Positions 1-63,059 of a DNA stretch of 63,059 nt are shown piece by piece. The stretch's first letter is position 1. Every line of letters begins with the position of its first letter. A program made the position numbers and the translations under genes. The notes below the pieces were generated by a model, which saw only the letters and a program-made list of their open reading frames with translations, did no database searches and had not been told where the DNA came from. This DNA comes from Armatimonadota bacterium (lineage in GTDB: Bacteria > Armatimonadota > Fimbriimonadia > Fimbriimonadales > GBS-DC): assembly GCA_023511915.1 (NCBI GenBank), contig JAIMAN010000007.1:1-63059 (forward strand), in the 5' to 3' direction.

Positions 1-64
1 GCCAAACACCACCAGACTCTGGATCGGGCAGCGAAAGGCTGACGCCCGTTGCTTAGGGGTTGGA

Positions 65-95
65 GGACCGGGTGGAGGGGGACAGCACCCGGTCC
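65..95 (-). terminator. Perfect hairpin downstream of groEL
   Basis: A 10-bp perfect inverted repeat (GGACCGGGTG at 65-74, CACCCGGTCC at 86-95) with an 11-nt loop lies about 25 nt past the groEL stop. No U-run follows on the minus strand, so it may be a 3' stabiliser or an attenuated terminator rather than a classical one. Confidence 0.4.
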
Positions 96-118
96 TTGGG
101 GGTGGGAGGGGGATAAGC

Positions 119-1747
<1,629 letters not shown>

Positions 1748-1765
1748 TCACCTCCTGTATTTGGT

Positions 1766-2062
1766 TTAGCGTTCGCGAATCGCGTAGATTTGGTCTTCGT
1801 CGAGGATGAGGTACTTCTTGCCCTCGTACTCGAACTCGCTGCCGGCGTACTTGGAGAAGACGACGCGCTGTCCGACCTGCACGGTCATCGGCGCGCGGTT
1901 GCCGTTGTTGAGCAAGCGTCCAGGACCCACGGCAATCACCGTGCCCTCCTGCGGGCGTTTCTTCGCCGTGTCGGGCAAGATGATGCCCGTTTCGGTCTTC
2001 TCGTCCTCCTCCAGCAGCTCAATCACAACCTTGTCGTTGAGCGGTCTGAAAGTCATACCCAT
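1766..2062 (-). CDS. groES: Co-chaperonin GroES (Hsp10)
   Basis: 98-residue GroES, the heptameric lid of the GroEL chamber. It starts [20 protein letters not shown] and has the mobile-loop region, the roof-hairpin region and the typical C-terminal strand near [13 protein letters not shown]. Length is standard. It is first in the groES-groEL operon. GGAGG lies just upstream of the ATG and a CIRCE operator sits 34 nt further upstream, so transcription is predicted to be repressed by HrcA and relieved on heat stress. hrcA itself is not in the window. Confidence 0.98.
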
Positions 2063-2095
2063 CTACCTCCTTACGGTCTGAATTTGAACCTAAGA

Positions 2096-2122
2096 TTAGC
2101 ACTCGCAGCGTCCGAGTGCTAA
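2096..2122 (-). promoter_or_regulatory. CIRCE operator (HrcA-binding inverted repeat)
   Basis: TTAGCACTC, nine spacer bases, then GAGTGCTAA: an exact match to the CIRCE consensus. It lies between the groES promoter and start codon, overlapping the expected transcription start. Confidence 0.97.
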
Positions 2123-2126
2123 AATT

Positions 2127-2157
2127 AAGATACCCAACGGGGCTGGGGGTTTGTCAA
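2127..2157 (-). promoter_or_regulatory. groESL promoter
   Basis: On the minus strand TTGACA (2157-2152) is followed after 18-19 nt by GTATCT/TATCTT (about 2133-2127), a sigma-70-type promoter whose start point would fall on the edge of the CIRCE element. Spacing is slightly long. Confidence 0.65.
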
Positions 2158-2243
2158 GGGGGACGCCTCTCGAACCAGCAGGAACCGCGCGGCGCGTCGC
2201 GAATTACCCGTGCAGGGGATACTTCCCTTTCGGAGGTATGCGT

Positions 2244-4034
2244 ATGCGAACGCTGATGACGCTACTGGGGACGGTTGTGTTTGGGGGACTGGTGCATGCA
2301 CAGTCCGCGTTGGAGATTCCCGACGAGCCGCTGGCGCGTATCCAAGTGGTCGACGAGCAAGGGCAGCCGATACGCACAGCCAAAGTGCATGTGTCGGCGA
2401 GTATGAACGACACGCGCTACATGGCGACCGCGCCTGCGTGGCAGGCGGTGAACGCGCGGGGCGTATGCGTTGTGGAGGGCAGTGAGACACACCGCCTGCG
2501 CCTGCGCGAAGTGTTGGAAGGTCGTCTGCCTGTGGAACTGCACTGTATGGTCGCCGCGCCTGGGTACGCGCCGCTTTACTTGGAACACGCCGCTAAGCCG
2601 CGCGAGACGATAACCGCGACGCTTGCGCCCGCCCGCTCGTTCGAACTGCGCCTGCTTACGGCGGACGGGGAACCCGTGAACCTACGGATGGGCGAAGACT
2701 TGTATCAAGAGCATCGCAGCTCACCGTTGCTTATCGGTAGCGTGGACGGTAAGCCTGTGTGCGCTGTGGGCGAGCAACAGTCGGAACGGTCGCGCTATAT
2801 GGGCGCGCCGCCGCTGTGTCTCAACTTCGGCATCTACCCGCTGGGCGACGGACGCTACCGCGTGGATGTGCCGCAAGCATTCACGGGCGCGCTCGTGCTG
2901 ATGGTGCATTCGCCCGAAGCGATTCGCTACTACATGCGCACGCTGGAGCCTGACGAGTGGCAATCGGGCACTGTGGAGGTGCGCCTGCCCAAACCCAGTA
3001 CGATGGTGCTGGACTTCGATCTGGAAGAATGGCGCAAAGCGTACAAAGACCTCTCGGAGTTGTCGCTGAGCGTTGCGCCGCCAAGGGGAGCACAGTCCGC
3101 ACTGGTGTTCTACTCCGACGCCTTTGTGAGGCGCCAATTTTCAGGCGGGCTTGTGGTGGAGCGGAATGTCGCGCCTGGCACATATCAAGCGTCGTTGTAT
3201 CTGCGGAACAAGGACACGCACCAGACAACGCTTCAAGTGCCTGAGGGCGGCGTTGTGCGCCAGAAGATTGCCCCCAAGCCGTTCGATATTGCCGATTATC
3301 GTGGCAAGCGACAAGTGCGCGTGCAGATTCAACGCGCGGGCGGCAAGTCGGTGGCGGGCGCGCGCTACCGTGTGGAACTCACCCGCGGCTATGGACAGGC
3401 GCGCACCCTGCAGGAAGGCACACTGGACAAAAACGGCGCACTCGTGCTGCGCGACCTGTATGAGAATCCAGCGGATACCGAGCCGTCGAACGCGATTGGC
3501 TACCGAATCTTTGTGAACGGCAAGTTCGCCCGCTACTTCGCGTTGACGCAGGGCGACGGCATCCGCGACCTGCAGATTACGCTTGCGCCCCAGCCTGGCG
3601 ACCCCGCGATTAACTTCACAGCGACCGACCTGCGCACGGGCAAACCTGTGGAGTTGCGTACCATGCGCGGCAAGTGGGTCTACTTGGAGTTCTGGGCGAC
3701 TTGGTGCGGTCCGTGCCAGACCGCGATGGAGGAACTCAAAGCGTTCGTGGAACAACAGCCCGACTCGTGGCGCAAGCAGGTCGTGGTGCTGACCGTAAGC
3801 GTTGATCAGGACAAGGAGGTCGTGCTGCCGCACCTGCAGAAACGCGGTTGGGACAAGTTCGCCCTGCACGCTTGGGACGAAGGGCAACGCGCCGCGCAAC
3901 AGTACGGCGTGGAGGGCATTCCGACCGCCTTCCTGATTGACCCGCAAGGCAAAGTGGTGTGGGCGGGCAATCCGCTTACGCGCCAGCAGGAGAGCCTGCT
4001 GCGCCAAATCGGCAACAAAGGAGGTGCGCGATGA
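2244..4034 (+). CDS. Exported multidomain protein with C-terminal TlpA/ResA thioredoxin domain (paralogue 1)
   Basis: About 596 residues. The chosen ATG lies 7 nt after GGAGG and opens a signal peptide (MRTLMTLLGTVVFGGLVHAQ). The body holds beta-rich segments that read like carboxypeptidase-regulatory or Ig-like repeats (for example RIQVVDEQGQPIRTAKVHV). The last about 140 residues form a thioredoxin fold with the redox motif WCGPC (W487-C491) and the cis-Pro region GIPTAFLIDP. Expected role: extracytoplasmic thiol-disulfide exchange, perhaps on a partner delivered by the N-terminal domains; the substrate is unknown. The stop overlaps the next gene's ATG (ATGA), so the two paralogues are translationally coupled. 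Confidence 0.85.
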   Translation: MRTLMTLLGTVVFGGLVHAQSALEIPDEPLARIQVVDEQGQPIRTAKVHVSASMNDTRYMATAPAWQAVNARGVCVVEGSETHRLRLREVLEGRLPVELHCMVAAPGYAPLYLEHAAKPRETITATLAPARSFELRLLTADGEPVNLRMGEDLYQEHRSSPLLIGSVDGKPVCAVGEQQSERSRYMGAPPLCLNFGIYPLGDGRYRVDVPQAFTGALVLMVHSPEAIRYYMRTLEPDEWQSGTVEVRLPKPSTMVLDFDLEEWRKAYKDLSELSLSVAPPRGAQSALVFYSDAFVRRQFSGGLVVERNVAPGTYQASLYLRNKDTHQTTLQVPEGGVVRQKIAPKPFDIADYRGKRQVRVQIQRAGGKSVAGARYRVELTRGYGQARTLQEGTLDKNGALVLRDLYENPADTEPSNAIGYRIFVNGKFARYFALTQGDGIRDLQITLAPQPGDPAINFTATDLRTGKPVELRTMRGKWVYLEFWATWCGPCQTAMEELKAFVEQQPDSWRKQVVVLTVSVDQDKEVVLPHLQKRGWDKFALHAWDEGQRAAQQYGVEGIPTAFLIDPQGKVVWAGNPLTRQQESLLRQIGNKGGAR

Positions 4035-5878
4035 GAGCTGCGATGGTGATATGGGGCGTTTTGGCAAGCGGGCTGCTGTGGGCGCAGCCGTCGGAGCCGA
4101 CGGAACTGCGCGTGCGCGTGGTGAACCGTGAGCAGCAGCCGCTGACGAACGCGCGTGTGGGCGCACTCGCCGTCGACTTCCGTCGCCTGCAGGTGATGCC
4201 CGCCACCGAGCCGCTGATGCAGCCCGTCGATGCGCAGGGCGTGGCGCGCCTGCAGTGGCATCCTGCGCATCAGGCGACCGTCCAAGAGATTCTGGCGGGC
4301 GAGCGCGGCGGTGCGGTGGTGCTGCTGGTGAGCGCGCCCGACCATGTGCCCCTGTGCCGCGCGCTGACCTACCCGATTGCCGCCGAGCAGACCGTCGCCT
4401 TGCGCGCGGGGCAAACCGTACAGGTGCGTCTCAAGCCCGCTCTGTCCCCGCCCGACGACTTCGGCACGCGCCTGCCCTTCCAAAAGCCCCTTGCGTGGGA
4501 GGAGGTGTTCTACACGCCCTTCGGGAGCGACCTGTTCGTCGCGCCGCTCGAATCGCTGGCAGACAGGGAAGGGCTCGACATTCCTTCGTTGCAGGTACTC
4601 AACGCCCTCACGCGCCTTTACCTGTTCCCAGGCTTTGGGATCGAGCGCGTGTCGGCGACGGAGTATCGGCTGACGCTTCCGCCGCAGATGGACGGCACGG
4701 CGTGGCTGTGGGTCAACCGCCCCGACTGGCTGGTGGGCTACGCGACGGAGATTCGCCCCGATGAGGTCGCCGCAGGCGCGGTTGAACGGATGCTGCCCGC
4801 GCCCGCAATGCTGGATGTGCGGGTGGACTTGCAAGGCGCGAACCTGCAGGGGCAAAACGGCAACCTGATGCTGTACCGCCAAGCGGGAGGGATGTATGTT
4901 GCCTGCGTGCGCGTGCCGCTGGAGTCGCCGAAACAGGAGATGGTCTTCCGCGACCTTGCGCCAGGCGAGGGCTGGACAGCGATAGCGATGGCTATGCCGC
5001 GCGAATACAGCGAGCGTGGCGGCTTGCGACGGAGCGCGTTTGCGCCCGCTTTGGTATCGGGCGAACTGCGCGCCGTCGCCATTCGCCCGACCGCGCCCGC
5101 GGGCACAGCGCCCAAAGGCAACCGCATGGTAACGGTGCGCCTACTACAGGCGGACGGGACGCCCCTGAGCAACGCCCGCGTGCAGGTCTTTGTGTACGAC
5201 ATGCAGAGCGAGACCTACGCGCCCGTAGCGCAGGGGCAATTGGACGCCAACGGCGCAATCACCCTGCGCGACTTGGTGGAGAACCCGCCCGACAAGCCCG
5301 CCCGCGAGTGCATCCAGTATTACCTGCAGCGCGACACGGGCAGCTACTCCGAGCCGTTTCGGTTCATCTTGCGTCAGGGAGACGGTGTGCGCGAGGTGGT
5401 ATTCCGCCCGCCGCTGAGCGCGGGCGACCGCGCGCCCGACTTCGAACTGCAGGAGACCGCTACGGGCAAGCCGCGCCGCCTGTCGGAGTTTCGCGGCAAG
5501 TGGGTGCTGCTCGACTTCTGGGCGACTTGGTGCGGACCGTGCCACAAGGCGATGGACAAACTGCGGGCATTCCTAACCAAGCACGGCGCAACGCTGGGTG
5601 AACGCGCCCAGATTATCGCCATCAGCCTGGACGAATCGCGCGCCCCCGCCCAGCAGATGGTGCAGGCGCGCGGCTGGGACGCGCTGGCGCTGCACCTGTG
5701 GGCAGGCGCGGATGCGTTCGGGTCGCCCATCGCCCAAGCGTTCGGCGTCAACTCCATCCCCAGCTATGTGCTGATTGACCCCGACGGCAAGGTGGCGCAC
5801 AACGAGGCGTTAGCGTCTACTGCGCCCGAGGAGATGTTCGACCTGCTGCTTCTGCTGGCAAGCGGGCAGACGCAGTAG
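4031..5878 (+). CDS. Exported multidomain protein with C-terminal TlpA/ResA thioredoxin domain (paralogue 2)
   Basis: About 615 residues, same architecture as the preceding gene: signal peptide (MRAAMVIWGVLASGLLWAQ), a long beta-rich region starting LRVRVVNREQQPLTNARV, then a redoxin domain with WCGPC (W500-C504) and cis-Pro region SIPSYVLIDP. GGAGG lies 6 nt before the ATG, which overlaps the upstream stop. The tandem arrangement indicates a local duplication followed by divergence; both CxxC sites are intact. Likely a periplasmic or surface disulfide oxidoreductase with unknown partner. Confidence 0.85.
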   Translation: MRAAMVIWGVLASGLLWAQPSEPTELRVRVVNREQQPLTNARVGALAVDFRRLQVMPATEPLMQPVDAQGVARLQWHPAHQATVQEILAGERGGAVVLLVSAPDHVPLCRALTYPIAAEQTVALRAGQTVQVRLKPALSPPDDFGTRLPFQKPLAWEEVFYTPFGSDLFVAPLESLADREGLDIPSLQVLNALTRLYLFPGFGIERVSATEYRLTLPPQMDGTAWLWVNRPDWLVGYATEIRPDEVAAGAVERMLPAPAMLDVRVDLQGANLQGQNGNLMLYRQAGGMYVACVRVPLESPKQEMVFRDLAPGEGWTAIAMAMPREYSERGGLRRSAFAPALVSGELRAVAIRPTAPAGTAPKGNRMVTVRLLQADGTPLSNARVQVFVYDMQSETYAPVAQGQLDANGAITLRDLVENPPDKPARECIQYYLQRDTGSYSEPFRFILRQGDGVREVVFRPPLSAGDRAPDFELQETATGKPRRLSEFRGKWVLLDFWATWCGPCHKAMDKLRAFLTKHGATLGERAQIIAISLDESRAPAQQMVQARGWDALALHLWAGADAFGSPIAQAFGVNSIPSYVLIDPDGKVAHNEALASTAPEEMFDLLLLLASGQTQ

Positions 5879-5879
5879 G

Positions 5880-5885
5880 TATACT
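5880..5885 (+). promoter_or_regulatory. Extended -10 box (TATACT) ahead of repeats and thuA-like gene
   Basis: GGTATACTTCG directly follows the upstream stop codon. It would transcribe through the two double-hairpin repeats into the ThuA-like gene at 6107, giving a structured leader of about 215 nt. Confidence 0.4.
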
Positions 5886-5928
5886 TCGGGGGCGCATAAC
5901 GCGGCGGACAGGTGATCGCCAAGAATTA

Positions 5929-5984
5929 TGGAGTGCGGAAGCGAAGCTTCCGCCTAACGCTGAAGCTCGCGCTTCAGCACTCCA
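5929..5984. repeat. Family A double-hairpin repeat, copy A1
   Basis: TGGAGTGC (5929-5936) pairs with GCACTCCA (5977-5984) as an outer stem. Inside are two hairpins, GGAAGC-gaa-GCTTCC and GCTGAAGC-TCGC-GCTTCAGC. The predicted fold is a three-way junction. Related copies occur at 5992, 36238, 37560, 37667 and 37735. Confidence 0.85.
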
Positions 5985-5991
5985 AAGTACT

Positions 5992-6043
5992 GAGTGCGGA
6001 AGCGAAGCTTCCGCCTAACGCTGAAGCTCACGCTTCAGCACTC
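5992..6043. repeat. Family A double-hairpin repeat, copy A2
   Basis: Near-identical to A1 and separated from it by 7 nt: outer stem GAGTGC/GCACTC, inner hairpins GGAAGC/GCTTCC and GCTGAAGC/GCTTCAGC, with a single loop change (CTCG to CTCA). Confidence 0.85.
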
Positions 6044-6106
6044 CAAAGGGTTGGCGATCGACTCCACTCTCCCGCCGCCAAATCCGCACCGTAGGAGAGA
6101 GAACCG

Positions 6107-6856
6107 ATGGCAACCATCCGAGTCACAGTCTGGGACGAGAACCCACCGCATGTGGACAAGGCGATTTACCCGACCAGCATTCGCGGCGCGGTGGCGGAAG
6201 GGCTGGCGAAACTGAACGACGGCATGCTGGAGATTCGCACTGCGCACCTTGACGAACCCGAACAGGGCTGCAGCCTCGAACGCCTGCGTGAGACCGATGT
6301 GCTGATTTGGTGGGGGCACATTCGGCACGGCGAGGTGAGCGACGAGACCGCCGAGCGCGTCCGCCAGCGCGTGCATCACGAAGGTATGGGGCTGCTGGTG
6401 CTGCATTCGGGGCACTACTCCAAGCCGTTCCAGCGCGTGTTGGGCTGCACGGGGCACCTCAAGGGCGGCTGGCGCGAAAAACACCCTGCCGAACCCGAAC
6501 ATGTGCGCGTGTGCGCCCCGCAGCACCCCATCGCGCAGGGCATCGAGGATTTCGTTATCGAACACGAGGAGATGTACGGCGCGCCGTTTGATGTGCCCCC
6601 GCCACTGGTCGTCGTGTTCCAGTCCTACTTCCCCGACGGCGGCGAATATTTCCCGACAGGGTTGTGCTGGACGGTCGGCGACGGGATTGACCCGAACTTC
6701 ACTTCGGGACCGGGCAACGGCGTCAATCAGGGCTACGGCATCGGGCGCGTGTTCTACTTCCGCCCCGGACACGAGAGCGTGCCGACCTACCACCATCCGA
6801 TTGTGCAGCGCATCATCTACAACGGGGTGCTGTGGTGCGCGAAGCGGACGGGCTGA
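6107..6856 (+). CDS. ThuA-like domain protein
   Basis: 249 residues resembling the ThuA (trehalose-utilisation) family, a class I glutamine-amidotransferase-like fold used in sugar metabolism; the exact reaction is unclear. Supporting motifs are VTVWDEN at the N-terminus, TDVLIWWGHIRHGEV, and GMGLLVLHSGHYSKPF. A GGAG-containing site precedes the ATG. It overlaps the threonine aldolase gene by 25 nt, so both are probably in one transcript. No signal peptide, so cytoplasmic. Confidence 0.85.
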   Translation: MATIRVTVWDENPPHVDKAIYPTSIRGAVAEGLAKLNDGMLEIRTAHLDEPEQGCSLERLRETDVLIWWGHIRHGEVSDETAERVRQRVHHEGMGLLVLHSGHYSKPFQRVLGCTGHLKGGWREKHPAEPEHVRVCAPQHPIAQGIEDFVIEHEEMYGAPFDVPPPLVVVFQSYFPDGGEYFPTGLCWTVGDGIDPNFTSGPGNGVNQGYGIGRVFYFRPGHESVPTYHHPIVQRIIYNGVLWCAKRTG

Positions 6857-7893
6857 TTGACCTGCGTTCGGACACCGTCACGAAGCCGACGCCCGCGATG
6901 CGCCGCGCGATGGCGGAAGCGGAGGTCGGCGACGATGTGCTGGGCGACGACCCGACAGTGCAACGCCTGCAGGAAGCCGCCGCCCAGCGCGTCGGCAAGC
7001 AAGCCGCGCTGTTCGTGCCCAGCGGCGTCATGGCGAACCTCGTGAGCCTGATGACCCTCACAGGGCGCAACGAGGAGGTGATTGTCGGCGACCAGTCGCA
7101 CCTGTATACCGCCGAAGTGGGCGGGCTGGGCATCTTCGGGAATGTGTTTTTGCATGTGCTGCCGAACCTGCCCGACGGAACCATCCCGCTGGAGCGGTTG
7201 CAGGGCGCGATTCGCGACGCCGTCTACACCCCCAAAACGCGCGTGATTAGCCTCGAAAGCACGCACAACCGCTGCGGGGGCGCGGCGCTGCCGTTGGACT
7301 ACATCCAGCAGGTCGCGGCGGTGGCGCAGGCGCGCAGCGTCGCGCTGCATTTGGACGGCGCACGCATCTTCAACGCGGCAATCGTGCTGGGCGTCTCCGC
7401 TGCGCAAATCGCCGCGCCGTTCGAGGTGGTCAACTTCTGCTTCTCGAAGGGACTGGGCGCGCCTGTGGGGTCAATCGTGTGCGGGTCGGCGGCGTTCATT
7501 CAGGAGGCGAAGCGCACGCGGCGGATGCTGGGCGGCGGGATGCGTCAAGCAGGCGTGCTGGCGGCGGCTTGCCTGGTCGCGCTGGAGACGATGGTGGATC
7601 GCCTCGCGGAAGACCATGCGCACGCCCGCATGCTGGCAGACGGGTTGGCGAACATTCGCGGGATACGCATCGACCCCGCCCGCGTGCAGACCAACATCGT
7701 GATTTTCGAGGTAGACCCTGCTACAGGCTGGGACAGCGCGCGGTTGCAGCAGGCGTTGGCGGCGCGTGGGGTACTGCTGTCGCTGTCGGGCACACGCCTG
7801 CGCGCCGTGACGCACTACCACATCACCCGCGCGGACATCGAGCAGGCGTTGGCGGTCGTCCGAGAGACAACCGAGTGCAATCGCAGCGGCTGA
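6832..7893 (+). CDS. ltaE: Low-specificity L-threonine aldolase
   Basis: 353-residue PLP-dependent fold-type I enzyme that cleaves L-threonine or L-allo-threonine to glycine and acetaldehyde. The start (IDLRSDTVTKPTPAMRRAM) and the glycine-rich EVGDDVLGDDPTV segment are family hallmarks. The PLP lysine is K206 in FSKGLGAP, and HLDGARIFNAA carries the cofactor Asp. A GTG start inside the ThuA-like gene gives a 25-nt overlap. Length is normal. Confidence 0.95.
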   Translation: MVREADGLIDLRSDTVTKPTPAMRRAMAEAEVGDDVLGDDPTVQRLQEAAAQRVGKQAALFVPSGVMANLVSLMTLTGRNEEVIVGDQSHLYTAEVGGLGIFGNVFLHVLPNLPDGTIPLERLQGAIRDAVYTPKTRVISLESTHNRCGGAALPLDYIQQVAAVAQARSVALHLDGARIFNAAIVLGVSAAQIAAPFEVVNFCFSKGLGAPVGSIVCGSAAFIQEAKRTRRMLGGGMRQAGVLAAACLVALETMVDRLAEDHAHARMLADGLANIRGIRIDPARVQTNIVIFEVDPATGWDSARLQQALAARGVLLSLSGTRLRAVTHYHITRADIEQALAVVRETTECNRSG

Positions 7894-7894
7894 C

Positions 7895-8797
7895 TCAGAA
7901 CCCCAGCGGCAGCCCGCCGCCGAGACTTTGTATGAGTTCCGTGCCCTGCTTGCCGATGGCGAAATCCTTGCGGATGCCGTATTGCTCGCACACGCGGGTC
8001 AGCTCCTCGTCGGCGCGGGCGAAGCGGGCGTCCAGCTCGCTCTGCGCGGAGCCGAGCATGCTCGTCAGCGCGCCCAAGTCGTTCTCAATCAGGCTCTTCT
8101 CGATTTGCGAGATGCTCGTGATATACTCGCTTAGCCCCGCGAAGTAGGCGTCGGCGAGCGTTTGGCATTCAGGCGGCGGGGGCACGCTGCGGAAATATTG
8201 CAGCAGTTGCGCCCATTCCTGTTGGCGTTGTTGGTAGCCTTGGCGCAGCTTCTCGCGTTCGCGTTCGTAGTCGGCTTCTGCCTTGTCCAAGTCGCCCTGC
8301 GCCACGCTGCCCAGCGCGGTGGCGCGAGTAACCATCGCCTGCACCAGCATGCTCATCACGGGGGCGACATTGCGTTCCATGCGGCGACGCCGCTCTTCAG
8401 TCCTGCGCAGATGCTCCAGCCAGTTCACCACATGTTGGGGCGGCGGCTTGGGCGCTTCGGTCTCCAACACGCTGGGCGCGTCCACTTTAGGCGGCTGCGC
8501 TTCCAGCACGCTGGGCGCGTCCACTTTAGGCGGCTGCGCTTCCAGCACGCTGGGCGCTTCGGGCTTTTTCACTTGCGCGCGTGTAATCAGCCCTGACTGC
8601 GTGCCCACCACAAACGCAATCGCCATCAGCAGGAGCACCCCGACGCCGATTGCCCACCACTTGGCTTTGGACGCGCCGCTTGTCGAAGACGCGAGCATAC
8701 GGGCGGGGGCTGCCGCCGCGCCGCTTAACGCCCGCCCACACCCCGCACAAAACCGCGCATGCTCAGGAATCGTTGTCCCGCAATCAGTGCATTTCAT
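7895..8797 (-). CDS. Zinc-ribbon single-pass membrane protein with coiled coil
   Basis: 300 residues, function unknown. The chosen ATG has GGAGG upstream and starts the zinc ribbon directly (MKCTDCGTTIPEHARFCAGC; two CxxC pairs). A transmembrane helix (WWAIGVGVLLLMAIAFVVG) follows, then a short Pro-rich tandem repeat (APSVLEAQPPKVD, about three copies). The remaining about 180 residues are charged and helical, suggesting an extracytoplasmic coiled coil. Zinc-ribbon plus TM proteins are often scaffolds or sensors. It converges with ltaE (1-nt gap). Confidence 0.75.
   Translation of the reverse strand: MKCTDCGTTIPEHARFCAGCGRALSGAAAAPARMLASSTSGASKAKWWAIGVGVLLLMAIAFVVGTQSGLITRAQVKKPEAPSVLEAQPPKVDAPSVLEAQPPKVDAPSVLETEAPKPPPQHVVNWLEHLRRTEERRRRMERNVAPVMSMLVQAMVTRATALGSVAQGDLDKAEADYEREREKLRQGYQQRQQEWAQLLQYFRSVPPPPECQTLADAYFAGLSEYITSISQIEKSLIENDLGALTSMLGSAQSELDARFARADEELTRVCEQYGIRKDFAIGKQGTELIQSLGGGLPLGF
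8469..8546. repeat. 39-bp tandem repeat inside zinc-ribbon gene
   Basis: Two exact 39-nt units (8469-8507, 8508-8546) and a partial third encode the Pro-rich 13-residue repeat of the membrane protein. In-frame, so likely variable in copy number without breaking the gene. Confidence 0.85.
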
Positions 8798-8835
8798 CGC
8801 TCGGTTCCTCCACAGTGTGCCCCTCAGTTGATTGA

Positions 8836-8841
8836 AGTATA
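8836..8841 (-). promoter_or_regulatory. Extended -10 box for the zinc-ribbon gene
   Basis: Minus-strand GGGTATACTTC about 40 nt upstream of the start codon; no clear -35. Confidence 0.5.
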
Positions 8842-9018
8842 CCCCCATGACGCGAGCGTCGCGCCGTCGCCTACGCGTGCAAGTATTCGCGTACCCACGC
8901 GCGTCGCGGGGACGGTATGCTCGCCGTAGTGCAACAGGTCAATCTCCAGGATGGGGACATCCTAGGAGTCGATTGGGACGGTTTGCAGGAAACGGATTGC
9001 GCATGGCGCTATGCGGGA

Positions 9019-9924
9019 TTATACCTGCAGTTCGATGACGCTGGGCGACCAGTTCAGTTGACACAGCGCGGCGCGGTAGTCGTCGGGGATCAGCGTTTCG
9101 GGGCGGCGTCCCGTGAGCGCGACGATGACCCCCTCCATCACATTCGTGGCGAAGCTCTCGCCCTCGATCACGGGCGTGGTGGTAATCACCCGCGCTGCGC
9201 CCGCCGCGCGTAGGAACTCGATGTCCGCCTTGCGCACGGTGTTTGTGATGACCGTCTTGTCGGGGATGCGGGCGGGCATGTAGCGTCGGATGTAGTGCCA
9301 GTCGCCCGCAATCACATCGGCTTCGTGGAACAGCCGTTCGGCGCGGGGCGTGCGCTTCTCCTGCTTCTCGCCTGTGGGGTAGAACCACTGGAACGGCAGG
9401 CGCGTGATGATGGGCAGCAGCAGCCTGCCCAGCAACTCCACGGTGCGGTAGGAGCGGATGGGTATCGGCAGCCCGACCGCGAACATCAAGTCGCCGTAAA
9501 TCACGCGCCGCGCCAGCTGCGCCAGCTCCTGCGCCATGCCGAACCGATCGACGGCGGCGACCAGCAGCACCGTGCTGCGGGCGAAGTCCACCACCCCATG
9601 CTCTTGAATCCAGCGCAGCGCCTCGCGCTCCAGCGTGTTTTTCAGCCCGCTGCCGTCCACCACGGGCGTCTTCGTGGCGACCGCGACCAGCCGCTGAATC
9701 GAGCGGAAGGTGTAGCGGCGGTTGCCGACCCAGATATATAAGTCCGCGCCACCGACCCCAAGCGCGTCCACCTTGCCGTCCAGCTCGGCGAACAGTTGCT
9801 GGAATCGCTGCAGGTTGCCGTCCGTGCCGACGCGCTCAATCAGGAACGGTTCCCCTGCAATTAAGACCTCGCTACGCTTATCGCGCTTCGACGAGCCGAG
9901 ACTGACCGAGACGATGTGTTTCAC
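9019..9924 (-). CDS. Conserved protein of the 'quinate 5-dehydrogenase' type
   Basis: 301 residues starting MKHIVSVSLGSSKRDKRSEV, with IERVGTDGNL, VDALGVGGADLYI and TPVVDGSGLKNTLER. I recognise these as a conserved bacterial family that databases label quinate 5-dehydrogenase; the enzymatic label itself is not well supported by the sequence. A C-terminal Rossmann-like part ends with VITTTPVIEGESFATNVME. It is third in glmU-prs-this gene, overlapping the prs stop by 4 nt, so it is cotranscribed with UDP-GlcNAc and PRPP synthesis genes. Confidence 0.6.
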   Translation of the reverse strand: MKHIVSVSLGSSKRDKRSEVLIAGEPFLIERVGTDGNLQRFQQLFAELDGKVDALGVGGADLYIWVGNRRYTFRSIQRLVAVATKTPVVDGSGLKNTLEREALRWIQEHGVVDFARSTVLLVAAVDRFGMAQELAQLARRVIYGDLMFAVGLPIPIRSYRTVELLGRLLLPIITRLPFQWFYPTGEKQEKRTPRAERLFHEADVIAGDWHYIRRYMPARIPDKTVITNTVRKADIEFLRAAGAARVITTTPVIEGESFATNVMEGVIVALTGRRPETLIPDDYRAALCQLNWSPSVIELQV

Positions 9925-10883
9925 CGATAGCTCTGGAACAGTTCGCTGACCGACTCGTCGTGGTGGATGCGCTTGATTGCCTCGCCGAGCAGGGGCGCGA
10001 CCGACAGGCGCACGAGCTTGTCGAACTGCTTGTGCGGCGGTACGGGGATGGTGTCGGTGCAGATGACCTTCTCGATGGGCGATTCGGCGAGTCGCTGCGG
10101 CGCGCTCCCAGAGAAGACGGGGTGCGTGCAGGCGGCGATTACGCTGGTCGCGCCGCGCCGAAGCAGCGCTTCCGCGCCTTGCGCCACCGAGCCGCCCGTG
10201 TCGATCATGTCGTCAATCATGATGGCGATACGCCCCTGCACATCGCCGATGATTTCCATCACCTCTACCTTGTTCGGTTCGGGGCGTCGCTTGGCGATGA
10301 TGGCGATGGGGGCGTCGAGCGCTTCCGCAAGCGAGCGGGCGCGCGGCACGCCCGCCACATCGGGCGAGACGACCACAATATGCTGCTCGTGATAGCCCTG
10401 CGACTTGAGATACTCCGCGATAATCGGTCCCGCGTACAGGTGATCGACGGGGATGTCGAAAAAGCCCTGAATCTGCTCGGCGTGCAGGTCGACGGCGATC
10501 ACGCGCGTCGCGCCCGCTTCGGTGATCAGGTCTGCCACCAGTCGCGCCGTGATGGGTTCACGCGGCTTGATTTTCTTGTCCTGTCGCGCGTAGCCGTAGT
10601 AGGGGATAACCGCCGTGATGCGCCGCGCCGACGCCCGCCGAAACGCATCCAGCAGCACCAGCAGCTCCATCAGGTTGTCGTTCACGGGCGCGCAGGTCGG
10701 CTGCACAACAAACACATCCATCCCGCGCGCGCTCTCCAGCACCTGCACGCGCACCTCGCCGTCTGAAAAGCGCGTGCAAATCATCTGCCCTAACGGTCGC
10801 CCTAAGTAGCTCGCAATCCTCTCCGCCAGCTCGGGGTTGGCGTTGCCGCCAAATAACAGAATCTCTTGCCCGTTGCTCATCAT
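9921..10883 (-). CDS. prs: Ribose-phosphate pyrophosphokinase (PRPP synthetase)
   Basis: 320 residues; converts ribose 5-phosphate and ATP to PRPP for nucleotide, His and Trp synthesis. Motifs present: FSDGEVRVQV, NDNLMELLVLLDAFRRA, the catalytic flexible-loop region YYGYARQDKK, and the PRPP-binding IMIDDMIDTGGSV. The start is one of two adjacent ATGs (10883 or 10880), both overlapping the glmU stop, with GGGAGG upstream. Standard length for class I enzymes. The glmU-prs order is common in bacteria. Confidence 0.97.
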   Translation of the reverse strand: MMSNGQEILLFGGNANPELAERIASYLGRPLGQMICTRFSDGEVRVQVLESARGMDVFVVQPTCAPVNDNLMELLVLLDAFRRASARRITAVIPYYGYARQDKKIKPREPITARLVADLITEAGATRVIAVDLHAEQIQGFFDIPVDHLYAGPIIAEYLKSQGYHEQHIVVVSPDVAGVPRARSLAEALDAPIAIIAKRRPEPNKVEVMEIIGDVQGRIAIMIDDMIDTGGSVAQGAEALLRRGATSVIAACTHPVFSGSAPQRLAESPIEKVICTDTIPVPPHKQFDKLVRLSVAPLLGEAIKRIHHDESVSELFQSYR

Positions 10884-12271
10884 GGCTCGTTGCCTCCCGC
10901 GCCCTTTTTAGATTCGCGCCGTTTGCGCACCCATCCTGCCTTAATCGTTTGATAACTGCGGGCGATTGCCAGCGATTCGGGGGGCACATCGTCGGTGATG
11001 GCGCTGGCAGCGGCGATATAGGCGTCGTCACCGATGGTCACGGGCGCAATCAGCGTCGCGTGCGAGCCGACGAACACGCCGTCGCCAATCACCGTGCGGT
11101 GCTTGCGCTCGCCGTCGTAGTTGCAGGTAATCGTGCCCGCGCCGATGTTGGCGCGCTTACCAATCGTCGCGTCACCCAAGTAGGTCAGGTGCAGCACTTT
11201 CGTGCCCTCGCCGACTTCCACATTCTTAATTTCCACGAAGTCGCCCACGCGCACGCCCGTATGCAACACAGTGCCAGGACGAATATGCGCAAAGGGACCC
11301 ACCGAAACCTCCGCGTCTATCCGCGCCTGGATGATATGCGAGCGGAACAGATGACATCTGTCGCCAACCGTGCAGTCTTGCAGGTACAGGTCGGGTCCGA
11401 GCGTGCAGTTCGCGCCGATGATGGTATCGCCGCGCAGGTGCGTGTTCGGCTCGATGACCGTGTCGCGTCCGACGCGCACCGTCGGCTCGATGTAGGTCGT
11501 TGCGGGGTCGATAACCGTGACGCCCTCCAAGCAGAGTTGCTTGAGAAGGCGCGTGCGCAGCGCGTGCCCGACCTGCGCGAGTTCCCAGCGGGTGTTGACG
11601 CCCAGCAGCAGCGTCGGGTCAGGCGACTGCCAGGCGACCACGCGCGCGCCGCTTGCCGCCAAGACGCCAATCGTGTCGGTCAGGTAGTATTCGCCCTGCG
11701 CGTTCTGGTTGCTCAGGCGCGGCAGCGCGTCGCGCAGCGCGTCCGCACGAAAGCAGTAGAACGAAGTGCAGACCTCGCGAATCGCCTTCTGGTCGGGCGC
11801 GGCGTCTTTCTCTTCCACGATGCCAACGACATTGCCTGCTGCGTCGCGCAGGATGCGCCCGTAGCCTGTCGGGTCATCCAATATGGCGGTCGCCAGCACG
11901 CACGCGGCGTCGGTCTGCAGGGCGGTCTCGTGCAGGGCGCGGAACACTTCGGGGGTGACCAACGGCGAGTCGCCTGCAGCAATCAGCACATGGGTCGCTT
12001 CGGCGGGCAGGTACGGGACGGCTTGCATGACGGCGTGCCCTGTGCCAAGTTGCTCCGCTTGCAAGGCGTAGCGGTACTGCTCGCCCAGCGCGCGCTGCAC
12101 TTCGTCTGCGCCGTGCCCGACCACCACGATAATCGGCGCGACGCCCGCTGCCTCCAACGCCTGCAGCACATAACGGGTCAGCGGCTGACCCAGCAGGGGC
12201 GTTATCGCCTTGGGGCGCTCGGACTTCATGCGGGTGCCCTTGCCCGCCGCCATCACGATTGCCGTAAGCAT
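10880..12271 (-). CDS. glmU: Bifunctional GlmU: GlcN-1-P acetyltransferase / GlcNAc-1-P uridyltransferase
   Basis: 463 residues making UDP-GlcNAc for peptidoglycan and outer-membrane sugars. The N-terminal pyrophosphorylase has the signature AAGKGTRMKSERPK. The C-terminal left-handed beta-helix hexapeptide region includes GPFAHIRPGTVLHTGVRVGD and IGAGTITCNYDG. The start was set at the ATG opening MLTAIVMAAGKG, preceded by GGGAGG at about 10 nt; upstream codons in the frame are non-coding. First gene of the glmU-prs-quinate-like operon. Confidence 0.97.
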   Translation of the reverse strand: MLTAIVMAAGKGTRMKSERPKAITPLLGQPLTRYVLQALEAAGVAPIIVVVGHGADEVQRALGEQYRYALQAEQLGTGHAVMQAVPYLPAEATHVLIAAGDSPLVTPEVFRALHETALQTDAACVLATAILDDPTGYGRILRDAAGNVVGIVEEKDAAPDQKAIREVCTSFYCFRADALRDALPRLSNQNAQGEYYLTDTIGVLAASGARVVAWQSPDPTLLLGVNTRWELAQVGHALRTRLLKQLCLEGVTVIDPATTYIEPTVRVGRDTVIEPNTHLRGDTIIGANCTLGPDLYLQDCTVGDRCHLFRSHIIQARIDAEVSVGPFAHIRPGTVLHTGVRVGDFVEIKNVEVGEGTKVLHLTYLGDATIGKRANIGAGTITCNYDGERKHRTVIGDGVFVGSHATLIAPVTIGDDAYIAAASAITDDVPPESLAIARSYQTIKAGWVRKRRESKKGAGGNEP

Positions 12272-12301
12272 CGACCGATTGCCTCCCGAACCGCGCGGGG
12301 A

Positions 12302-12307
12302 ATTATA
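12302..12307 (-). promoter_or_regulatory. Extended -10 box for glmU operon
   Basis: Minus-strand GGGTATAATTCC about 30 nt upstream of glmU; TATAAT is consensus, no clear -35. Confidence 0.6.
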
Positions 12308-12339
12308 CCCATGCGTTGGCAGGGACGCGGGGCGCATGC

Positions 12340-13335
12340 TCACAACGCGGGCAACTCCATGTCGCTGCTGTGTCCAGGGAACATCTTGGCAGTGGGGTCG
12401 ATGATGCTCTTGGCGTGGTTGACAGCGGTGCAGACCTCGCCGACGCCCGTCGCGATCAGCTTCAGCTTGCCCGCGTGCGTACACACATCGCCCGCCGCGT
12501 AGACGCCTGGCAGGTTCGTCTGCATGTATTCGTCCACCACGATTTGGTTGCCCTGCAGTTCCAGCCCCCAGTTTTTGATGGGACCCAGCGTCGCCACGAA
12601 GCCGAGGTTCAGAATCACGGCGTCGACGGGCAGTTCGAGTTCGTCGTGCGTCTTGTTGTGGAAGATGACGGCGCGCTCCACCGCGCCGTTGCCACAGATA
12701 CGGCGCAGTTCGTAAGGGGTAAGGATGTTCACGGGCGATTGGCGCAGCTCCTGCACGCTCTGCTCGTGGGCGCGGAACTCGTCGCGGCGGTGGATGAGGG
12801 TGACCGCCTGCGCAATCGGGTAGAGGTTCAGCGCCCAGTCGACGGCAGAGTCGCCCCCGCCGACAATCAGCAGCCGCTTGCCCGCAAACACAGACTTGTC
12901 GCGCACGCCGTAGTAGACGCCGTTGCCTTCGAACTCGGCGACGCCCTCGGCGTTGAGCTTGCGCGGGGAGAACGCCCCAGCCCCCGCGCAGATGACCACC
13001 GTGCGCGTGTGGTGGACTTGTCCCGTGTGGGTCGTGATTGCCCAGCCGTCGTCGGTGCGCGTGAGCGTCTCGGCGCGCTCTTCGAGGCACACCGTCGGCT
13101 TGAAGCGCATCGCTTGCCGAATCATCGCCTGCGCGAGGTCTTTCGCCAGCACTTCGGGGAAGCCTGGCATATCGTACACATACTTTTCGGGGTACAGCGC
13201 GGTGAGTTGCCCACCCAGTTCGGGCAGGCTGTCGATGATTTTTGTGCGCATCCCGCGTAGCCCCGCATAAAACGCGCCGAACAAGCCCACAGGGCCGCCG
13301 CCGATAATCGTGATGTCATAGAGGTCGGAGTGCAT
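12340..13335 (-). CDS. Ferredoxin-NADP+ reductase, thioredoxin-reductase-like
   Basis: 331-residue FAD/NAD(P)H oxidoreductase. The FAD dinucleotide motif is GGGPVGLFGAFYAGLRG at the N-terminus and the NADPH motif is GGGDSAVDWALNLYP. The CxxC redox pair of true thioredoxin reductases is absent, which points to the YumC-type ferredoxin-NADP reductase. The C-terminal FAD segment GVYAAGDVCTH is present. The ATG at 13335 begins the family's N-terminus (MHSDLYDITIIGGGPVG); the upstream reading frame is not coding. A TATAAT box lies about 75 nt upstream and a 12-bp palindrome lies between box and start. Confidence 0.9.
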   Translation of the reverse strand: MHSDLYDITIIGGGPVGLFGAFYAGLRGMRTKIIDSLPELGGQLTALYPEKYVYDMPGFPEVLAKDLAQAMIRQAMRFKPTVCLEERAETLTRTDDGWAITTHTGQVHHTRTVVICAGAGAFSPRKLNAEGVAEFEGNGVYYGVRDKSVFAGKRLLIVGGGDSAVDWALNLYPIAQAVTLIHRRDEFRAHEQSVQELRQSPVNILTPYELRRICGNGAVERAVIFHNKTHDELELPVDAVILNLGFVATLGPIKNWGLELQGNQIVVDEYMQTNLPGVYAAGDVCTHAGKLKLIATGVGEVCTAVNHAKSIIDPTAKMFPGHSSDMELPAL

Positions 13336-13366
13336 ACGCCCCAATTCTACCCGAATTCGGGGCAAA

Positions 13367-13385
13367 TTAGGACTTAAGTCCCTAA
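13367..13385. promoter_or_regulatory. Palindrome resembling a DosR/DevR box
   Basis: Exact 12-bp palindrome GGACTTAAGTCC (13370-13381) with flanks; read on the minus strand it is TTAGGGACTTAAGTCCTAA. It lies 23 nt downstream of the minus-strand TATAAT box, in the leader of the ferredoxin-NADP reductase gene, an operator-like position. Confidence 0.5.
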
Positions 13386-13406
13386 CATTTCGCGGCGGTG
13401 ACGGTG

Positions 13407-13413
13407 TATTATA
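13407..13413. promoter_or_regulatory. Bidirectional -10 region
   Basis: The bases TATTATA read as TATAAT on the minus strand (13413-13408, towards the reductase gene) and TATTAT on the plus strand (13407-13412, towards the RNA candidate). No convincing -35 either way. Confidence 0.45.
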
Positions 13414-13418
13414 AGACA

Positions 13419-13591
13419 GAAGTTGGCAAAGGCGGGCGATAGGCAGGGTTCTGGGTGCTGTGCTTCGATGGGATCGCCGTGCTGTGGGGAATGATACGCA
13501 TGCCAAGACGCTTTACATAACACGCACAGGGCAAAGTCCCTGCCGTGCCTGCCAACCCGGGAAGGTTGACCAGCCCTTCCCGGGACTTTTT
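13419..13591 (+). ncRNA. Rod-shaped structured RNA, 6S-like candidate
   Basis: About 173 nt from a plus-strand -10 box to a strong terminator. The 5' and 3' halves pair in three nested stems: GTTGGCA (13422-13428) with TGCCAAC (13550-13556), GGCAGGG (13442-13448) with CCCTGCC (13538-13544), and CTGTGC (13458-13463) with GCACAG (13524-13529). Between stems II and III is a 9/8-nt internal loop. A long rod with a central bubble and this size is what 6S RNA (ssrS) looks like, but no conserved primary sequence was recognised, so another regulatory RNA is possible. Confidence 0.45.
13556..13591 (+). terminator. Strong rho-independent terminator
   Basis: Perfect 10-bp GC-rich stem CCCGGGAAGG (13556-13565) / CCTTCCCGGG (13575-13584), 9-nt loop, then AC and TTTTT. 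It ends the RNA candidate and insulates the following gene. Confidence 0.9.
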
Positions 13592-13603
13592 GTTGGGGTA
13601 GGG

Positions 13604-13609
13604 TACACT
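13604..13609 (+). promoter_or_regulatory. -10 box TACACT, near-leaderless start
   Basis: GGGTACACTTG lies 8 nt before the ATG at 13618, so transcription probably starts at or within a base or two of the start codon. Confidence 0.5.
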
Positions 13610-13617
13610 TGTGGTGT

Positions 13618-14442
13618 ATGCGTGTCTCGAAGAAACCGCATGTGAGCGAGGCAGTCTGCGAAATTGTGTTTGCGGACGAACAGTCGTGGGACTGGACGAT
13701 TCCAGGGCTGTTGTACGCTCGCCTTATGCACGAGTTTCCGAAGCGGCGCGAGCATCGGCTTGGTAAGGGTGAGCCTGTACGCATCATGTTTTTGCGGGAA
13801 GACGAGCGCGTGCTGATTCAGGTCGGCGTGAATGCGCTTACAATAACTCATGGATCGCCCTACTCTGGGTGGGAGTTTTTCCGTGCGGCGATCGAACGCG
13901 CTCTCACGGCGTACCTGCAGGCGGCGTCCGCCGCGCCCATTCGCTCAGTATCGCTGCGGTATGTATATCACCTCTCAGCGCCGTCACCTGCGCCGTTGCG
14001 CATAGAAGGCTTTCAGGACTTACCTACACAGTTTACGCGCGCGCCGCAACACTGGTCGCATCAGCTGATAATCCCATACGCCGACGCCGCTGAAATCCTG
14101 ACAATCCAGTCGGAGACCGCTGCGAACTCTAACGGGAGCGAGCCACGCACCCAGTTGACCGTCACCCTCACGCGCGAGTTGGGAGCTGCCTCGCGTGAAA
14201 CCTGTCTGCAGTGGTTGGATCGTGCGCACGCGACTGTCGCCGCGTTTGGAGAGGTTTCTATGAAAGCCCCCGCTCGCATCCGATGGGCGCCCTTCGTGCT
14301 GGATAGGCAAGCGTTTCCCATAGGTACAGCCGACGAATTCAGCTTGCCGCCGCCCACACAAATCACTGCAACCGCACGCCTTCACAAGGTTCTCCACGCG
14401 CCCTTCCAGTTCATCGACGATATAGAACTGCCCGATGAGTAA
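13618..14442 (+). CDS. TIGR04255-like protein of unknown function
   Basis: 274 residues. The N-terminal pattern KKPHVSEAVCEIVFA and a region reading SVSLRYVYHLSAP recall the sporadically distributed TIGR04255 family, for which no biochemical role is established. No signal peptide, membrane helix or nuclease motif was seen. The ATG is favoured because a -10 box (TACACT) ends 8 nt before it and a strong terminator lies just upstream. It overlaps the next gene by 8 nt. Base use is visibly less GC-rich than in flanking genes, which fits acquisition by transfer. Confidence 0.6.
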   Translation: MRVSKKPHVSEAVCEIVFADEQSWDWTIPGLLYARLMHEFPKRREHRLGKGEPVRIMFLREDERVLIQVGVNALTITHGSPYSGWEFFRAAIERALTAYLQAASAAPIRSVSLRYVYHLSAPSPAPLRIEGFQDLPTQFTRAPQHWSHQLIIPYADAAEILTIQSETAANSNGSEPRTQLTVTLTRELGAASRETCLQWLDRAHATVAAFGEVSMKAPARIRWAPFVLDRQAFPIGTADEFSLPPPTQITATARLHKVLHAPFQFIDDIELPDE

Positions 14443-14971
14443 GTATCCTTGGTACGAAGTCGTAGAGGGCGAGGATTTGGAGCAAGGGGACATCCTTTTT
14501 CAGTGCCCTGTGCTGAAACCTGCGCCAGAGTGGATGATAGACGATTTTCAACAGGGCGAGATACCTACCCTTATTGAGATAGTAGACGCTGTTGTCATGA
14601 CGCAGTCCTGCGACTTGGCAAACGAGAAGGTCACGGAGGTCTTGCTCTGCGGGCACTGGGATTTACAGCAAGCGACAGCCTATGATCGGACGCTTGCGGA
14701 CAAGGGAAAGCGCAGGCAAATCCTGAATGGACAGGTCTATCGGTACACTTTTTTGGCGGACTCGCAGCACCCTGAGCGACCGATGGGCGTGCGGATTGTG
14801 GACTTCGGCTATGTGTTTACGCTGCCCAAGTCGATAGTACGACAGTTGGCGCGTATGCAGGGCAAACGCTTGCGTCTCTGTCCACCCTATCGTGAGCATC
14901 TGGCGCAGGCGTTCGCGCGGTTTTTCATGCGTGTCGGTCTACCCCAGCAGGTTCAGTTGCCCGAGCCGTAG
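14435..14971 (+). CDS. Unknown protein, partner of the TIGR04255-like gene
   Basis: 178 residues, not recognised with confidence. Near the centre is VVMTQSCDLANEKV; a Gln-Ser-Cys-Asp cluster followed by hydrophobic strands looks like a conserved core rather than chance. There is no signal peptide, TM helix or nucleic-acid motif. The ATG overlaps the upstream stop by 8 nt, so the two proteins are made together. It converges with the DUF1800 gene (2-nt gap). Confidence 0.55.
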   Translation: MSKYPWYEVVEGEDLEQGDILFQCPVLKPAPEWMIDDFQQGEIPTLIEIVDAVVMTQSCDLANEKVTEVLLCGHWDLQQATAYDRTLADKGKRRQILNGQVYRYTFLADSQHPERPMGVRIVDFGYVFTLPKSIVRQLARMQGKRLRLCPPYREHLAQAFARFFMRVGLPQQVQLPEP

Positions 14972-14973
14972 TC

Positions 14974-16371
14974 TCACAGCATCTGAAACTCAGGTGCGCT
15001 GAAGACGATTTGGAGTGCGCCTTGCACGGTCTGGCGGTCGCGTTGGCGTAAGGCGTTGATGCCCCCGCGTTTTTGGAGGTACTCCAGCAGGCTGGCGCGC
15101 GTCTTGGGCTGCAGCGCGACATCGAGCGTCTGCTCCAGTCGTTGGGCGAACTCCTCCAGCGTGCGTGGGGCGGGCAGCCCGACCAACTCGTTCAGCGTCG
15201 CGAAGCCCAGCGCGCCCCGCTGCGGCAGCAGAAACTCCGCAAAGCGCATCCGCTCCAACATCGTGGTGGAGGTGATCCACGCCTTGCCCCACTCCCAGCC
15301 TGCGACATCCGGCGGGTACAGCAGCACCTGCCCGATTCGGCGCGTCCACTGGGTCGCCAGGCGCAGGTAGGCTGCCAGCAGCCGTTGCCCCGCGCCGTCG
15401 CTGAGGTTCACCGCCCGCAATCGCTCGCCAACGCCCACCTGCCGCAGCGCGCCCACCACGAACTCCACAGGGCTTTTCACCCGCTTGCGCCAGTTGAGGT
15501 GGCTCCAGAACGCAGGCGTCAGCAGCAGCCGTCGCATCAGCGCACGGATGCTGTAGCCCGACTCGCGGAACACCTTCGCCAAATCTTGCACGGTGCGCTC
15601 GTCGGGCGGCTCGGTGTCGTTGATGAAGTGCTGATAGAACTTGCGGGCGATGTGGAGCGCAGTAGCGGGATGCTCGACCGCCATTTCGATGATGTCTTCG
15701 CCCGTGAACGCGCCGCGCTTGCCGAAGACCTCCTTCTCGCCCGCGTCGTGCTGATTACGGTTGAACACGAAGCTGCTGGTCACGCGGCTGAACGACCAGC
15801 CTGTGAACGCGCGCGCCGCCTCCTGAATGTCGCGCTCGGTGTAGTGCCCAATCCCTGTGGTGAACAGCTCGAACAGCTCGCGGGCGAAGTTCTCGTTCGG
15901 CTTGCCCTTCACATTCCGCACCCCGTCCAGCCACACCAGCATCGCGGGGTCTTTGGCGACCTCCAGCGTGAGCGTCTTGAAGTTGTCCAGCCCCAGCCGC
16001 TGAAACAGCTGAATCTGGATGAGCATCAGCCTGCCCGCCTGCACTTTGGCGGCGGAGGTCGCAAAATGGTTGTGCCAAAACAGCGCGAGCCGTTCCTGAA
16101 TCGGCTGCTGTGAGACGAGCATACGGTAGAGCCACCACGCGCTGACCGCCTGCGGCTGCAGGTTGTTCTGCTCGCCCTGCAGAATGCGCAGCACCGCCTC
16201 GTCGTCGATGCTGTGGTCGTAGGGGCTTTCCAGCAGCTTATCGACCGCGCCCTCGATGCCCAGCGCAATCAGCGGTTCAATCTCGCTTGTGCGCGCGCTG
16301 AAGCCCGTGCGCCGCCTCAGATGCGCCAGTCGCTCCGTCAAACTCGATTGCATCGTCTCGTCGTCCCGCAT
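14974..16371 (-). CDS. DUF1800 family protein
   Basis: About 465 residues matching DUF1800, often secreted or cell-envelope proteins encoded beside DUF1501 partners; the biochemical function is unknown. Family signatures include ERLALFWHNHFATS, GKPNENFARELFELFTTG and HYTERDIQEAARAFTGW. The start is ambiguous: ATG 16371 sits a few nt behind a CATAAT box (16386-16381), while ATG 16353 is also in frame. No obvious signal peptide, and no DUF1501 gene is adjacent, so it is an orphan here. Confidence 0.85.
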   Translation of the reverse strand: MRDDETMQSSLTERLAHLRRRTGFSARTSEIEPLIALGIEGAVDKLLESPYDHSIDDEAVLRILQGEQNNLQPQAVSAWWLYRMLVSQQPIQERLALFWHNHFATSAAKVQAGRLMLIQIQLFQRLGLDNFKTLTLEVAKDPAMLVWLDGVRNVKGKPNENFARELFELFTTGIGHYTERDIQEAARAFTGWSFSRVTSSFVFNRNQHDAGEKEVFGKRGAFTGEDIIEMAVEHPATALHIARKFYQHFINDTEPPDERTVQDLAKVFRESGYSIRALMRRLLLTPAFWSHLNWRKRVKSPVEFVVGALRQVGVGERLRAVNLSDGAGQRLLAAYLRLATQWTRRIGQVLLYPPDVAGWEWGKAWITSTTMLERMRFAEFLLPQRGALGFATLNELVGLPAPRTLEEFAQRLEQTLDVALQPKTRASLLEYLQKRGGINALRQRDRQTVQGALQIVFSAPEFQML

Positions 16372-16450
16372 ATCATGACGATTATGGGCGTCGGTGTGTT
16401 CATTCTGCAACGGTCTACACGGGGCGTCGCGCGCGGGTTTCGCGAGGGGG

Positions 16451-16456
16451 TATAAT
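16451..16456 (+). promoter_or_regulatory. Consensus -10 (TATAAT) for secDF
   Basis: GGGGGTATAATACG 30 nt upstream of the secDF start, followed by GGAGGAGA as ribosome-binding site. Confidence 0.6.
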
Positions 16457-16485
16457 ACGCTCAAGCAGCAGGAGGAGAGACAGCC

Positions 16486-19218
16486 TTGAACAAACAGTTT
16501 ATTTATCTGGGTATCGTTGTGTTGCTCGCGGCGTTGGCGGGCTACCTGTTCGCCACGCAGCCCATCCGCCGTGGGCTGGATGTGCAGGGCGGGTTGCGCA
16601 TGACCCTGCGCGCTGAAATCGAGAAACTCTCGCCCGAAGAGCGCAACCTGTGGACGCCCGAACGGATGCGTTTGGTGATTGACATCCTCAGCCGCCGCAT
16701 CGACTCGCTGGGCGTGATTGAACCCACGATTTATCAGAAGGGCGATACGGAGATTGTTATCGAGTTGCCAGGCTTTACCGACGAGCAGGAGGCGCGCGAC
16801 CTGCTGCAGACCACTGCGCGGCTGGAGTTCCGCTACCTCAAAGATGTGCGTACCCAAAAACAACCGACGGGACGCTACGAAATCGTCCTCGACAAGCAAG
16901 GCGACGATGAAGTGGTCAAGTTCCGTGACCTGACCAGCCCCGACGGGAAGGTCATCGAGCCAGGCACACCCGAATATCAGAAAATCATCGAGTCTTCGCC
17001 GCTCATCGTCACGGGTGATGAGCTGGAGCGCGCCGAGGTGGTCAGCCAGTCGTTCTCGCCAGAGGTGCTACTCATCTTCAATCGCGAGGGTCAGGACAAG
17101 TTCGCCCGCGCCTCGTCGCTGTATCTGAAGGAGCATATCGCAATCCTTCTGGACAACAAGATTATTTCCGCGCCTGTGATTCAGTCGGCGAACCTGCGCG
17201 AGCCTGTGATTCAGGGCAACTTCACCCTGAAAGAGGCGGCGCGGCTCCGCGACTTGCTGAACGCAGGCGCGCTGCCTGTGAGCCTCTCGCTGGAATCGAT
17301 TAGCCGCGTGGAGGCGATTCTGGGCGCGCAGGCATGGGAGCGGATTATTCAGGCGGGCATCGCGGGCTTCATCGCCGTCGCCGCGTTTATGGTGCTCTAT
17401 TACCTGTTGCCTGGCGTCATCTCGGTAATCGCACTGGGGCTGTATGTGCTGTTTGCGACGGCGATATTCAAGTCGCTGGGCGTGACCTTCTCGCTGCCTG
17501 CAATCGCAGGCATCATCCTCTCCATCGGCATGGCGATTGACGCGAACATCCTCATCTTCGAGCGACTGAAGGAGGAGTTGCGTCTGGGCAAGACGCTGTT
17601 GGCGGGGTTGGACGCCGCCTTCAAGCGGGCGTTCCCCGCAATCTTCGACTCGAACCTGAGTACGATACTCATCTGCCTGATCCTCTACTACTTCGGCACG
17701 GGACCCGTGCAGGGCTTTGCGACGACGCTGGGCACGGGCGTGGCGATTAGCTTTTTCACGGCGATTTTCTGCACGCGCGCGATGCTCTACACGCTGGTCG
17801 GGCTGGGCGTGCATCCGAGCGAGCGACTGTTCGGCTTGCGCCGCCAGTTCGGTCAGGAGGTCGGCGAGCAGCTCGGCGCGGCGAAAGACCGCTTCGATTT
17901 TGTCAACAAGCGCGGGCTGTATTACGCCATCAGCGGCGTCGCCATCCTGATTGGGCTGGTGTTCTGGTTCGGGCTGGGCGGGCTGAAGCCGGGCATCGAC
18001 TTCGCAGGCGGTAGCGAGCTGGTGCTGCAACGACCTATCCCAGGCGCGACGCAGCCGAAGACTGAACAACCACCTACACAGAGCGAGCAAGCGCAGCAGC
18101 AGCCGCCCGCCGCAACGCAGGGCAACCAACAGCAGCAACCGCCTGCGCAGGGCGAGCAGGCACAGCAGCAGCCGCCCGCCGCAACGCAGGGCAACCAGAC
18201 CCAACAACCGCCCGCGCAAGGCGAGCAGGCGCAGCAGCAACCGCCCGCTGCAACGCAGGGCAACCAGACCCAACAACCGCCCGCCCCGCCCGCCGCGCTC
18301 CCCGAACCCATCAACGCGAACTTGGCGCAGGTGCTGAGCCTGCTGCGTCAGGCGGGCTTCGAGAAGGTCGGCGCACTGTTCGGCGAGGGCAACCGCCAGC
18401 TGATTGTGCATGTCGCCGACGCCGACGCCGATAGCCAGCAGAAAATCGTCGACGCGCTCAAGCCGCTGGGCGAACTGCAGGTGGTCAGCTTCGCCAGCAT
18501 CAGCCCGCGCGTGCGCGAGGAGACCGTGCAACGCGCCGTCACGGCGGTGATGCTCTCGCTCATCGCCATCCTGCTCTATATCGCCATCCGCTTCTCTATC
18601 GAGGGCGGCTGGAGCGGGTTCAAGTTCGGGATTGCGGCGACGATTGCGCTGGCGCACGATGTGCTGATTATGGTCGGCGGCGCGGCGATTCTGGGCTACT
18701 TGCTCGGCTGGGAGATTAACGCGCTGTTTATCACCGCGTTGCTGACGCTGGTCGGCTTCTCGATCAACGACACGATTGTCGTGTACGACCGCGTGCGCGA
18801 GAACTTGCGCCAGCGGGCGCGGGGCGAGACCTTCGCGACTATCGTGAACCGCAGCCTGAACCAGACGCTGGCGCGCTCGATCAACACCAGCCTGACGCTG
18901 TTCATCGTGCTGGTCGCGCTGGTGGTGTGGGGCGCAGTGACGCAAGACTTGCGCTTCTTCTATGTTGCGATGCTGATTGGCGTGATTGCGGGCACCTACT
19001 CGTCGATTTTCATCGCGAGCCAGATCATGGTGGGCTGGCAGGACGCCCGCGAGAAGTTGCACCAGCGTCAGGCGGAGGCGGCGAAGGCGACGGCGGTCGC
19101 GCCCAAGCCCAGCAGCGCGCCCACGCCGACTGCTGCGCCCACTGCCAGCAGTGCTGACGACGCCCCGCGTAAAAAGCACCACGCGCAGCATGTCGGCAAG
19201 CGCAAGCGACGCTACTGA
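16486..19218 (+). CDS. secDF: Fused protein translocase subunit SecDF
   Basis: 910 residues joining SecD and SecF, the membrane pair that uses the proton gradient to complete Sec export. SecD part: TM1 (about 4-22), a large extracytoplasmic domain, then five TM segments (about 280-460) with IGMAIDANILIFERLKEELR. SecF part: TM from about 485, the GIDFAGGSEL motif, then five TMs with VGFSINDTIVVYDRVRENLR. The TTG start follows GGAGGAGA. Unusual: a Gln/Pro-rich linker built from a 69-bp tandem repeat sits in the first extracytoplasmic loop of SecF. The C-terminus is Ala/Pro-rich then basic. The MFS gene overlaps its stop. Confidence 0.96.
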   Translation: MNKQFIYLGIVVLLAALAGYLFATQPIRRGLDVQGGLRMTLRAEIEKLSPEERNLWTPERMRLVIDILSRRIDSLGVIEPTIYQKGDTEIVIELPGFTDEQEARDLLQTTARLEFRYLKDVRTQKQPTGRYEIVLDKQGDDEVVKFRDLTSPDGKVIEPGTPEYQKIIESSPLIVTGDELERAEVVSQSFSPEVLLIFNREGQDKFARASSLYLKEHIAILLDNKIISAPVIQSANLREPVIQGNFTLKEAARLRDLLNAGALPVSLSLESISRVEAILGAQAWERIIQAGIAGFIAVAAFMVLYYLLPGVISVIALGLYVLFATAIFKSLGVTFSLPAIAGIILSIGMAIDANILIFERLKEELRLGKTLLAGLDAAFKRAFPAIFDSNLSTILICLILYYFGTGPVQGFATTLGTGVAISFFTAIFCTRAMLYTLVGLGVHPSERLFGLRRQFGQEVGEQLGAAKDRFDFVNKRGLYYAISGVAILIGLVFWFGLGGLKPGIDFAGGSELVLQRPIPGATQPKTEQPPTQSEQAQQQPPAATQGNQQQQPPAQGEQAQQQPPAATQGNQTQQPPAQGEQAQQQPPAATQGNQTQQPPAPPAALPEPINANLAQVLSLLRQAGFEKVGALFGEGNRQLIVHVADADADSQQKIVDALKPLGELQVVSFASISPRVREETVQRAVTAVMLSLIAILLYIAIRFSIEGGWSGFKFGIAATIALAHDVLIMVGGAAILGYLLGWEINALFITALLTLVGFSINDTIVVYDRVRENLRQRARGETFATIVNRSLNQTLARSINTSLTLFIVLVALVVWGAVTQDLRFFYVAMLIGVIAGTYSSIFIASQIMVGWQDAREKLHQRQAEAAKATAVAPKPSSAPTPTAAPTASSADDAPRKKHHAQHVGKRKRRY
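18079..18285 (+). repeat. 69-bp x 3 tandem repeat in secDF
   Basis: Three in-frame units start at 18079, 18148 and 18217, each encoding 23 residues of the type QGEQAQQQPPAATQGNQ plus a short Pro-rich end. Located inside the SecF extracytoplasmic loop. Confidence 0.9.
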
Positions 19219-20420
19219 TGCCTATCCAGCGGATTACGCCCGAAGCCGATGAGCGGGTCAAACGCCGCGCGTTGCTGGCGGTCTTTATCACGATTTTCGT
19301 CAGCCTCATCGGCTTCGGGATTGTGATCCCGCTGCTGCCGTTCTACGCGCAGCGGTTCCAAGCCAGCGAGCTGCAGATTGGTCTGCTGTTCGCGTCGTTC
19401 TCGGTCGCGCAACTGTTTGCATCGCCGATTCTGGGCGACTGGTCGGATCGGTGGGGTCGGCGTCCCGTGCTGATTCTGAGCCTGCTGGGGTCGGCGGCGA
19501 GTTTTGTGATGCTCGCGCTCGCGCCGAACCTGTTCTGGCTGTTTCTGTCGCGCCTGCTGGACGGGTTCACGGGGGGCAACATTACGACGGCGCGGGCGTA
19601 TATTGCCGACATCAGCCCGCCTGAGCGACGGGCGCGCAACTTTGGGCTGATTGGCGCGGCGTTCGGGCTGGGGTTTATTCTGGGACCTGCGTTAGGGGGC
19701 GGGCTGGCGTCGTTCGGGCTGGCGGTTCCCGCGTGGGCGGCGGCGGCGATTTCGCTGCTGGCGGCGGCGTATGCGTTTGTTGCGCTGCCCGAAACGGCGC
19801 ACCTTGTGCCCGCGAAGCGCCCCTCGCCGTGGCGCGAGATGCCCACTACGCTTACGCGCAGCCCCGCCGCGCGCCTGCTGTGGATGAACTTCATCCTGTG
19901 GCTCGGCTTCTCGGTCTACCAGACGACCTTCCCGCTGTTTGTGGCGATGCGTTTCGGGCTGGGTCCGCGCGAGATCGGCTACATCCTGGCGGTGGTGGGG
20001 CTGGTGGGCGCACTCTCGCAGGCTGTGCTGGTCGGGCGCGTGGTGCATGCGCTGGGCGAGCAACGCACCCTGCTGGTCGGGCTGCTGCTAAACATCGTCG
20101 GGCTATCGGGCGCGGCGTTCACGCACGCGCTGCCGATGTTCTACCTGCTGGTGGGCATTGCGTCGGTCGGGGGCGCGCTTGCGCTGCCCAGCGTGGTGAG
20201 CCTGATCAGCCGCTCGGCGACCGACGCGGAGCAGGGGCGCATTCAGGGCGTGTCGGGCTCGCTGGAGAGCCTCGCACGCATCCTCGCGCCGATTGGCGGC
20301 AACGGCGCGCTCAAGTATAGCGACGCGCTGCCCTACGCGGCGGCGGCAGGGCTGCTGGTAGTCGGCGCGCTGCTCGCGCTGGGCGTGCGCCCCATCCAGA
20401 AGCCGCCAACGACCGATTAG
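19218..20420 (+). CDS. MFS transporter (drug:H+ antiporter type)
   Basis: 400 residues, about 12 hydrophobic segments. The cytoplasmic loop 2-3 signature of the major facilitator superfamily is present as GDWSDRWGRRP. N-terminal helices contain LIGFGIVIPLLPFYAQRFQ, like TetA-class exporters. Substrate cannot be told from sequence. The ATG overlaps the secDF stop by one base, so it is cotranscribed. Confidence 0.9.
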   Translation: MPIQRITPEADERVKRRALLAVFITIFVSLIGFGIVIPLLPFYAQRFQASELQIGLLFASFSVAQLFASPILGDWSDRWGRRPVLILSLLGSAASFVMLALAPNLFWLFLSRLLDGFTGGNITTARAYIADISPPERRARNFGLIGAAFGLGFILGPALGGGLASFGLAVPAWAAAAISLLAAAYAFVALPETAHLVPAKRPSPWREMPTTLTRSPAARLLWMNFILWLGFSVYQTTFPLFVAMRFGLGPREIGYILAVVGLVGALSQAVLVGRVVHALGEQRTLLVGLLLNIVGLSGAAFTHALPMFYLLVGIASVGGALALPSVVSLISRSATDAEQGRIQGVSGSLESLARILAPIGGNGALKYSDALPYAAAAGLLVVGALLALGVRPIQKPPTTD

Positions 20421-20478
20421 GCGCAACCGCCGCTGGCACGACCTGCCCAACCCCTTGAATTGCGCCTCCCCAAGCGGG

Positions 20479-20484
20479 TATACT
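20479..20484 (+). promoter_or_regulatory. -10 box (TATACT) for the tRNA pair
   Basis: GGGTATACTTAT 13 nt before the tRNA-His 5' end. Confidence 0.6.
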
Positions 20485-20497
20485 TATAGACCGCGCG

Positions 20498-20574
20498 GGG
20501 ATCGTAGCTCAGTTGGTCAGAGCGCCTGACTGTGGCTCAGGAGGTCGTGGGTTCAAGTCCCATCGGTCCCCCCA
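20498..20574 (+). tRNA. tRNA-His (GTG)
   Basis: Cloverleaf with acceptor GGGATCG/CGGTCCC, D-arm AGCTCAGTTGGTCAGAGC, anticodon arm CCTGA-CTGTGGC-TCAGG giving anticodon GTG, and T-arm GTGGG-TTCAAGT-CCCAT. The base before position 1 is G (20497) and the discriminator is C, the encoded G-1:C73 pair typical of tRNA-His. CCA is encoded. Confidence 0.97.
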
Positions 20575-20576
20575 AC

Positions 20577-20652
<76 letters not shown>

Positions 20653-20680
20653 GAATCCTGTTGGACGCTGTTGCGCGGGG

Positions 20681-20686
20681 TACACT
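20681..20686 (+). promoter_or_regulatory. -10 box (TACACT) for hslU, leaderless start
   Basis: GGGGTACACTTACGCC ends directly at the GTG start at 20693, leaving 6 nt between box and codon. Confidence 0.5.
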
Positions 20687-20692
20687 TACGCC

Positions 20693-22141
20693 GTGAGAAT
20701 CGAGACCATCATCCCGATCGAGTCGCTCACGCCGCGCCAGATAGTGGCGGAGCTGGATAAGTATATCGTCGGTCAAGCCAAAGCCAAGCGCGCCGTCGCG
20801 ATTGCCCTGCGCAACCGCTACCGCCGTCAGCAACTCTCGCCCGAGCTGCGCGACGAAATCTTACCCAAAAATATCCTGATGATTGGTCCCACAGGCGTCG
20901 GCAAGACCGAAATCGCGCGCCGGCTGGCGATGCTGGTGCGCGCGCCGTTCGTGAAGGTCGAGGCGACCAAGTTCACCGAAGTCGGCTATGTCGGGCGCGA
21001 TGTCGATTCAATGGTGCGCGATTTGACCAGCATCGCCGTGCGCATGGTGGAGCAGGAGAAGATTCAAGAGGTGCGCCCGAAAGCGCAGCGCCGCGCCTAC
21101 GAGCGGCTGGCGACCCTCCTGCTCGACAAGACCGAGCGCCCCAAGCGCGGACGCCGACGCGAAGTCACCCCGCTGGAGATGCTGTTCCAAATCCTGCACC
21201 AAGACGACGAGGAGGAGGACGAGGCGCCCGCCGTCGAGGAGACCCCAGGCGAGAAAGCCGACCGCCGCACTCGCCGACGCCAAATCATGGAGCAACTCAA
21301 ATCAGGCGCACGCGACAAAGAGACCATCGAAATCGAAGTGGAAGAGAGTCTCACCCCGTTCGTGCAGGTCTTCTCGCCGCAGGGCATCGAGGAGATGGGG
21401 CTCGACGCCGATCTGATGCCGCCGTTCGGTCCGCGCAGCCGCAGCAAGCGCGTGGTCACCGTCGCCGAAGCCATCGACATCTACACCCAGCAGGAGGCGC
21501 GCAAAATGATCGACCGCTCCGCCGTCGTCAGCGAAGCCGTCCAGCGCGTGGAGCAGACGGGCATCATCTTCCTCGACGAAATCGACAAAATCGCAGGCTC
21601 AGGGCGCGCCGTGGGTCCCGATGTGAGCCGCGAAGGCGTGCAGCGCGACCTGCTGCCGATTATCGAAGGCTCCACCGTCACCACCAAGTTCGGTCCCGTG
21701 CGCACCGACCATATCCTGTTCATCGCGGCGGGCGCGTTCCACACCGCCAAGCCGTCGGATCTCATCCCCGAACTGCAGGGGCGACTGCCGATTCGCGTCG
21801 AGCTGGAATCGCTGGGCGCGGAGGACTTCCGCCGTATCCTCACAGAACCCAAAAACGCGCTTACCAAGCAGTACCAGCAACTGATGGCGACCGAAGGCGT
21901 GCAACTGGAGTTCACGGACGACGCCGTCGAGGAGATCGCGCGCATCGCGGGCGAGGTGAACGCCCGCACGGAGAACATCGGCGCACGACGCCTGCACACA
22001 GTCATGGAACGGCTGATGGAAGACCTCTCGTTCGACGCGCCCGACCACGCAGGCGAGCGCATCGTCATCGACCGCGCCTATGTGCAAGCCAAACTCGCCG
22101 ATGTGGTGAAAGACACCGACCTGAGCCGATATATCCTGTAG
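20693..22141 (+). CDS. hslU: HslU, ATPase subunit of the HslUV protease
   Basis: 482-residue AAA+ unfoldase that feeds proteins to the HslV peptidase. It has the N-terminal [17 protein letters not shown], Walker [10 protein letters not shown], Walker [14 protein letters not shown], and the C-terminal LSRYIL that docks into HslV. The intermediate I-domain is present with an acidic stretch. GTG start directly behind a TACACT box implies a leaderless mRNA. hslV, normally adjacent, is not in this window, so it lies elsewhere or is absent. Confidence 0.96.
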
Positions 22142-22174
22142 GCGACGGGGGGAACTTTCGACGCCGAGATGGGA

Positions 22175-22180
22175 TACAAT
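22175..22180 (+). promoter_or_regulatory. -10 box (TACAAT) for the S41 gene pair
   Basis: GGGATACAATTACC 23 nt upstream of the GTG start; GGAGGA follows as ribosome-binding site. Confidence 0.5.
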
Positions 22181-22202
22181 TACCTATGGAGGACAGCAGA
22201 GC

Positions 22203-23627
22203 GTGAGAACGAAATGGCTTCGCGGGGGGATTAGCCTGCTGGCGTTGGCGTTGGTGTTCGCCAGCGGCTGGTTGACCCGCAATCTCTTGGCGAACCGCTC
22301 GATGCAGAGCGGCGCAGCGGTGGTGGTGCAGCGCGACTTCGCGCCCGCGCTGGCGGACGCCCGTACCCCTGCATCCAATCTGGATGTCTCGGAGCCGTCG
22401 ATGGTGACGCTGTACGACCGCGTGTTCCGCCTCGTGCGCGACGAGTATGTCGAGCCTGTGTCGGCGGACAAACTGACGCACGGCTCGCTGGAGGCGATGC
22501 TCGCCGCGCTGGACGACCCGCGCTCGCAGTTTTTGCGCCCAGAGCAGCGCGAGCAGTTCGCTCGCGCCCTCAACGGCGAGATTCAGGGCATCGGCGCGGT
22601 GCTGACGGTGGTGAAGCGCAAGACCACCCTGCGCGTCGGCGACGAGACCGCCCCGCTGGAGCAGAACCTGCTGCAGGTGGTCGCCGTCGCGCCCAACTCG
22701 CCCGCCGAGAAAGCGGGACTGAAATCGGGCGACTTCATCGACGCCATCGACGGGCAGTGGGTCATCTCCGAAGATCCGTTCGCCGAGATTGCCCAACTGC
22801 AGCGCATGCACAGCTCGCGCGAGCAGATTCGCCAAGCGAGCGAACGCGCCCGCAAGCGACTGGAGAACAGCGTCGGCATCAGCGAAGCCATTCGCCGCCT
22901 GAGCCAGACCCCGACGGACGCCAAAGACGCTAAGCCCCTCAAACTGACGGTCAAGCGCGCGGGGCAGACGCTGGAGGTAGAGGTCGCTCGCGCGACCACG
23001 CGCGTGCGCCCGCTGGAGTATCGCCTGCTGAACGGACGCTGGGGCTACCTGCGCCCCAATTTGCTGAACGCCGCTGCCAGCCGCGAGTTCGCCAACGCGC
23101 TGCGCACCCTCAAGCAAGGCGGCGCGAAAGGCTTGGTGATTGACCTGCGCGGGGTCGCTGTTGGACAGCAGGAGCCTGCGCTGCAGATGCTGAGCCTCAT
23201 CGCCACAAAGCGACAGGTCGCGCAGGTCGAGTACCGCGCGGGCAACCGCTACAAGACGCGCCCGCTGAACCTGCCCAAGCCGCCCCAGCCCGCCAACCTA
23301 CCCGTCGCTGTGCTGGTGGATCGCGGCGCGTATAATGTGGCAGAAATGGTCGCGCTGGCAATCCGACAGACGGCGAACGCCCGAATCTTCGGGATGCCGA
23401 CCTTCGGGGACGCCTCGCAGACGAATCTGTACCAACTCAAGGACGGGTCGGGCTTCACGCTGACCGTCGGACGCTACTTGGGGCTGGACGGCGCGAAGTT
23501 CCACCAGAAGGGCGTGCAGCCCGATGTGCGCGTCGCTGCTGAGCCGCGCATGCGCGGGCAACTCGGCGGCGACCCCGCGCTGGAACGCGCCGTCAGCTGG
23601 CTGCAATCGCAGGAGAAACGGTCATGA
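22203..23627 (+). CDS. S41/CtpA-family pseudo-protease (catalytic residues lost)
   Basis: 474 residues with CtpA architecture: N-terminal signal anchor (LLALALVFASGWL), helical domain with YDRVFRLVRDEYVEPV, PDZ domain (SPAEKAGLKSGDFIDAIDG) and C-terminal S41 fold. At the position of the catalytic Ser (three before the conserved Glu) it has Asn378 (GAYNVAE), and 25 residues later, where Lys should be, Asp403 (FGDAS). Both active-site residues are therefore replaced. The PDZ also carries an insertion of about 60 residues. GTG start behind GGAGGA. It overlaps the intact S41 protease gene by 4 nt, so the pair is coexpressed, probably as adaptor and enzyme. Confidence 0.85.
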   Translation: MRTKWLRGGISLLALALVFASGWLTRNLLANRSMQSGAAVVVQRDFAPALADARTPASNLDVSEPSMVTLYDRVFRLVRDEYVEPVSADKLTHGSLEAMLAALDDPRSQFLRPEQREQFARALNGEIQGIGAVLTVVKRKTTLRVGDETAPLEQNLLQVVAVAPNSPAEKAGLKSGDFIDAIDGQWVISEDPFAEIAQLQRMHSSREQIRQASERARKRLENSVGISEAIRRLSQTPTDAKDAKPLKLTVKRAGQTLEVEVARATTRVRPLEYRLLNGRWGYLRPNLLNAAASREFANALRTLKQGGAKGLVIDLRGVAVGQQEPALQMLSLIATKRQVAQVEYRAGNRYKTRPLNLPKPPQPANLPVAVLVDRGAYNVAEMVALAIRQTANARIFGMPTFGDASQTNLYQLKDGSGFTLTVGRYLGLDGAKFHQKGVQPDVRVAAEPRMRGQLGGDPALERAVSWLQSQEKRS

Positions 23628-24940
23628 GAGAACGCGGACGTGCTTGGGTCTACACGCTACTGTTGATGCCGCTGCTGTTTATCGGCGGGTTCGTGGTGTC
23701 GGAGGCGTATGCGGTGCTGACCTACAGCTCGCCGTCGCTGCTGCGCGACTCGTTGCGTGACCTCACGCGCCGCGAGACGCTGGAGCCGACGGACGCTTTC
23801 CGCAGCGCGCTCGCCGAAGTGGAAGCGCACTACTACGGCAAGCCGCCCGCCATCGATAAGCTGACCTACACCAGCATCGACGGGATGCTCGGCGCACTGG
23901 AAGACCCCTACACGCGCTTCATGGATCCTGACGCCTTCCGCCGCATGCAGGAGGACACCACAGGCAGCTTCACGGGCATCGGCGCGCTGCTGGAAGACGC
24001 CCCTGGCGGGGCGCGCATCGTGCGCCCCCTGCCCAACAGCCCCGCCCAAAAAGCAGGACTGCAACCTGGCGACATCATCGTCGCCGTGGACGGCAAGAGC
24101 TTAGAGCGCGTCGCCCTCGACGAAGCCGTGCGCCTGATTCGCGGACCGCGCTTCACGGAGGTCAAACTCACCATCCGCCGCGGCGAGAACGAACCGTTCA
24201 CCGTGACCCTCAAGCGCGACCTTGTGGAAAGCCCCACCGTCGATGTCTACTTGGAAGACGACGAGAACAAAATCTACCGCATCTGGCTGCAGAACTTCAG
24301 CGAGAAAGCCCCCACGCTGCTCGATCGCGCCCTGCGCCAGATCAAGCAGGAAGGCGGACGCGCGATTATCTTAGACCTGCGGGCGAACCCTGGCGGGCTG
24401 CTCGACTCGTCCATCGAGGTCGCCAGTCGCTTCATTCCAGGCGATAAGGTCGTCGTGAGCGTCGTCGGCAGGCAGGGACTGCTGGATCAGAAAAGCACCC
24501 TGCGCGGGCGATACGCGAACTTGGATGTGCCGATCGTCGTGCTGATTAACGGCGGCAGCGCGAGCGCGTCGGAAATCGTCGCAGGCGCACTGCGCGACCA
24601 CAAAGTCGCGCCCCTCATCGGCGAGGACTCGTTCGGCAAAGGGCTGGTGCAGACCGTCATCCCCATCCCGCCGAACACCGCTGTCGCCATCACGACCGCC
24701 AAGTACCTCACGCCGAACGGCACCGACCTGAACGCGAAGGTCGTGGACGGCAAGCGCGTCGGCGGTCTCAAGCCCGACATCGAGGTCAAGAACCCCGAAG
24801 ACTGGCGCATGACCGAAGAGGACAAGGCGCGCGACAAGCAACTCCAGAAGGCGTTGGAAGTGCTGCGCGACAAGCTGCACGCCACGAAAGAGGGCAACGG
24901 CATCCTGCGGGCGCAGGGCGAGGCGGAGGTGAACCGATGA
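23624..24940 (+). CDS. C-terminal processing peptidase, S41 family (active)
   Basis: 438 residues: N-terminal signal anchor (LLLMPLLFIGGFVV), PDZ (SPAQKAGLQPGDIIVAVDG), and S41 catalytic core with Ser314 in GSASASE and Lys339 in FGKG, spaced 25 residues as in Tsp and D1 protease. Membrane-anchored with the protease outside the cytoplasm. It cleaves C-terminal tails of exported proteins; the specific substrate is unknown. The ATG overlaps the pseudo-protease stop (ATGA) and its own stop overlaps rpiB the same way. Confidence 0.95.
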   Translation: MRERGRAWVYTLLLMPLLFIGGFVVSEAYAVLTYSSPSLLRDSLRDLTRRETLEPTDAFRSALAEVEAHYYGKPPAIDKLTYTSIDGMLGALEDPYTRFMDPDAFRRMQEDTTGSFTGIGALLEDAPGGARIVRPLPNSPAQKAGLQPGDIIVAVDGKSLERVALDEAVRLIRGPRFTEVKLTIRRGENEPFTVTLKRDLVESPTVDVYLEDDENKIYRIWLQNFSEKAPTLLDRALRQIKQEGGRAIILDLRANPGGLLDSSIEVASRFIPGDKVVVSVVGRQGLLDQKSTLRGRYANLDVPIVVLINGGSASASEIVAGALRDHKVAPLIGEDSFGKGLVQTVIPIPPNTAVAITTAKYLTPNGTDLNAKVVDGKRVGGLKPDIEVKNPEDWRMTEEDKARDKQLQKALEVLRDKLHATKEGNGILRAQGEAEVNR

Positions 24941-25401
24941 TCCTGTTTATGGGCGCAGACCACGCGGGCTATTCCCTCAAAGAGTACCTGAAGAGCCACC
25001 TGACCCAGCAGGGCTACGACATCGTCGATGTGGGCGTCTATTCGGAGGAGCCTGCCGACTACCCCGATGTGGCGCATACGCTGACGGCGCGGCTGGTGAG
25101 CGAGACGCGCCCCGCGCTGGGCATCCTCATCTGCGGCACGGGCATCGGCATGAGCATCGCGGCGAACAAGCGTCCGGGCATCCGCGCAGCGAACGCCAGC
25201 GAACCCGTCTCCGCCGCGCTTGCCCGCGAACACAACAACGCGAACATCATCTGCTTGGGCGCGCGCGTGGTCGGGCCCGAACTCGCCCGCGCGACGGTGG
25301 AAGCCTTCCTGCGCACGGGCTTCAGCCCCGACGACCGTCACCACCGCCGCGTGCAGAAACTCGAACTCGCAGGAGGTGAAACGCAATCCCGCACCGACTG
25401 A
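24937..25401 (+). CDS. rpiB: Ribose-5-phosphate isomerase B
   Basis: 154 residues; interconverts ribose 5-phosphate and ribulose 5-phosphate in the pentose phosphate pathway. Motifs: [14 protein letters not shown] at the N-terminus (phosphate/ring-opening residues), DYPDVA, and the catalytic Cys loop [14 protein letters not shown]. Normal length. Start ATG overlaps the protease stop. The 3' end contains AGGAGGTGA, which serves the overlapping hflX gene. Confidence 0.96.
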
Positions 25402-26648
25402 CCGAAATCGGGCAAGCCGAGCGCGCCATCTTGGTCTTCTGCCGTGCCGACGCGCACGAGGAAGCCTACTGGAGCGACGAAATGCGCGCCTTAGCGCACT
25501 CGGCAGGCGTCCGAATCGTCGCCGAAGCCCGCCAGAAACGCCAACTCCCCGATGTCGCCACCTATATCGGCAAAGGCAAGGCAGAAACGCTGTTCCAACT
25601 CGCCCGCGAACACGAGGCGGATGTCATCCTGTTCGATGTGGAACTCAACCCCGTGCAGCAGCGCAACCTGGAACAGATTACCCAGACGCGCGTGATTGAC
25701 CGCACGCAGCTGATTCTGGACATCTTCGCGCAGCGGGCGCGCTCGCGCGAGGGCGCGCTGCAAGTGGAACTTGCGCAGCTGCTGTACCTGATGCCCCGCC
25801 TGTCGGGCAAGGGGGGCGCCCTGTCGCGCCTGGGCGGTGGGATTGGCACGCGCGGTCCGGGCGAGACGAAGCTGGAGATCGACAAGCGGCGCATCCGCGA
25901 GCGCGTCGCCCACCTGCGCCACGAAATCGAAGAACTCCGCCGCCAGCGCGTTCACCAGCGCAGTTCACGGCGCAAGCTGCCCTTCCCCAGCGGCGCCATC
26001 GTCGGCTACACCAACGCAGGCAAGTCCACCCTGCTGAATGTGCTGTCGGGCGCGCAGACCTATGTGGACAACCGCGTGTTCGCCACGCTGGATCCCACCA
26101 CGCGCCGCGTCGTGCTGCCCGACGGCTGGTCGGTGCTGCTGACCGACACCGTCGGCTTTGTGGAGAACCTGCCCCCGATGCTGCTCGAAGCCTTCTACGC
26201 GACGCTTGAGGAGGTGCGCGAGGCGGACTTCCTGATGCATGTCATCGACATCTCCAGCCCGCACTGGGAACTGCAGCGCGACGCCGTAGAAACCACGCTG
26301 GTGGAGCTGCAGGCAGACCAGAAGCCGACAATCACCGTGTTCAACAAGGCGGATTGCGTCCGCGACACCGCGCTGCTGCGCCAACTGGTCGCCGAGACGC
26401 CCAACGCGGTCTACATCTCCGCCCGCTTCGCGCAGGGCATTCCGCACCTGATGGATCGCATCGTGGCGACCGTGCAGGGGATGCTGGTCAGCGTCGATGT
26501 GTGGCTGCCGTATGAGGCGACTGCGCTACTCGCCGAGTGCTACGAGTTCGGGCGCGTGCTGTCGGTGGACTACCACGAAGAAGGCATCCACCTGCGGGCG
26601 CAGGTCATCCCATCGGTCGCCGCGCGCCTGCGCGAAAGCCAGAAGTAG
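25386..26648 (+). CDS. hflX: HflX-type ribosome-associated GTPase (likely ATC start)
   Basis: About 420 residues. HflX rescues or splits stalled ribosomes under stress. N-terminal HflX domain with [12 protein letters not shown] and [17 protein letters not shown], the [14 protein letters not shown] linker, then a G domain with P-loop [14 protein letters not shown] (G3) and NKAD (G4). No ATG, GTG or TTG start fits well: the frame is open only from 25380. An AGGAGGTGA site (25371-25379) is placed 8 nt before ATC 25386, and the conserved ERAILV of the family lies upstream of the first alternative, TTG 25431. ATC start is therefore proposed; TTG would give 405 residues. Overlaps rpiB by 16 nt. Confidence 0.93.
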
Positions 26649-26697
26649 TGGGGTAGAATTGCGCTATGCAGCATCGCAACGCAGGAGGCTTGGCTTG

Positions 26698-28161
26698 ATG
26701 GTTCGGGTACGCTACGCGCCCAGCCCGACAGGGATGCCCCATGTGGGCAACATTCGCACCGCGCTGTTCAACTGGGTCTTCGCCCGCCGCCACGGGGGAC
26801 AATTCATCGTGCGCATCGAGGACACCGACCGCGCGCGCTTCGTGGAAGGCTCCGAGCAGGCGATTCTGCACTCCCTGCGCTGGCTGGGGCTGGACTGGGA
26901 CGAGGGACCCGAAGTCGGCGGTCCCCACGCGCCCTACTACCAGTCGCAACGGCTGGAGATTTACCAGCGCATCGCGCACCAGCTGGTGGAGGAGGGCAAG
27001 GCGTACAAGTGCTTCTGCACGCCCGAAGAGCTGGAGCAGATGCGGGCGCAGCAGCGGGCGCAGGGCGCCGCCGCCACGATGTACGACCGCCGCTGCCGTA
27101 AACTCACCCACGCCGAAGTCAAGGCGCGCGAGGACGCAGGGCTGCCCTATGTCATCCGCTTCAAAATGCCGCTGGAGGGCACGGTGGAGTACGACGACCT
27201 GATTCACGGGCGCACCGTGTTCCAAAACAAACTCACCGACGACTTCGTGATGCTGAAATCAGACGGCTTCCCGACCTATCACCTCGCGAATGTGGTGGAC
27301 GACCACCTGATGGAGGTCACCCATGTGCTGCGCGGGGACGAGTGGGTCTCCAGCATGCCGCGCCACCTGAACCTCTACAAGGCGTTGGGCTGGGAGCCGC
27401 CGCAGTTCGCGCACCTGCCCCTGCTGCTGGGACCCGACAAGCAGAAACTCTCCAAGCGGCACGGCGCGGTGGAGTTCACCGAGTTCATCCGACAAGGCTA
27501 CCTGCCCGAAGCGATGTTCAACTTTCTGGCGATTTGCGGCTGGAACCCCGGCGACGACCGCGAGATTCTCAGCCGCGAGGAGATTATCCAGCTGTTCTCC
27601 ATCGAGCGCATCTCGGACAACCCGTTCGTGTTCGACCACGATAAACTGCTGTGGATGAACGGCTACTACCTGCGCCACTTGCCGAAGGAGCGGCTGGTGG
27701 AGTTGTGTCTGCCGTACCTTCAGGGGGCAGGGTTAGTGCCCCAGACGCTGGACGAGGCGACGCACGCCTATGTGGAGCGCGTTGTGCCGCTGGAGCAGGA
27801 GAAGATGAAGCTGCTGAGCGACGCGCCGCGCCTGCTGGACTTCTTCTTCACGGACGACTACCCCATCGACGAGGCGGCGGTGCGCAAGTGGTACGGCGAG
27901 CCGCACATCCCGCAGATGCTGGAGGAGCTAATCCGCCGCTACGAGGCGTTGGAGCCGTTCACCGCGCCCGAAATCGAGCGCGTCACGCGCGAGGTGATTG
28001 CGTGGCTGGGCGTCAAGGGCGGCGAGGTCATTCACCCCACGCGCGTCGCGCTCAGCGGACGCACCACAGGACCGAGTCTGTTCGAGATGATTGAAGCGCT
28101 GGGCAAGCCGCGCGTGCTGCAACGCCTGCACAAGGCGCAGAGGTGGGTGTTTGGGCGGTAA
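26698..28161 (+). CDS. gltX: Glutamyl-tRNA synthetase
   Basis: 487-residue class I synthetase charging tRNA-Glu (possibly tRNA-Gln for amidation). The HIGH equivalent is in RYAPSPTGMPHVGN and the KMSKS equivalent is KQKLSKRHG. The family motif VRIEDTDRAR and C-terminal anticodon-binding helices are present. ATG at 26698 follows AGGAGG by 9 nt; the longer reading frame into hflX is spurious. A GGTAGAAT box lies upstream. The stop overlaps the mscS start (TAATG). Confidence 0.97.
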   Translation: MVRVRYAPSPTGMPHVGNIRTALFNWVFARRHGGQFIVRIEDTDRARFVEGSEQAILHSLRWLGLDWDEGPEVGGPHAPYYQSQRLEIYQRIAHQLVEEGKAYKCFCTPEELEQMRAQQRAQGAAATMYDRRCRKLTHAEVKAREDAGLPYVIRFKMPLEGTVEYDDLIHGRTVFQNKLTDDFVMLKSDGFPTYHLANVVDDHLMEVTHVLRGDEWVSSMPRHLNLYKALGWEPPQFAHLPLLLGPDKQKLSKRHGAVEFTEFIRQGYLPEAMFNFLAICGWNPGDDREILSREEIIQLFSIERISDNPFVFDHDKLLWMNGYYLRHLPKERLVELCLPYLQGAGLVPQTLDEATHAYVERVVPLEQEKMKLLSDAPRLLDFFFTDDYPIDEAAVRKWYGEPHIPQMLEELIRRYEALEPFTAPEIERVTREVIAWLGVKGGEVIHPTRVALSGRTTGPSLFEMIEALGKPRVLQRLHKAQRWVFGR

Positions 28162-29015
28162 TGGAGGCACTGCGCCAACTGTGGGACTATCCCCTGTTTC
28201 GAGTAGGCGAGGGCGCGCTGACAGTCGGCGCGGTTGCCACCGTGCTGCTGAGTTTCGTCGCGCTCTACCTCGTATCGCTGTGGGTCAAGCGACTGATCAC
28301 CCGCCGTCTGCTCACGCGCACGAGCCTTGACCTCGGCGCCCGCGAGGCGGTCGGGGCGCTCTTTCGCTACTTCGTGCTGTTTCTGGGCAGCATCGTCATT
28401 ATTCAGAGCGCAGGGATTGACCTAACCGCGCTGAATGTGCTGGCGGGCGCAATCGGCGTCGGCATCGGCTTCGGGCTGCAGAACATCGCGAACAACTTCA
28501 TCAGCGGCATCATCATTCTGCTGGAGCGTCCCATCAAGGTCGGCGACCGCGTGGAGGTAGGCAATATCGACGGGCAGGTGGTCGCGATTGGCGCACGCGC
28601 CACAACGGTCATCACCAACGACAACATCGCGGTGATTGTGCCCAACTCGTATTTCATCTCCGAGCCTGTCATCAACTGGACGCAGAACGACCCGCGCGTG
28701 CGGTTCAAAATCCCCGTCGGCGTCGCCTACGGCAGCGACCTGCGCTTAGTAGAACAACTCCTGCTGCAGGTCGCTCGCGAGAACCCTGATGTGCTGGACG
28801 ATCCCGCGCCTGTGGTGCGCCTGATGGCGTTCGGCGACAGTGCCATCGAGTTCGAACTGCGCGTGTGGTCTACGACCTTAGTCCACAAGCGCGGCAAACT
28901 CATCAGCGACCTGAACTTCGCCATCTACGAGACCTTCCAACAGCACGGCATCGAAATCCCGTTCCCCCAACGCGAGGTGCGTATTCGGGGCGCGGAGCGC
29001 ACAATCCCCTCGTGA
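28161..29015 (+). CDS. MscS-family mechanosensitive channel
   Basis: 284 residues. Three N-terminal TM helices, the last being the pore-lining TM3 region with GAIGVGIGFGLQNIANNFISG, a hallmark of MscS. A cytoplasmic beta domain follows (RPIKVGDRVEVGNIDGQV) and an alpha/beta C-terminal domain. Function: release of solutes upon hypo-osmotic shock. The ATG overlaps the gltX stop by one base. The 3' end overlaps, in antisense, the remnant of a toxin reading frame. Confidence 0.95.
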   Translation: MEALRQLWDYPLFRVGEGALTVGAVATVLLSFVALYLVSLWVKRLITRRLLTRTSLDLGAREAVGALFRYFVLFLGSIVIIQSAGIDLTALNVLAGAIGVGIGFGLQNIANNFISGIIILLERPIKVGDRVEVGNIDGQVVAIGARATTVITNDNIAVIVPNSYFISEPVINWTQNDPRVRFKIPVGVAYGSDLRLVEQLLLQVARENPDVLDDPAPVVRLMAFGDSAIEFELRVWSTTLVHKRGKLISDLNFAIYETFQQHGIEIPFPQREVRIRGAERTIPS

Positions 29016-29171
29016 GTTGTCCGCAATAACCTGCAGGATAGCGTCCGAGTCGCCTGCCCGTAGCGCCCCCCGCAACCGTTCAAACTCCCCAGCCGAAAGC
29101 CCCAAGTACGGGAAGGTCTCAATCAACGCCTTCGCCCCGCCCCACACACAGGTATCAAGAAGCACCTTCAT
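28878..29171 (-). pseudogene. Degraded DUF5615/PIN-like toxin remnant
   Basis: The frame opens with MKVLLDTCVWGGAKAL, typical for PIN-related toxins paired with DUF433 antitoxins. After about 20 residues the family pattern (acidic active-site strands, LLTLDKDFG) is missing, and from 29015 the frame simply reads the antisense of mscS. The first codon overlaps the DUF433 gene by 17 nt, the normal antitoxin-toxin coupling. Most likely truncated or frameshifted and non-functional. Confidence 0.55.
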
Positions 29172-29430
29172 AGGCTTCCAGCTTCAGTGGCTCGACGCGC
29201 TCGCGTCCCACAAGCCGACGCGCGTAGATCAAACAGGCGCGAATATCGTCTGGTTCCAGCCACGGGTAGCCTTGCAGAATGGTTTCGGGGCTATCGCCTG
29301 CTGCCAGCATCGCCAACACATGCTCGACCGCCAGCCGTCGCCCCCGAATAATCGGCTTGCCCCCAAAAATGGCGGGGTTGGTCGTGATTCGTGCCAGAAG
29401 CTGTTCCTCGTCCGTGCGCGTGATTGCCAT
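29155..29430 (-). CDS. DUF433 antitoxin-like protein
   Basis: 91 residues matching DUF433: ITTNPAIFGGKPIIRGRRL, then VEHVLAMLAAGDSPETILQGY, a winged or ribbon-helix DNA-binding type domain common in type II toxin-antitoxin pairs. Own promoter (TATACT at 29458-29453) and GGTGGAG ribosome-binding site. The cognate DUF5615/PIN gene overlaps its 3' end but is truncated, so the antitoxin is probably orphaned. Confidence 0.85.
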   Translation of the reverse strand: MAITRTDEEQLLARITTNPAIFGGKPIIRGRRLAVEHVLAMLAAGDSPETILQGYPWLEPDDIRACLIYARRLVGRERVEPLKLEAYEGAS

Positions 29431-29452
29431 GTAATCTCCACCTCTTTAGGAG

Positions 29453-29458
29453 AGTATA
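29453..29458 (-). promoter_or_regulatory. -10 box (TATACT) for DUF433 gene
   Basis: Minus-strand GGTATACTCTCC about 23 nt upstream of the start codon, immediately next to the terminator of the pseudopilin transcript. Confidence 0.55.
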
Positions 29459-29460
29459 CC

Positions 29461-29492
29461 AAAACGGGGCAGCCCGCGCGGCAGGCTGCCCC
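29461..29492 (-). terminator. Terminator after pseudopilin gene
   Basis: GGGGCAGCC (29466-29474) and GGCTGCCCC (29484-29492) form a perfect 9-bp stem with a 9-nt loop; on the minus strand it is followed by GTTTT. Confidence 0.75.
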
Positions 29493-29518
29493 GTGAACGC
29501 GCACCTACACAGCGCGAC

Positions 29519-30331
29519 TTAGTTCCGATCCTCTTGCGGGCCCCACTCGTAGCCCCAGCAGTACCAAGTGTAGACCGCCATCGGGTCAGAGTCTGAGCAG
29601 CTGGGTTCCGAATAGTTCGCTTGCCCGCGGTCGGTCGGGTAGAGCTTCTGGTACTGGTACCACTTGGAGTGCCCGTCCAGATGCAGCACGACGGAGCCTT
29701 CGCTGTGGCGTCCCTTGAAGCTGCCCCCGATGCGTGATGTCCAGAACTGCGGTCCGGGCCACTGCATGCGGCTCGGCGGGAGGTCAATCATCGCCACGGC
29801 GCGCGACGGGCGCGTCACCCGTCCAGAGTCAACCGCCGACGGGTTGTAGTTGCAGTCGTAGAGACCATAGCCGCCCAGCCCGTTATGCACGAGGTAGTCC
29901 ATCGGCGGGTAGATGTCGTCGAAGTAGTTCTGTCGCCCGCGCGTGGAGACGCCCAAGTTCACCTGCGGGTGGTTCGGCGCGCGCATATAGTCGCCGAAAC
30001 CGTTGTCGCGCTGAATCACTTGTGCCGCGCCCTGACGAAACGGCGACGACGGACAGCGCAGGATGTCGCGATTCTTCATATACGGCTGGATGCGTGCGCC
30101 GAACTGATAATACTCAGCGAAACAGAAAATCGGCACACGGTTGTCATAGTCGCTGGCATACATCAACAGGGCGGTTCCCGTCTGACGCAGGTTGTTGATG
30201 CACTGCGTCTGGCGGGCTTTCTCACGCGCTTGCGCAAACACAGGGAACAAGATCGCCGCAAGGATGGCGATAATCGCGATAACGACCAGTAGCTCGATCA
30301 GGGTGAAGCCACGATGCTGTGTTGCCTTCAT
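29519..30331 (-). CDS. Type II pseudopilin-like (DUF1559) protein
   Basis: 270 residues. Short basic leader ending HRG, then the prepilin cleavage/methylation helix [16 protein letters not shown]; cleavage expected after Gly8. [14 protein letters not shown] follows, a sequence style I associate with Armatimonadota. The body has the typical [20 protein letters not shown] and the late [13 protein letters not shown] region. Such proteins are abundant surface or secretion pseudopilins. It is translationally coupled to the upstream GH13 amylase (ATGA overlap) with GGAGGT lying inside that gene's last codons. Confidence 0.9.
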
Positions 30332-32442
30332 TGTGTCTTACCTCCTATGGGTGATTTACTGCTGGGAACCAGCACGGTTCCCGACAGGGGCGGTAGGTCT
30401 ACGGTGATGCGCCCCTGAACTGCCGTGTAAGTCGTCTGGGGGGTAGTGTGGGTGCTAACAGCGTGCGCCCACTGGGGAACACCGTTCCACGCGGGCACGG
30501 TGGCGCGTTGGGGCTGGTCGCTGAGGTTCAGCAGCACCAGCGCGGCGTCGTCTAAGGTGTGGCGCACGAAGCCGTACAGCCCGCGCGCGTCGTCCACCAG
30601 CGCGGTCGTCCACTCGCCCCGTCGCAGCGCGACCGACCCCTTGCGCAGGGCAATCAGCGCGCGCGTATACTCGAACAGCGCTTGCTCGTCGGGGGTGCGT
30701 TCGAACCGCATCGGGCGACGGTTGTCGGGCGTGCCGCCGCCGTCCATGCCGATTTCGTCGCCGTAGTAAATCGCGGGCGCGCCAATCGCCGTGAACTGCA
30801 GCAGCAAGCCCAGCCGCACGCGGTTCAGGTCGCCCCCGCACTCGCGCCGAAAGCGCGGCGTGTCGTGGCTGCTCAGCATGTTATACATCGCGTAGAGGCT
30901 CTGGCGCGGGTACATCACCTGCAGCTGCGCCATGCGCTGGTCGAACTGCGACGGGGTGAGGCTCCTGTGCGCCACAAAGCCCAGCACTGCCCCGCGCCAC
31001 ACATAGTTCATCACGCTGTCGAACATGTCGCCCTGCAGCCAGCGTCCCGCGTCGTCCCAAATCTCGCCGATAATCACGGCGTCGGGATTAATGCGGCGCA
31101 CAACGGGGCGGAACTCGCGCCAGAACACATCGGGCACTTCGTTGGGCACATCAAGCCGCCAGCCGTCCAAGCGCAACTCGCGCGTCCACCGCGCCACGAC
31201 GCTCAGCAGATAGCGGCGCACCACAGGGTTCGCGTGGTTCAGCTTCGGCATGTAGGGGATGTTCCACCACGCCCAGTAGCTGGGGTTCCACTGCACCGCC
31301 ACAGGGAACCGCTCCACGACGAACCAGTCGCGGAAGGGCGATTGCTCCTGATGGCGCAGCAGGTCTTGGAACGCGAAAAAGTAGACGCCGACATGGTTGA
31401 ACACGCCGTCGAGAATCAGGCGCATGTTGTGCTGGTGGAGGGTTTGCGCGAGTTGGCGGAGGTCTGCGTCGACGCCGAGGTCGGGGTCAACGCGCTCGTA
31501 GTCGTCGGTGTCGTAGTTATGGTGCGTCACGGAGGCGAACACGGGCGTGAGGTACAGCGCGTCGACGCCCAGCGTGCGCAGGTAGTCCAGTTGCTTGAGG
31601 ATGCCTTGCAGGTCGCCCCCATAAAAGCCGTCGCCCTCGATGCGCCCCGTGAAGTCAATCGGCTGGCTGGGGTCGGGGTCGTTGGTCGGGTCGGCGTTGT
31701 AGAAGCGGTCGGGCATAATCTGGTAGAAGACGGCGTCCTGCACCCAGTCGGGCACTTCGAAGCGATTTTCGCCGCGGCGGTGGCGGAAGGCAGCGTTGCT
31801 TGCGGGCAGGCGCAGGCGCGTCCGACCGTCGCGTAGCTCGAACCAATACTCGATATCGGCTTCGGGCAGCTGGGCGCGGAAGTAGGTATACAGCGCGTCG
31901 CTCACAAAGGGCGTCATCGCGAGGCGGCGCGTGCGCCCGTTCTGGCGGTAGAGGAGGGTAGCCTGCGCCACATCGCCTTTGCGAACGCGCAGGCGGAGGT
32001 ACAGTTGCCCGCCGATGGGGTTGCGGTCGCGCAGGTCGCTCGGCTCGTGCCGAATTGCGCTGCGCGTGATGTGCCCGTCGCCCAGTCGCGCGGGGCGGTT
32101 GTAGCCGTCGGGTTCCACCCACACCACCGAGTTCAGGTTGCCGTTGCCGTCGTCGATGGCGGGCGCGGTCGGGTCGGTGCGCCAGTCCGTGCCGTTGACC
32201 ACGAACTTGTATTGGTGCGCGCCTGCGGGCAGGTTCAGCGTCAGCGTCCATACGCGCTTGTCGGCGTCGGGGGTCATCGGAGTCATGCGCGGCTGCCACT
32301 GGTTGAAACTGCCCGCGAGGTAGACCACTTCTGCAGGGGCGTCCAGCGCGATGCGGAACGCGACAGGGTAGGTCGGCTCGTCTGCCCAGCCAGACAGCGC
32401 CAGCGCGAACAACAACCCAGCGACAGCTACGCGTCTCCGCAT
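30328..32442 (-). CDS. Secreted GH13 alpha-amylase / neopullulanase-type enzyme
   Basis: About 704 residues. Signal peptide ([19 protein letters not shown]), a CBM48/AMPK-like glycogen-binding domain ([11 protein letters not shown]), a second beta domain, then the GH13 barrel. Conserved regions: DGVFNH (I), GWRLDVPNE with the nucleophile Asp (II), IIGEIW with the acid/base Glu (III), LSSHDTPR (IV). The order resembles cyclomaltodextrinase/neopullulanase, hydrolysing starch, cyclodextrins or pullulan outside the cytoplasm. ATG 32442 opens the signal peptide; ATG 32505 is an alternative. It has a consensus promoter and is coupled to the pseudopilin. Confidence 0.92.
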
Positions 32443-32527
32443 CGTGCGACCCTGCGTCGGGGTACTCCCCAGATTAGTTGTGGCGGTGGCGTCGCCGCCC
32501 GCCATGAGAAATCGTATTCTGAACTAT

Positions 32528-32556
32528 ATTATAGCATGCTTTGCGCCCTGTGTCAA
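32528..32556 (-). promoter_or_regulatory. Consensus sigma-70 promoter of the amylase gene
   Basis: Minus strand TTGACA (32556-32551), 17-nt spacer, TATAAT (32533-32528). A perfect match in both hexamers; the leader is about 80 nt. Confidence 0.85.
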
Positions 32557-32569
32557 GGGGGTGGGCGCC

Positions 32570-35500
32570 TCAGCACTCCAGCGGCGTCGCCTCAATCTGC
32601 GCGTTGGGCAGCGTGGAGCGCAGCATCTGCAGCACTTCGGGCGTCGGCGCGACCCGCAGCGACGATTCGATCACGCGCACATGCCCGTTGATGGGCACTT
32701 GCACGCGCACGACCGCCTCGCCCGTGTACCGCTCGATAATCTGGCGCAGCAGGCGGATTTGGTCGGTACGGCAGCGGGCGAGGCGTATCGAGACGCGCGG
32801 CTCCTCGTCCCATGCGCTCGGTTCAGGCGCGAGTTCAATCGCCTCCGCACGGAACTCCAGCGCGCCGTTGCCCTCGCCGTTGCGGTTGCCGTACTCGCTG
32901 GACTGCATCTTGCCGCGAATCAGCACGACGCGGTCTTTCTGGATGGCGTCGCGGTACTGTTCGTAGGTGTTGGCGAACACAGTGACGCGAATCGCGCCCG
33001 TGAGGTCTTCCACCTGCAGGATTGCCATACGCGCGCCCGTCTTTTTGGAGACGCGCGTTTGGACGCTGGTGATGATGCCGCCGATGGTCAGCGTCGCGCC
33101 TTCGCGTTCCATCGCTTGGGCAATCGAGGTTGCCTTGCCCGTCAGGGCGCGCTGGTAGGGGCGCATCGGGTGGTCGGATAGGTAGACGCCCAGCAGTTCG
33201 CGCTCCAACGCGAGTTTCTGCGGGGTGGGCAGGTCGTCCACCAGCATCAGCGCGGGCTTGGCGATGGCGACCTCGTCCTGCCCGCCGCCGTCGAACAGCG
33301 AGTTCTGCCCCGCCGCCTTCGCGCGTGCGACCGACTGCGCGTAGCTGAGAATCGTGTCCAGCCCGTTCAGCAACTGCGCGCGGTTGGGGTGCAGCGACTC
33401 GAACGCGCCCGCCTGAATCAGCGCCTCCAGCGTCGCGCGGTTGATTGCGCCCGATTCCTGCATGCGTGCGGCGAAGTCGAAGATGTCGCTGAACCCGCCG
33501 TTGGTTTCGCGCTCGCGCAGAATCGCCTCTACGGCTGCCTCGCCGACGCCTTTGATTGCGCCCAGCCCGAACCGAATCGCGTGGTCATAGGCGGGGGCTT
33601 GGGCGCGGCGGCGTCCACGCGCGGTGCGCCCCGCCGACTCCTCCAGCGGCTCGACGGTGAACCCCGCGTGGCTGCGGTTGATGTCGGGCGGCAGCACGCG
33701 GATGCCCATCGTCTGGCACTCGTCGATGAACGCCGTCACCTTGTCGGTCTTGTCCTTGAACACTGCCATCAACGCCGCCATGTATTCGACGGGGTAGTTC
33801 GCCTTCAGGTAGGCGGTCTGGTAGGCGACATGGGCGTAGCAGACGGCGTGCGCCTTGTTGAAGGCGTAGCCTGCGAACGGCTCGATGAGGTCGAACAGGC
33901 GGTTCGCTTCGTCCTCGTCGATGCCTTTGGCGCGTGCGCCTTCGACGAACTCGGCGCGCATGCGGCGCATCTCGTCGGGCTTCTTTTTGCCCATCGCGCG
34001 GCGCAGGATGTCCGCCTTGCCCAACGAAAAGCCCGCCAACGCCTGCACCACTTTCAGCACCTGGTCTTGGTACACAATCACGCCGTAGGTCTCCTGCAGG
34101 ATCGGCTCCAGCCACGGGTGGGGGTACTCGATGGGTTCGCGTCCGTGCTTGCGGTTGATGTAGGTGGGGATGTGATCCATCGGTCCGGGGCGGTAGAGGG
34201 CGACCATCGCTGCCAGTTCGCGCACATTCTGCGGGCGCAGTTGCTGGATGTAGCGGCGCATGCCTGCGCTTTCCAGTTGGAACACGCCTGTGGTCTCGCC
34301 GCGCCCCAGCATCTCGTAGGTCTTGGCGTCATCGAGCGGCAGGTTGCGCAGGTCGATGTCGATGCCGCGCGTGCGTCGGATGTTCTCCACCGTTTGCGCC
34401 AGCGCGGAGAGGTTCGTCAGCCCCAGAAAGTCCATCTTCAGCAGCCCGATTTGCTCCAGCGCGCCCATATGATATTGCGTCACGGGTTCACCGTCCGCCG
34501 AGCGCGCCAGCGGCACATGCTCGACCAGCGGGTCTTTGGAGATGACGACCCCCGCGGCGTGGACGCTGGCGTTGCGCGTGATGCCTTCCAAGCGGCGGGC
34601 GGTATCGATCAGGCGTCGGGCGTCGGGGTTGCGCTCGTACTCCTGCTTCACCTCGCTGATCGCCAGCGCCTTCTGCAGCGTCATGCCAGGTTGGGTCGGA
34701 ATCGCCTTGCACAGGCGATCGACCAGCGCGGGCGAGATATTGAGGGCGCGGGCGACATCGCGCAGCGCGGCTTTGGCTGCCAGCGTGCCGAAGGTGATAA
34801 TCTGCGCCACGCGGTCTTCCCCGTACTTCTCGCGCACATATTTAATGACCAAGTCGCGCCGCGCGTCCTCGAAGTCCATATCGATATCGGGCATCTGGAT
34901 GCGTTCGGGGTTCAGGAACCGTTCGAAGGTGAGGTCATACTCGATGGGGTCAATATCGGTGATGCCGATGCAGTAGGAGACGAAGCTGCCCGCCGCCGAG
35001 CCGCGCACGCCGAAGTAGACGCCCGCGCGCCGCGCGAACTGCGCGAAGTCGCGCACAATCAGAAAGTAGGGCGCAAAGCCCGTGGTCTCGATGACGCCGA
35101 GTTCGTACTCCAGTCGCTGGCGGTGGGTTTCGGTGGGGTTGGGCACAAGTCGCGGCAGGGCGTCGTAGCACAAGTCGCGCAGGTGTTCCATCGCGCTCTT
35201 GCCGTCGGGCAGGTCGGGCGCGGGCAACTGCACCCTGCCGAACTCCAACTGCAGATTGCACCGCTGGGCGACCTCCAGCGTGTTGGCTAACGCTTCGGGG
35301 TGGCTTGCAAACAGCGTCGCCATCTCCTCGGGCGACTTGACATAGAACTCCTCCGTGCCGAACTTGAGGCGCTTCGGGTCGTCGACGGTCGCGCCCGTTT
35401 GCACGCACAGCAGCACATCGTGAATCGCGGCGTCCTCGCGGGTGAGGTAGTGCGCGTCGTTGGTCGCCAGCAGCGGCAGGCGGTACTTGGCTGCCAGTTC

Positions 35501-36073
35501 CAGCAGCCCCGCGTTCACCTGATGCTGTTCGGGCAGCCCGTGATCTTGCAACTCGATGTAGAAGTTCTCCCTGCCGAAGATGTCCAGATACTCTTCGGTG
35601 AGGCGGCGGGCGCGTTCGAAGTCGCCTTTGAGCAGCGCGTCGGGGATTTCGCCCGCCAGACACGACGAGGTGGCAATCAGCCCCGCGGCGTACTGGCGCA
35701 GAATCGCCTTATCCACGCGCGGCTTGTAGTAAAATCCCTCCAGATTCGCAATCGTGCTAAGGCGCAGCAGGTTGCGGTAGCCCGTCTCATCTTTTGCCAG
35801 CAGCAGGAGGTGGTAGCTGGTCTGGTCTTGCTTGGTTCTGTCGTTGATGGCGCGCGGCGCAAGATACACCTCGCAGCCGATGATGGGCTTGATGCCCGCG
35901 GCTTGGCAGGCGTTGTAGAAGTCGATTGCGCCGTACAGCACCCCGTGGTCGGAGATGGCGACGGCGGGCATGTTGTAGTCCGCCACGCGCTTGACCAGCT
36001 CTTTGATGCGCGTCGCCCCGTCTAATAAGCTAAACTCTGTGTGCAAATGTAGGTGTACGAAGCCAGCGTCCAT
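32570..36073 (-). CDS. dnaE: DNA polymerase III alpha subunit
   Basis: 1167-residue replicative polymerase. Order: PHP domain (HLHLHTEFSLLDGA, ISDHGVLYGAIDF), palm with catalytic Asp pair (PDIDMDFEDARRD), fingers and thumb, helix-hairpin-helix region, and C-terminal OB fold (LTIGGIITSVQTRVSKKTG) plus tail. Length is typical of DnaE1. GGAGGAAAC precedes the ATG. No neighbouring replication genes; the flanks are the amylase gene and a composite repeat. Confidence 0.98.
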   Translation of the reverse strand: MDAGFVHLHLHTEFSLLDGATRIKELVKRVADYNMPAVAISDHGVLYGAIDFYNACQAAGIKPIIGCEVYLAPRAINDRTKQDQTSYHLLLLAKDETGYRNLLRLSTIANLEGFYYKPRVDKAILRQYAAGLIATSSCLAGEIPDALLKGDFERARRLTEEYLDIFGRENFYIELQDHGLPEQHQVNAGLLELAAKYRLPLLATNDAHYLTREDAAIHDVLLCVQTGATVDDPKRLKFGTEEFYVKSPEEMATLFASHPEALANTLEVAQRCNLQLEFGRVQLPAPDLPDGKSAMEHLRDLCYDALPRLVPNPTETHRQRLEYELGVIETTGFAPYFLIVRDFAQFARRAGVYFGVRGSAAGSFVSYCIGITDIDPIEYDLTFERFLNPERIQMPDIDMDFEDARRDLVIKYVREKYGEDRVAQIITFGTLAAKAALRDVARALNISPALVDRLCKAIPTQPGMTLQKALAISEVKQEYERNPDARRLIDTARRLEGITRNASVHAAGVVISKDPLVEHVPLARSADGEPVTQYHMGALEQIGLLKMDFLGLTNLSALAQTVENIRRTRGIDIDLRNLPLDDAKTYEMLGRGETTGVFQLESAGMRRYIQQLRPQNVRELAAMVALYRPGPMDHIPTYINRKHGREPIEYPHPWLEPILQETYGVIVYQDQVLKVVQALAGFSLGKADILRRAMGKKKPDEMRRMRAEFVEGARAKGIDEDEANRLFDLIEPFAGYAFNKAHAVCYAHVAYQTAYLKANYPVEYMAALMAVFKDKTDKVTAFIDECQTMGIRVLPPDINRSHAGFTVEPLEESAGRTARGRRRAQAPAYDHAIRFGLGAIKGVGEAAVEAILRERETNGGFSDIFDFAARMQESGAINRATLEALIQAGAFESLHPNRAQLLNGLDTILSYAQSVARAKAAGQNSLFDGGGQDEVAIAKPALMLVDDLPTPQKLALERELLGVYLSDHPMRPYQRALTGKATSIAQAMEREGATLTIGGIITSVQTRVSKKTGARMAILQVEDLTGAIRVTVFANTYEQYRDAIQKDRVVLIRGKMQSSEYGNRNGEGNGALEFRAEAIELAPEPSAWDEEPRVSIRLARCRTDQIRLLRQIIERYTGEAVVRVQVPINGHVRVIESSLRVAPTPEVLQMLRSTLPNAQIEATPLEC

Positions 36074-36192
36074 GCGTTTCCTCCCAAGATGTTGGGGTAG
36101 GATTCGACAGTGGGCGGGGGGACTCCTGCCGTTTTAGTGCAGGCCATGCACTGTCGCGGCGGGTTGCGTCCGCGCAGGCGCGTGCGGTTGTT

Positions 36193-36319
36193 CTCTCCCG
36201 CAAACGGGCGAGGGGTGAGCTGCACGCTGACCTGTTTGGCGTGCGGAAGCGTCAGCTTCAGCGTGGGCGGAAGCTGCGCTTCCGCACGCCATAATCCCCT
36301 CGCACACTTTGTGGGAGAG
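36193..36319. repeat. Composite repeat: inverted flanks around a family A element
   Basis: A CTCTCCC...GCGAGGGG arm (36193-36215) and its inverted counterpart (36296-36319) flank a core with a 14-bp perfect stem (GGCGTGCGGAAGCG at 36238-36251, complement at 36277-36290) built from family A sequence. The flanks run into GGGGCTGGGGGTGAGGGC. The 560-bp gap between dnaE and the PEP-CTERM gene holds this element, two promoters and a long leader. Confidence 0.75.
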
Positions 36320-36398
36320 GGGCTGGGGGTGAGGGCAACAGAAATGTTAAATCCCCGCAAAATTCCCCCAAATTCCCCCCGAATCGCTCCGTCCCCCC

Positions 36399-36427
36399 TT
36401 GACATTCGCGCAAAAATGTGCTATACT
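36399..36427 (+). promoter_or_regulatory. Promoter P1 of the PEP-CTERM gene
   Basis: TTGACA (36399-36404), 17-nt spacer, TATACT (36422-36427). Confidence 0.8.
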
Positions 36428-36463
36428 ATACATGCCATCGGGGCAACCCCACAGGGGACCCCC

Positions 36464-36493
36464 TTGACAAACCCTACAAAAGTGGGGTATACT
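36464..36493 (+). promoter_or_regulatory. Promoter P2 of the PEP-CTERM gene
   Basis: TTGACA (36464-36469), 18-nt spacer, GGGGTATACT (box 36488-36493). Lies 65 bp behind P1. The leader from P2 is about 135 nt and contains hairpins at 36504-36520 (GGAGAGT/ACTCTCC) and about 36580-36606. Confidence 0.8.
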
Positions 36494-36633
36494 ATGGGTA
36501 CGATGGAGAGTACCACTCTCCCTCTGCCATGACACGAAGAGAATAAACGACTGTTTTCGTGCAGCGTAGTCGCTGCAACGCGAGTTCGGTTCGCCCCGAA
36601 CTTCGCAACCAACCTCAGAAAGGAGGATGTGTG

Positions 36634-37437
36634 ATGAAACGACTGATTGCTCTGAGCGCGATTGCAGCGCTGACACTGACCGCGAGTTTCGCCCAAAGCC
36701 AGTTTCGGACAGGCGTCGCCCGTGATCTGAACGGACCTATCATCTGGGGAGACGGCAGTGGCGCAACGGTTGAAGATGGCTTCGGTCCAGGTGACAACTT
36801 CTACCTTGTGTTTGGCGCGAAGTTCAATCCTGGCTACGGCGGCAGCACTGCCTGGGCTATCCTCAACATGTTTTTTGACTTGACCCGTCAAGACCCAGGT
36901 GCACCCACGGGTCAGGACTACTCTAGCGCGTTCTCAGGTCCTAACATCAACCAGAACTGGACGAGTGATTTTATTAATCTCTCGGACCAGGAGAGCTGGA
37001 TTCGTCAAGTTGCTGGCGGTATCCGCCGTATTCGTGCGAACAGCGTGACGCCATTCGCCGACCCAACATCTACTCAGCCACTGGTCACCAACTATGGCGC
37101 AGCCGCTAAAGTTCTGGTTCCGGGTGGTACTTCATATAATGAGTGGATGAATGTTATGTATGTTCAGCTGACCGTCAACGCGAACGCTCCGCAAGGTCTC
37201 TATGAGTTCTCCACGAACCGATTGGCTGGCTTCAACATTCTCAATCAAGGCAGCCTGATTGGTTCGGAGGGCGTTACTGTGCGCACGAACTTCGGAACCA
37301 ACGCTCCGGGAGCAGCTCAGAGCGACTACGGTAGCTGGAGTTCTGTGACCATCCTTGTCCCCGAGCCTGCGAGCATGATTGCGCTGGGTTCGGGTCTGGT
37401 GGGTCTGCTGGCGCTGCGCCGCCGCCGCTCGAACTAA
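36634..37437 (+). CDS. PEP-CTERM sorting domain protein
   Basis: 267 residues. Signal peptide (RLIALSAIAALTLTASFAQ), a beta-rich, Asn/Gly/Thr-rich secreted body, and a C-terminal PEP-CTERM tripartite signal: VPEPAS, a hydrophobic stretch, then LRRRRSN. Such proteins are exported and processed by exosortase, often linked to exopolysaccharide or biofilm; no exosortase gene is in the window. AAAGGAGG lies 7 nt before the ATG. Codon use looks less GC-biased than neighbours, common for highly expressed surface proteins. Tandem promoters and a terminator make it a monocistron. Confidence 0.9.
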   Translation: MKRLIALSAIAALTLTASFAQSQFRTGVARDLNGPIIWGDGSGATVEDGFGPGDNFYLVFGAKFNPGYGGSTAWAILNMFFDLTRQDPGAPTGQDYSSAFSGPNINQNWTSDFINLSDQESWIRQVAGGIRRIRANSVTPFADPTSTQPLVTNYGAAAKVLVPGGTSYNEWMNVMYVQLTVNANAPQGLYEFSTNRLAGFNILNQGSLIGSEGVTVRTNFGTNAPGAAQSDYGSWSSVTILVPEPASMIALGSGLVGLLALRRRRSN

Positions 37438-37457
37438 AACCTGCAGTCTGTGGCTGG

Positions 37458-37475
37458 GGTGTGGAGTTCCACACC
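37458..37475. repeat. Perfect hairpin in PEP-CTERM 3' UTR
   Basis: GGTGTGGA-GT-TCCACACC, an 8-bp stem with a 2-nt loop, 20 nt past the stop codon. May protect the mRNA 3' end. Confidence 0.5.
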
Positions 37476-37500
37476 TCCCACTTCCGTGAAGTATGCAATG

Positions 37501-37535
37501 TGCGCCTCGATTCTTCGGGGCGCATTTTGCGTTTT
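37501..37535 (+). terminator. Terminator of the PEP-CTERM gene
   Basis: TGCGCCTCG (37501-37509) pairs with CGGGGCGCA (37516-37524), one G-T pair, 6-nt loop, followed by TTTTGCGTTTT. Confidence 0.8.
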
Positions 37536-37559
37536 GCGTGCCCCCCAACCTTAGGCTAT

Positions 37560-37613
37560 GGAGTGCGGAAGCGGAGCTTCCGCCTGATGCTGCAGCTGAC
37601 GCTTCAGCACTCC
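37560..37613. repeat. Family A double-hairpin repeat, copy A4
   Basis: Outer stem GGAGTGC/GCACTCC; inner hairpins GGAAGC-gga-GCTTCC and a second arm built from GCTGCAGC...GCTTCAGC. Part of a three-copy array filling the 37538-37818 gap between two convergent genes. Confidence 0.8.
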
Positions 37614-37666
37614 AAAGGGGGGACTCGTGCAGCTTCCGCCCAGGCTGAGCGAACACAACGGCTTAT

Positions 37667-37719
37667 GGAGTGCGGAAGCGGAGCTTCCGCCTATGCTGCA
37701 GCTGACGCTTCAGCATTCC
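37667..37719. repeat. Family A double-hairpin repeat, copy A5
   Basis: Like A4 but with one base change in the outer stem (GCATTCC) and a 1-nt deletion in the joint. Preceded and followed by the direct repeat GGGGACTCGTGCAGCTTCC. Confidence 0.8.
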
Positions 37720-37734
37720 AAAGAGGGGACTCGT

Positions 37735-37775
37735 GCAGCTTCCGCCTGATGCTGCAGCTGACGCTTCAGCACTCC
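37735..37775. repeat. Family A repeat, truncated copy A6
   Basis: Retains the tail AGCTTCCGCCTGATGC and the second hairpin with GCACTCC, but lacks the first arm. Arises by tandem duplication with the GGGGACTCGTGCAGCTTCC junction (also at about 37619-37638). Confidence 0.7.
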
Positions 37776-37818
37776 AAAGGGGGGCATGGGGCGCAGACGC
37801 TGCGCCCCGACTTGGTTC

Positions 37819-39342
37819 TTACGCCGCGCGGGTGGTGGCGTGCGTCTCGCGTCGCTGGAACGCGCTCAGCGCTTGGTTGAGCCGCTCGGCGATTTGGTAC
37901 AGCTCGTTCGCCCAGCGGGCGACCTCCTGCGCTTGGGCGGCAAGCTGCTGGCTGGACGCGCTGACCTCCTGCGCAGCGGCGCTGGTCTGCTCGCCCGAGC
38001 TGGCGACCTCGTCCATCGCGACGCGCACCTGCTCGGCACTTTGCGCCATCTGGTGCGCCACGCTGCGGTACTGCTCGACAATCGCGCTCACCTCGCGCAC
38101 GGCGACAACCAGCTCCTGCTCGAACTGCTGCGTGGACTGCTCCATCGCGCCGACGGTTTCGCCGACTACCTGTCGGATTTGGTTCACAAGTTGCCCGACA
38201 TCTTTGGCGGACTGCGCGGAGCGTTCGGCGAGTTGTTGCACCTCTTTGGCGACGACGGCGAAGCCGCGTCCCGCCTCGCCCGCGCGCGCGGCTTCAATCG
38301 CGGCGTTGAGCGCGAGCAGGTGCGTCTGGAAGGCGATTTGGTTGACCACCTCGATCATCTCGCCGATGCGTTGCGAATGCTCGCCCATCGCGCGCACCTT
38401 GTCGGCAGTCGCGCGGATTTTGCCGCCCACCTGATCGATGACCAGCGTCGCGCGTTGCACGGCTTGCGCCTGCTCTTCGACCCCGCGCGAGACGGTCTGC
38501 ACGCCCTCGTTGAGCGTGCGCGTCGATTCGGCGGCGTGGTGAATCTGCGTCGCTTGGTGCGTCGTCGCGCGCGCCACCTGCTCGATCGCCGAGGCAATCT
38601 GGTTGACCGCCAGCTGCGTCTGGTCGGTCGTCTCCTTGAGATTCGAGGACGCCCCCAGAATCTCGTCGCTGGCGTTGATTGAGGAGTTAATCGCGTCGGC
38701 GAACAGGCGGCGCACATCGCCCAGATACTCCGTGAGGTCTTGGCTCAGCGATTGTACCCGTATCGTGCTGGTGTCTAATCCGAAATCACTCAACAGCATC
38801 ACGATAAACGAGTCCACCACCGCCTGAATGTCGTAGTAGAACACCCGCAGCACGGCTTGGAACAGTTCGTGTCCCTCATCGGCTGGGATCTCTTCGGTCT
38901 CGCGGATGTATCGCGCGAGTAAGTCCGTGTGCAGTCCGTAGCTGCCGAGGTACCACTTCATCGGCAGGTCGATGACATTATGCACATAGCCGATGCGCAG
39001 CCGTTTAGCGAAAAAGTCCATTCCGAAGTCGCCGCCGCGCTGCGCCTCGCGGAAGATGTCCAGCAGATATCCCACCTGCGCCTGTTCCAGCCCTGCCCGC
39101 AACTGGGCAAGGGAAATGCCTTTTTTGTGCGCGTAGCGCTCGAAAAAGGCGCGCGTCTCAGGGAAGTCGAACTGGAAGTCGTAGAACTCGCGGGCGTAAG
39201 TGGGGGCGATTTGCTCTGCCCAGCTGGCGTACTTGCGCAGCAGCTCCGCCTCGTGTTGGCTCAGGCGCAGGAACTGCTTGCGCTGTCTTAGGTTCTGCTC
39301 GTTGATATGCAACTGCTCCGCCAAGTTCGCATGAATATGCAT
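37819..39342 (-). CDS. Globin-coupled methyl-accepting chemotaxis protein (HemAT type)
   Basis: 507 residues, soluble (no TM helix). N-terminal sensor globin (about 15-185) with proximal heme His121 in [20 protein letters not shown], closely like HemAT. A linker helix then leads into the MCP signalling domain, whose tip motif includes [20 protein letters not shown]. Predicted role: oxygen (or NO/CO) sensing passed to CheA/CheW. No che genes are nearby. GGAGG precedes the ATG at about 10 nt. Its 3' end faces the family A repeat array. Confidence 0.93.
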
Positions 39343-39433
39343 CGCCTTCTGCCTCCTGCTTGGATTATTGGCATGAGCGTGTAGTTTTTAAAGGGGGCAG
39401 GAGTTTTGCCGCGCGGGGCGTATTCCAGTCGCT

Positions 39434-40375
39434 ATGGAGTTGCTCCGACCGAAGGCGATTGAACCTGGAATGACGCTGGGGGTGGTCTCGCCCTCCAGCG
39501 CGATTGAGGCAGACGATCTGGAGAAAGGGCTGGCGCCGTTTTACCAGCGAGGCTACAAGCTTGTGCTGGGCGAGCACGCGCTGGCGCGGCGCGGCTACTT
39601 GGCAGGCACAGACGAGCAGCGCGCCCGTGACCTGATGGCGATGTTCGCCCGCGACGATGTGGACGCCGTGCTGTGTTCGCGTGGGGGCTACGGCGCGGCG
39701 CGGCTCATTCGCTACTTAGACCCCGCGGTGTTCCGCAACCACCCGAAGCTGCTGATTGGCTACAGCGACATCACCGTGCTGCACCTGTGGCTGCTGCGTC
39801 AGGTGGGGCTGGTCGGGCTGTACGCGCCGATGCCCATCACGATGACGCGCCCCATTCCCGACCACGCGATGGAGGTGTTCTGGCGCGCGCTGGAGGTTCC
39901 CGAACCGCTGGGCGAGCTGCCCACTTGGGACGCGCCCTACCGCACGATTGTGCCCGGCAAAGCGCAGGGGCGCATCACGGGCGGCTGCCTATGCCTGATG
40001 GCGGACTCCATCGGCACGCCCTACGAGATCGACACGCGCGACGCGATTGTGATTATCGAGGATGTCGACGAGCCGCCCTACCGCCTCGACGCGATGCTGA
40101 ACCACCTTGCGCTGGCGGGCAAGTGGGCGGCATGTCGCGGAATCGCCTTCAGCGAGGACACCCGCTGGGAACAGCATGTCAAGGAGGGCGAGCAGACGCT
40201 CACGCCCGACGAGATACTGGACGACTACTTCGGCGGGCTGCCGCAGCCGTCGATGGCGGGCTTCCCGTTCGGGCACATCAAAGACCCGCTCACGCTGCCC
40301 TACGGCGTGCTGGCGGAACTGGACAGCGAGCGCGGCACGCTCACGATTCTGGAGTCGGCGACGGTGCGACGCTAA
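39434..40375 (+). CDS. LD-carboxypeptidase (peptidase S66)
   Basis: 313 residues, MccF/LdcA family, removing the terminal D-Ala from murein tetrapeptides in recycling or cleaving related amide bonds. N-terminal LGVVSPSSAIEADDLEKG, the RGGYGAARL strand, nucleophile Ser in IGYSDIT, and late GFPFGHIKDPLTLPYG carrying the His of the triad. No signal peptide, so cytoplasmic as for LdcA. Stands alone. Confidence 0.93.
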   Translation: MELLRPKAIEPGMTLGVVSPSSAIEADDLEKGLAPFYQRGYKLVLGEHALARRGYLAGTDEQRARDLMAMFARDDVDAVLCSRGGYGAARLIRYLDPAVFRNHPKLLIGYSDITVLHLWLLRQVGLVGLYAPMPITMTRPIPDHAMEVFWRALEVPEPLGELPTWDAPYRTIVPGKAQGRITGGCLCLMADSIGTPYEIDTRDAIVIIEDVDEPPYRLDAMLNHLALAGKWAACRGIAFSEDTRWEQHVKEGEQTLTPDEILDDYFGGLPQPSMAGFPFGHIKDPLTLPYGVLAELDSERGTLTILESATVRR

Positions 40376-40412
40376 GTAAAGCGCAACGCCCACCCTGCCG
40401 ATAATTGACCCC

Positions 40413-41270
40413 GTGCAACTTGGAATGCTCATCGGGGCAGCGGGGTGTCTAATCGGCTTGGCGGTCGGCGGCGCGCTGGCGCGAATCGCCACGCCGTATC
40501 ACACCCAGCGCGCCGAGACGCTCGACGCGCTGACCGTCTACGACAAAAAGGCGCTGGCGTCGGTGATGGGCGAGTTTCGCGGCAGCGTCGCCAGCTATCT
40601 GTGGGCGAAGACCGACGAGTACACGCATGGGGGCGTGCGCCTGCGCCCGATGACTGAACGCGAGAAGCAGCACGGCGCCGCGCACGCCGCCAGCAGCGCG
40701 GACGGACTGCACGACCACAAAGACGAAACGGGCGTCATCCCCGAACCCGAACGCGACCCGCGCTGGCTCTGGGGCGATGTCGAGCGCAGTATGAAGCCCT
40801 ACTTCGATGTGCGCCATCATGTTCACCGCCCCGTGCGCGAGGTGCTGCCACTGTACCGCTTCATGACTTGGATTGACCCGACCTTCGTGCCTGGCTACCT
40901 CGTGGGCGCGCAGATGATCCTGTTCGACAATCCGAAAAACCTGCCGCAGGCGTTAGCGTTTCTGGAAGAGGGCGCACGCAACAACCCCAAAAGCATCGCC
41001 ATCTTTACCGAACTGGGGCGCTACCACCTGCTCTACACCGAGCGGTACGACCTGAGCGAGCGGTATCTGCTGCGGGCAGTGGAAAACGGCGCGGTCTGGA
41101 CGCCGAGCAACCCGTTCGAGCGGGAGGGGCTGCTGCACGCCTACCGCTGGCTCGCACTACGCGCCTACAAGTTGGGCGAGTTGGGCAGGATGCGCACTTG
41201 GGCGTGGCGCGGGCTGCGACGCTTCCCCGATGATGGCGCGCTGCAGATGCTGATGGAGAAGCGGGAGTAG
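40413..41270 (+). CDS. Membrane-anchored TPR-like protein of unknown function
   Basis: 285 residues. N-terminal TM segment (LIGAAGCLIGLAVGGAL), then a His-rich stretch (GAAHAASSADGLHDHKD), then helical repeats reminiscent of TPRs (QALAFLEEGARNNPKSIAIF, ELGRYHLLYTERYDLSERYL). No catalytic motif seen. The GTG start lies 7 nt after GATAAT, fitting a leaderless mRNA; ATG 40425 is an alternative. Converges with pyrC. Confidence 0.65.
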   Translation: MQLGMLIGAAGCLIGLAVGGALARIATPYHTQRAETLDALTVYDKKALASVMGEFRGSVASYLWAKTDEYTHGGVRLRPMTEREKQHGAAHAASSADGLHDHKDETGVIPEPERDPRWLWGDVERSMKPYFDVRHHVHRPVREVLPLYRFMTWIDPTFVPGYLVGAQMILFDNPKNLPQALAFLEEGARNNPKSIAIFTELGRYHLLYTERYDLSERYLLRAVENGAVWTPSNPFEREGLLHAYRWLALRAYKLGELGRMRTWAWRGLRRFPDDGALQMLMEKRE

Positions 41271-41275
41271 GGAGA

Positions 41276-42562
41276 TTAGTCCGCGCGGTACACCAACGCG
41301 CCGCCGACGAAGGTATAGCGCGCCTTGCCCGTCAGTTCCCAGCCGTTGAACGGCGTGTTGCGACTGCGGGAGCGGAACTGGGCTGCCTCCACCCGCCAGC
41401 GCAGGTCGGGGTCGATGACTACCACATCGGCAGGCGCGCCCACCTGTAGCGCGCCCGTAGGCAGCCCCATCAGTCGCGCAGGCGCGGTACTCATCAGGTT
41501 CACGAGTTGCAGCGGCTCCAGCGGCTGGGGCAACTGGCGGTTCCAGTGCAGCATGCACCCCAGCGCGGTCTCCAGCCCCACAATCCCGAACGGCGCGCTG
41601 GGGAACGGCTGCGCTTTCTCGAAGGGCGCGTGCGGGGCGTGGTCGGTCGCGATGCAGTCGATGACGCCCTCCAGCACGCCGTGTGTGAGCGCGTTGCGGT
41701 CAGCGTCCGTGCGCAGAGGCGGGTTCATCTTGGCGTTTGTATCGAAGCCCGCGCACGCCTCGTCGGTCAGCAGCAGGTGGTGTGGGGCGACTTCGGTTGT
41801 CAGGCGCACGCCCAGCGACCTGAAAAAGCGCACCAGCGCGACGCCGACTGCCGTCGAGAGATGCTGCACATGCAGGTGGCAGCCCGTTTCGCGCGCCAGC
41901 AGCGCGTTGCGGGCAATTTGCACCGTCTCGGCGGAGGCGGGCGCGCCCTTCAGCCCCAGCCGCGCGTTGATTGCCCCCGCGTGCATGCTCGCGCCGTCGC
42001 TGAGCGACTTGTCCTCGCAGTGCGTCACCACAGGCAGCCCGTAGGCGGCGCAGCCGAGCATTGCGCGGCGCATCACCTCCGCCGACTGCACGGGGAAGGC
42101 ATCGTCGGAGCAGGCGACCGCGCCTGCCTGCTTGAGCGCGTGATAGTCGCACGGAACCTCGCCCCGCATGCCCTGCGTGAGCGCGGCGACCACATAAACC
42201 CTGCAGGGCGACTCGCGTTCGGCGCGGGCGTAAATCTCGCGCACGAGCGTTGGGCTGTCCAGCGGCGGCTCGGTGTTCGGCATGCAGCAGACGCTGGTGA
42301 ACCCGCCCGCGACCGCCGCCGCGCCACCCGTCTGCAGTGTCTCCTTGTGGCTCTGCCCCAAGTCGCGCAGATGCACGTGGATGTCCACCAAGCCTGGCGC
42401 GACCCAGCAGCCCGTGCAGTCAATCACCGTCTCGCCCGCGTCGTGCGCGAGCGCGTCGCCCAGTTCGGCGATGCGCCCCTCGCGTAGGCGCAGGTCGCCC
42501 CGCCTATCCAGCGATTGCGACGGGTCGAGCAACCGTCCATTCCTCAACAGGTAGCGATTCAT
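41276..42562 (-). CDS. pyrC: Dihydroorotase
   Basis: 428-residue amidohydrolase closing carbamoyl-aspartate to dihydroorotate in pyrimidine synthesis. Zinc ligands are in GLVDIHVHLRDLGQ, and further motifs are PVVTHCEDKSL and CIATDHAPHAPFEK. N-terminal CMPNTEPPLDSP confirms the type I-like class. ATG at 42562 overlaps the folP stop (ATGA). Last gene of the TPR-folP-pyrC operon. Confidence 0.95.
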   Translation of the reverse strand: MNRYLLRNGRLLDPSQSLDRRGDLRLREGRIAELGDALAHDAGETVIDCTGCWVAPGLVDIHVHLRDLGQSHKETLQTGGAAAVAGGFTSVCCMPNTEPPLDSPTLVREIYARAERESPCRVYVVAALTQGMRGEVPCDYHALKQAGAVACSDDAFPVQSAEVMRRAMLGCAAYGLPVVTHCEDKSLSDGASMHAGAINARLGLKGAPASAETVQIARNALLARETGCHLHVQHLSTAVGVALVRFFRSLGVRLTTEVAPHHLLLTDEACAGFDTNAKMNPPLRTDADRNALTHGVLEGVIDCIATDHAPHAPFEKAQPFPSAPFGIVGLETALGCMLHWNRQLPQPLEPLQLVNLMSTAPARLMGLPTGALQVGAPADVVVIDPDLRWRVEAAQFRSRSRNTPFNGWELTGKARYTFVGGALVYRAD

Positions 42563-43407
42563 AGTCGGCAAAGCGCGTCGGCAACCCGAACGACGCGCAC
42601 AGCAGCCTGCACATCATGCACGCGCACGATGTCCGCGCCCCACGCGACGGCGAGCGCGAGCGTCGCCAGCGTGCCCTCCAGACGCTCTTCGGGCGGCAGC
42701 CCGCCCAGCAGATGCCCGATAAACGACTTGCGCGAAGTGCCAATCAAGATGGGGTAGCCCAGCGACTTGAGCGTCGGCAGATGGCGCAGGAGCTGCAGGT
42801 TGTGTTCCACTGTCTTGCCGAAGCCGATGCCAGGGTCTATCCAGATGTTCTCGCGCGGGATGCCCGCTTGCTCGGCGCGTTGGGCGTGGGCGTGGAGCGT
42901 CTCGCGCACTTCGGCGACCACATCGGCGTAGTGGGGGTTCTGTTGCATCGTGCGGGGCGTGCCTTGAATGTGCATCAGCACGACCAGCGCGCCCGCCTGC
43001 GCCGCCACCTCCGCCATGCGCGGGTCATAGGTCATGCCGCTGATGTCGTTGACGATGCACGCGCCCGCATGCAGGGCAACTTCGGCGACACGGCTCTTGG
43101 TCGTGTCGATGGAGATTGTCGCCTGCGGATAGCGCGCGGCGATAGCCTCAATCAGGGGGACGGTGCGGCGCAGCTCCTCGTCTTCGGATACGGGTTCCGC
43201 GCCAGGGCGCGTCGATTCGCCGCCGATGTCGAGGATGTCCGCGCCTTCGGCAAGCATCTGTTCGGCGCGTGCGAGGGCGCGCTCGAACGCCGCGTACCTG
43301 CCGCCGTCGTAGAAGCTGTCGGGCGTGGTGTTCAGCACGCCCATCACCAGCGTGCGCGTGCCGAGCGCGTGGCGTATCGGCAGCAGTCGCTCAGCTATAG
43401 CCTGCAT
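42559..43407 (-). CDS. folP: Dihydropteroate synthase
   Basis: 282 residues; condenses pABA with the pterin diphosphate in folate synthesis, the sulfonamide target. Motifs: MGVLNTTPDSFYDGG, DILDIGGESTRPGAEPV, ISIDTTKSRVAEVAL, IVNDISGM, and GTSRKSFIG. The start overlaps the upstream TPR gene by 17 nt and the stop overlaps pyrC by 4 nt, so all three are translated as a unit. Confidence 0.96.
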   Translation of the reverse strand: MQAIAERLLPIRHALGTRTLVMGVLNTTPDSFYDGGRYAAFERALARAEQMLAEGADILDIGGESTRPGAEPVSEDEELRRTVPLIEAIAARYPQATISIDTTKSRVAEVALHAGACIVNDISGMTYDPRMAEVAAQAGALVVLMHIQGTPRTMQQNPHYADVVAEVRETLHAHAQRAEQAGIPRENIWIDPGIGFGKTVEHNLQLLRHLPTLKSLGYPILIGTSRKSFIGHLLGGLPPEERLEGTLATLALAVAWGADIVRVHDVQAAVRVVRVADALCRL

Positions 43408-44173
43408 AGCGGCGTGGGGGGCGTGGCATCTCGCGCAGGAGCGTGTCGGGCATCGTCTCCAGCACCTCTTCGCCGACGCGACTGAAGGTGAAGCCGCGCT
43501 CGCGCGCCGCGCCTTTCGGGTCGCGGATGAACTTCACCCAGAACAGCGCGTCCTCTGTGAGCAGGCGCACCAGCTGGCGCATTTGCACTCGATCGAGCCG
43601 CTCCAGTTCGAGCGTTGCCCACACCATAATCTCCAGCGGCGCGCCTGCTTCGAACGCGAGCTGCTCATAGTCGCTGACGGCTTCGGCGCGGCGTCCGAGG
43701 TTGTCCAGCAGGCGTGCGCGGCGCATGCGATAGTGCGCGTTGCGGGGCTGCAGCTGTACCAATCGGTTCGCAGCTTGCAGGGCGCGCATGTAGTCCATCG
43801 CGTGCCAGTGCGCGTCGAGCAGGTGTTCCAGCGGGGTCGGGTGTTCGGGCATCTCGCTGAGCCAGCGTTCGCACTCAGCGACGGCTTCCGCGAGGCGTCC
43901 GCTCTCGATGAGCAGCTCAATCAGCCGCTCGCGCGCGGGGATCGAGTCGGGCTGACACTGGAGCGCGGCTCGGATGGCGTCGATCGCGCCGTGCCAGTTC
44001 TCCTGCAAGCGGCACACCTCCGCAAGGCGCAGGTAGCACTCCAACGGCGCATCGCCCGCCTGCACGGCGCGTCGCAGCACCCGCGCCGCTTGCTTCAACC
44101 GTCCGCGCTGCAAATATGCTTCAGCTTGCTGCAGGGTCGTAGGTTTCATCACGCGCTCTCCACTTTCGCCCAT
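43391..44173 (-). CDS. Tetratricopeptide-repeat protein
   Basis: 260 residues, mostly tandem 34-residue helical pairs (for example AEAYLQRGRLKQAARVLRRA, then LAEVCRLQENWHGAIDAIRA). No signal peptide or enzyme motif; a cytoplasmic scaffold is likely. ATG 44173 lies a few nt behind a TATAAT box (44190-44185); ATG 44149 has a GGAGAG site and is an alternative. First gene of the operon with folP and pyrC. Confidence 0.75.
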   Translation of the reverse strand: MGESGERVMKPTTLQQAEAYLQRGRLKQAARVLRRAVQAGDAPLECYLRLAEVCRLQENWHGAIDAIRAALQCQPDSIPARERLIELLIESGRLAEAVAECERWLSEMPEHPTPLEHLLDAHWHAMDYMRALQAANRLVQLQPRNAHYRMRRARLLDNLGRRAEAVSDYEQLAFEAGAPLEIMVWATLELERLDRVQMRQLVRLLTEDALFWVKFIRDPKGAARERGFTFSRVGEEVLETMPDTLLREMPRPPRRYAGYS

Positions 44174-44184
44174 TGCACCCCTAT

Positions 44185-44190
44185 ATTATA
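44185..44190 (-). promoter_or_regulatory. -10 box (TATAAT) of the TPR-folP-pyrC operon
   Basis: Minus-strand AATTATAATATAGG, 11 nt before the first ATG; leaderless or nearly so. Confidence 0.55.
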
Positions 44191-44220
44191 ATTCGTCGGC
44201 GGTGCGGGCGAGTTCAGTAT

Positions 44221-46254
44221 TTATGCAATATTTTCGCTGGCGACGATCCGATTCCTGCCGCCCCGCTTGGCGGTTTCGAGCGCCTCATCCGCCTTTTCCA
44301 GTAATTCGACGGGGTTCTGCGTGCTATTGGGGTAGGCGGCGACGCCGATGCTAAGCGTAATTCGAAAGCGCGGCGCGCCCATCGTGTCCCAAAAGAGCGT
44401 CTCGCGCACCGTTTGCAGGACACGATTCGCTGCGGCGACGCCCCCCTGCAAATTCGTGGAGGGCATCAGCACCACGAACTCGTCGCCCCCGTAGCGGGCA
44501 ATCAGCTCCGTGTTGCGCAGCGTGTTGCGCAGCACATCCGCCAACTGCACCAGCAGGTAGTCGCCCTCCAGATGCCCATAGGTGTCGTTCACCTGCTTGA
44601 AGCCGTCCAAGTCGATGAGCATAATTGCCAGCGGGTGGTGGTAGCGGCGGCACAAATTCACCTCTTCACGGTATCGCTCTTGGAAGTGGCGGTAGTTATA
44701 CAGTCCTGTCAGCCCGTCGGTGACGGCAAGCCGTTCCAAGTCGCTGAGCAGCAGGGCGCGCTCCAGCACACTGGTCAACTGGAACGCCAGCGTCTGGAGC
44801 AGTTCCAGGTCAAGCGCGTTGTACGCAGGCAGCTCCGTGCGTCCAAGCGCAATCAGCCCGTGCACGCGCACGCCGCCACGCAGTGGGGCTATCATCAGAC
44901 TTGTGGCAGGCGCGAACGCCTCTGCTTGCGTGTGGCTGACGTCGTAGAGGCATGCCTGCACGGGCGGCTCCGACTGGCTCAGATTCGGCAACGCCGTGTG
45001 CAGCGGGGGCATCGCGCCCTCTTGCGCCACAAGTTCCAGATGCTTGTCGCTAGACAGCAACAGCTGGGCATGCTCATACGGGAGCACTAACTTGAACACG
45101 GCGAGCGCACGCTGGGGCAAGGCGCGCGGGCTTTCGACGCTGAACAGTAGGTTCTCTAACTCGTACAGCGTTTGGGTTTCGGCGAGCCGCGCGCTCATCA
45201 GGCGCATCTGGTCAACCAGCGTCAACAGCGCGGACAGGTGCGGCGCGAGCGCGCGGACGCGCGTGCGGACTTCTGGACTGAACCCGTTGGGCGCGCATGT
45301 CGTCAGCGCAACGACACCCAGAATGCACCCCTCTCCCATCAGAGGAACAACGATTGCGTCCGACTGGTCGACCGATTCGTGATGCGCCTCCGCCAGTCGC
45401 TCGATTTCCAGAACCGCAGCTCGAATCTGGCTGACCAGCGATTGGAGAGCGGGTCGTTTTTGGAACGGGCGCACGGGCGTGGTGAACGCGGTTTTCTCAA
45501 GTTTAGCGAGCGCACCGATGGCGTGCGCCGCTTGTAGCACTGCACCAGTCTCGTCCGTGAGGTAAATCACCGCGCCTGACGCGCCGAACCGCGCCCGCAA
45601 GCGTTCCAGCAGGATGTGCAGCAGCGATTCAGGCTCGCGCGCCTGTTGCAGTGCGTGCAGTAGCTCTGCGGCGTCCTGTAAGGCGGTTAGGTGTTCCTCC
45701 AGTCGGTGGTAGTGGTGCGCCAGCTCGCGGTAGCTCTCGCGAATGCGCCGTTCCGCCGCTTCGCTTTGCTCGATCGCGCGTGCAGCTTCTTCCAGCAGCG
45801 CGTCTTGCGCCGCCTGCACACGCCGTTGCCAGAGCCAGCCAAGTGCGCCGCCCAGCCCTACCAGTCCACCCGCCCAACTCAGAGTCGTCGCCTCAGTGGG
45901 CAGCGCGCCTGTGCGCAGCCAATCGGTCAGGTACACCGCGACGCCTCCCAATACCCCGCCCAGCCACCCGCCTGCAGCGCCCGAACGGTGCAGCGCATAT
46001 ACCAGCGGCAACACAAACAGCCAGTAGGCAATTGCTGCACCCCCTATCGCCCAGGCTAATGCTCCCACCAGTGCATTATCAAACAGCAACGCTACACCCG
46101 TTATAGCGGGCGTGCGCCAGCGACGCTCCAGCAGGCTCGCCGCCAACGCACCCAACGCCAACGCGCCGAACGCCCCCCACGCCGTGTCGGGAACTCCACG
46201 CGCCCAAAGCACGCTCCCCAAATACACCGCCCCAGCAAGCCGTAGCGCCCACAC
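44221..46254 (-). CDS. Membrane diguanylate cyclase: TM domain, two GAF domains, GGDEF
   Basis: About 677 residues. Four to five N-terminal TM helices, a coiled coil (about 150-200), two GAF-like sensor domains (about 205-365 and 370-510), then a GGDEF domain with intact RYGGDEF (G589-F593), so c-di-GMP synthesis is expected. The product-inhibition I-site reads RNTE instead of RxxD, possibly weakening feedback. The longer frame begins inside the divergent gene. GTG 46254 is preferred because two -10 boxes (TATACT 46283-46278, TATAAC 46272-46267) lie just before it. Confidence 0.88.
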   Translation of the reverse strand: MWALRLAGAVYLGSVLWARGVPDTAWGAFGALALGALAASLLERRWRTPAITGVALLFDNALVGALAWAIGGAAIAYWLFVLPLVYALHRSGAAGGWLGGVLGGVAVYLTDWLRTGALPTEATTLSWAGGLVGLGGALGWLWQRRVQAAQDALLEEAARAIEQSEAAERRIRESYRELAHHYHRLEEHLTALQDAAELLHALQQAREPESLLHILLERLRARFGASGAVIYLTDETGAVLQAAHAIGALAKLEKTAFTTPVRPFQKRPALQSLVSQIRAAVLEIERLAEAHHESVDQSDAIVVPLMGEGCILGVVALTTCAPNGFSPEVRTRVRALAPHLSALLTLVDQMRLMSARLAETQTLYELENLLFSVESPRALPQRALAVFKLVLPYEHAQLLLSSDKHLELVAQEGAMPPLHTALPNLSQSEPPVQACLYDVSHTQAEAFAPATSLMIAPLRGGVRVHGLIALGRTELPAYNALDLELLQTLAFQLTSVLERALLLSDLERLAVTDGLTGLYNYRHFQERYREEVNLCRRYHHPLAIMLIDLDGFKQVNDTYGHLEGDYLLVQLADVLRNTLRNTELIARYGGDEFVVLMPSTNLQGGVAAANRVLQTVRETLFWDTMGAPRFRITLSIGVAAYPNSTQNPVELLEKADEALETAKRGGRNRIVASENIA

Positions 46255-46266
46255 ATTAGACCCCGC

Positions 46267-46283
46267 GTTATAATTAAAGTATA
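46267..46283 (-). promoter_or_regulatory. -10 boxes for the diguanylate cyclase gene
   Basis: GTGGTATACTTTAATTATAAC on the minus strand offers two overlapping -10 boxes; start points would fall within about 20 nt of the GTG. Confidence 0.5.
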
Positions 46284-46323
46284 CCACTGCTGGCAGCGCA
46301 AGCGTAGAAACACAACGATGCCC

Positions 46324-46352
46324 TTGCAACGGCGAGCGCACTGAGGTATAAT
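46324..46352 (+). promoter_or_regulatory. Promoter of the HerA-like gene
   Basis: TTGCAA (46324-46329), 17-nt spacer, GGTATAAT (box 46347-46352). The ATG is at 46376. Confidence 0.65.
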
Positions 46353-46375
46353 CCCACATATAGCGGGTGATTATC

Positions 46376-48436
46376 ATGCAGACCCAATCGTTAGCAGCGG
46401 TACAGACGAACGGCGCGCCGCCGACCAGTCGTCAGGTCATCGGGCGCGTGGTGGCGACCGAGCGGCAGCCCAATACCGCCTACGAGTTCCACTTCTGGGC
46501 GACCGAAGACGCGCCGCTGGGCATCGGGGCGCTGGTCAAGGTGGACGCAGGCGCACGCAAGGTGTGGGGCGTCATCACCGAAGGCTACACCTACAACGAT
46601 GTGCCCAACGCGCTGGCAGACTACCTGGGCTTCGACGGCAATCCCCAACTGCAGCCGCCCACCGTGCGCACCGAGATCCGCCTCTACCGCGCGGCGGTGC
46701 TGCGCCACTACCCCGAACAGCCCGTGCAACCCCCGCCGATTGCGCCCGTCTATCTGGCGACCGAAGAGGATGTGCATTACGCCTTGCGCATCGACGAAAT
46801 CCCCCCCGCGCGGCGCATCCCTGTCGGCGTCTACGAAAGCGGCGAAACCCTCGTGCCCATCTACCTCGACGCCGACTTCCTGCTGGGACCCGAAGCGGGA
46901 CACCTCAATGTCACAGGCACGAGCGGACTTGCCGCCAAAACGAGCGCGATACAGTTCCTGCTGACCGCCATCTTCCAAAAAGCGCCCAAAAGCGTAGCGG
47001 TCGTGTGCTTCAATGTCAAAGGCGGCGACCTGCTGTTCATCGACCACGAGCCGTCCCATACGCTGGACGCACGCGACCTGAAAGTGTATCAGGCGGTGGG
47101 CATTCAGCCGAAGCCGTTCCCGCATGTGGAATATTACGCGCCCTACAAGTCCGACCGCGTGAACCTCGCCACTTTGCGCACGCATCCCGACCTGCGCCAC
47201 AATGTGCGCCCGATGCTGTGGGGCATGCAGGAGGTGATGCGCTATGTGGAGGTGCTGCTCAACAAAGACGATGTGGACGCCAAAGCGGACGCTTTCCTGC
47301 AGTTCCTGCGCCAGCGCGTTATCGAACGCGAAGTGTTCGAGTTCGAGAGCGAAGAGGCGGAAATCCTGCGCAGCCGCGAGCTGCCGACACGCATCCAAGT
47401 GCGCAGCTTCAGCGACCTCGTACAGTGGTTCGAGCTCGTGCTGAAGTACCTGGAGGCGAAAAACCAGAAGCAGTGGCGCAGCTTCGCGGTGGAGACCATC
47501 CGCAAAATCCAGAACCGCTTGGTGAACCTCACAACACGCTTTGCGGGGCTGGTCGGCGAGTGCGAGACGCCCTCCGACCTGCCGTGGGGCAAGTTCCGAG
47601 ACCGCACGGTGTATGTGATCGATGTGGCGAACATGTCGGCGGAGGCGCAGGATTTGATTTTCACGCGCATCATCGCCGAGCTGCGCGAGCGGATGGAACA
47701 GCGCGACTTGGGCGTCGATTCGGTGGTCGTGGTGGTGGACGAGCTGAACCAGTACGCGCCGAACACCAATCGCGAGACCTATGTGATGCGCACGCTCCGC
47801 GATATTTGCGCCCGCGGGCGGTATCTGGGGCTGGTGCTGTTCGGGGCGCAGCAGTTCCGCTCGCAGGTTGACCGCCAAGTGGTGGGCAACTGCTCGACCG
47901 CGCTGTACGGGCGCATCGAGATGGAGGAGTTGGCGCAGCCTGGGTACGCGATTTTCGGCGACGCGGCGAAAGAGAAGCTCGGCGCGCTCGCGCCCGGCGA
48001 GATGCTGGTGCGCCATCCGTACTTCAACCAGCCGATTTTCGTGCGCTTCCCGCGCCCTGCGCTCATGCGCGGGCAGGACGGTCTGAAGACCTACCCCCCC
48101 GCGCCCGACCTGCCCCTCGAAGACGCCGTGTGGCAACACCTGCGCCAGCTGAACCCCGCGCTGGAGCGCAACGCCGTCGCCGACCTGATTGCCCGCACGC
48201 GCAACGGCAACGGCGAGCCGAACCGCGAGGCTGTGGTCGGCGCGATGCACAAGGTGCTGGTCAGCCAGCCCGCGCCCGATGAGGTGCTGCGCGCGTTCGA
48301 ACGCGCCCTGCCGACCAGCGTCCCCCCGCGCCGCGTGGAGTCGAACGCGCTCCCCGACGACGCGCCGCTGCCTGTGGACGCACGACTCAGCTCGCTCGAC
48401 GACGATGAGGACGACCCCGATCCGTTCCGTTTCTAA
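46376..48436 (+). CDS. HerA/DUF87-like P-loop ATPase with variant Walker A
   Basis: 686 residues. N-terminal beta-barrel HAS-like region (GRVVATERQPNTAYEFHFW), a P-loop region GHLNVTGTSGLAAKTS (K188), a large helical insert and Walker B VVVVVDELNQYAP with flanking arginine-rich LRDICARGRYLGLVLFGAQQ as in HerA/FtsK ATPases. The P-loop lacks the Gly before Lys and is one residue longer than GxxxxGK[ST]. Acidic C-terminal tail. Role unknown: HerA relatives drive DNA-end resection or act in defence and conjugation, but no NurA partner is adjacent. Confidence 0.8.
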   Translation: MQTQSLAAVQTNGAPPTSRQVIGRVVATERQPNTAYEFHFWATEDAPLGIGALVKVDAGARKVWGVITEGYTYNDVPNALADYLGFDGNPQLQPPTVRTEIRLYRAAVLRHYPEQPVQPPPIAPVYLATEEDVHYALRIDEIPPARRIPVGVYESGETLVPIYLDADFLLGPEAGHLNVTGTSGLAAKTSAIQFLLTAIFQKAPKSVAVVCFNVKGGDLLFIDHEPSHTLDARDLKVYQAVGIQPKPFPHVEYYAPYKSDRVNLATLRTHPDLRHNVRPMLWGMQEVMRYVEVLLNKDDVDAKADAFLQFLRQRVIEREVFEFESEEAEILRSRELPTRIQVRSFSDLVQWFELVLKYLEAKNQKQWRSFAVETIRKIQNRLVNLTTRFAGLVGECETPSDLPWGKFRDRTVYVIDVANMSAEAQDLIFTRIIAELRERMEQRDLGVDSVVVVVDELNQYAPNTNRETYVMRTLRDICARGRYLGLVLFGAQQFRSQVDRQVVGNCSTALYGRIEMEELAQPGYAIFGDAAKEKLGALAPGEMLVRHPYFNQPIFVRFPRPALMRGQDGLKTYPPAPDLPLEDAVWQHLRQLNPALERNAVADLIARTRNGNGEPNREAVVGAMHKVLVSQPAPDEVLRAFERALPTSVPPRRVESNALPDDAPLPVDARLSSLDDDEDDPDPFRF

Positions 48437-48484
48437 AACCATGCGTGTGGCATTTGCGTAGAATAGCGTAGGAGGTGCAACACC

Positions 48485-48670
48485 ATGCAACCGAATGTTG
48501 GCGGTATTGACCGCGTGTTGCGGATTGTGCTGGGCGCGGCGATTATCGGCTGGGGCGTGTACGCCCAGAACTGGCTGGGGCTGATTGGCGTCCCGCTGCT
48601 GCTGTCGGGGCTTGTAGGGCAGTGCTTTCTCTACAAGCTCATCGGCGTCTCCACCTGCAAGGTGAAGTAG
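48485..48670 (+). CDS. DUF2892 small membrane protein
   Basis: 61 residues starting MQPNVGGIDRVLRIVLGA, two TM helices with a short loop and a C-terminal CFLYKLIGVSTCKVK: the classic DUF2892 pattern (YgaP C-terminal-like). GGAGG lies 8 nt before the ATG. Function unknown; similar domains accompany rhodanese proteins. Confidence 0.9.
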   Translation: MQPNVGGIDRVLRIVLGAAIIGWGVYAQNWLGLIGVPLLLSGLVGQCFLYKLIGVSTCKVK

Positions 48671-48679
48671 CGTCCGCCC

Positions 48680-48765
48680 CGCTCCTGCAGGTTCCCACGC
48701 TTCGCGAGGGGAACCGCGCACGGGTTCGGTTCCCCCTGCGAGCAGGGGGAACCTAAAGGAGGGGG
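48680..48765. repeat. Family B double-hairpin repeat, copy B1
   Basis: Two inner hairpins: GGTTCCC (48690-48696) with GGGGAACC (48708-48715), and a perfect 12-bp stem GGTTCCCCCTGC (48728-48739) / GCAGGGGGAACC (48742-48753). Outer arms CTCC (48682-48685) and GGAG (48758-48761). Located between convergent genes. Confidence 0.75.
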
Positions 48766-48813
48766 CTTCAGTCTTGCTGGTGATCGTAAACTTTGCCCAG
48801 ACGATAGATATTA

Positions 48814-49776
48814 TTATCCCTTGCTGTTTTTCAGCAGTTCCGTCAGTTCAGGCAACACTTGGTAGAGGTCTGCCACCAGCCCGTAGTCCGCTACCTGAAA
48901 GATGGGCGCTTCGGGGTCGGTGTTGATGGCGACAATGACCTTGGAGTCCTTCATGCCCGCCAGGTGTTGCACGGAGCCAGAGACGGCGACGGCGATGTAG
49001 AGTTCGGGCGCGACGGTCTTGCCCGTTTGCCCCACTTGGAGTTCGTTGGGCGCAATGCCCGCATCGACAGCCGCGCGGGTTGCGCCGACTGCGCCGCCGA
49101 GCGCGTCCGCCAGCCCACCGATGTATTTCTCGAAGGTCTCTGGGTCTTTCAGCGGGCGTCCACCAGAGACGACCACGCGGGCTTGGGTCAGGTCGGGTCG
49201 TCCGCCGCCGCCGCCCTGCAGGCGCACCCACTCGGAGCGGGTCGGAATGTCGGCGGGGGCTTCCGCGGTTTGCACGGGCGAGTCCGCGCCTTTCGGCTCA
49301 GGCTTGCCCCACGCGGGTCCGCGCACGGTCATCACGACGGGGCTGCCCTCCACCTCGAAAGTGCCGATGAGGTTCGCCGAGTAGATGGGGCGTTTGGCGA
49401 CCAGTTTGCCGTCGGTTTGTTCCAGCGCGATGATGTCGCTGAGCATCGGCGCGTCCAGCAGTCCTGCGACGCGCGCCAGCACATCGCGGCTGAAGGTGGT
49501 GGTCGTGGCGACGATGGCGTCCGCGCCGAGTTGTCGCGCGTAGTGGGCGACCACAGGCGCGTACCGCTCCGCCAGCGGCTTCGCCAGCGCGGGGTGGTTC
49601 ACGGTCAGCACCGCCTGCGCGCCGTAGCCCGTAAGCGTCTCGATGCACTGCAGGTTGTCGCCGATTGCCAAGACGGTGAACGCCTCGGGCGACTTCTGCT
49701 GTGCGAAAGCAATCGCGGGCAGGCTCTTTTCTGAGACGCGCCCGCCGTCCGTTTCTGCCAGTACCAGGATCTTCAT
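48814..49776 (-). CDS. etfA: Electron transfer flavoprotein, alpha subunit
   Basis: 320 residues; FAD-binding partner of EtfB that passes electrons from acyl-CoA or other dehydrogenases to the quinone pool. C-terminal FAD domain with [39 protein letters not shown] and [18 protein letters not shown]. Gene order etfB-etfA with a 12-nt gap. No ETF-quinone oxidoreductase gene is adjacent. Confidence 0.95.
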
Positions 49777-49788
49777 CGCTTTGCCTCC

Positions 49789-50538
49789 TTAGATGACGCG
49801 CGCCTCCTCGCGCAGTAGGCGCACCAGTTCGTGGACATCGCTCACGCGCTTGCCCGCTTTGCGTGCGGGGGGCGCCTCCACTTGGGTCAGGCGCACGCGC
49901 GCGCGCGGCTGCACGCCCAAATCGGCGGGGGTCAGCGTCTCCAGCGGCTTGCTGCGGGCGCGCACGATGCCGGTCAAGGCGACATAGCGCGGCTCGTTCA
50001 GGCGCAAGTCCGCCGTGATAATCGCGGGCAGCGGCACTTGGACGGTCTCGATACCGTTGTCCGTCTCGCGCTCCACAGTCGCCGTGCCGTTCTCGACCGT
50101 GATTTTCGACGCGAAGGTCGCCTGCGGCAGGTCTAATATCGCCGCCAGCATCTGCCCCACTTGGTTCTCGTCCATATCGATGGCTTGCTTGCCCATCAGC
50201 ATCAGGTTCGGTTGCTCGCGCTGGTAGACGGCGGCGAGGATTTTGGCGACGCTGGGCGCGTCGAGGGGATCATCGGTTTGTACGAGGATTGCGCGATCTG
50301 CGCCCATCGCCAGCGCGGTGCGCAACTGCTCCTGCGCCTCGGCGCTGCCGATGGACACGGCGACCACTTCAGTCGCCTTGCCTGCCTCCTTGAGGCGTAT
50401 CGCTTCCTCTAACGCAATCTCATCGAACGGGTTGACCGCCATCTGCAGTCCGTCGCGGTTGATGTCGGTTCCCGATGCGTTCGGGCTAATCTTCGCATAC
50501 GGGTCAGGCACACGCTTCACTGAAACTAATATCTTCAT
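49789..50538 (-). CDS. etfB: Electron transfer flavoprotein, beta subunit
   Basis: 249 residues binding AMP in the ETF heterodimer. Motifs: MKILVSVKRVPDP, NPFDEIALEEAIRLKEAG, ALAMGADRAILV and the family signature near LMGKQAIDMDENQVGQMLAAIL. GAGGAGG precedes the ATG. First in the etfBA operon, with a TATACT box just upstream. Confidence 0.95.
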   Translation of the reverse strand: MKILVSVKRVPDPYAKISPNASGTDINRDGLQMAVNPFDEIALEEAIRLKEAGKATEVVAVSIGSAEAQEQLRTALAMGADRAILVQTDDPLDAPSVAKILAAVYQREQPNLMLMGKQAIDMDENQVGQMLAAILDLPQATFASKITVENGTATVERETDNGIETVQVPLPAIITADLRLNEPRYVALTGIVRARSKPLETLTPADLGVQPRARVRLTQVEAPPARKAGKRVSDVHELVRLLREEARVI

Positions 50539-50562
50539 CGATAACTTGCCTCCTCGTGCAAA

Positions 50563-50568
50563 AGTATA
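50563..50568 (-). promoter_or_regulatory. -10 box (TATACT) of etfBA
   Basis: Minus-strand GGGGTATACTTTTG about 25 nt upstream of etfB. Confidence 0.6.
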
Positions 50569-50663
50569 CCCCAGCCGCGCGGAATTTGACTCGCTGTTCG
50601 AAAAACGCTGTGGGGCGTCTGGTAGCAGGAACCGTCGCCGATTCGCCGAATCGAGGCGCGGCG

Positions 50664-52202
<1,539 letters not shown>

Positions 52203-52207
52203 GCGGT

Positions 52208-53062
52208 TTACTTCAACAGCAGTTCCTCGACGCTGAGGCTGGGCGCGGCGCGGAAGGCGCGGGGCGTCTTGCCGAACCGCTCGCGGAACACCCGCGAGAA
52301 GTGGCTTAGGCTCAGGTAGCCCACCTCCAGCGCGATTTCGGAGACCGACAAGTTCGTGCTGACCAGCAGGGTCGCCGCGCGGCGCATGCGCAACTCGGTC
52401 AGGTACTCCGACGGCGAGCAGCCCATCGCGACGCGGAACAGCCGCTGGCACTGGCGCGGGCTGACGCACAGCCGCTCGGAGACCTTCTGCAGTGCGTGCG
52501 GGTCGCTTAGGTGCTGCTGCAGGTACTCCAGCGCGTCGCGCAGGCGGGCGTCGTCTTGGGCGGCGACCACCTCTGGCTCCGCGAAGCACAAAAAGGCGAC
52601 CAGCTCGCGCAACTTGCCCTCGTAGAACAGACGCAAACTGCCGACAGGTGGGGGCATCAGCAGCGCCTCGACCACGCCGTGCAGCAGGGGGTTGTCCACC
52701 AGCAGGTAGAGCGTGCGCGGGAACGGGGCGTCGCCGCGCACGAACGGCTGCAGCTCAGGCAGCACGCGCGCGCGGTCGGGCGCGAGCCAGCGGCGCAAGC
52801 ACTCAGGCGACAGGCGCGCCACCAGATGGTGATGCAGGTAGCGCACATCGCTGCGCAGCGTGCGCGGACAGACCAAATGCTCCGCGTCGGGCGGGCGCAG
52901 GCTCAGCACGAACTCCGCCCAGTCCGTGTCGCTTTCGAACTCCTGCGCAGCGAGCGGGTCGTCCGAGTAGAAGCGTCGCTCGTAGACCAGCGCGTTCTCG
53001 CTTCGGTACAGCAGCCTCGCCCCTGCAGGCGCGTCCACAGGCGGCGGCAGCGTCGCTTGCAT
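52208..53062 (-). CDS. AraC-family transcriptional regulator
   Basis: 284 residues. The C-terminal about 100 residues are a double HTH: SERLCVSPRQCQRLFRVAMG and LSVSEIALEVGYLSLSHFSR followed by RERFGKTPRAFR, a full AraC signature. The N-terminal half is unlike the common cupin and is probably a sensor or dimer domain. It is the last gene of a minus-strand run, 19 nt behind the sialidase gene, so it may regulate that run. Confidence 0.92.
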   Translation of the reverse strand: MQATLPPPVDAPAGARLLYRSENALVYERRFYSDDPLAAQEFESDTDWAEFVLSLRPPDAEHLVCPRTLRSDVRYLHHHLVARLSPECLRRWLAPDRARVLPELQPFVRGDAPFPRTLYLLVDNPLLHGVVEALLMPPPVGSLRLFYEGKLRELVAFLCFAEPEVVAAQDDARLRDALEYLQQHLSDPHALQKVSERLCVSPRQCQRLFRVAMGCSPSEYLTELRMRRAATLLVSTNLSVSEIALEVGYLSLSHFSRVFRERFGKTPRAFRAAPSLSVEELLLK

Positions 53063-53081
53063 CGCCCTATAGGATACCCGA

Positions 53082-54242
53082 TTAGTCGCCTCGCAGCAAC
53101 CACTCGCGATCGAAGCGCGCCCATTTGATGGCGCTGCGCTTGGGTCTGCCTTGCTCGTCGCGGGGCAGGTCGTCCCGTTCCAGCGCGTAGCTGTAGGTCA
53201 CATGAATCGTCCCGTCGCGCGCTTGGATTGCGCATGGGTAGGCGTAGCGTCCGCGTCCCTCGGCGTCGCGCTCCAAGTAGCGAGCAACGCGCCAAGTGCG
53301 CCCCTCGTCGTCCGAGAGCCAGATGGCGAGCTGATGCCGTCCCTGCTCGGTGTCGTTGCCGATGAGCAGCCACTCGCCTGTGCGCAGGGCGAGTGCAGCG
53401 ACGCTGGAGCCGGGGTTGGGCAGGCTGGTCTTCTCGGCTTCCGTCCAAGTTTCGCCGTTGTCGCGCGAGTAGGCGACGAACACACGGTTGGGCGGGGGAC
53501 CGTTATCGCGCATGTAGGCGACGAGCGTGCCGTCGCGTCGGCGCAGCAGGCTGGGCTGCACCGCGCCCGCGCCGAGAATCGGGCTGCTCGCGCGCCAACG
53601 CCCGCCCGAATCGTCGCTAATCGCCACCAGCGAGAAGCTGAACCCGTCGGAGTAGAGGGGCAGGTAGATGCGCTCGCCTTCGATCAGCGGCGGGACGCGC
53701 GTCATCCAGCCGAGCCTGCGCGAGAGTTCGTCGCGGGCGTTCTGGCGCACGGTCTGCAGGTAGACCTCCAGGCGCGGGCGCAGCGCGGGAGGCAGCGACG
53801 CGCTCTGCGCCTCCAGCCGCTTCAGCCACGCTTCCACCTGCTCCACAAACCGCGCGTCGGGCGAGATGTGCAGCGCGTCGCCGAATGTCCAACGCGGCGC
53901 AAGCGCACGCTGGTAGTCCGTGCTAATGCGGTACTTCAGCAGCGAGCCTTCCCAGCGGTGGTTCAGGATAGTGATCCACACCAGCCACAGTCGCCGCCGC
54001 GCGTCGATGAACAGCACGGGGTTGCAGTCGGGGTAGTCGGGCGTATCCGCCATCGGGAACGGCTGGCTCCAGCGGGGCGCGCCCTTGCGTCGGCGTGCGC
54101 CCAGAATCTGCACATCGTCCGCCGTGCGCTCGCCTGAACCGCTGAACCAGCACGCCAGCAGGTCGCCGTTGGGGCACTCCACGAGGCTGGAGGCGTGATT
54201 GTGCCAGCCGTTGAGCGGGAAAATCAGCTGCGTTTCGAACAC
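53082..54242 (-). CDS. Sialidase / BNR-repeat glycosidase-like protein
   Basis: 386 residues, six-bladed sialidase fold expected. Asp-box motifs SRDNGETW and SDDEGRTW, plus HNHASSLVECPNGDLLACWF at the N-terminus, typical of exo-sialidase-like proteins. No signal peptide, so probably cytoplasmic, and true sialidase activity is uncertain because this family includes other hydrolases and lyases. It starts 42 nt after the zinc-finger gene of the ubiquitin-like operon. Confidence 0.85.
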   Translation of the reverse strand: MFETQLIFPLNGWHNHASSLVECPNGDLLACWFSGSGERTADDVQILGARRRKGAPRWSQPFPMADTPDYPDCNPVLFIDARRRLWLVWITILNHRWEGSLLKYRISTDYQRALAPRWTFGDALHISPDARFVEQVEAWLKRLEAQSASLPPALRPRLEVYLQTVRQNARDELSRRLGWMTRVPPLIEGERIYLPLYSDGFSFSLVAISDDSGGRWRASSPILGAGAVQPSLLRRRDGTLVAYMRDNGPPPNRVFVAYSRDNGETWTEAEKTSLPNPGSSVAALALRTGEWLLIGNDTEQGRHQLAIWLSDDEGRTWRVARYLERDAEGRGRYAYPCAIQARDGTIHVTYSYALERDDLPRDEQGRPKRSAIKWARFDREWLLRGD

Positions 54243-54284
54243 GGGGCGATATTCGCGCCGACGGCGACGGTTCCTGCACGGGCG

Positions 54285-54794
54285 CTACGAGTCGCGCTGA
54301 CGCTGCTGGGCGCACGCCTCGTGGATCCAGCCCAAGCCTCGAACCTGCGTGATACGCTCGCCGGGGTGGACGGGCTGCCCGCAGTGTCGGCAGATGCCAG
54401 GATAGCGTGCGACGATGGTGTAGGCGACCGCCGCGCGTTGCTGGCGGTTGCGGCAGTGGGCATGCACATACCGTCCCCACTGCTGGTGGCGCACGATGGG
54501 GTCGCCGACTCGGATTGGCTCGCCGCAGCCGGGGCACTGGCTCTCGAACCGCGCGTAGAGAACAGGGTCTGCCTCGCGCGGCGGCTCTTGGAGGTACGCC
54601 CGCACAAGCGCCATAGGATCGAACGCCTCGTCGTCGGGTTCGAGGACATTCAGCGCGGCGCAAATGATCGCCTGCAGTTGCTGCGCCTGCTCTCGGACGA
54701 CGGGCGTTGCTGCGGCAGTGGGGTCAGCCGCCGCCTCTGCGCGCGCCTGCTGATTCTGCAGCCATCGCCGATTGAACGGAATCGGTTTCGCCAT
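54285..54794 (-). CDS. Double treble-clef zinc-binding protein (E3-like candidate)
   Basis: 169 residues, not assigned to a named family. After a helical N-terminal half come two similar modules: C87-x2-C90-x20-H111-x2-C114 (CPGCGEPIRVGDPI) and C135-x2-C138-x19-H158-x2-C161 (CRHCGQPVHPGERI). Each should bind one zinc, resembling PARP/LIM/RING-type treble clefs. It starts 3 nt after the JAB-E1 gene and is cotranscribed with E1 and E2, so an adaptor or E3-like role is plausible. DNA binding is the main alternative. Confidence 0.7.
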   Translation of the reverse strand: MAKPIPFNRRWLQNQQARAEAAADPTAAATPVVREQAQQLQAIICAALNVLEPDDEAFDPMALVRAYLQEPPREADPVLYARFESQCPGCGEPIRVGDPIVRHQQWGRYVHAHCRNRQQRAAVAYTIVARYPGICRHCGQPVHPGERITQVRGLGWIHEACAQQRQRDS

Positions 54795-54797
54795 CGG

Positions 54798-56291
54798 TTA
54801 TCCCCCTCGCGGCGTCGGGATCGGTTTGCTTTTCGGGGCGCGTCGAGGCGCAAGGTAGCCCATCAGCCCGTACAGCCCCTGCCCCAGCAGGCTGTCGGGG
54901 TGCGATGCGCACAGCAGGCAGTTTGGGTTGCGCTCGGCGCGCGCGGGAAACACATGCTGCCCCAGCAGGTCGTAGTAGATGTACGGCTGGACAGGCGCGC
55001 AGTGCGTGGCTAATTTTACCAGCTCCCACACCAGCAGGTTCCCGACGACGCCGTTGAGGAACACCACCTGCGGGTTAGGTATCGCTTCGCCCTGAATGTA
55101 GCCCCCGCGGATGGAGAGTTCGCGCTGGTGGGGCGTGAGTTGCTCCTCGACGCTTTGGCGGATGCCGCGCTCGGTGCAGGCGAGGCACGCGGTCGCGCCA
55201 GGGATGACCACCTGCACCTGTCCGCCGCCTTGCGCGAGGCGTCCGTTCTCGCTGCGGACGCCGACGCCCGCATCGAGGTAGGGGATCAGCGCGCACATCG
55301 CGACGGTGTTCAGGTACTGGCGTGCGACTGCGCTGTCCACTGCGCCGACGATGAGGTCGCAGCTGAGCAGGTGCGCCAGCGCCTCGCGTGTGCGCACATC
55401 CAGCGGCAGTGGGGCAACGGTGCGACGCTCAGGCGGGCGCGCACGGTTGAGCCGCTGCGCCAACGCGCGCACTTTGCGCCAGCCGCGCACCGCTTGCGCA
55501 TAACTCGCGCCCACCACACGGTTCAGGTTGCTCAGCTCCAGTCGGTCGGGGTCAATCAGCAGCAGGTGTCCGACGCCCAGCAGCGCGAGCGCGTTAGCGA
55601 TTTGCGAGCCGAGCCCGCCCGCGCCGACCACCGCCACGCGCAGATGGCTGAGCATCGCCTGCCCTTCCAGCCCGAACGCGCGCACCTGACGGTCGTACAC
55701 CGCCAGCGCCGTGCGCGCCCAGTCGGGGGGCTGGCAGTCGGCGCCGTACAGCGTGCGCGGGGGTACCTCCAGCACTTGCAGGCGCGTGATGGTCGCCATC
55801 GCCTCGCGCGTGTAGTCCCAGAAGCGACCCTCGAAGCTCATGTCGCAGCCGAACACGAGGCTGCCGTGCCGAAACGGGGGCGACATCGGCTGCGTGGTTT
55901 GGAACTTCTGCAGGTCGCTGCGGTCGTCGACGCCCGAAAAGCGCGGCAGCGTCGTCCACGGGTGCGTGTGCGCCTCCAGCAGTGCGTAGCCCTCGCGGGC
56001 GCAGCGCACCAGCAGCGCGTGGACGAACTCGGGGCGCGTCTCCACAAGGCTTGCCGAACGCTGCGCGTATGCCTCGTCGGGCACGGGCACGACCTCCCGC
56101 GCCAGAAACACCACGCGCCCGCTGCTCTCCAGCGTGCGGCACAGCACGAAGCATTTCGTCTCGCGGCTGAGGTCGGCAAGCAGCGTCGCCCGCAGCTGCT
56201 CCCAGACCGCCTGTGGGAAGCGCACCTCGCCCGTCATCGGCGAGTATTCCAGCGTCACGGTCGCTGGCGCATGGTTCGGATTCACTTCCAC
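54798..56291 (-). CDS. JAB deubiquitinase-E1 (ThiF) fusion protein
   Basis: 497 residues. N-terminal JAB/JAMM metalloprotease domain with HTHP (H108, H110) and S119-x2-D122, the zinc-protease motif. C-terminal E1 adenylation domain with nucleotide motif VVGAGGLGSQ (223-229), LLIDPDRLELSNLNR, and zinc-binding CxxC pairs C369/C372 and C458/C461. Expected: activation of a ubiquitin-like protein and its processing or removal in one polypeptide. The GTG start at 56291 is 10 nt after AGGAGG and overlaps the E2 stop by 10 nt. The protein ends PTPRGG. Confidence 0.88.
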   Translation of the reverse strand: MEVNPNHAPATVTLEYSPMTGEVRFPQAVWEQLRATLLADLSRETKCFVLCRTLESSGRVVFLAREVVPVPDEAYAQRSASLVETRPEFVHALLVRCAREGYALLEAHTHPWTTLPRFSGVDDRSDLQKFQTTQPMSPPFRHGSLVFGCDMSFEGRFWDYTREAMATITRLQVLEVPPRTLYGADCQPPDWARTALAVYDRQVRAFGLEGQAMLSHLRVAVVGAGGLGSQIANALALLGVGHLLLIDPDRLELSNLNRVVGASYAQAVRGWRKVRALAQRLNRARPPERRTVAPLPLDVRTREALAHLLSCDLIVGAVDSAVARQYLNTVAMCALIPYLDAGVGVRSENGRLAQGGGQVQVVIPGATACLACTERGIRQSVEEQLTPHQRELSIRGGYIQGEAIPNPQVVFLNGVVGNLLVWELVKLATHCAPVQPYIYYDLLGQHVFPARAERNPNCLLCASHPDSLLGQGLYGLMGYLAPRRAPKSKPIPTPRGG

Positions 56292-56725
56292 CGCTCGAAT
56301 GCCTCCTTGATAAGTTCGCACACACTTAGCAGCGAGTGCCCCTGCAGCGGGTCGGCGGCGGGCTGCCAGTCGTAGATGTGCAGGCAGCAGCCTGTCCAGC
56401 CGCGCATCTGCGGCGGGGCGTCCTCGAACCACTCCTCGTTCGGGTCGAAGCTGAGGTCATCGTAGAACACATGGTCAGGCTCGTCGCCGTTTTCGAGCAA
56501 CAGCTCCGCGTCCACATAGAACCAGTCGGGCGGCGTCTGCGGGTAGTTTCTGGGCAGCAGGATTAGCACATCGGTATGCGTGTAGTTGTATCCCGCTGGC
56601 AGTGGGAAATCCTTGATGATGACCCAGCTCCCCGCCTCGTCGTCGTAGTGTGCGCTATGCGTTGCCGAATAGCGGACGGCAGCCAGCGCGACTTCCGTCA
56701 TGATGCGCTGTAGCCGTGAGTTCAT
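56282..56725 (-). CDS. Prokaryotic E2-like conjugating protein (family E type)
   Basis: 147 residues. Strands with VLILLPRNYPQTPPDWFYVD match the E2/UBC core (the YPxxPP motif), and GWTGCCLHIYDWQPAADPL carries candidate catalytic Cys113/Cys114 with His116 downstream, the Cys-then-His pattern of prokaryotic E2 family E. It sits directly before the JAB-E1 fusion (10-nt overlap) and 3 nt after the small 63-residue gene. It should take the thioester from E1 and pass it to a target. Confidence 0.85.
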   Translation of the reverse strand: MNSRLQRIMTEVALAAVRYSATHSAHYDDEAGSWVIIKDFPLPAGYNYTHTDVLILLPRNYPQTPPDWFYVDAELLLENGDEPDHVFYDDLSFDPNEEWFEDAPPQMRGWTGCCLHIYDWQPAADPLQGHSLLSVCELIKEAFERWK

Positions 56726-56728
56726 CGG

Positions 56729-56920
56729 TTAGCGTGCGCCGTCTTCCCAGCGCGGCAGCCGCTCGATGGAGGGCACGCGCTCCAGCACCTCGTCGGGCGT
56801 CGGCAACGGCTGATCGAGAACCATCGGGTCGTTCTCCGTCTGCGGCAGAACGGGCTTGAGGGTAATCTCGAACTCCGTGTCGTTCACCCGAACTTTTTCC
56901 TTGACAGCAGTATTGGTCAT
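56729..56920 (-). CDS. 63-residue first gene of the conjugation operon
   Basis: Short protein starting MTNTAVKEKVRVNDTEFEIT. The segment KVRVNDTEFEITLKP predicts a beta hairpin, as at the start of a ubiquitin fold, but the protein is shorter than ubiquitin and ends EDGAR rather than GG. It could be a minimal or processed ubiquitin-like modifier (JAB cleavage after DG would remove AR), or simply a small accessory protein. GGGGG lies 6 nt before the ATG and a TATAAT box lies further upstream. Confidence 0.65.
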   Translation of the reverse strand: MTNTAVKEKVRVNDTEFEITLKPVLPQTENDPMVLDQPLPTPDEVLERVPSIERLPRWEDGAR

Positions 56921-56948
56921 ACTATACCCCCTAAGCGTGTGATAGCCA

Positions 56949-56954
56949 ATTATA
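56949..56954 (-). promoter_or_regulatory. -10 box (TATAAT) of the conjugation operon
   Basis: Minus-strand GAGTATAATTGG about 30 nt upstream of the first gene; weak -35. This would transcribe the 63-residue protein, E2, JAB-E1, zinc-finger and probably sialidase and AraC genes. Confidence 0.55.
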
Positions 56955-57024
56955 CTCCATGCGCCCTGCAAAAGTTTCAAGGGTTTGGGCGCAGAATCGG
57001 CGATTCGGGTGGGAATTTGGCGGC

Positions 57025-57366
57025 TTATCTTGCGAGGCGGATGGCTTCCAGTGCGCCGTTTCGGTAGACGACGATGAGTGTCGGCTGCCCGTTGCGCTGC
57101 GCGGGAAACGCCGCCACAATCGGCTCGCCCGTCAGCAGCGGCGTGTACCGCCACTGCCCGTCGCGGAACTGCGCGACGCCTCCGCCCGCAGTGTGGCTGA
57201 GCACATACTCCTCGTTGCCGTCCGAGTCGTAGTCGCCGAACCAGACGACGCGCCCCTCGAGGTCAAACACCGCCCACTGCGCGGGGTCAGCCGCCGCGTC
57301 GCCGTCGGGAACGCCCGCCAGCACCGTTGCCGCTTGCAGCACTGGGGGTGCATCGTCGAAAAGCAT
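57025..57366 (-). CDS. Small VCBS/FG-GAP-like protein
   Basis: 113 residues with one repeat DYDSDGNEEYVLSHTAGG and flanking beta strands (AVFDLEGRVVWFG). It starts 3 nt after the stop of the larger repeat protein, lacks a signal peptide, and reads like a further blade of the same propeller. It may be a split C-terminus of the upstream gene or a separate cytoplasmic partner. Confidence 0.6.
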   Translation of the reverse strand: MLFDDAPPVLQAATVLAGVPDGDAAADPAQWAVFDLEGRVVWFGDYDSDGNEEYVLSHTAGGGVAQFRDGQWRYTPLLTGEPIVAAFPAQRNGQPTLIVVYRNGALEAIRLAR

Positions 57367-57369
57367 CGC

Positions 57370-58650
57370 TCACGTCTCCGAACTGGGCGGATTGAATTGA
57401 AAGCCACGCAACTGTGTGTGCGTCGTGTTTGCTGCAAGAGTGCGCTTGCCCCGCATCAGCCATTCGGCGTCCTTGAGTCTACTCAGCCGCGTGCGATGCT
57501 CGCCCGATTGCTCCACCAGCGCGCCGTTGGCGTAGCGCCAGACTGTCCAGCGCGCACGGTTGCCCGACTCGACAGTGTTCGTGATGAGTTCGTCGCGCCC
57601 GTCGCCGTCCACATCCATCGCCTCCAGCGCAAGGTAGTATTCCTTCGGAAGGCTATGCGTGAGGATTGTATGGAGTTTCCCGTCTTTGAGGTGGTACGCC
57701 GTAATCTCGAACAGGGTGTTCGCGGGGGTTCCGCTCTGTCGGGCGTAGATGATTTCCTGCGGGACGGCGCCGTCCAGCTCGGCGACAAGCCACTGCTCGC
57801 CCGCTGTGAACGGATGCGGGAACGGTATCTGCTTGCCGCGGGAGAGGCGTATTGTGCGCTGCAGCACATCGAGCTGTTCGGGTTTACCGTCCCCGTCGCT
57901 GTCGGGCAACGACACCGTAGGGCGCGGAGGTTGGTACATAAAAGGCGCAGGGATGGAGTGGGCAACCTGCCCAGAGGGCAGCACGCGCTTGGTGGTAACC
58001 TGCTGAAGCAACTGTTCTTCCACGCGGCTTGGGTCGGGCACAGGCTCCGCCAGCGGTTGCCAGCGACCTTCTGCGGTTAGGCGGAACGCCGTCGAGTGGG
58101 GGGCAAGGTGTACCAGCAGGGTTTCAGGCACGCTGTCGCCGTCGGCGTCGAAGAGCGTTGCGTAAGGCAACCGCTCGGAACGCGCCTCGCCGATTGCTGT
58201 CAAGGCGAAGTCGCCTCCGTCGCGGCGCAGGCGCGTCAGGCGTTGCGTGGTCGCGTCCCAACCGAGCAGCTCGCGCTGCAGGATCGGTTGCTTCGGGCGT
58301 TTGCTTTCGTAGGGTGGGAAGGGCGTGTAGGTAGGCTCGTAAAACACGGCAATCGGCAGCGTCTCGAACTTGCCGTTCAAGTCGCTCCAGAGGGCGGCGT
58401 CGCCCTGCCGTGCGCTGAACCGTTGGCGCACAGCGACCACCTCGTGGTTGCCGTCGTCGTCCAAGTCCACAGGGAATGCTGCGATGACCTCGCGTGCGCC
58501 TGTCGGTGTGGGGAACTGCCCCAGCGACTCGCGCACGAGGTTCGGCACAGGCGGCGGCTCCCGACGCGCCGCGCGGGTCATCACCAACACCAGCGCAACC
58601 CCCAACGCAATCAGCCCCACCAAAGCCCAAATCACTTTTTGGTAGCGCAT
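57370..58650 (-). CDS. Signal-anchored VCBS/FG-GAP repeat protein
   Basis: 426 residues. N-terminal TM anchor (VIWALVGLIALGVALVLVM), then four or more calcium-loop repeats: DLDDDGNHEVV, DADGDSVPETL, DSDGDGKPEQL, DVDGDGRDELI. This is an integrin-like beta-propeller fold, extracytoplasmic. Function unknown; such proteins often bind partners or matrix. ATG 58650 opens the anchor. Same-strand neighbours: Csx2-like upstream, small repeat protein downstream. Confidence 0.75.
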   Translation of the reverse strand: MRYQKVIWALVGLIALGVALVLVMTRAARREPPPVPNLVRESLGQFPTPTGAREVIAAFPVDLDDDGNHEVVAVRQRFSARQGDAALWSDLNGKFETLPIAVFYEPTYTPFPPYESKRPKQPILQRELLGWDATTQRLTRLRRDGGDFALTAIGEARSERLPYATLFDADGDSVPETLLVHLAPHSTAFRLTAEGRWQPLAEPVPDPSRVEEQLLQQVTTKRVLPSGQVAHSIPAPFMYQPPRPTVSLPDSDGDGKPEQLDVLQRTIRLSRGKQIPFPHPFTAGEQWLVAELDGAVPQEIIYARQSGTPANTLFEITAYHLKDGKLHTILTHSLPKEYYLALEAMDVDGDGRDELITNTVESGNRARWTVWRYANGALVEQSGEHRTRLSRLKDAEWLMRGKRTLAANTTHTQLRGFQFNPPSSET

Positions 58651-58728
58651 ACAACTCACCCGCCTATAGGTTCGCGCGCGTGGGGTGAGGTTCCTGCAAG
58701 TTGGGACGCTGAATTTGCAGTATGAACG

Positions 58729-60006
58729 CTATGACTCGCTCTGACTGCTCATGAAGTTCTTCACTGTCTGGCTCGCTTCCTTGTAGAACGCTTGAAGCTC
58801 CTCATCCGACTCTAACGCCTTTTGTGTTGCCCCGTCAGGCGGCTGGCTTGCGTGGACAATCGTGTTGCGCACATTACGAAGAGTCTTGAGAACGCCCGTC
58901 GTATCACGATGGCATAGTTCACTGAAGGCATGCGAGCGACACTGGTGGTCAAGCATCGCCTCCTGCGGATTGGGGTACTTCTGGTAAACTGCAAACGCCA
59001 CTATCGTCTCAAAGAGTAGTGTGTAGGCGACTACATAGTCCCTGTGTTCGGCAGCCTCGTCGGCGCGCGCGAGTAGACGCTCCAAGTGGGATGGCTGCAG
59101 GTGTTTTTGCATCTGCGTTCGCATGTGATCTAAGAGATCGCTTTTCAAAGGGTGTTCGGCGGGGAGCGTTCGCTGCGCCTGTGCGAGGAACTTATGTACG
59201 CGGTTGGGGTTTATGGGGCGGTTGGTGCGCTCCATAAACGCAATCTGCGCGAGTTGGTCATGGAGGCTCTCCTCAATCAACGCCTTGCCCAACGGCTCGT
59301 AGTCGCCGCTGGTTTGCAGCACGCTCACATGTTGGATGTATTCCAGCAGTTCGGGGAACAAGTCCAGCTTCAACACGCGGTTACTCATCTCCAACGCGCC
59401 GTAGTAGAGTTCGACGCCTGAGAGGTTTTTCAGCATGCCCAGCAGCACCACCATCGGCGCAAGCAACATCGGCTGGTGGCGGAAGCCGTGCGTAATGTCC
59501 AGTACCAGTTCACTGCCTTCGGGAACCTCTTGGCTTAGCACGCGCCACATCTGCAGTTGCGAGGTCGGCGCTTCGCACCAGCCCACCAGCTGGCACTTGA
59601 CCACCATCGGCTGCAGCCGCTCCGAGAGCGCGTCGCTCCACTCATCCAGCAGCCGCTGGGTCAGTTGCCCGATTCCCGTGGCGCTGGACGATTGTTCCTC
59701 CGCTTTCACAGCGTCGCGAATTTTTCCGTAAACCCGATTCAGGGCGCTACCCTGTTGGTCTTCGGGAACTCCCTCCAGCAGCGCGTCCCAGTTCGACTGC
59801 GGGCTGCCCAGCACCAGCCATCGGTCAATCGGCTGGCGCAGGTGCTGTTCGTAGTAGGTCAGCAGCGCAAGCCCAAAGACCGAGATTGGCGGGCTTTGCC
59901 ACCCGTCGGGGAAGCTGTACTGCGTTGTCTGATAGCCACTGGACGCGCCGTCTCGTTTCCCCTTCCCAATAAAGCTAACCAGCACTCGCGGCTTCGGTGG
60001 GTTCAT
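58729..60006 (-). CDS. CRISPR-associated CARF-HEPN protein (Csx1/Csx2-like, DxTHG)
   Basis: 425 residues. N-terminal CARF-type domain starting PRVLVSFIGKGKRD, with the signature LDITHGFRHQPM (D170-x-T172-H173-G174). C-terminal helical HEPN domain with R380-x4-H385 (RNTIVH), the RNase motif. In type III CRISPR systems such proteins are activated by cyclic oligoadenylate and degrade RNA. No array, cas10 or other cas gene is in the window. GGAGG lies 9 nt before the ATG, and TATACT within the upstream gene gives it its own promoter. Overlaps DUF1385 by 32 nt. Confidence 0.85.
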   Translation of the reverse strand: MNPPKPRVLVSFIGKGKRDGASSGYQTTQYSFPDGWQSPPISVFGLALLTYYEQHLRQPIDRWLVLGSPQSNWDALLEGVPEDQQGSALNRVYGKIRDAVKAEEQSSSATGIGQLTQRLLDEWSDALSERLQPMVVKCQLVGWCEAPTSQLQMWRVLSQEVPEGSELVLDITHGFRHQPMLLAPMVVLLGMLKNLSGVELYYGALEMSNRVLKLDLFPELLEYIQHVSVLQTSGDYEPLGKALIEESLHDQLAQIAFMERTNRPINPNRVHKFLAQAQRTLPAEHPLKSDLLDHMRTQMQKHLQPSHLERLLARADEAAEHRDYVVAYTLLFETIVAFAVYQKYPNPQEAMLDHQCRSHAFSELCHRDTTGVLKTLRNVRNTIVHASQPPDGATQKALESDEELQAFYKEASQTVKNFMSSQSES

Positions 60007-60934
60007 CGGTAGGTTCCTCCGCTGTGAGTATACCCTCTTCCAGCGCGCGCACTTTCTGCAGGGCGGCGACAGCGACTTCGATCTGGTCGTCGGTCGGCTC
60101 GCGCGTGGTCAAATACTGCGTCCACAGCCCCGGCGCCAGCAGCACCCGCGCCAGAAAGCCGCTTTTAAACATCCCCGCCAGCCGAATAATCTCGTAGGTG
60201 GCGCTGGCAATCACGGGCAGCAGCGCAAGGTGCATCGGAATCCGAATATACGCAGGCGGGCGACCCAGAAACGCGAACACGAAGATGCTCAGAATCAGCA
60301 CTAGCAGCACGAAGCTGGTGCCGCAGCGCGGGTGCAGGCGCGTTTGGCGGCGCGCCGCCTCCACCGACACGACGCCCTCCTCCTCCAGTGCGTTGATGGC
60401 TTTATGCTCCGCACCGTGATACTGGAACACGCGCCGAATGTCGGGCATCAGCCCAATCAGCCCCACATAGAGCAGGAAAATCGCAATCCGCAGCCCGCCG
60501 TCGACCATGTTGCGTGCGATTGCGCCCCAGCCCTCGCGCGCGAGCCAATCGGTCAGCAGCGTCGGCAGCACGAAAAACAGGAACATCCCGATTGCAAACC
60601 CGCCCAGCGCGGACGCGCCAATCGCAATATCTTGCACAGGCTTAGACACGGGCTTGATGTCGGGGTCGTGCTGAATCTGCACCTGACTGGAGAAGTGGAG
60701 CGACTTGATGCCCAGCGCGAGCGAGTCGATGAGCATAAAAATCCCGCGCAGCAGCGGGCGGTTCAGAAACTGCAACTTGCCGAGAATGGTCTTCTCGATG
60801 GGTTCGGCATGCACAATCATCTCGCCGTTGGGCTTGCGGCAGGCGACGGCGAAATGACGGGGGCTGCGCATCATCACGCCTTCGATGACCGCCTGCCCCC
60901 CGTAGCGCCAGTACGCGGGTCGTTGTGCGCCCAT
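59975..60934 (-). CDS. DUF1385 membrane protein
   Basis: 319 residues. N-terminal YGGQAVIEGVMMRSPRHFAVA is the DUF1385 signature, as are FQYHGAEHKAINALE and LHPRCGTSFVLLVL. Four or so TM helices. Function unknown; the gene commonly follows rpmE in other genomes. The ATG overlaps the rpmE stop (TAATG). Confidence 0.92.
   Translation of the reverse strand: MGAQRPAYWRYGGQAVIEGVMMRSPRHFAVACRKPNGEMIVHAEPIEKTILGKLQFLNRPLLRGIFMLIDSLALGIKSLHFSSQVQIQHDPDIKPVSKPVQDIAIGASALGGFAIGMFLFFVLPTLLTDWLAREGWGAIARNMVDGGLRIAIFLLYVGLIGLMPDIRRVFQYHGAEHKAINALEEEGVVSVEAARRQTRLHPRCGTSFVLLVLILSIFVFAFLGRPPAYIRIPMHLALLPVIASATYEIIRLAGMFKSGFLARVLLAPGLWTQYLTTREPTDDQIEVAVAALQKVRALEEGILTAEEPTDEPTEAASAG
60027..60032 (-). promoter_or_regulatory. 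-10 box (TATACT) for the Csx2-like gene
   Basis: Minus-strand GGGTATACTCACAGCGGAGG inside the DUF1385 3' end, 21 nt before the Csx2-like ATG, so the nuclease can be expressed independently. Confidence 0.5.
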
Positions 60935-61149
60935 TAGCGGTTGCCGTAGTTTTGGTACTTGCGCTTGAAGCGCTCCACACGCCCTTCGGTGTCGACCACG
61001 CGGCGGCTGCCCTCGCCCGTGAACACGGGATGGCACGCGGCGCACACCTCGACGCGAATCTCCTCTTTGGTGGAGAGCGTCTCAAAGCTGTTGCCGCACG
61101 CGCAGCGCACCGTCGCGACGATATACTTTGGGTGAATCCCTGTCTTCAT
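60934..61149 (-). CDS. rpmE: 50S ribosomal protein L31
   Basis: 71 residues, [20 protein letters not shown], zinc-containing type: C16/C18 and C36/C39 ([11 protein letters not shown]). Normal length. GGAGG precedes the ATG and a TATAAT box lies upstream. First in rpmE-DUF1385. Confidence 0.96.
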
Positions 61150-61176
61150 CGGTTATCGCCTCCAAAATCGGGGTAA

Positions 61177-61182
61177 ATTATA
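61177..61182 (-). promoter_or_regulatory. -10 box (TATAAT) for rpmE
   Basis: Minus-strand ATGGTATAATTTACC about 28 nt upstream of rpmE. Confidence 0.6.
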
Positions 61183-61214
61183 CCATGCAGGGCGCAAGCC
61201 GATGGGCAGGTTTA

Positions 61215-61306
61215 CCCCCTCCGTTAGGTTCCCCCTGCTTCGCGAGGGGAACCAAGCGGAGCGCAGGTTCGGTTCCCCCTGCACGCTTGGGGAACTGCAG
61301 GAGGGG
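61215..61306. repeat. Family B double-hairpin repeat, copy B2
   Basis: Outer stem CCCCCTCC (61215-61222) with GGAGGGG (61300-61306); inner hairpins GGTTCCCC (61227-61234)/GGGGAACC (61246-61253) and GGTTCCCC (61271-61278)/GGGGAAC (61289-61295). Lies in the rpmE-matrixin divergent gap. Confidence 0.8.
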
Positions 61307-61328
61307 TCATCCTGTTGGGAGAGTAAAT

Positions 61329-62003
61329 ATGAATCGAAGGCTAATGCTTGGGGTGGTCGTTGCGTTGGGCGTGTCGTCGCTTGCAGGGTGCGGGGGCGGC
61401 GGCGCAACTTCGGGCGAGCAGCGCGTCTGCTCGGCGGAGACCTTCGTGCCGAACTATGTGCCGCTGCTGGAGCGACTGCTGTATTGGGAGCAGTTCCCCG
61501 TGACGGTCTACTTCGAGCGCGACGCGAACTACTCGGACTACTACCGCACGCTCGCGCGGCAGGGCTTCGACCAGTGGGTGGAGGCGACGGGCGGTGTGGC
61601 GCGTTATCGCGAGGTCGATTCGCCCGACGGCGCGCAGATACGAGTCGTGTTCAAGCCCGACACGCGCAACGGGCTGACGACCTACACCTACTACCCCAGC
61701 AGTGGGCGGCTGATTAGCGCGACGGTGGAAATCGGCGTGCGGGGCAACAACCCGATTGACATCCGCAGCGTCGCCGCGCACGAGTTTGGGCACGCGATTG
61801 GCATCGGCGGGCACAGCCAGAACCCCGACGACATGATGTATACAAGCTTCGTGACGAATGTGCCGCTGCAAATCACGCCCAACGACCTGAATACGCTGAA
61901 GACCGCCTACTGCAACTACTTCATCGGGCGCACGCGCGTTGCGCCCCCACCAACTGACGAGACGCCCGTGACGGTCACGATTCGCTGCGGGCACGACCAC
62001 TGA
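61329..62003 (+). CDS. Matrixin-family metalloprotease lipoprotein
   Basis: 224 residues. Lipobox LAGC (C21) after a hydrophobic signal. The zinc motif is HEFGHAIGIGGHSQNPDDMM (H151, E152, H155, H162), the HExxHxxGxxGH subfamily of matrixin proteases, with the Met-turn nearby. Expected to be an envelope-anchored protease. The ATG follows GGGAGAG by about 6 nt. Downstream of family B repeat B2. Confidence 0.85.
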   Translation: MNRRLMLGVVVALGVSSLAGCGGGGATSGEQRVCSAETFVPNYVPLLERLLYWEQFPVTVYFERDANYSDYYRTLARQGFDQWVEATGGVARYREVDSPDGAQIRVVFKPDTRNGLTTYTYYPSSGRLISATVEIGVRGNNPIDIRSVAAHEFGHAIGIGGHSQNPDDMMYTSFVTNVPLQITPNDLNTLKTAYCNYFIGRTRVAPPPTDETPVTVTIRCGHDH

Positions 62004-62006
62004 CGG

Positions 62007-62012
62007 TATACT
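62007..62012 (+). promoter_or_regulatory. -10 box (TATACT), leaderless start
   Basis: CGGTATACTACAGCT precedes the GTG at 62019 by 6 nt. Confidence 0.5.
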
Positions 62013-62018
62013 ACAGCT

Positions 62019-63059
62019 GTGAGCGGGCTGACCCCCGAATATCGCGCGACCATTGAGCGGTACGCGCCGCGCTTCGCGGTTCTCAGCGGCGTCTGTATGC
62101 TCATGGTGCTGCTCGCGTGGCTGGGCATCAGTCTGCGCGGGCTGGAGCGCGAGCAGCACCCGAACGCCCTCCAAAGCTGCCCCGAAACCTACCTGCGCAG
62201 CGGGCAGTACCAACTGGTGAACTGGCTGCCGTGCAGTGAGGACGCCTTCCGACGCGCCCAGCGGCGAGACCGACTGGTGCTGATCGAGCTGGGCGCGTAC
62301 TGGTCGGGGCGCTGCCAGCGACTGGGCAGCGAGGCGTTCTCCGATTCGGGCGTGGCGGACTTGATTAATCGCGAGTTTGTGGCGGTCAAAATCGACGCGG
62401 ACGCCATGCCGAAGCGGGCGCGGTACTTGCGGCAGTTGGCGCAGCTGATGGGCGCGCCCGACCGCTACCCGATTGTCGCATGGTTCACACCGGACGGCAA
62501 GCCGATTCGCGCCGTTGCGCCCGACACCCGCGCCGAGCTGATGCGCCACTTGGAGGAGCTGAGCCAGATGTACCGCACGCGCCCTGCGCAGGTGCTGCAG
62601 ATGGCGGAGCAGCTGGACAGCGCGTGGGACGCCCGCTGGGCGCGTTCGGCGCGCGCGGCGACCGTTTCGGGCGCGACGGAAGCGTTCCTGACCGCGCTGC
62701 CCCCGCTGCCGATCGAGCCGAGCAGTGCACCGCCTGCGTTCCACCTCACGCATCTGGAGACGCTGCTGGCGTTGGCGGAGCGCGGCGACATCACAGCGCA
62801 GGAGACGCTGTTTGCCCGACTACGCGCCCTGCGCGACAGCCCCTACTGGGATGCCGAGCGCAAGACCGTCTCCGCGCTCCGCGACGGGACAGACCCCGAA
62901 GGCAAGCCGACGGGCGGGGCGCGCCTGATTGAGCATGCCCGCCTGCTGAGCCTCTATAGCCGCGCCGCACGCCTTGATCCCGAACTCGGCGACGCAGCGC
63001 ACGATCTGGCGGACGGGCTGCGTGCGCAGTTCTATCGCGAGCGACCCGCAGGCTTTGTC
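62019..63059 (+). CDS. Membrane-anchored thioredoxin-fold protein (partial)
   Basis: At least 347 residues, cut by the window edge. N-terminal TM helix (VCMLMVLLAWLGISL), then a thioredoxin-like domain resembling DUF255/YyaL proteins: LIELGAYWSGRCQRLGSEAF, INREFVAVKIDAD, and PIVAWFTPDGKPI. The usual CxxC is replaced by WSGRC, leaving one Cys. The remainder is helical. GTG start right after a TATACT box. Confidence 0.7.
   Translation, partial: MSGLTPEYRATIERYAPRFAVLSGVCMLMVLLAWLGISLRGLEREQHPNALQSCPETYLRSGQYQLVNWLPCSEDAFRRAQRRDRLVLIELGAYWSGRCQRLGSEAFSDSGVADLINREFVAVKIDADAMPKRARYLRQLAQLMGAPDRYPIVAWFTPDGKPIRAVAPDTRAELMRHLEELSQMYRTRPAQVLQMAEQLDSAWDARWARSARAATVSGATEAFLTALPPLPIEPSSAPPAFHLTHLETLLALAERGDITAQETLFARLRALRDSPYWDAERKTVSALRDGTDPEGKPTGGARLIEHARLLSLYSRAARLDPELGDAAHDLADGLRAQFYRERPAGFV

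Follow-up and report, generated by a model that had tools for sequence, protein, structure and literature searches.

Bub is a bacterial ubiquitination-like pathway represented by Citrobacter BubB and BubCD (PDB 9ea4, 9ea5, 9eae, and 9eav; Ye et al. 2026, cited in PMC13373217). PMC13373217 describes Bub operons as putative immune pathways, often beside DNA-damage regulators, and states that phage protection by Bub has not been shown so far. Type 6e loci, described by Iyer et al. 2006, are composed of a polyUbl, a Cys-less E2/RWD-like domain, a JAB fused before an E1, and a zinc protein with the signature C-x3-C-x35-38-H-x2-C (PMC1779556). Going by these matching parts, we equate Bub with type 6e; our statements on Bub are based on the PDB entries, PMC13373217, and sequence. 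In this study, we analyzed a 63,059-nt window, contig C83 of a genome of Fimbriimonadales (Armatimonadota), hereafter G000, which carries four adjacent minus-strand genes for a 63-amino-acid protein, an E2-like protein, a JAMM-protease/E1 fusion (JAB-E1), and a zinc protein. The original prediction described this locus as a ubiquitin-like conjugation operon with an E2, a JAB-E1, and a double treble-clef protein, and this description is borne out by family matches, by relatives of solved structure, by predicted structures, and by the co-occurrence of the genes. The locus is probably a divergent Bub/type-6e operon, in which a Cys-type E2 would conjugate a miniature modifier that is not a β-grasp protein. 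The evidence from sequence and models covers the architecture, a complete JAMM motif, the adenylation-domain signature, the E2 Cys and His residues, the conserved Gly-ending tail, and the co-occurrence of the components.

The window operon is like Bub in that the JAB is fused N-terminal to the E1 in one chain, a Prok-E2_E-type E2 adjoins this chain, and a small protein with a few residues past its C-terminal Gly is encoded upstream in the Ubl position. The gene set, the JAB-E1 order, and the presence of a zinc protein are likewise shared with type 6e. By contrast, type 6e Ubls are β-grasp repeats of 70 to 75 amino acids and type 6e E2s have no cysteine (PMC1779556). The features that set the operon apart from all Bub/6e loci examined are the Cys-type E2, the modifier without a recognizable multiubiquitin fold, and the different zinc protein. 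The JAB preceding the E1, which had been put forward as a novelty, is not new because BubCD and type 6e have the same architecture, and with the Bub kind already known, our claim is for now a modest one. BilABCD also gathers a Ubl, an E2, an E1, and a JAMM protein in one operon, but there the JAB is a separate protein, the E1 has two domains, the Ubl is double and ISG15-like, and the E2 carries a CEHH motif (PMC11354881), whereas JAB and E1 share one 479-amino-acid chain with a single ThiF domain in the window. Unlike CBASS Cap2/Cap3, which has a cGAS-like enzyme and an E2-E1 fusion, the window has a separate E2 gene and no nucleotidyltransferase among the neighboring genes scanned. Pup and UBact are similar in that their modifiers of approximately 60 amino acids have no ubiquitin fold and have a C-terminal Gly region, but their ligase is of the PafA type.

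All four predicted minus-strand ORFs were confirmed, namely, the putative modifier (mini-Ubl, 63 amino acids; 56729–56920), the E2-like protein (147 amino acids; 56282–56725), the BubCD-like JAB-E1 (479 amino acids; 54798–56237), and the zinc protein (169 amino acids; 54285–54794). The 3-nt gaps between the first and second genes and between the third and fourth genes were as predicted; for the third gene, orthologs favor the ATG at 56237 (MTGEV..., 479 amino acids), 44 nt past the E2 stop, over the overlapping GTG at 56285. The GC content at third codon positions was 0.79 to 0.86 in all four genes. A promoter-like stretch (56949–56980, minus strand) contains a −10-like TATAAT (56954–56949), with approximately 30 nt between it and the first ATG, and an alignment of upstream DNA from 13 loci showed that this element is kept (consensus GGAACTTTTTCAGGGCG...GGGGTATAAT), indicating that the operon keeps its own promoter-like element. 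A GGGGGT sequence on the same strand (56930–56925) is a possible ribosome-binding site.

The JAB-E1 matched the Pfam families ThiF (1.3e-41) and Prok-JAB (8e-5, just under the cut-off), and its closest solved structure was Citrobacter BubCD (PDB 9ea4; 4.2e-26 over query residues 31–434); MoeB (3.8e-17) and MccB chains (7e-8) scored lower. The JAMM motif was present as predicted, but its numbering changed to H90-T-H92-P and S101-x-x-D104, counted from the ATG at 56237. E26, H90, H92, S101, and D104 are conserved, with HTHP or HSHP allowed at the His positions, and D104 aligns with the residue changed in a solved BubCD mutant (D104A). The E1 half contains the GAGGLGS motif already noted in the original prediction, as well as NLNR, GAVDS, and two CxxC pairs; no conserved non-zinc cysteine was found in this half in an alignment with Cys- and Ser-type chains. 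C79 in the JAB half occurs in all Cys-type chains and in no Ser-type chain. In the E1 tree, the window's family (f1) and G119, a genome from another family of the phylum, formed one clade (100/99), and the grouping of Cys- and Ser-type chains beyond that was weak.

A ThiF/MccB-type adenylation domain with matches to MccB, a small precursor, and a protease in the same chain as the adenylation domain would also fit a RiPP-like pathway, in which the C-terminus of a 63-residue precursor peptide is adenylated in an MccB-like manner and the JAMM protease trims it to release a small product. We consider such a pathway very improbable, given that BubCD is the best structural relative, far above MccB, that an E2 with Cys-x-His always adjoins, that all 63 residues rather than a leader alone are conserved, and that no recurrent transporter was found in the neighborhood.

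The E2-like protein of the putative conjugation operon matched Prok-E2_E (PF14462) with 3.3e-13 and 49.9 bits against a cut-off of 25, in the N-terminal half only, and the best solved-structure match of its profile was Citrobacter BubB (PDB 9eae; 2.2e-6). Cys113, Cys114, and His116 were found as predicted. The catalytic region reads C113-C114-L-H116; the two cysteine codons lie at 56384–56389 (minus strand), and in one of two E2 alignments C113 was invariant and C114 nearly so. The other alignment compared 18 E2s, 11 of them Bub-type sequences taken as a sample of plasmids and Armatimonadota. In all 11, Ser stands opposite C114, within S-x-H in place of C-x-H, and BubB likewise has W-S-R-H at the catalytic place. 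A Cys at or beside this position was seen in the window, throughout its family (Fimbriimonadaceae), and in G119, G067, and G275; in the E2 of G119, residue 113 is Cys but residue 114 is Ser, and those of G121, G067, and G275 have Cys at 114 only. The Cys-type E2s have in common C-x-H, a P-x-H-x-F-like segment that includes H85, and a short insertion preceding the last helix, whereas the segment and the insertion are missing from all 11 Ser-type E2s. These alignments point to C114, or the adjoining C113, as the candidate nucleophile. Bub reportedly uses ester, not thioester, intermediates.

No family was found for the 63-residue protein in the Pfam search. In its homologs (n = 18), E-x-V-x-x-N occurs close to the N-terminus, the middle varies, and the end, LPxW(E/Q)DG, is invariant and followed by one to four variable residues; the window protein ends with LPRWEDG|AR. 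No other protein of the operon is as strongly conserved (81.7–100% identity within the genus), and the tail of the 63-residue protein is among the most constrained parts. Compared with G010, the closest relative, the modifier gene has 8 synonymous and 1 nonsynonymous codon changes versus 35 and 17 in the E2 gene, indicating from codon comparison that the 63-residue gene is under purifying selection. Bub-type multiubiquitins also end in Gly with 0 to 10 further residues (ANFG, TFG|RS, and TFG|GGV); the window protein has the same feature, and its short tail is predicted to be removable. In G119, a 54-amino-acid ORF with a purine-rich ribosome-binding site lies directly before the Cys-type E2 and the JAB-E1, and its product stops exactly at ...NLPVWEDG*. 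This homolog was identified by synteny and not by the profile search, which among 291 genomes of the phylum gave no strong match outside the family of the window, all others being weak (best 0.001, with an internal stop). Because the G119 protein ends naturally at this motif, its end probably marks the mature end of the window protein, which would be processed by JAMM trimming after the invariant Gly61 (codon at 56738–56740, minus strand); no other observation speaks as strongly for such a site.

The AlphaFold2 model of the 63-residue protein, built on a shallow alignment of seven near-identical sequences from the window and related loci only, showed a β-hairpin (strands 6–12 and 15–21), a linker, and a short helix (42–48) with a pLDDT of 72 and a pTM of 0.25, and Foldseek with this model found no match. 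No likeness to multiubiquitin was detected, given this hairpin and helix with low pTM, the absence of a Pfam match, and an hhalign probability of 1%. Independently of the model, the G119 homolog leaves little room for a complete β-grasp domain because it has only 54 residues. To our knowledge, all modifiers handled by E1-type enzymes are β-grasp proteins. The absence of a predicted β-grasp fold and of profile similarity to multiubiquitin, together with duplication of the 63-residue gene along with the E2 but not the E1, would be compatible with the protein acting on the E2 as a regulator or co-factor, while a different small cellular protein (ThiS/MoaD-like or of another type) serves as the actual tag. 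This explanation appears quite unlikely to us, since the protein sits in the Ubl slot of Bub operons and has a conserved Gly and a short variable tail, the tail region is strongly constrained, and the gene of one relative already stops at that Gly. The first gene is likely to encode the modifier, which would have an uncommon fold and be processed near its end; neither this nor the Cys in the E2 at the position of the Bub Ser was recognized in the original prediction. Whether the locus represents an E1-E2-JAMM pathway whose tag is not β-grasp, that is, a hairpin-helix modifier of 54 to 63 residues ending with ...LPxWEDG and serving as a Pup-like minimal tag alongside a UBact-proteasome system in the same organism, is in our judgment evenly balanced.

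The zinc protein had no convincing Pfam family match. It consists of a conserved N-terminal peptide (MAKPIPxNRRWxxNQ), a variable linker, and two C-x2-C-x20-H-x2-C treble-clef modules with eight Cys/His ligands in total, and the pLDDT of the AlphaFold2 model was 85 to 97 on both modules. Foldseek gave treble-clef domains as the best matches (RNF12 and RNF165 RINGs, C1, LIM, and PARP-1 fingers) at roughly equal levels, none with E < 0.001; the RNF12 RING had a probability of 1.0 but an E-value of 0.16. Assignment to DUF6527 was rejected, because the spacing differs from the type 6e signature C-x3-C-x35-38-H-x2-C and the hhalign probability was 1%. An E3-like role, suggested in the original prediction, is plausible for this candidate. 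A KPIP core is common to the N-terminus of the zinc protein and the C-terminal tail of the JAB-E1 (KPIPTPRGG in the window and KPIPxPR in the genus), which suggests that both proteins may dock at one site, such as on the E2 or the modifier. Hypothetically, the zinc protein would then compete with the E1 or act after it, in the manner of E3s and E1s on eukaryotic E2s. G119 has neither a zinc protein nor a KPIP tail, and the zinc protein is thus not essential to the core.

We propose that the JAMM half of the JAB-E1 would cut the 63-residue protein after Gly61, and that the E1 half would adenylate the Gly61 carboxylate with ATP. The tag may then be transferred to C114 or C113 of the E2 as a thioester, with H85 and H116 nearby and apparently without a conserved E1 catalytic cysteine. 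From the E2, it would pass to a target amine, and the zinc protein may dock via the MAKPIPxNRRW peptide as an E3-like factor or a target adaptor; the JAMM protease could take the tag off again. If confirmed, this would be an unusual, stripped-down ubiquitination, in which the ubiquitin fold is no requirement for E1/E2-driven tagging and a minimal tag read via a short C-terminal motif could suffice. The loci examined form a series consisting of a Ser-type E2 with multiubiquitin, a Cys-type E2 with a β-grasp-looking Ubl (G067 and G275), and a Cys-type E2 with a mini-tag (G119 and the window's family), and this series would then make the change between serine and cysteine chemistry in the E2 and the limit of modifier reduction testable.

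The same four genes are adjacent in nine genomes including that of the window, that is, the E2, E1, and zinc protein are kept together in eight others, and this adjacency and the purifying selection on the 63-residue gene argue that the operon is not due to chance. Fourteen of the family's 18 genomes carry the modifier and the E2 (11/13 in the genus and 3/5 outside it), and all 14 also have the JAB-E1. Among the four genomes without the pair, three (G011, G015, and G017) lack the JAB-E1 as well, and G005 (65% complete) has it (Fisher p = 0.005, for genomes that are not phylogenetically independent). G001 carries the modifier and E2 genes on one contig and the JAB-E1 and zinc genes on another, and G013 has its JAB-E1 on a separate contig from the modifier, the E2, and a one-module zinc protein; both halves are kept in each case, showing that the components co-occur even where split. 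The locus of G121 has decayed, with frameshifts in the modifier and E2 genes and no intact JAB-E1.

The genes flanking the operon vary, except among close relatives. The gene at 58729–60006 was identified as CARF-HEPN (NCBIfam TIGR02221, 98.7 bits versus a cut-off of 76.25; PADLOC CARF_HEPN, 2.5e-59), and the original prediction had noted it about 2 kb upstream on the same strand. A link to the operon was rejected, because CARF-HEPN is absent near the orthologs, including that of G010. In G010, only approximately 120 bp separate the modifier gene from a DUF1385 gene upstream; the approximately 3 kb that hold CARF-HEPN and FG-GAP are thus specific to the window, and CARF-HEPN is an unrelated neighbor. 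The proximity of this gene, a match of PADLOC E1-E2 models to the E1 half (7e-22), the anti-phage function of the distant relatives Bil and CBASS, and the putative immune role of Bub operons, often located by DNA-damage regulators (PMC13373217), could be taken to suggest an anti-phage defense system like Bil or CBASS Cap2/Cap3. However, we regard this as unlikely: the operon is near-universal in the genus, no defense genes were common to the operon neighborhoods, the E2 had no match in phage records or IMG/VR viral contigs, the site of the closest relative has no CARF-HEPN, and for Bub itself PMC13373217 gives phage protection as not shown. Unlike at Bub operons, no CapW/CapH/CapK-type neighbor was seen at the window operon, and its near-universal presence in the genus is a further difference from Bub. 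A cellular role is thus favored over mobile defense by the near-universal occurrence, the operon's own promoter-like element, the absence of shared defense genes, and the restriction of CARF-HEPN to the window, and the operon probably serves cellular housekeeping or stress control rather than being a mobile anti-phage module. The same genome has a separate UBact-PafA-proteasome locus, indicating that two small-modifier systems coexist.

Additional pairs of modifier and E2 genes, some accompanied by a zinc gene and others not, were found in G000 (contig 54), G010, G004, and G006. The extra pairs of some genomes have no local E1, suggesting that several pairs could share one E1. The E2 tree of main and second loci was weakly resolved, and the second copies of the genus formed one clade.

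The C-terminal tail of JAB-E1 (KPIPxPR, window 54798-54830) and the N-terminus of the zinc protein (MAKPIPxNRRW, window 54750-54794) have a conserved core in common, and this KPIP core is a likely shared docking motif. The window E2 lacks the acidic C-terminal extension, ending in D-P-F-x, that is found on many of its orthologs (L020-L023). Second modifier-E2 loci were detected in four genomes (L029, 6003-6646; L030; L031; L032); these loci have no E1 of their own, and their E2s make up a single clade of the E2 tree.

Outside the window's family, genome G275 encodes a 70-aa Ubl-like protein with the C-terminal end KGGC (L067, 2136-2348), followed by a Cys-type E2 and JAB-E1. This locus is possibly an intermediate linking the multiubiquitin and mini-tag systems. 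In G121, L074 (about 6340-7060) is a decayed remnant of the modifier/E2/JAB-E1 system: the modifier, whose end reads LPVWESG, and the E2 are both frameshifted, and no intact JAB-E1 was found for this relic.

Beside the window operon, CARF-HEPN and FG-GAP genes occupy a stretch of ~3 kb (57025-60006) flanked by DUF1385 and the operon, and both are absent from the corresponding site of the closest relative, G010. The window's genome also possesses a full UBact locus on another contig, C120 (L117, 6591-9943), comprising Pup_ligase (PF03136, 2.5e-155), a 62-aa UBact (PF20513, 2.7e-23), and two proteasome subunits; UBact was present in 14 of the 21 genomes searched.
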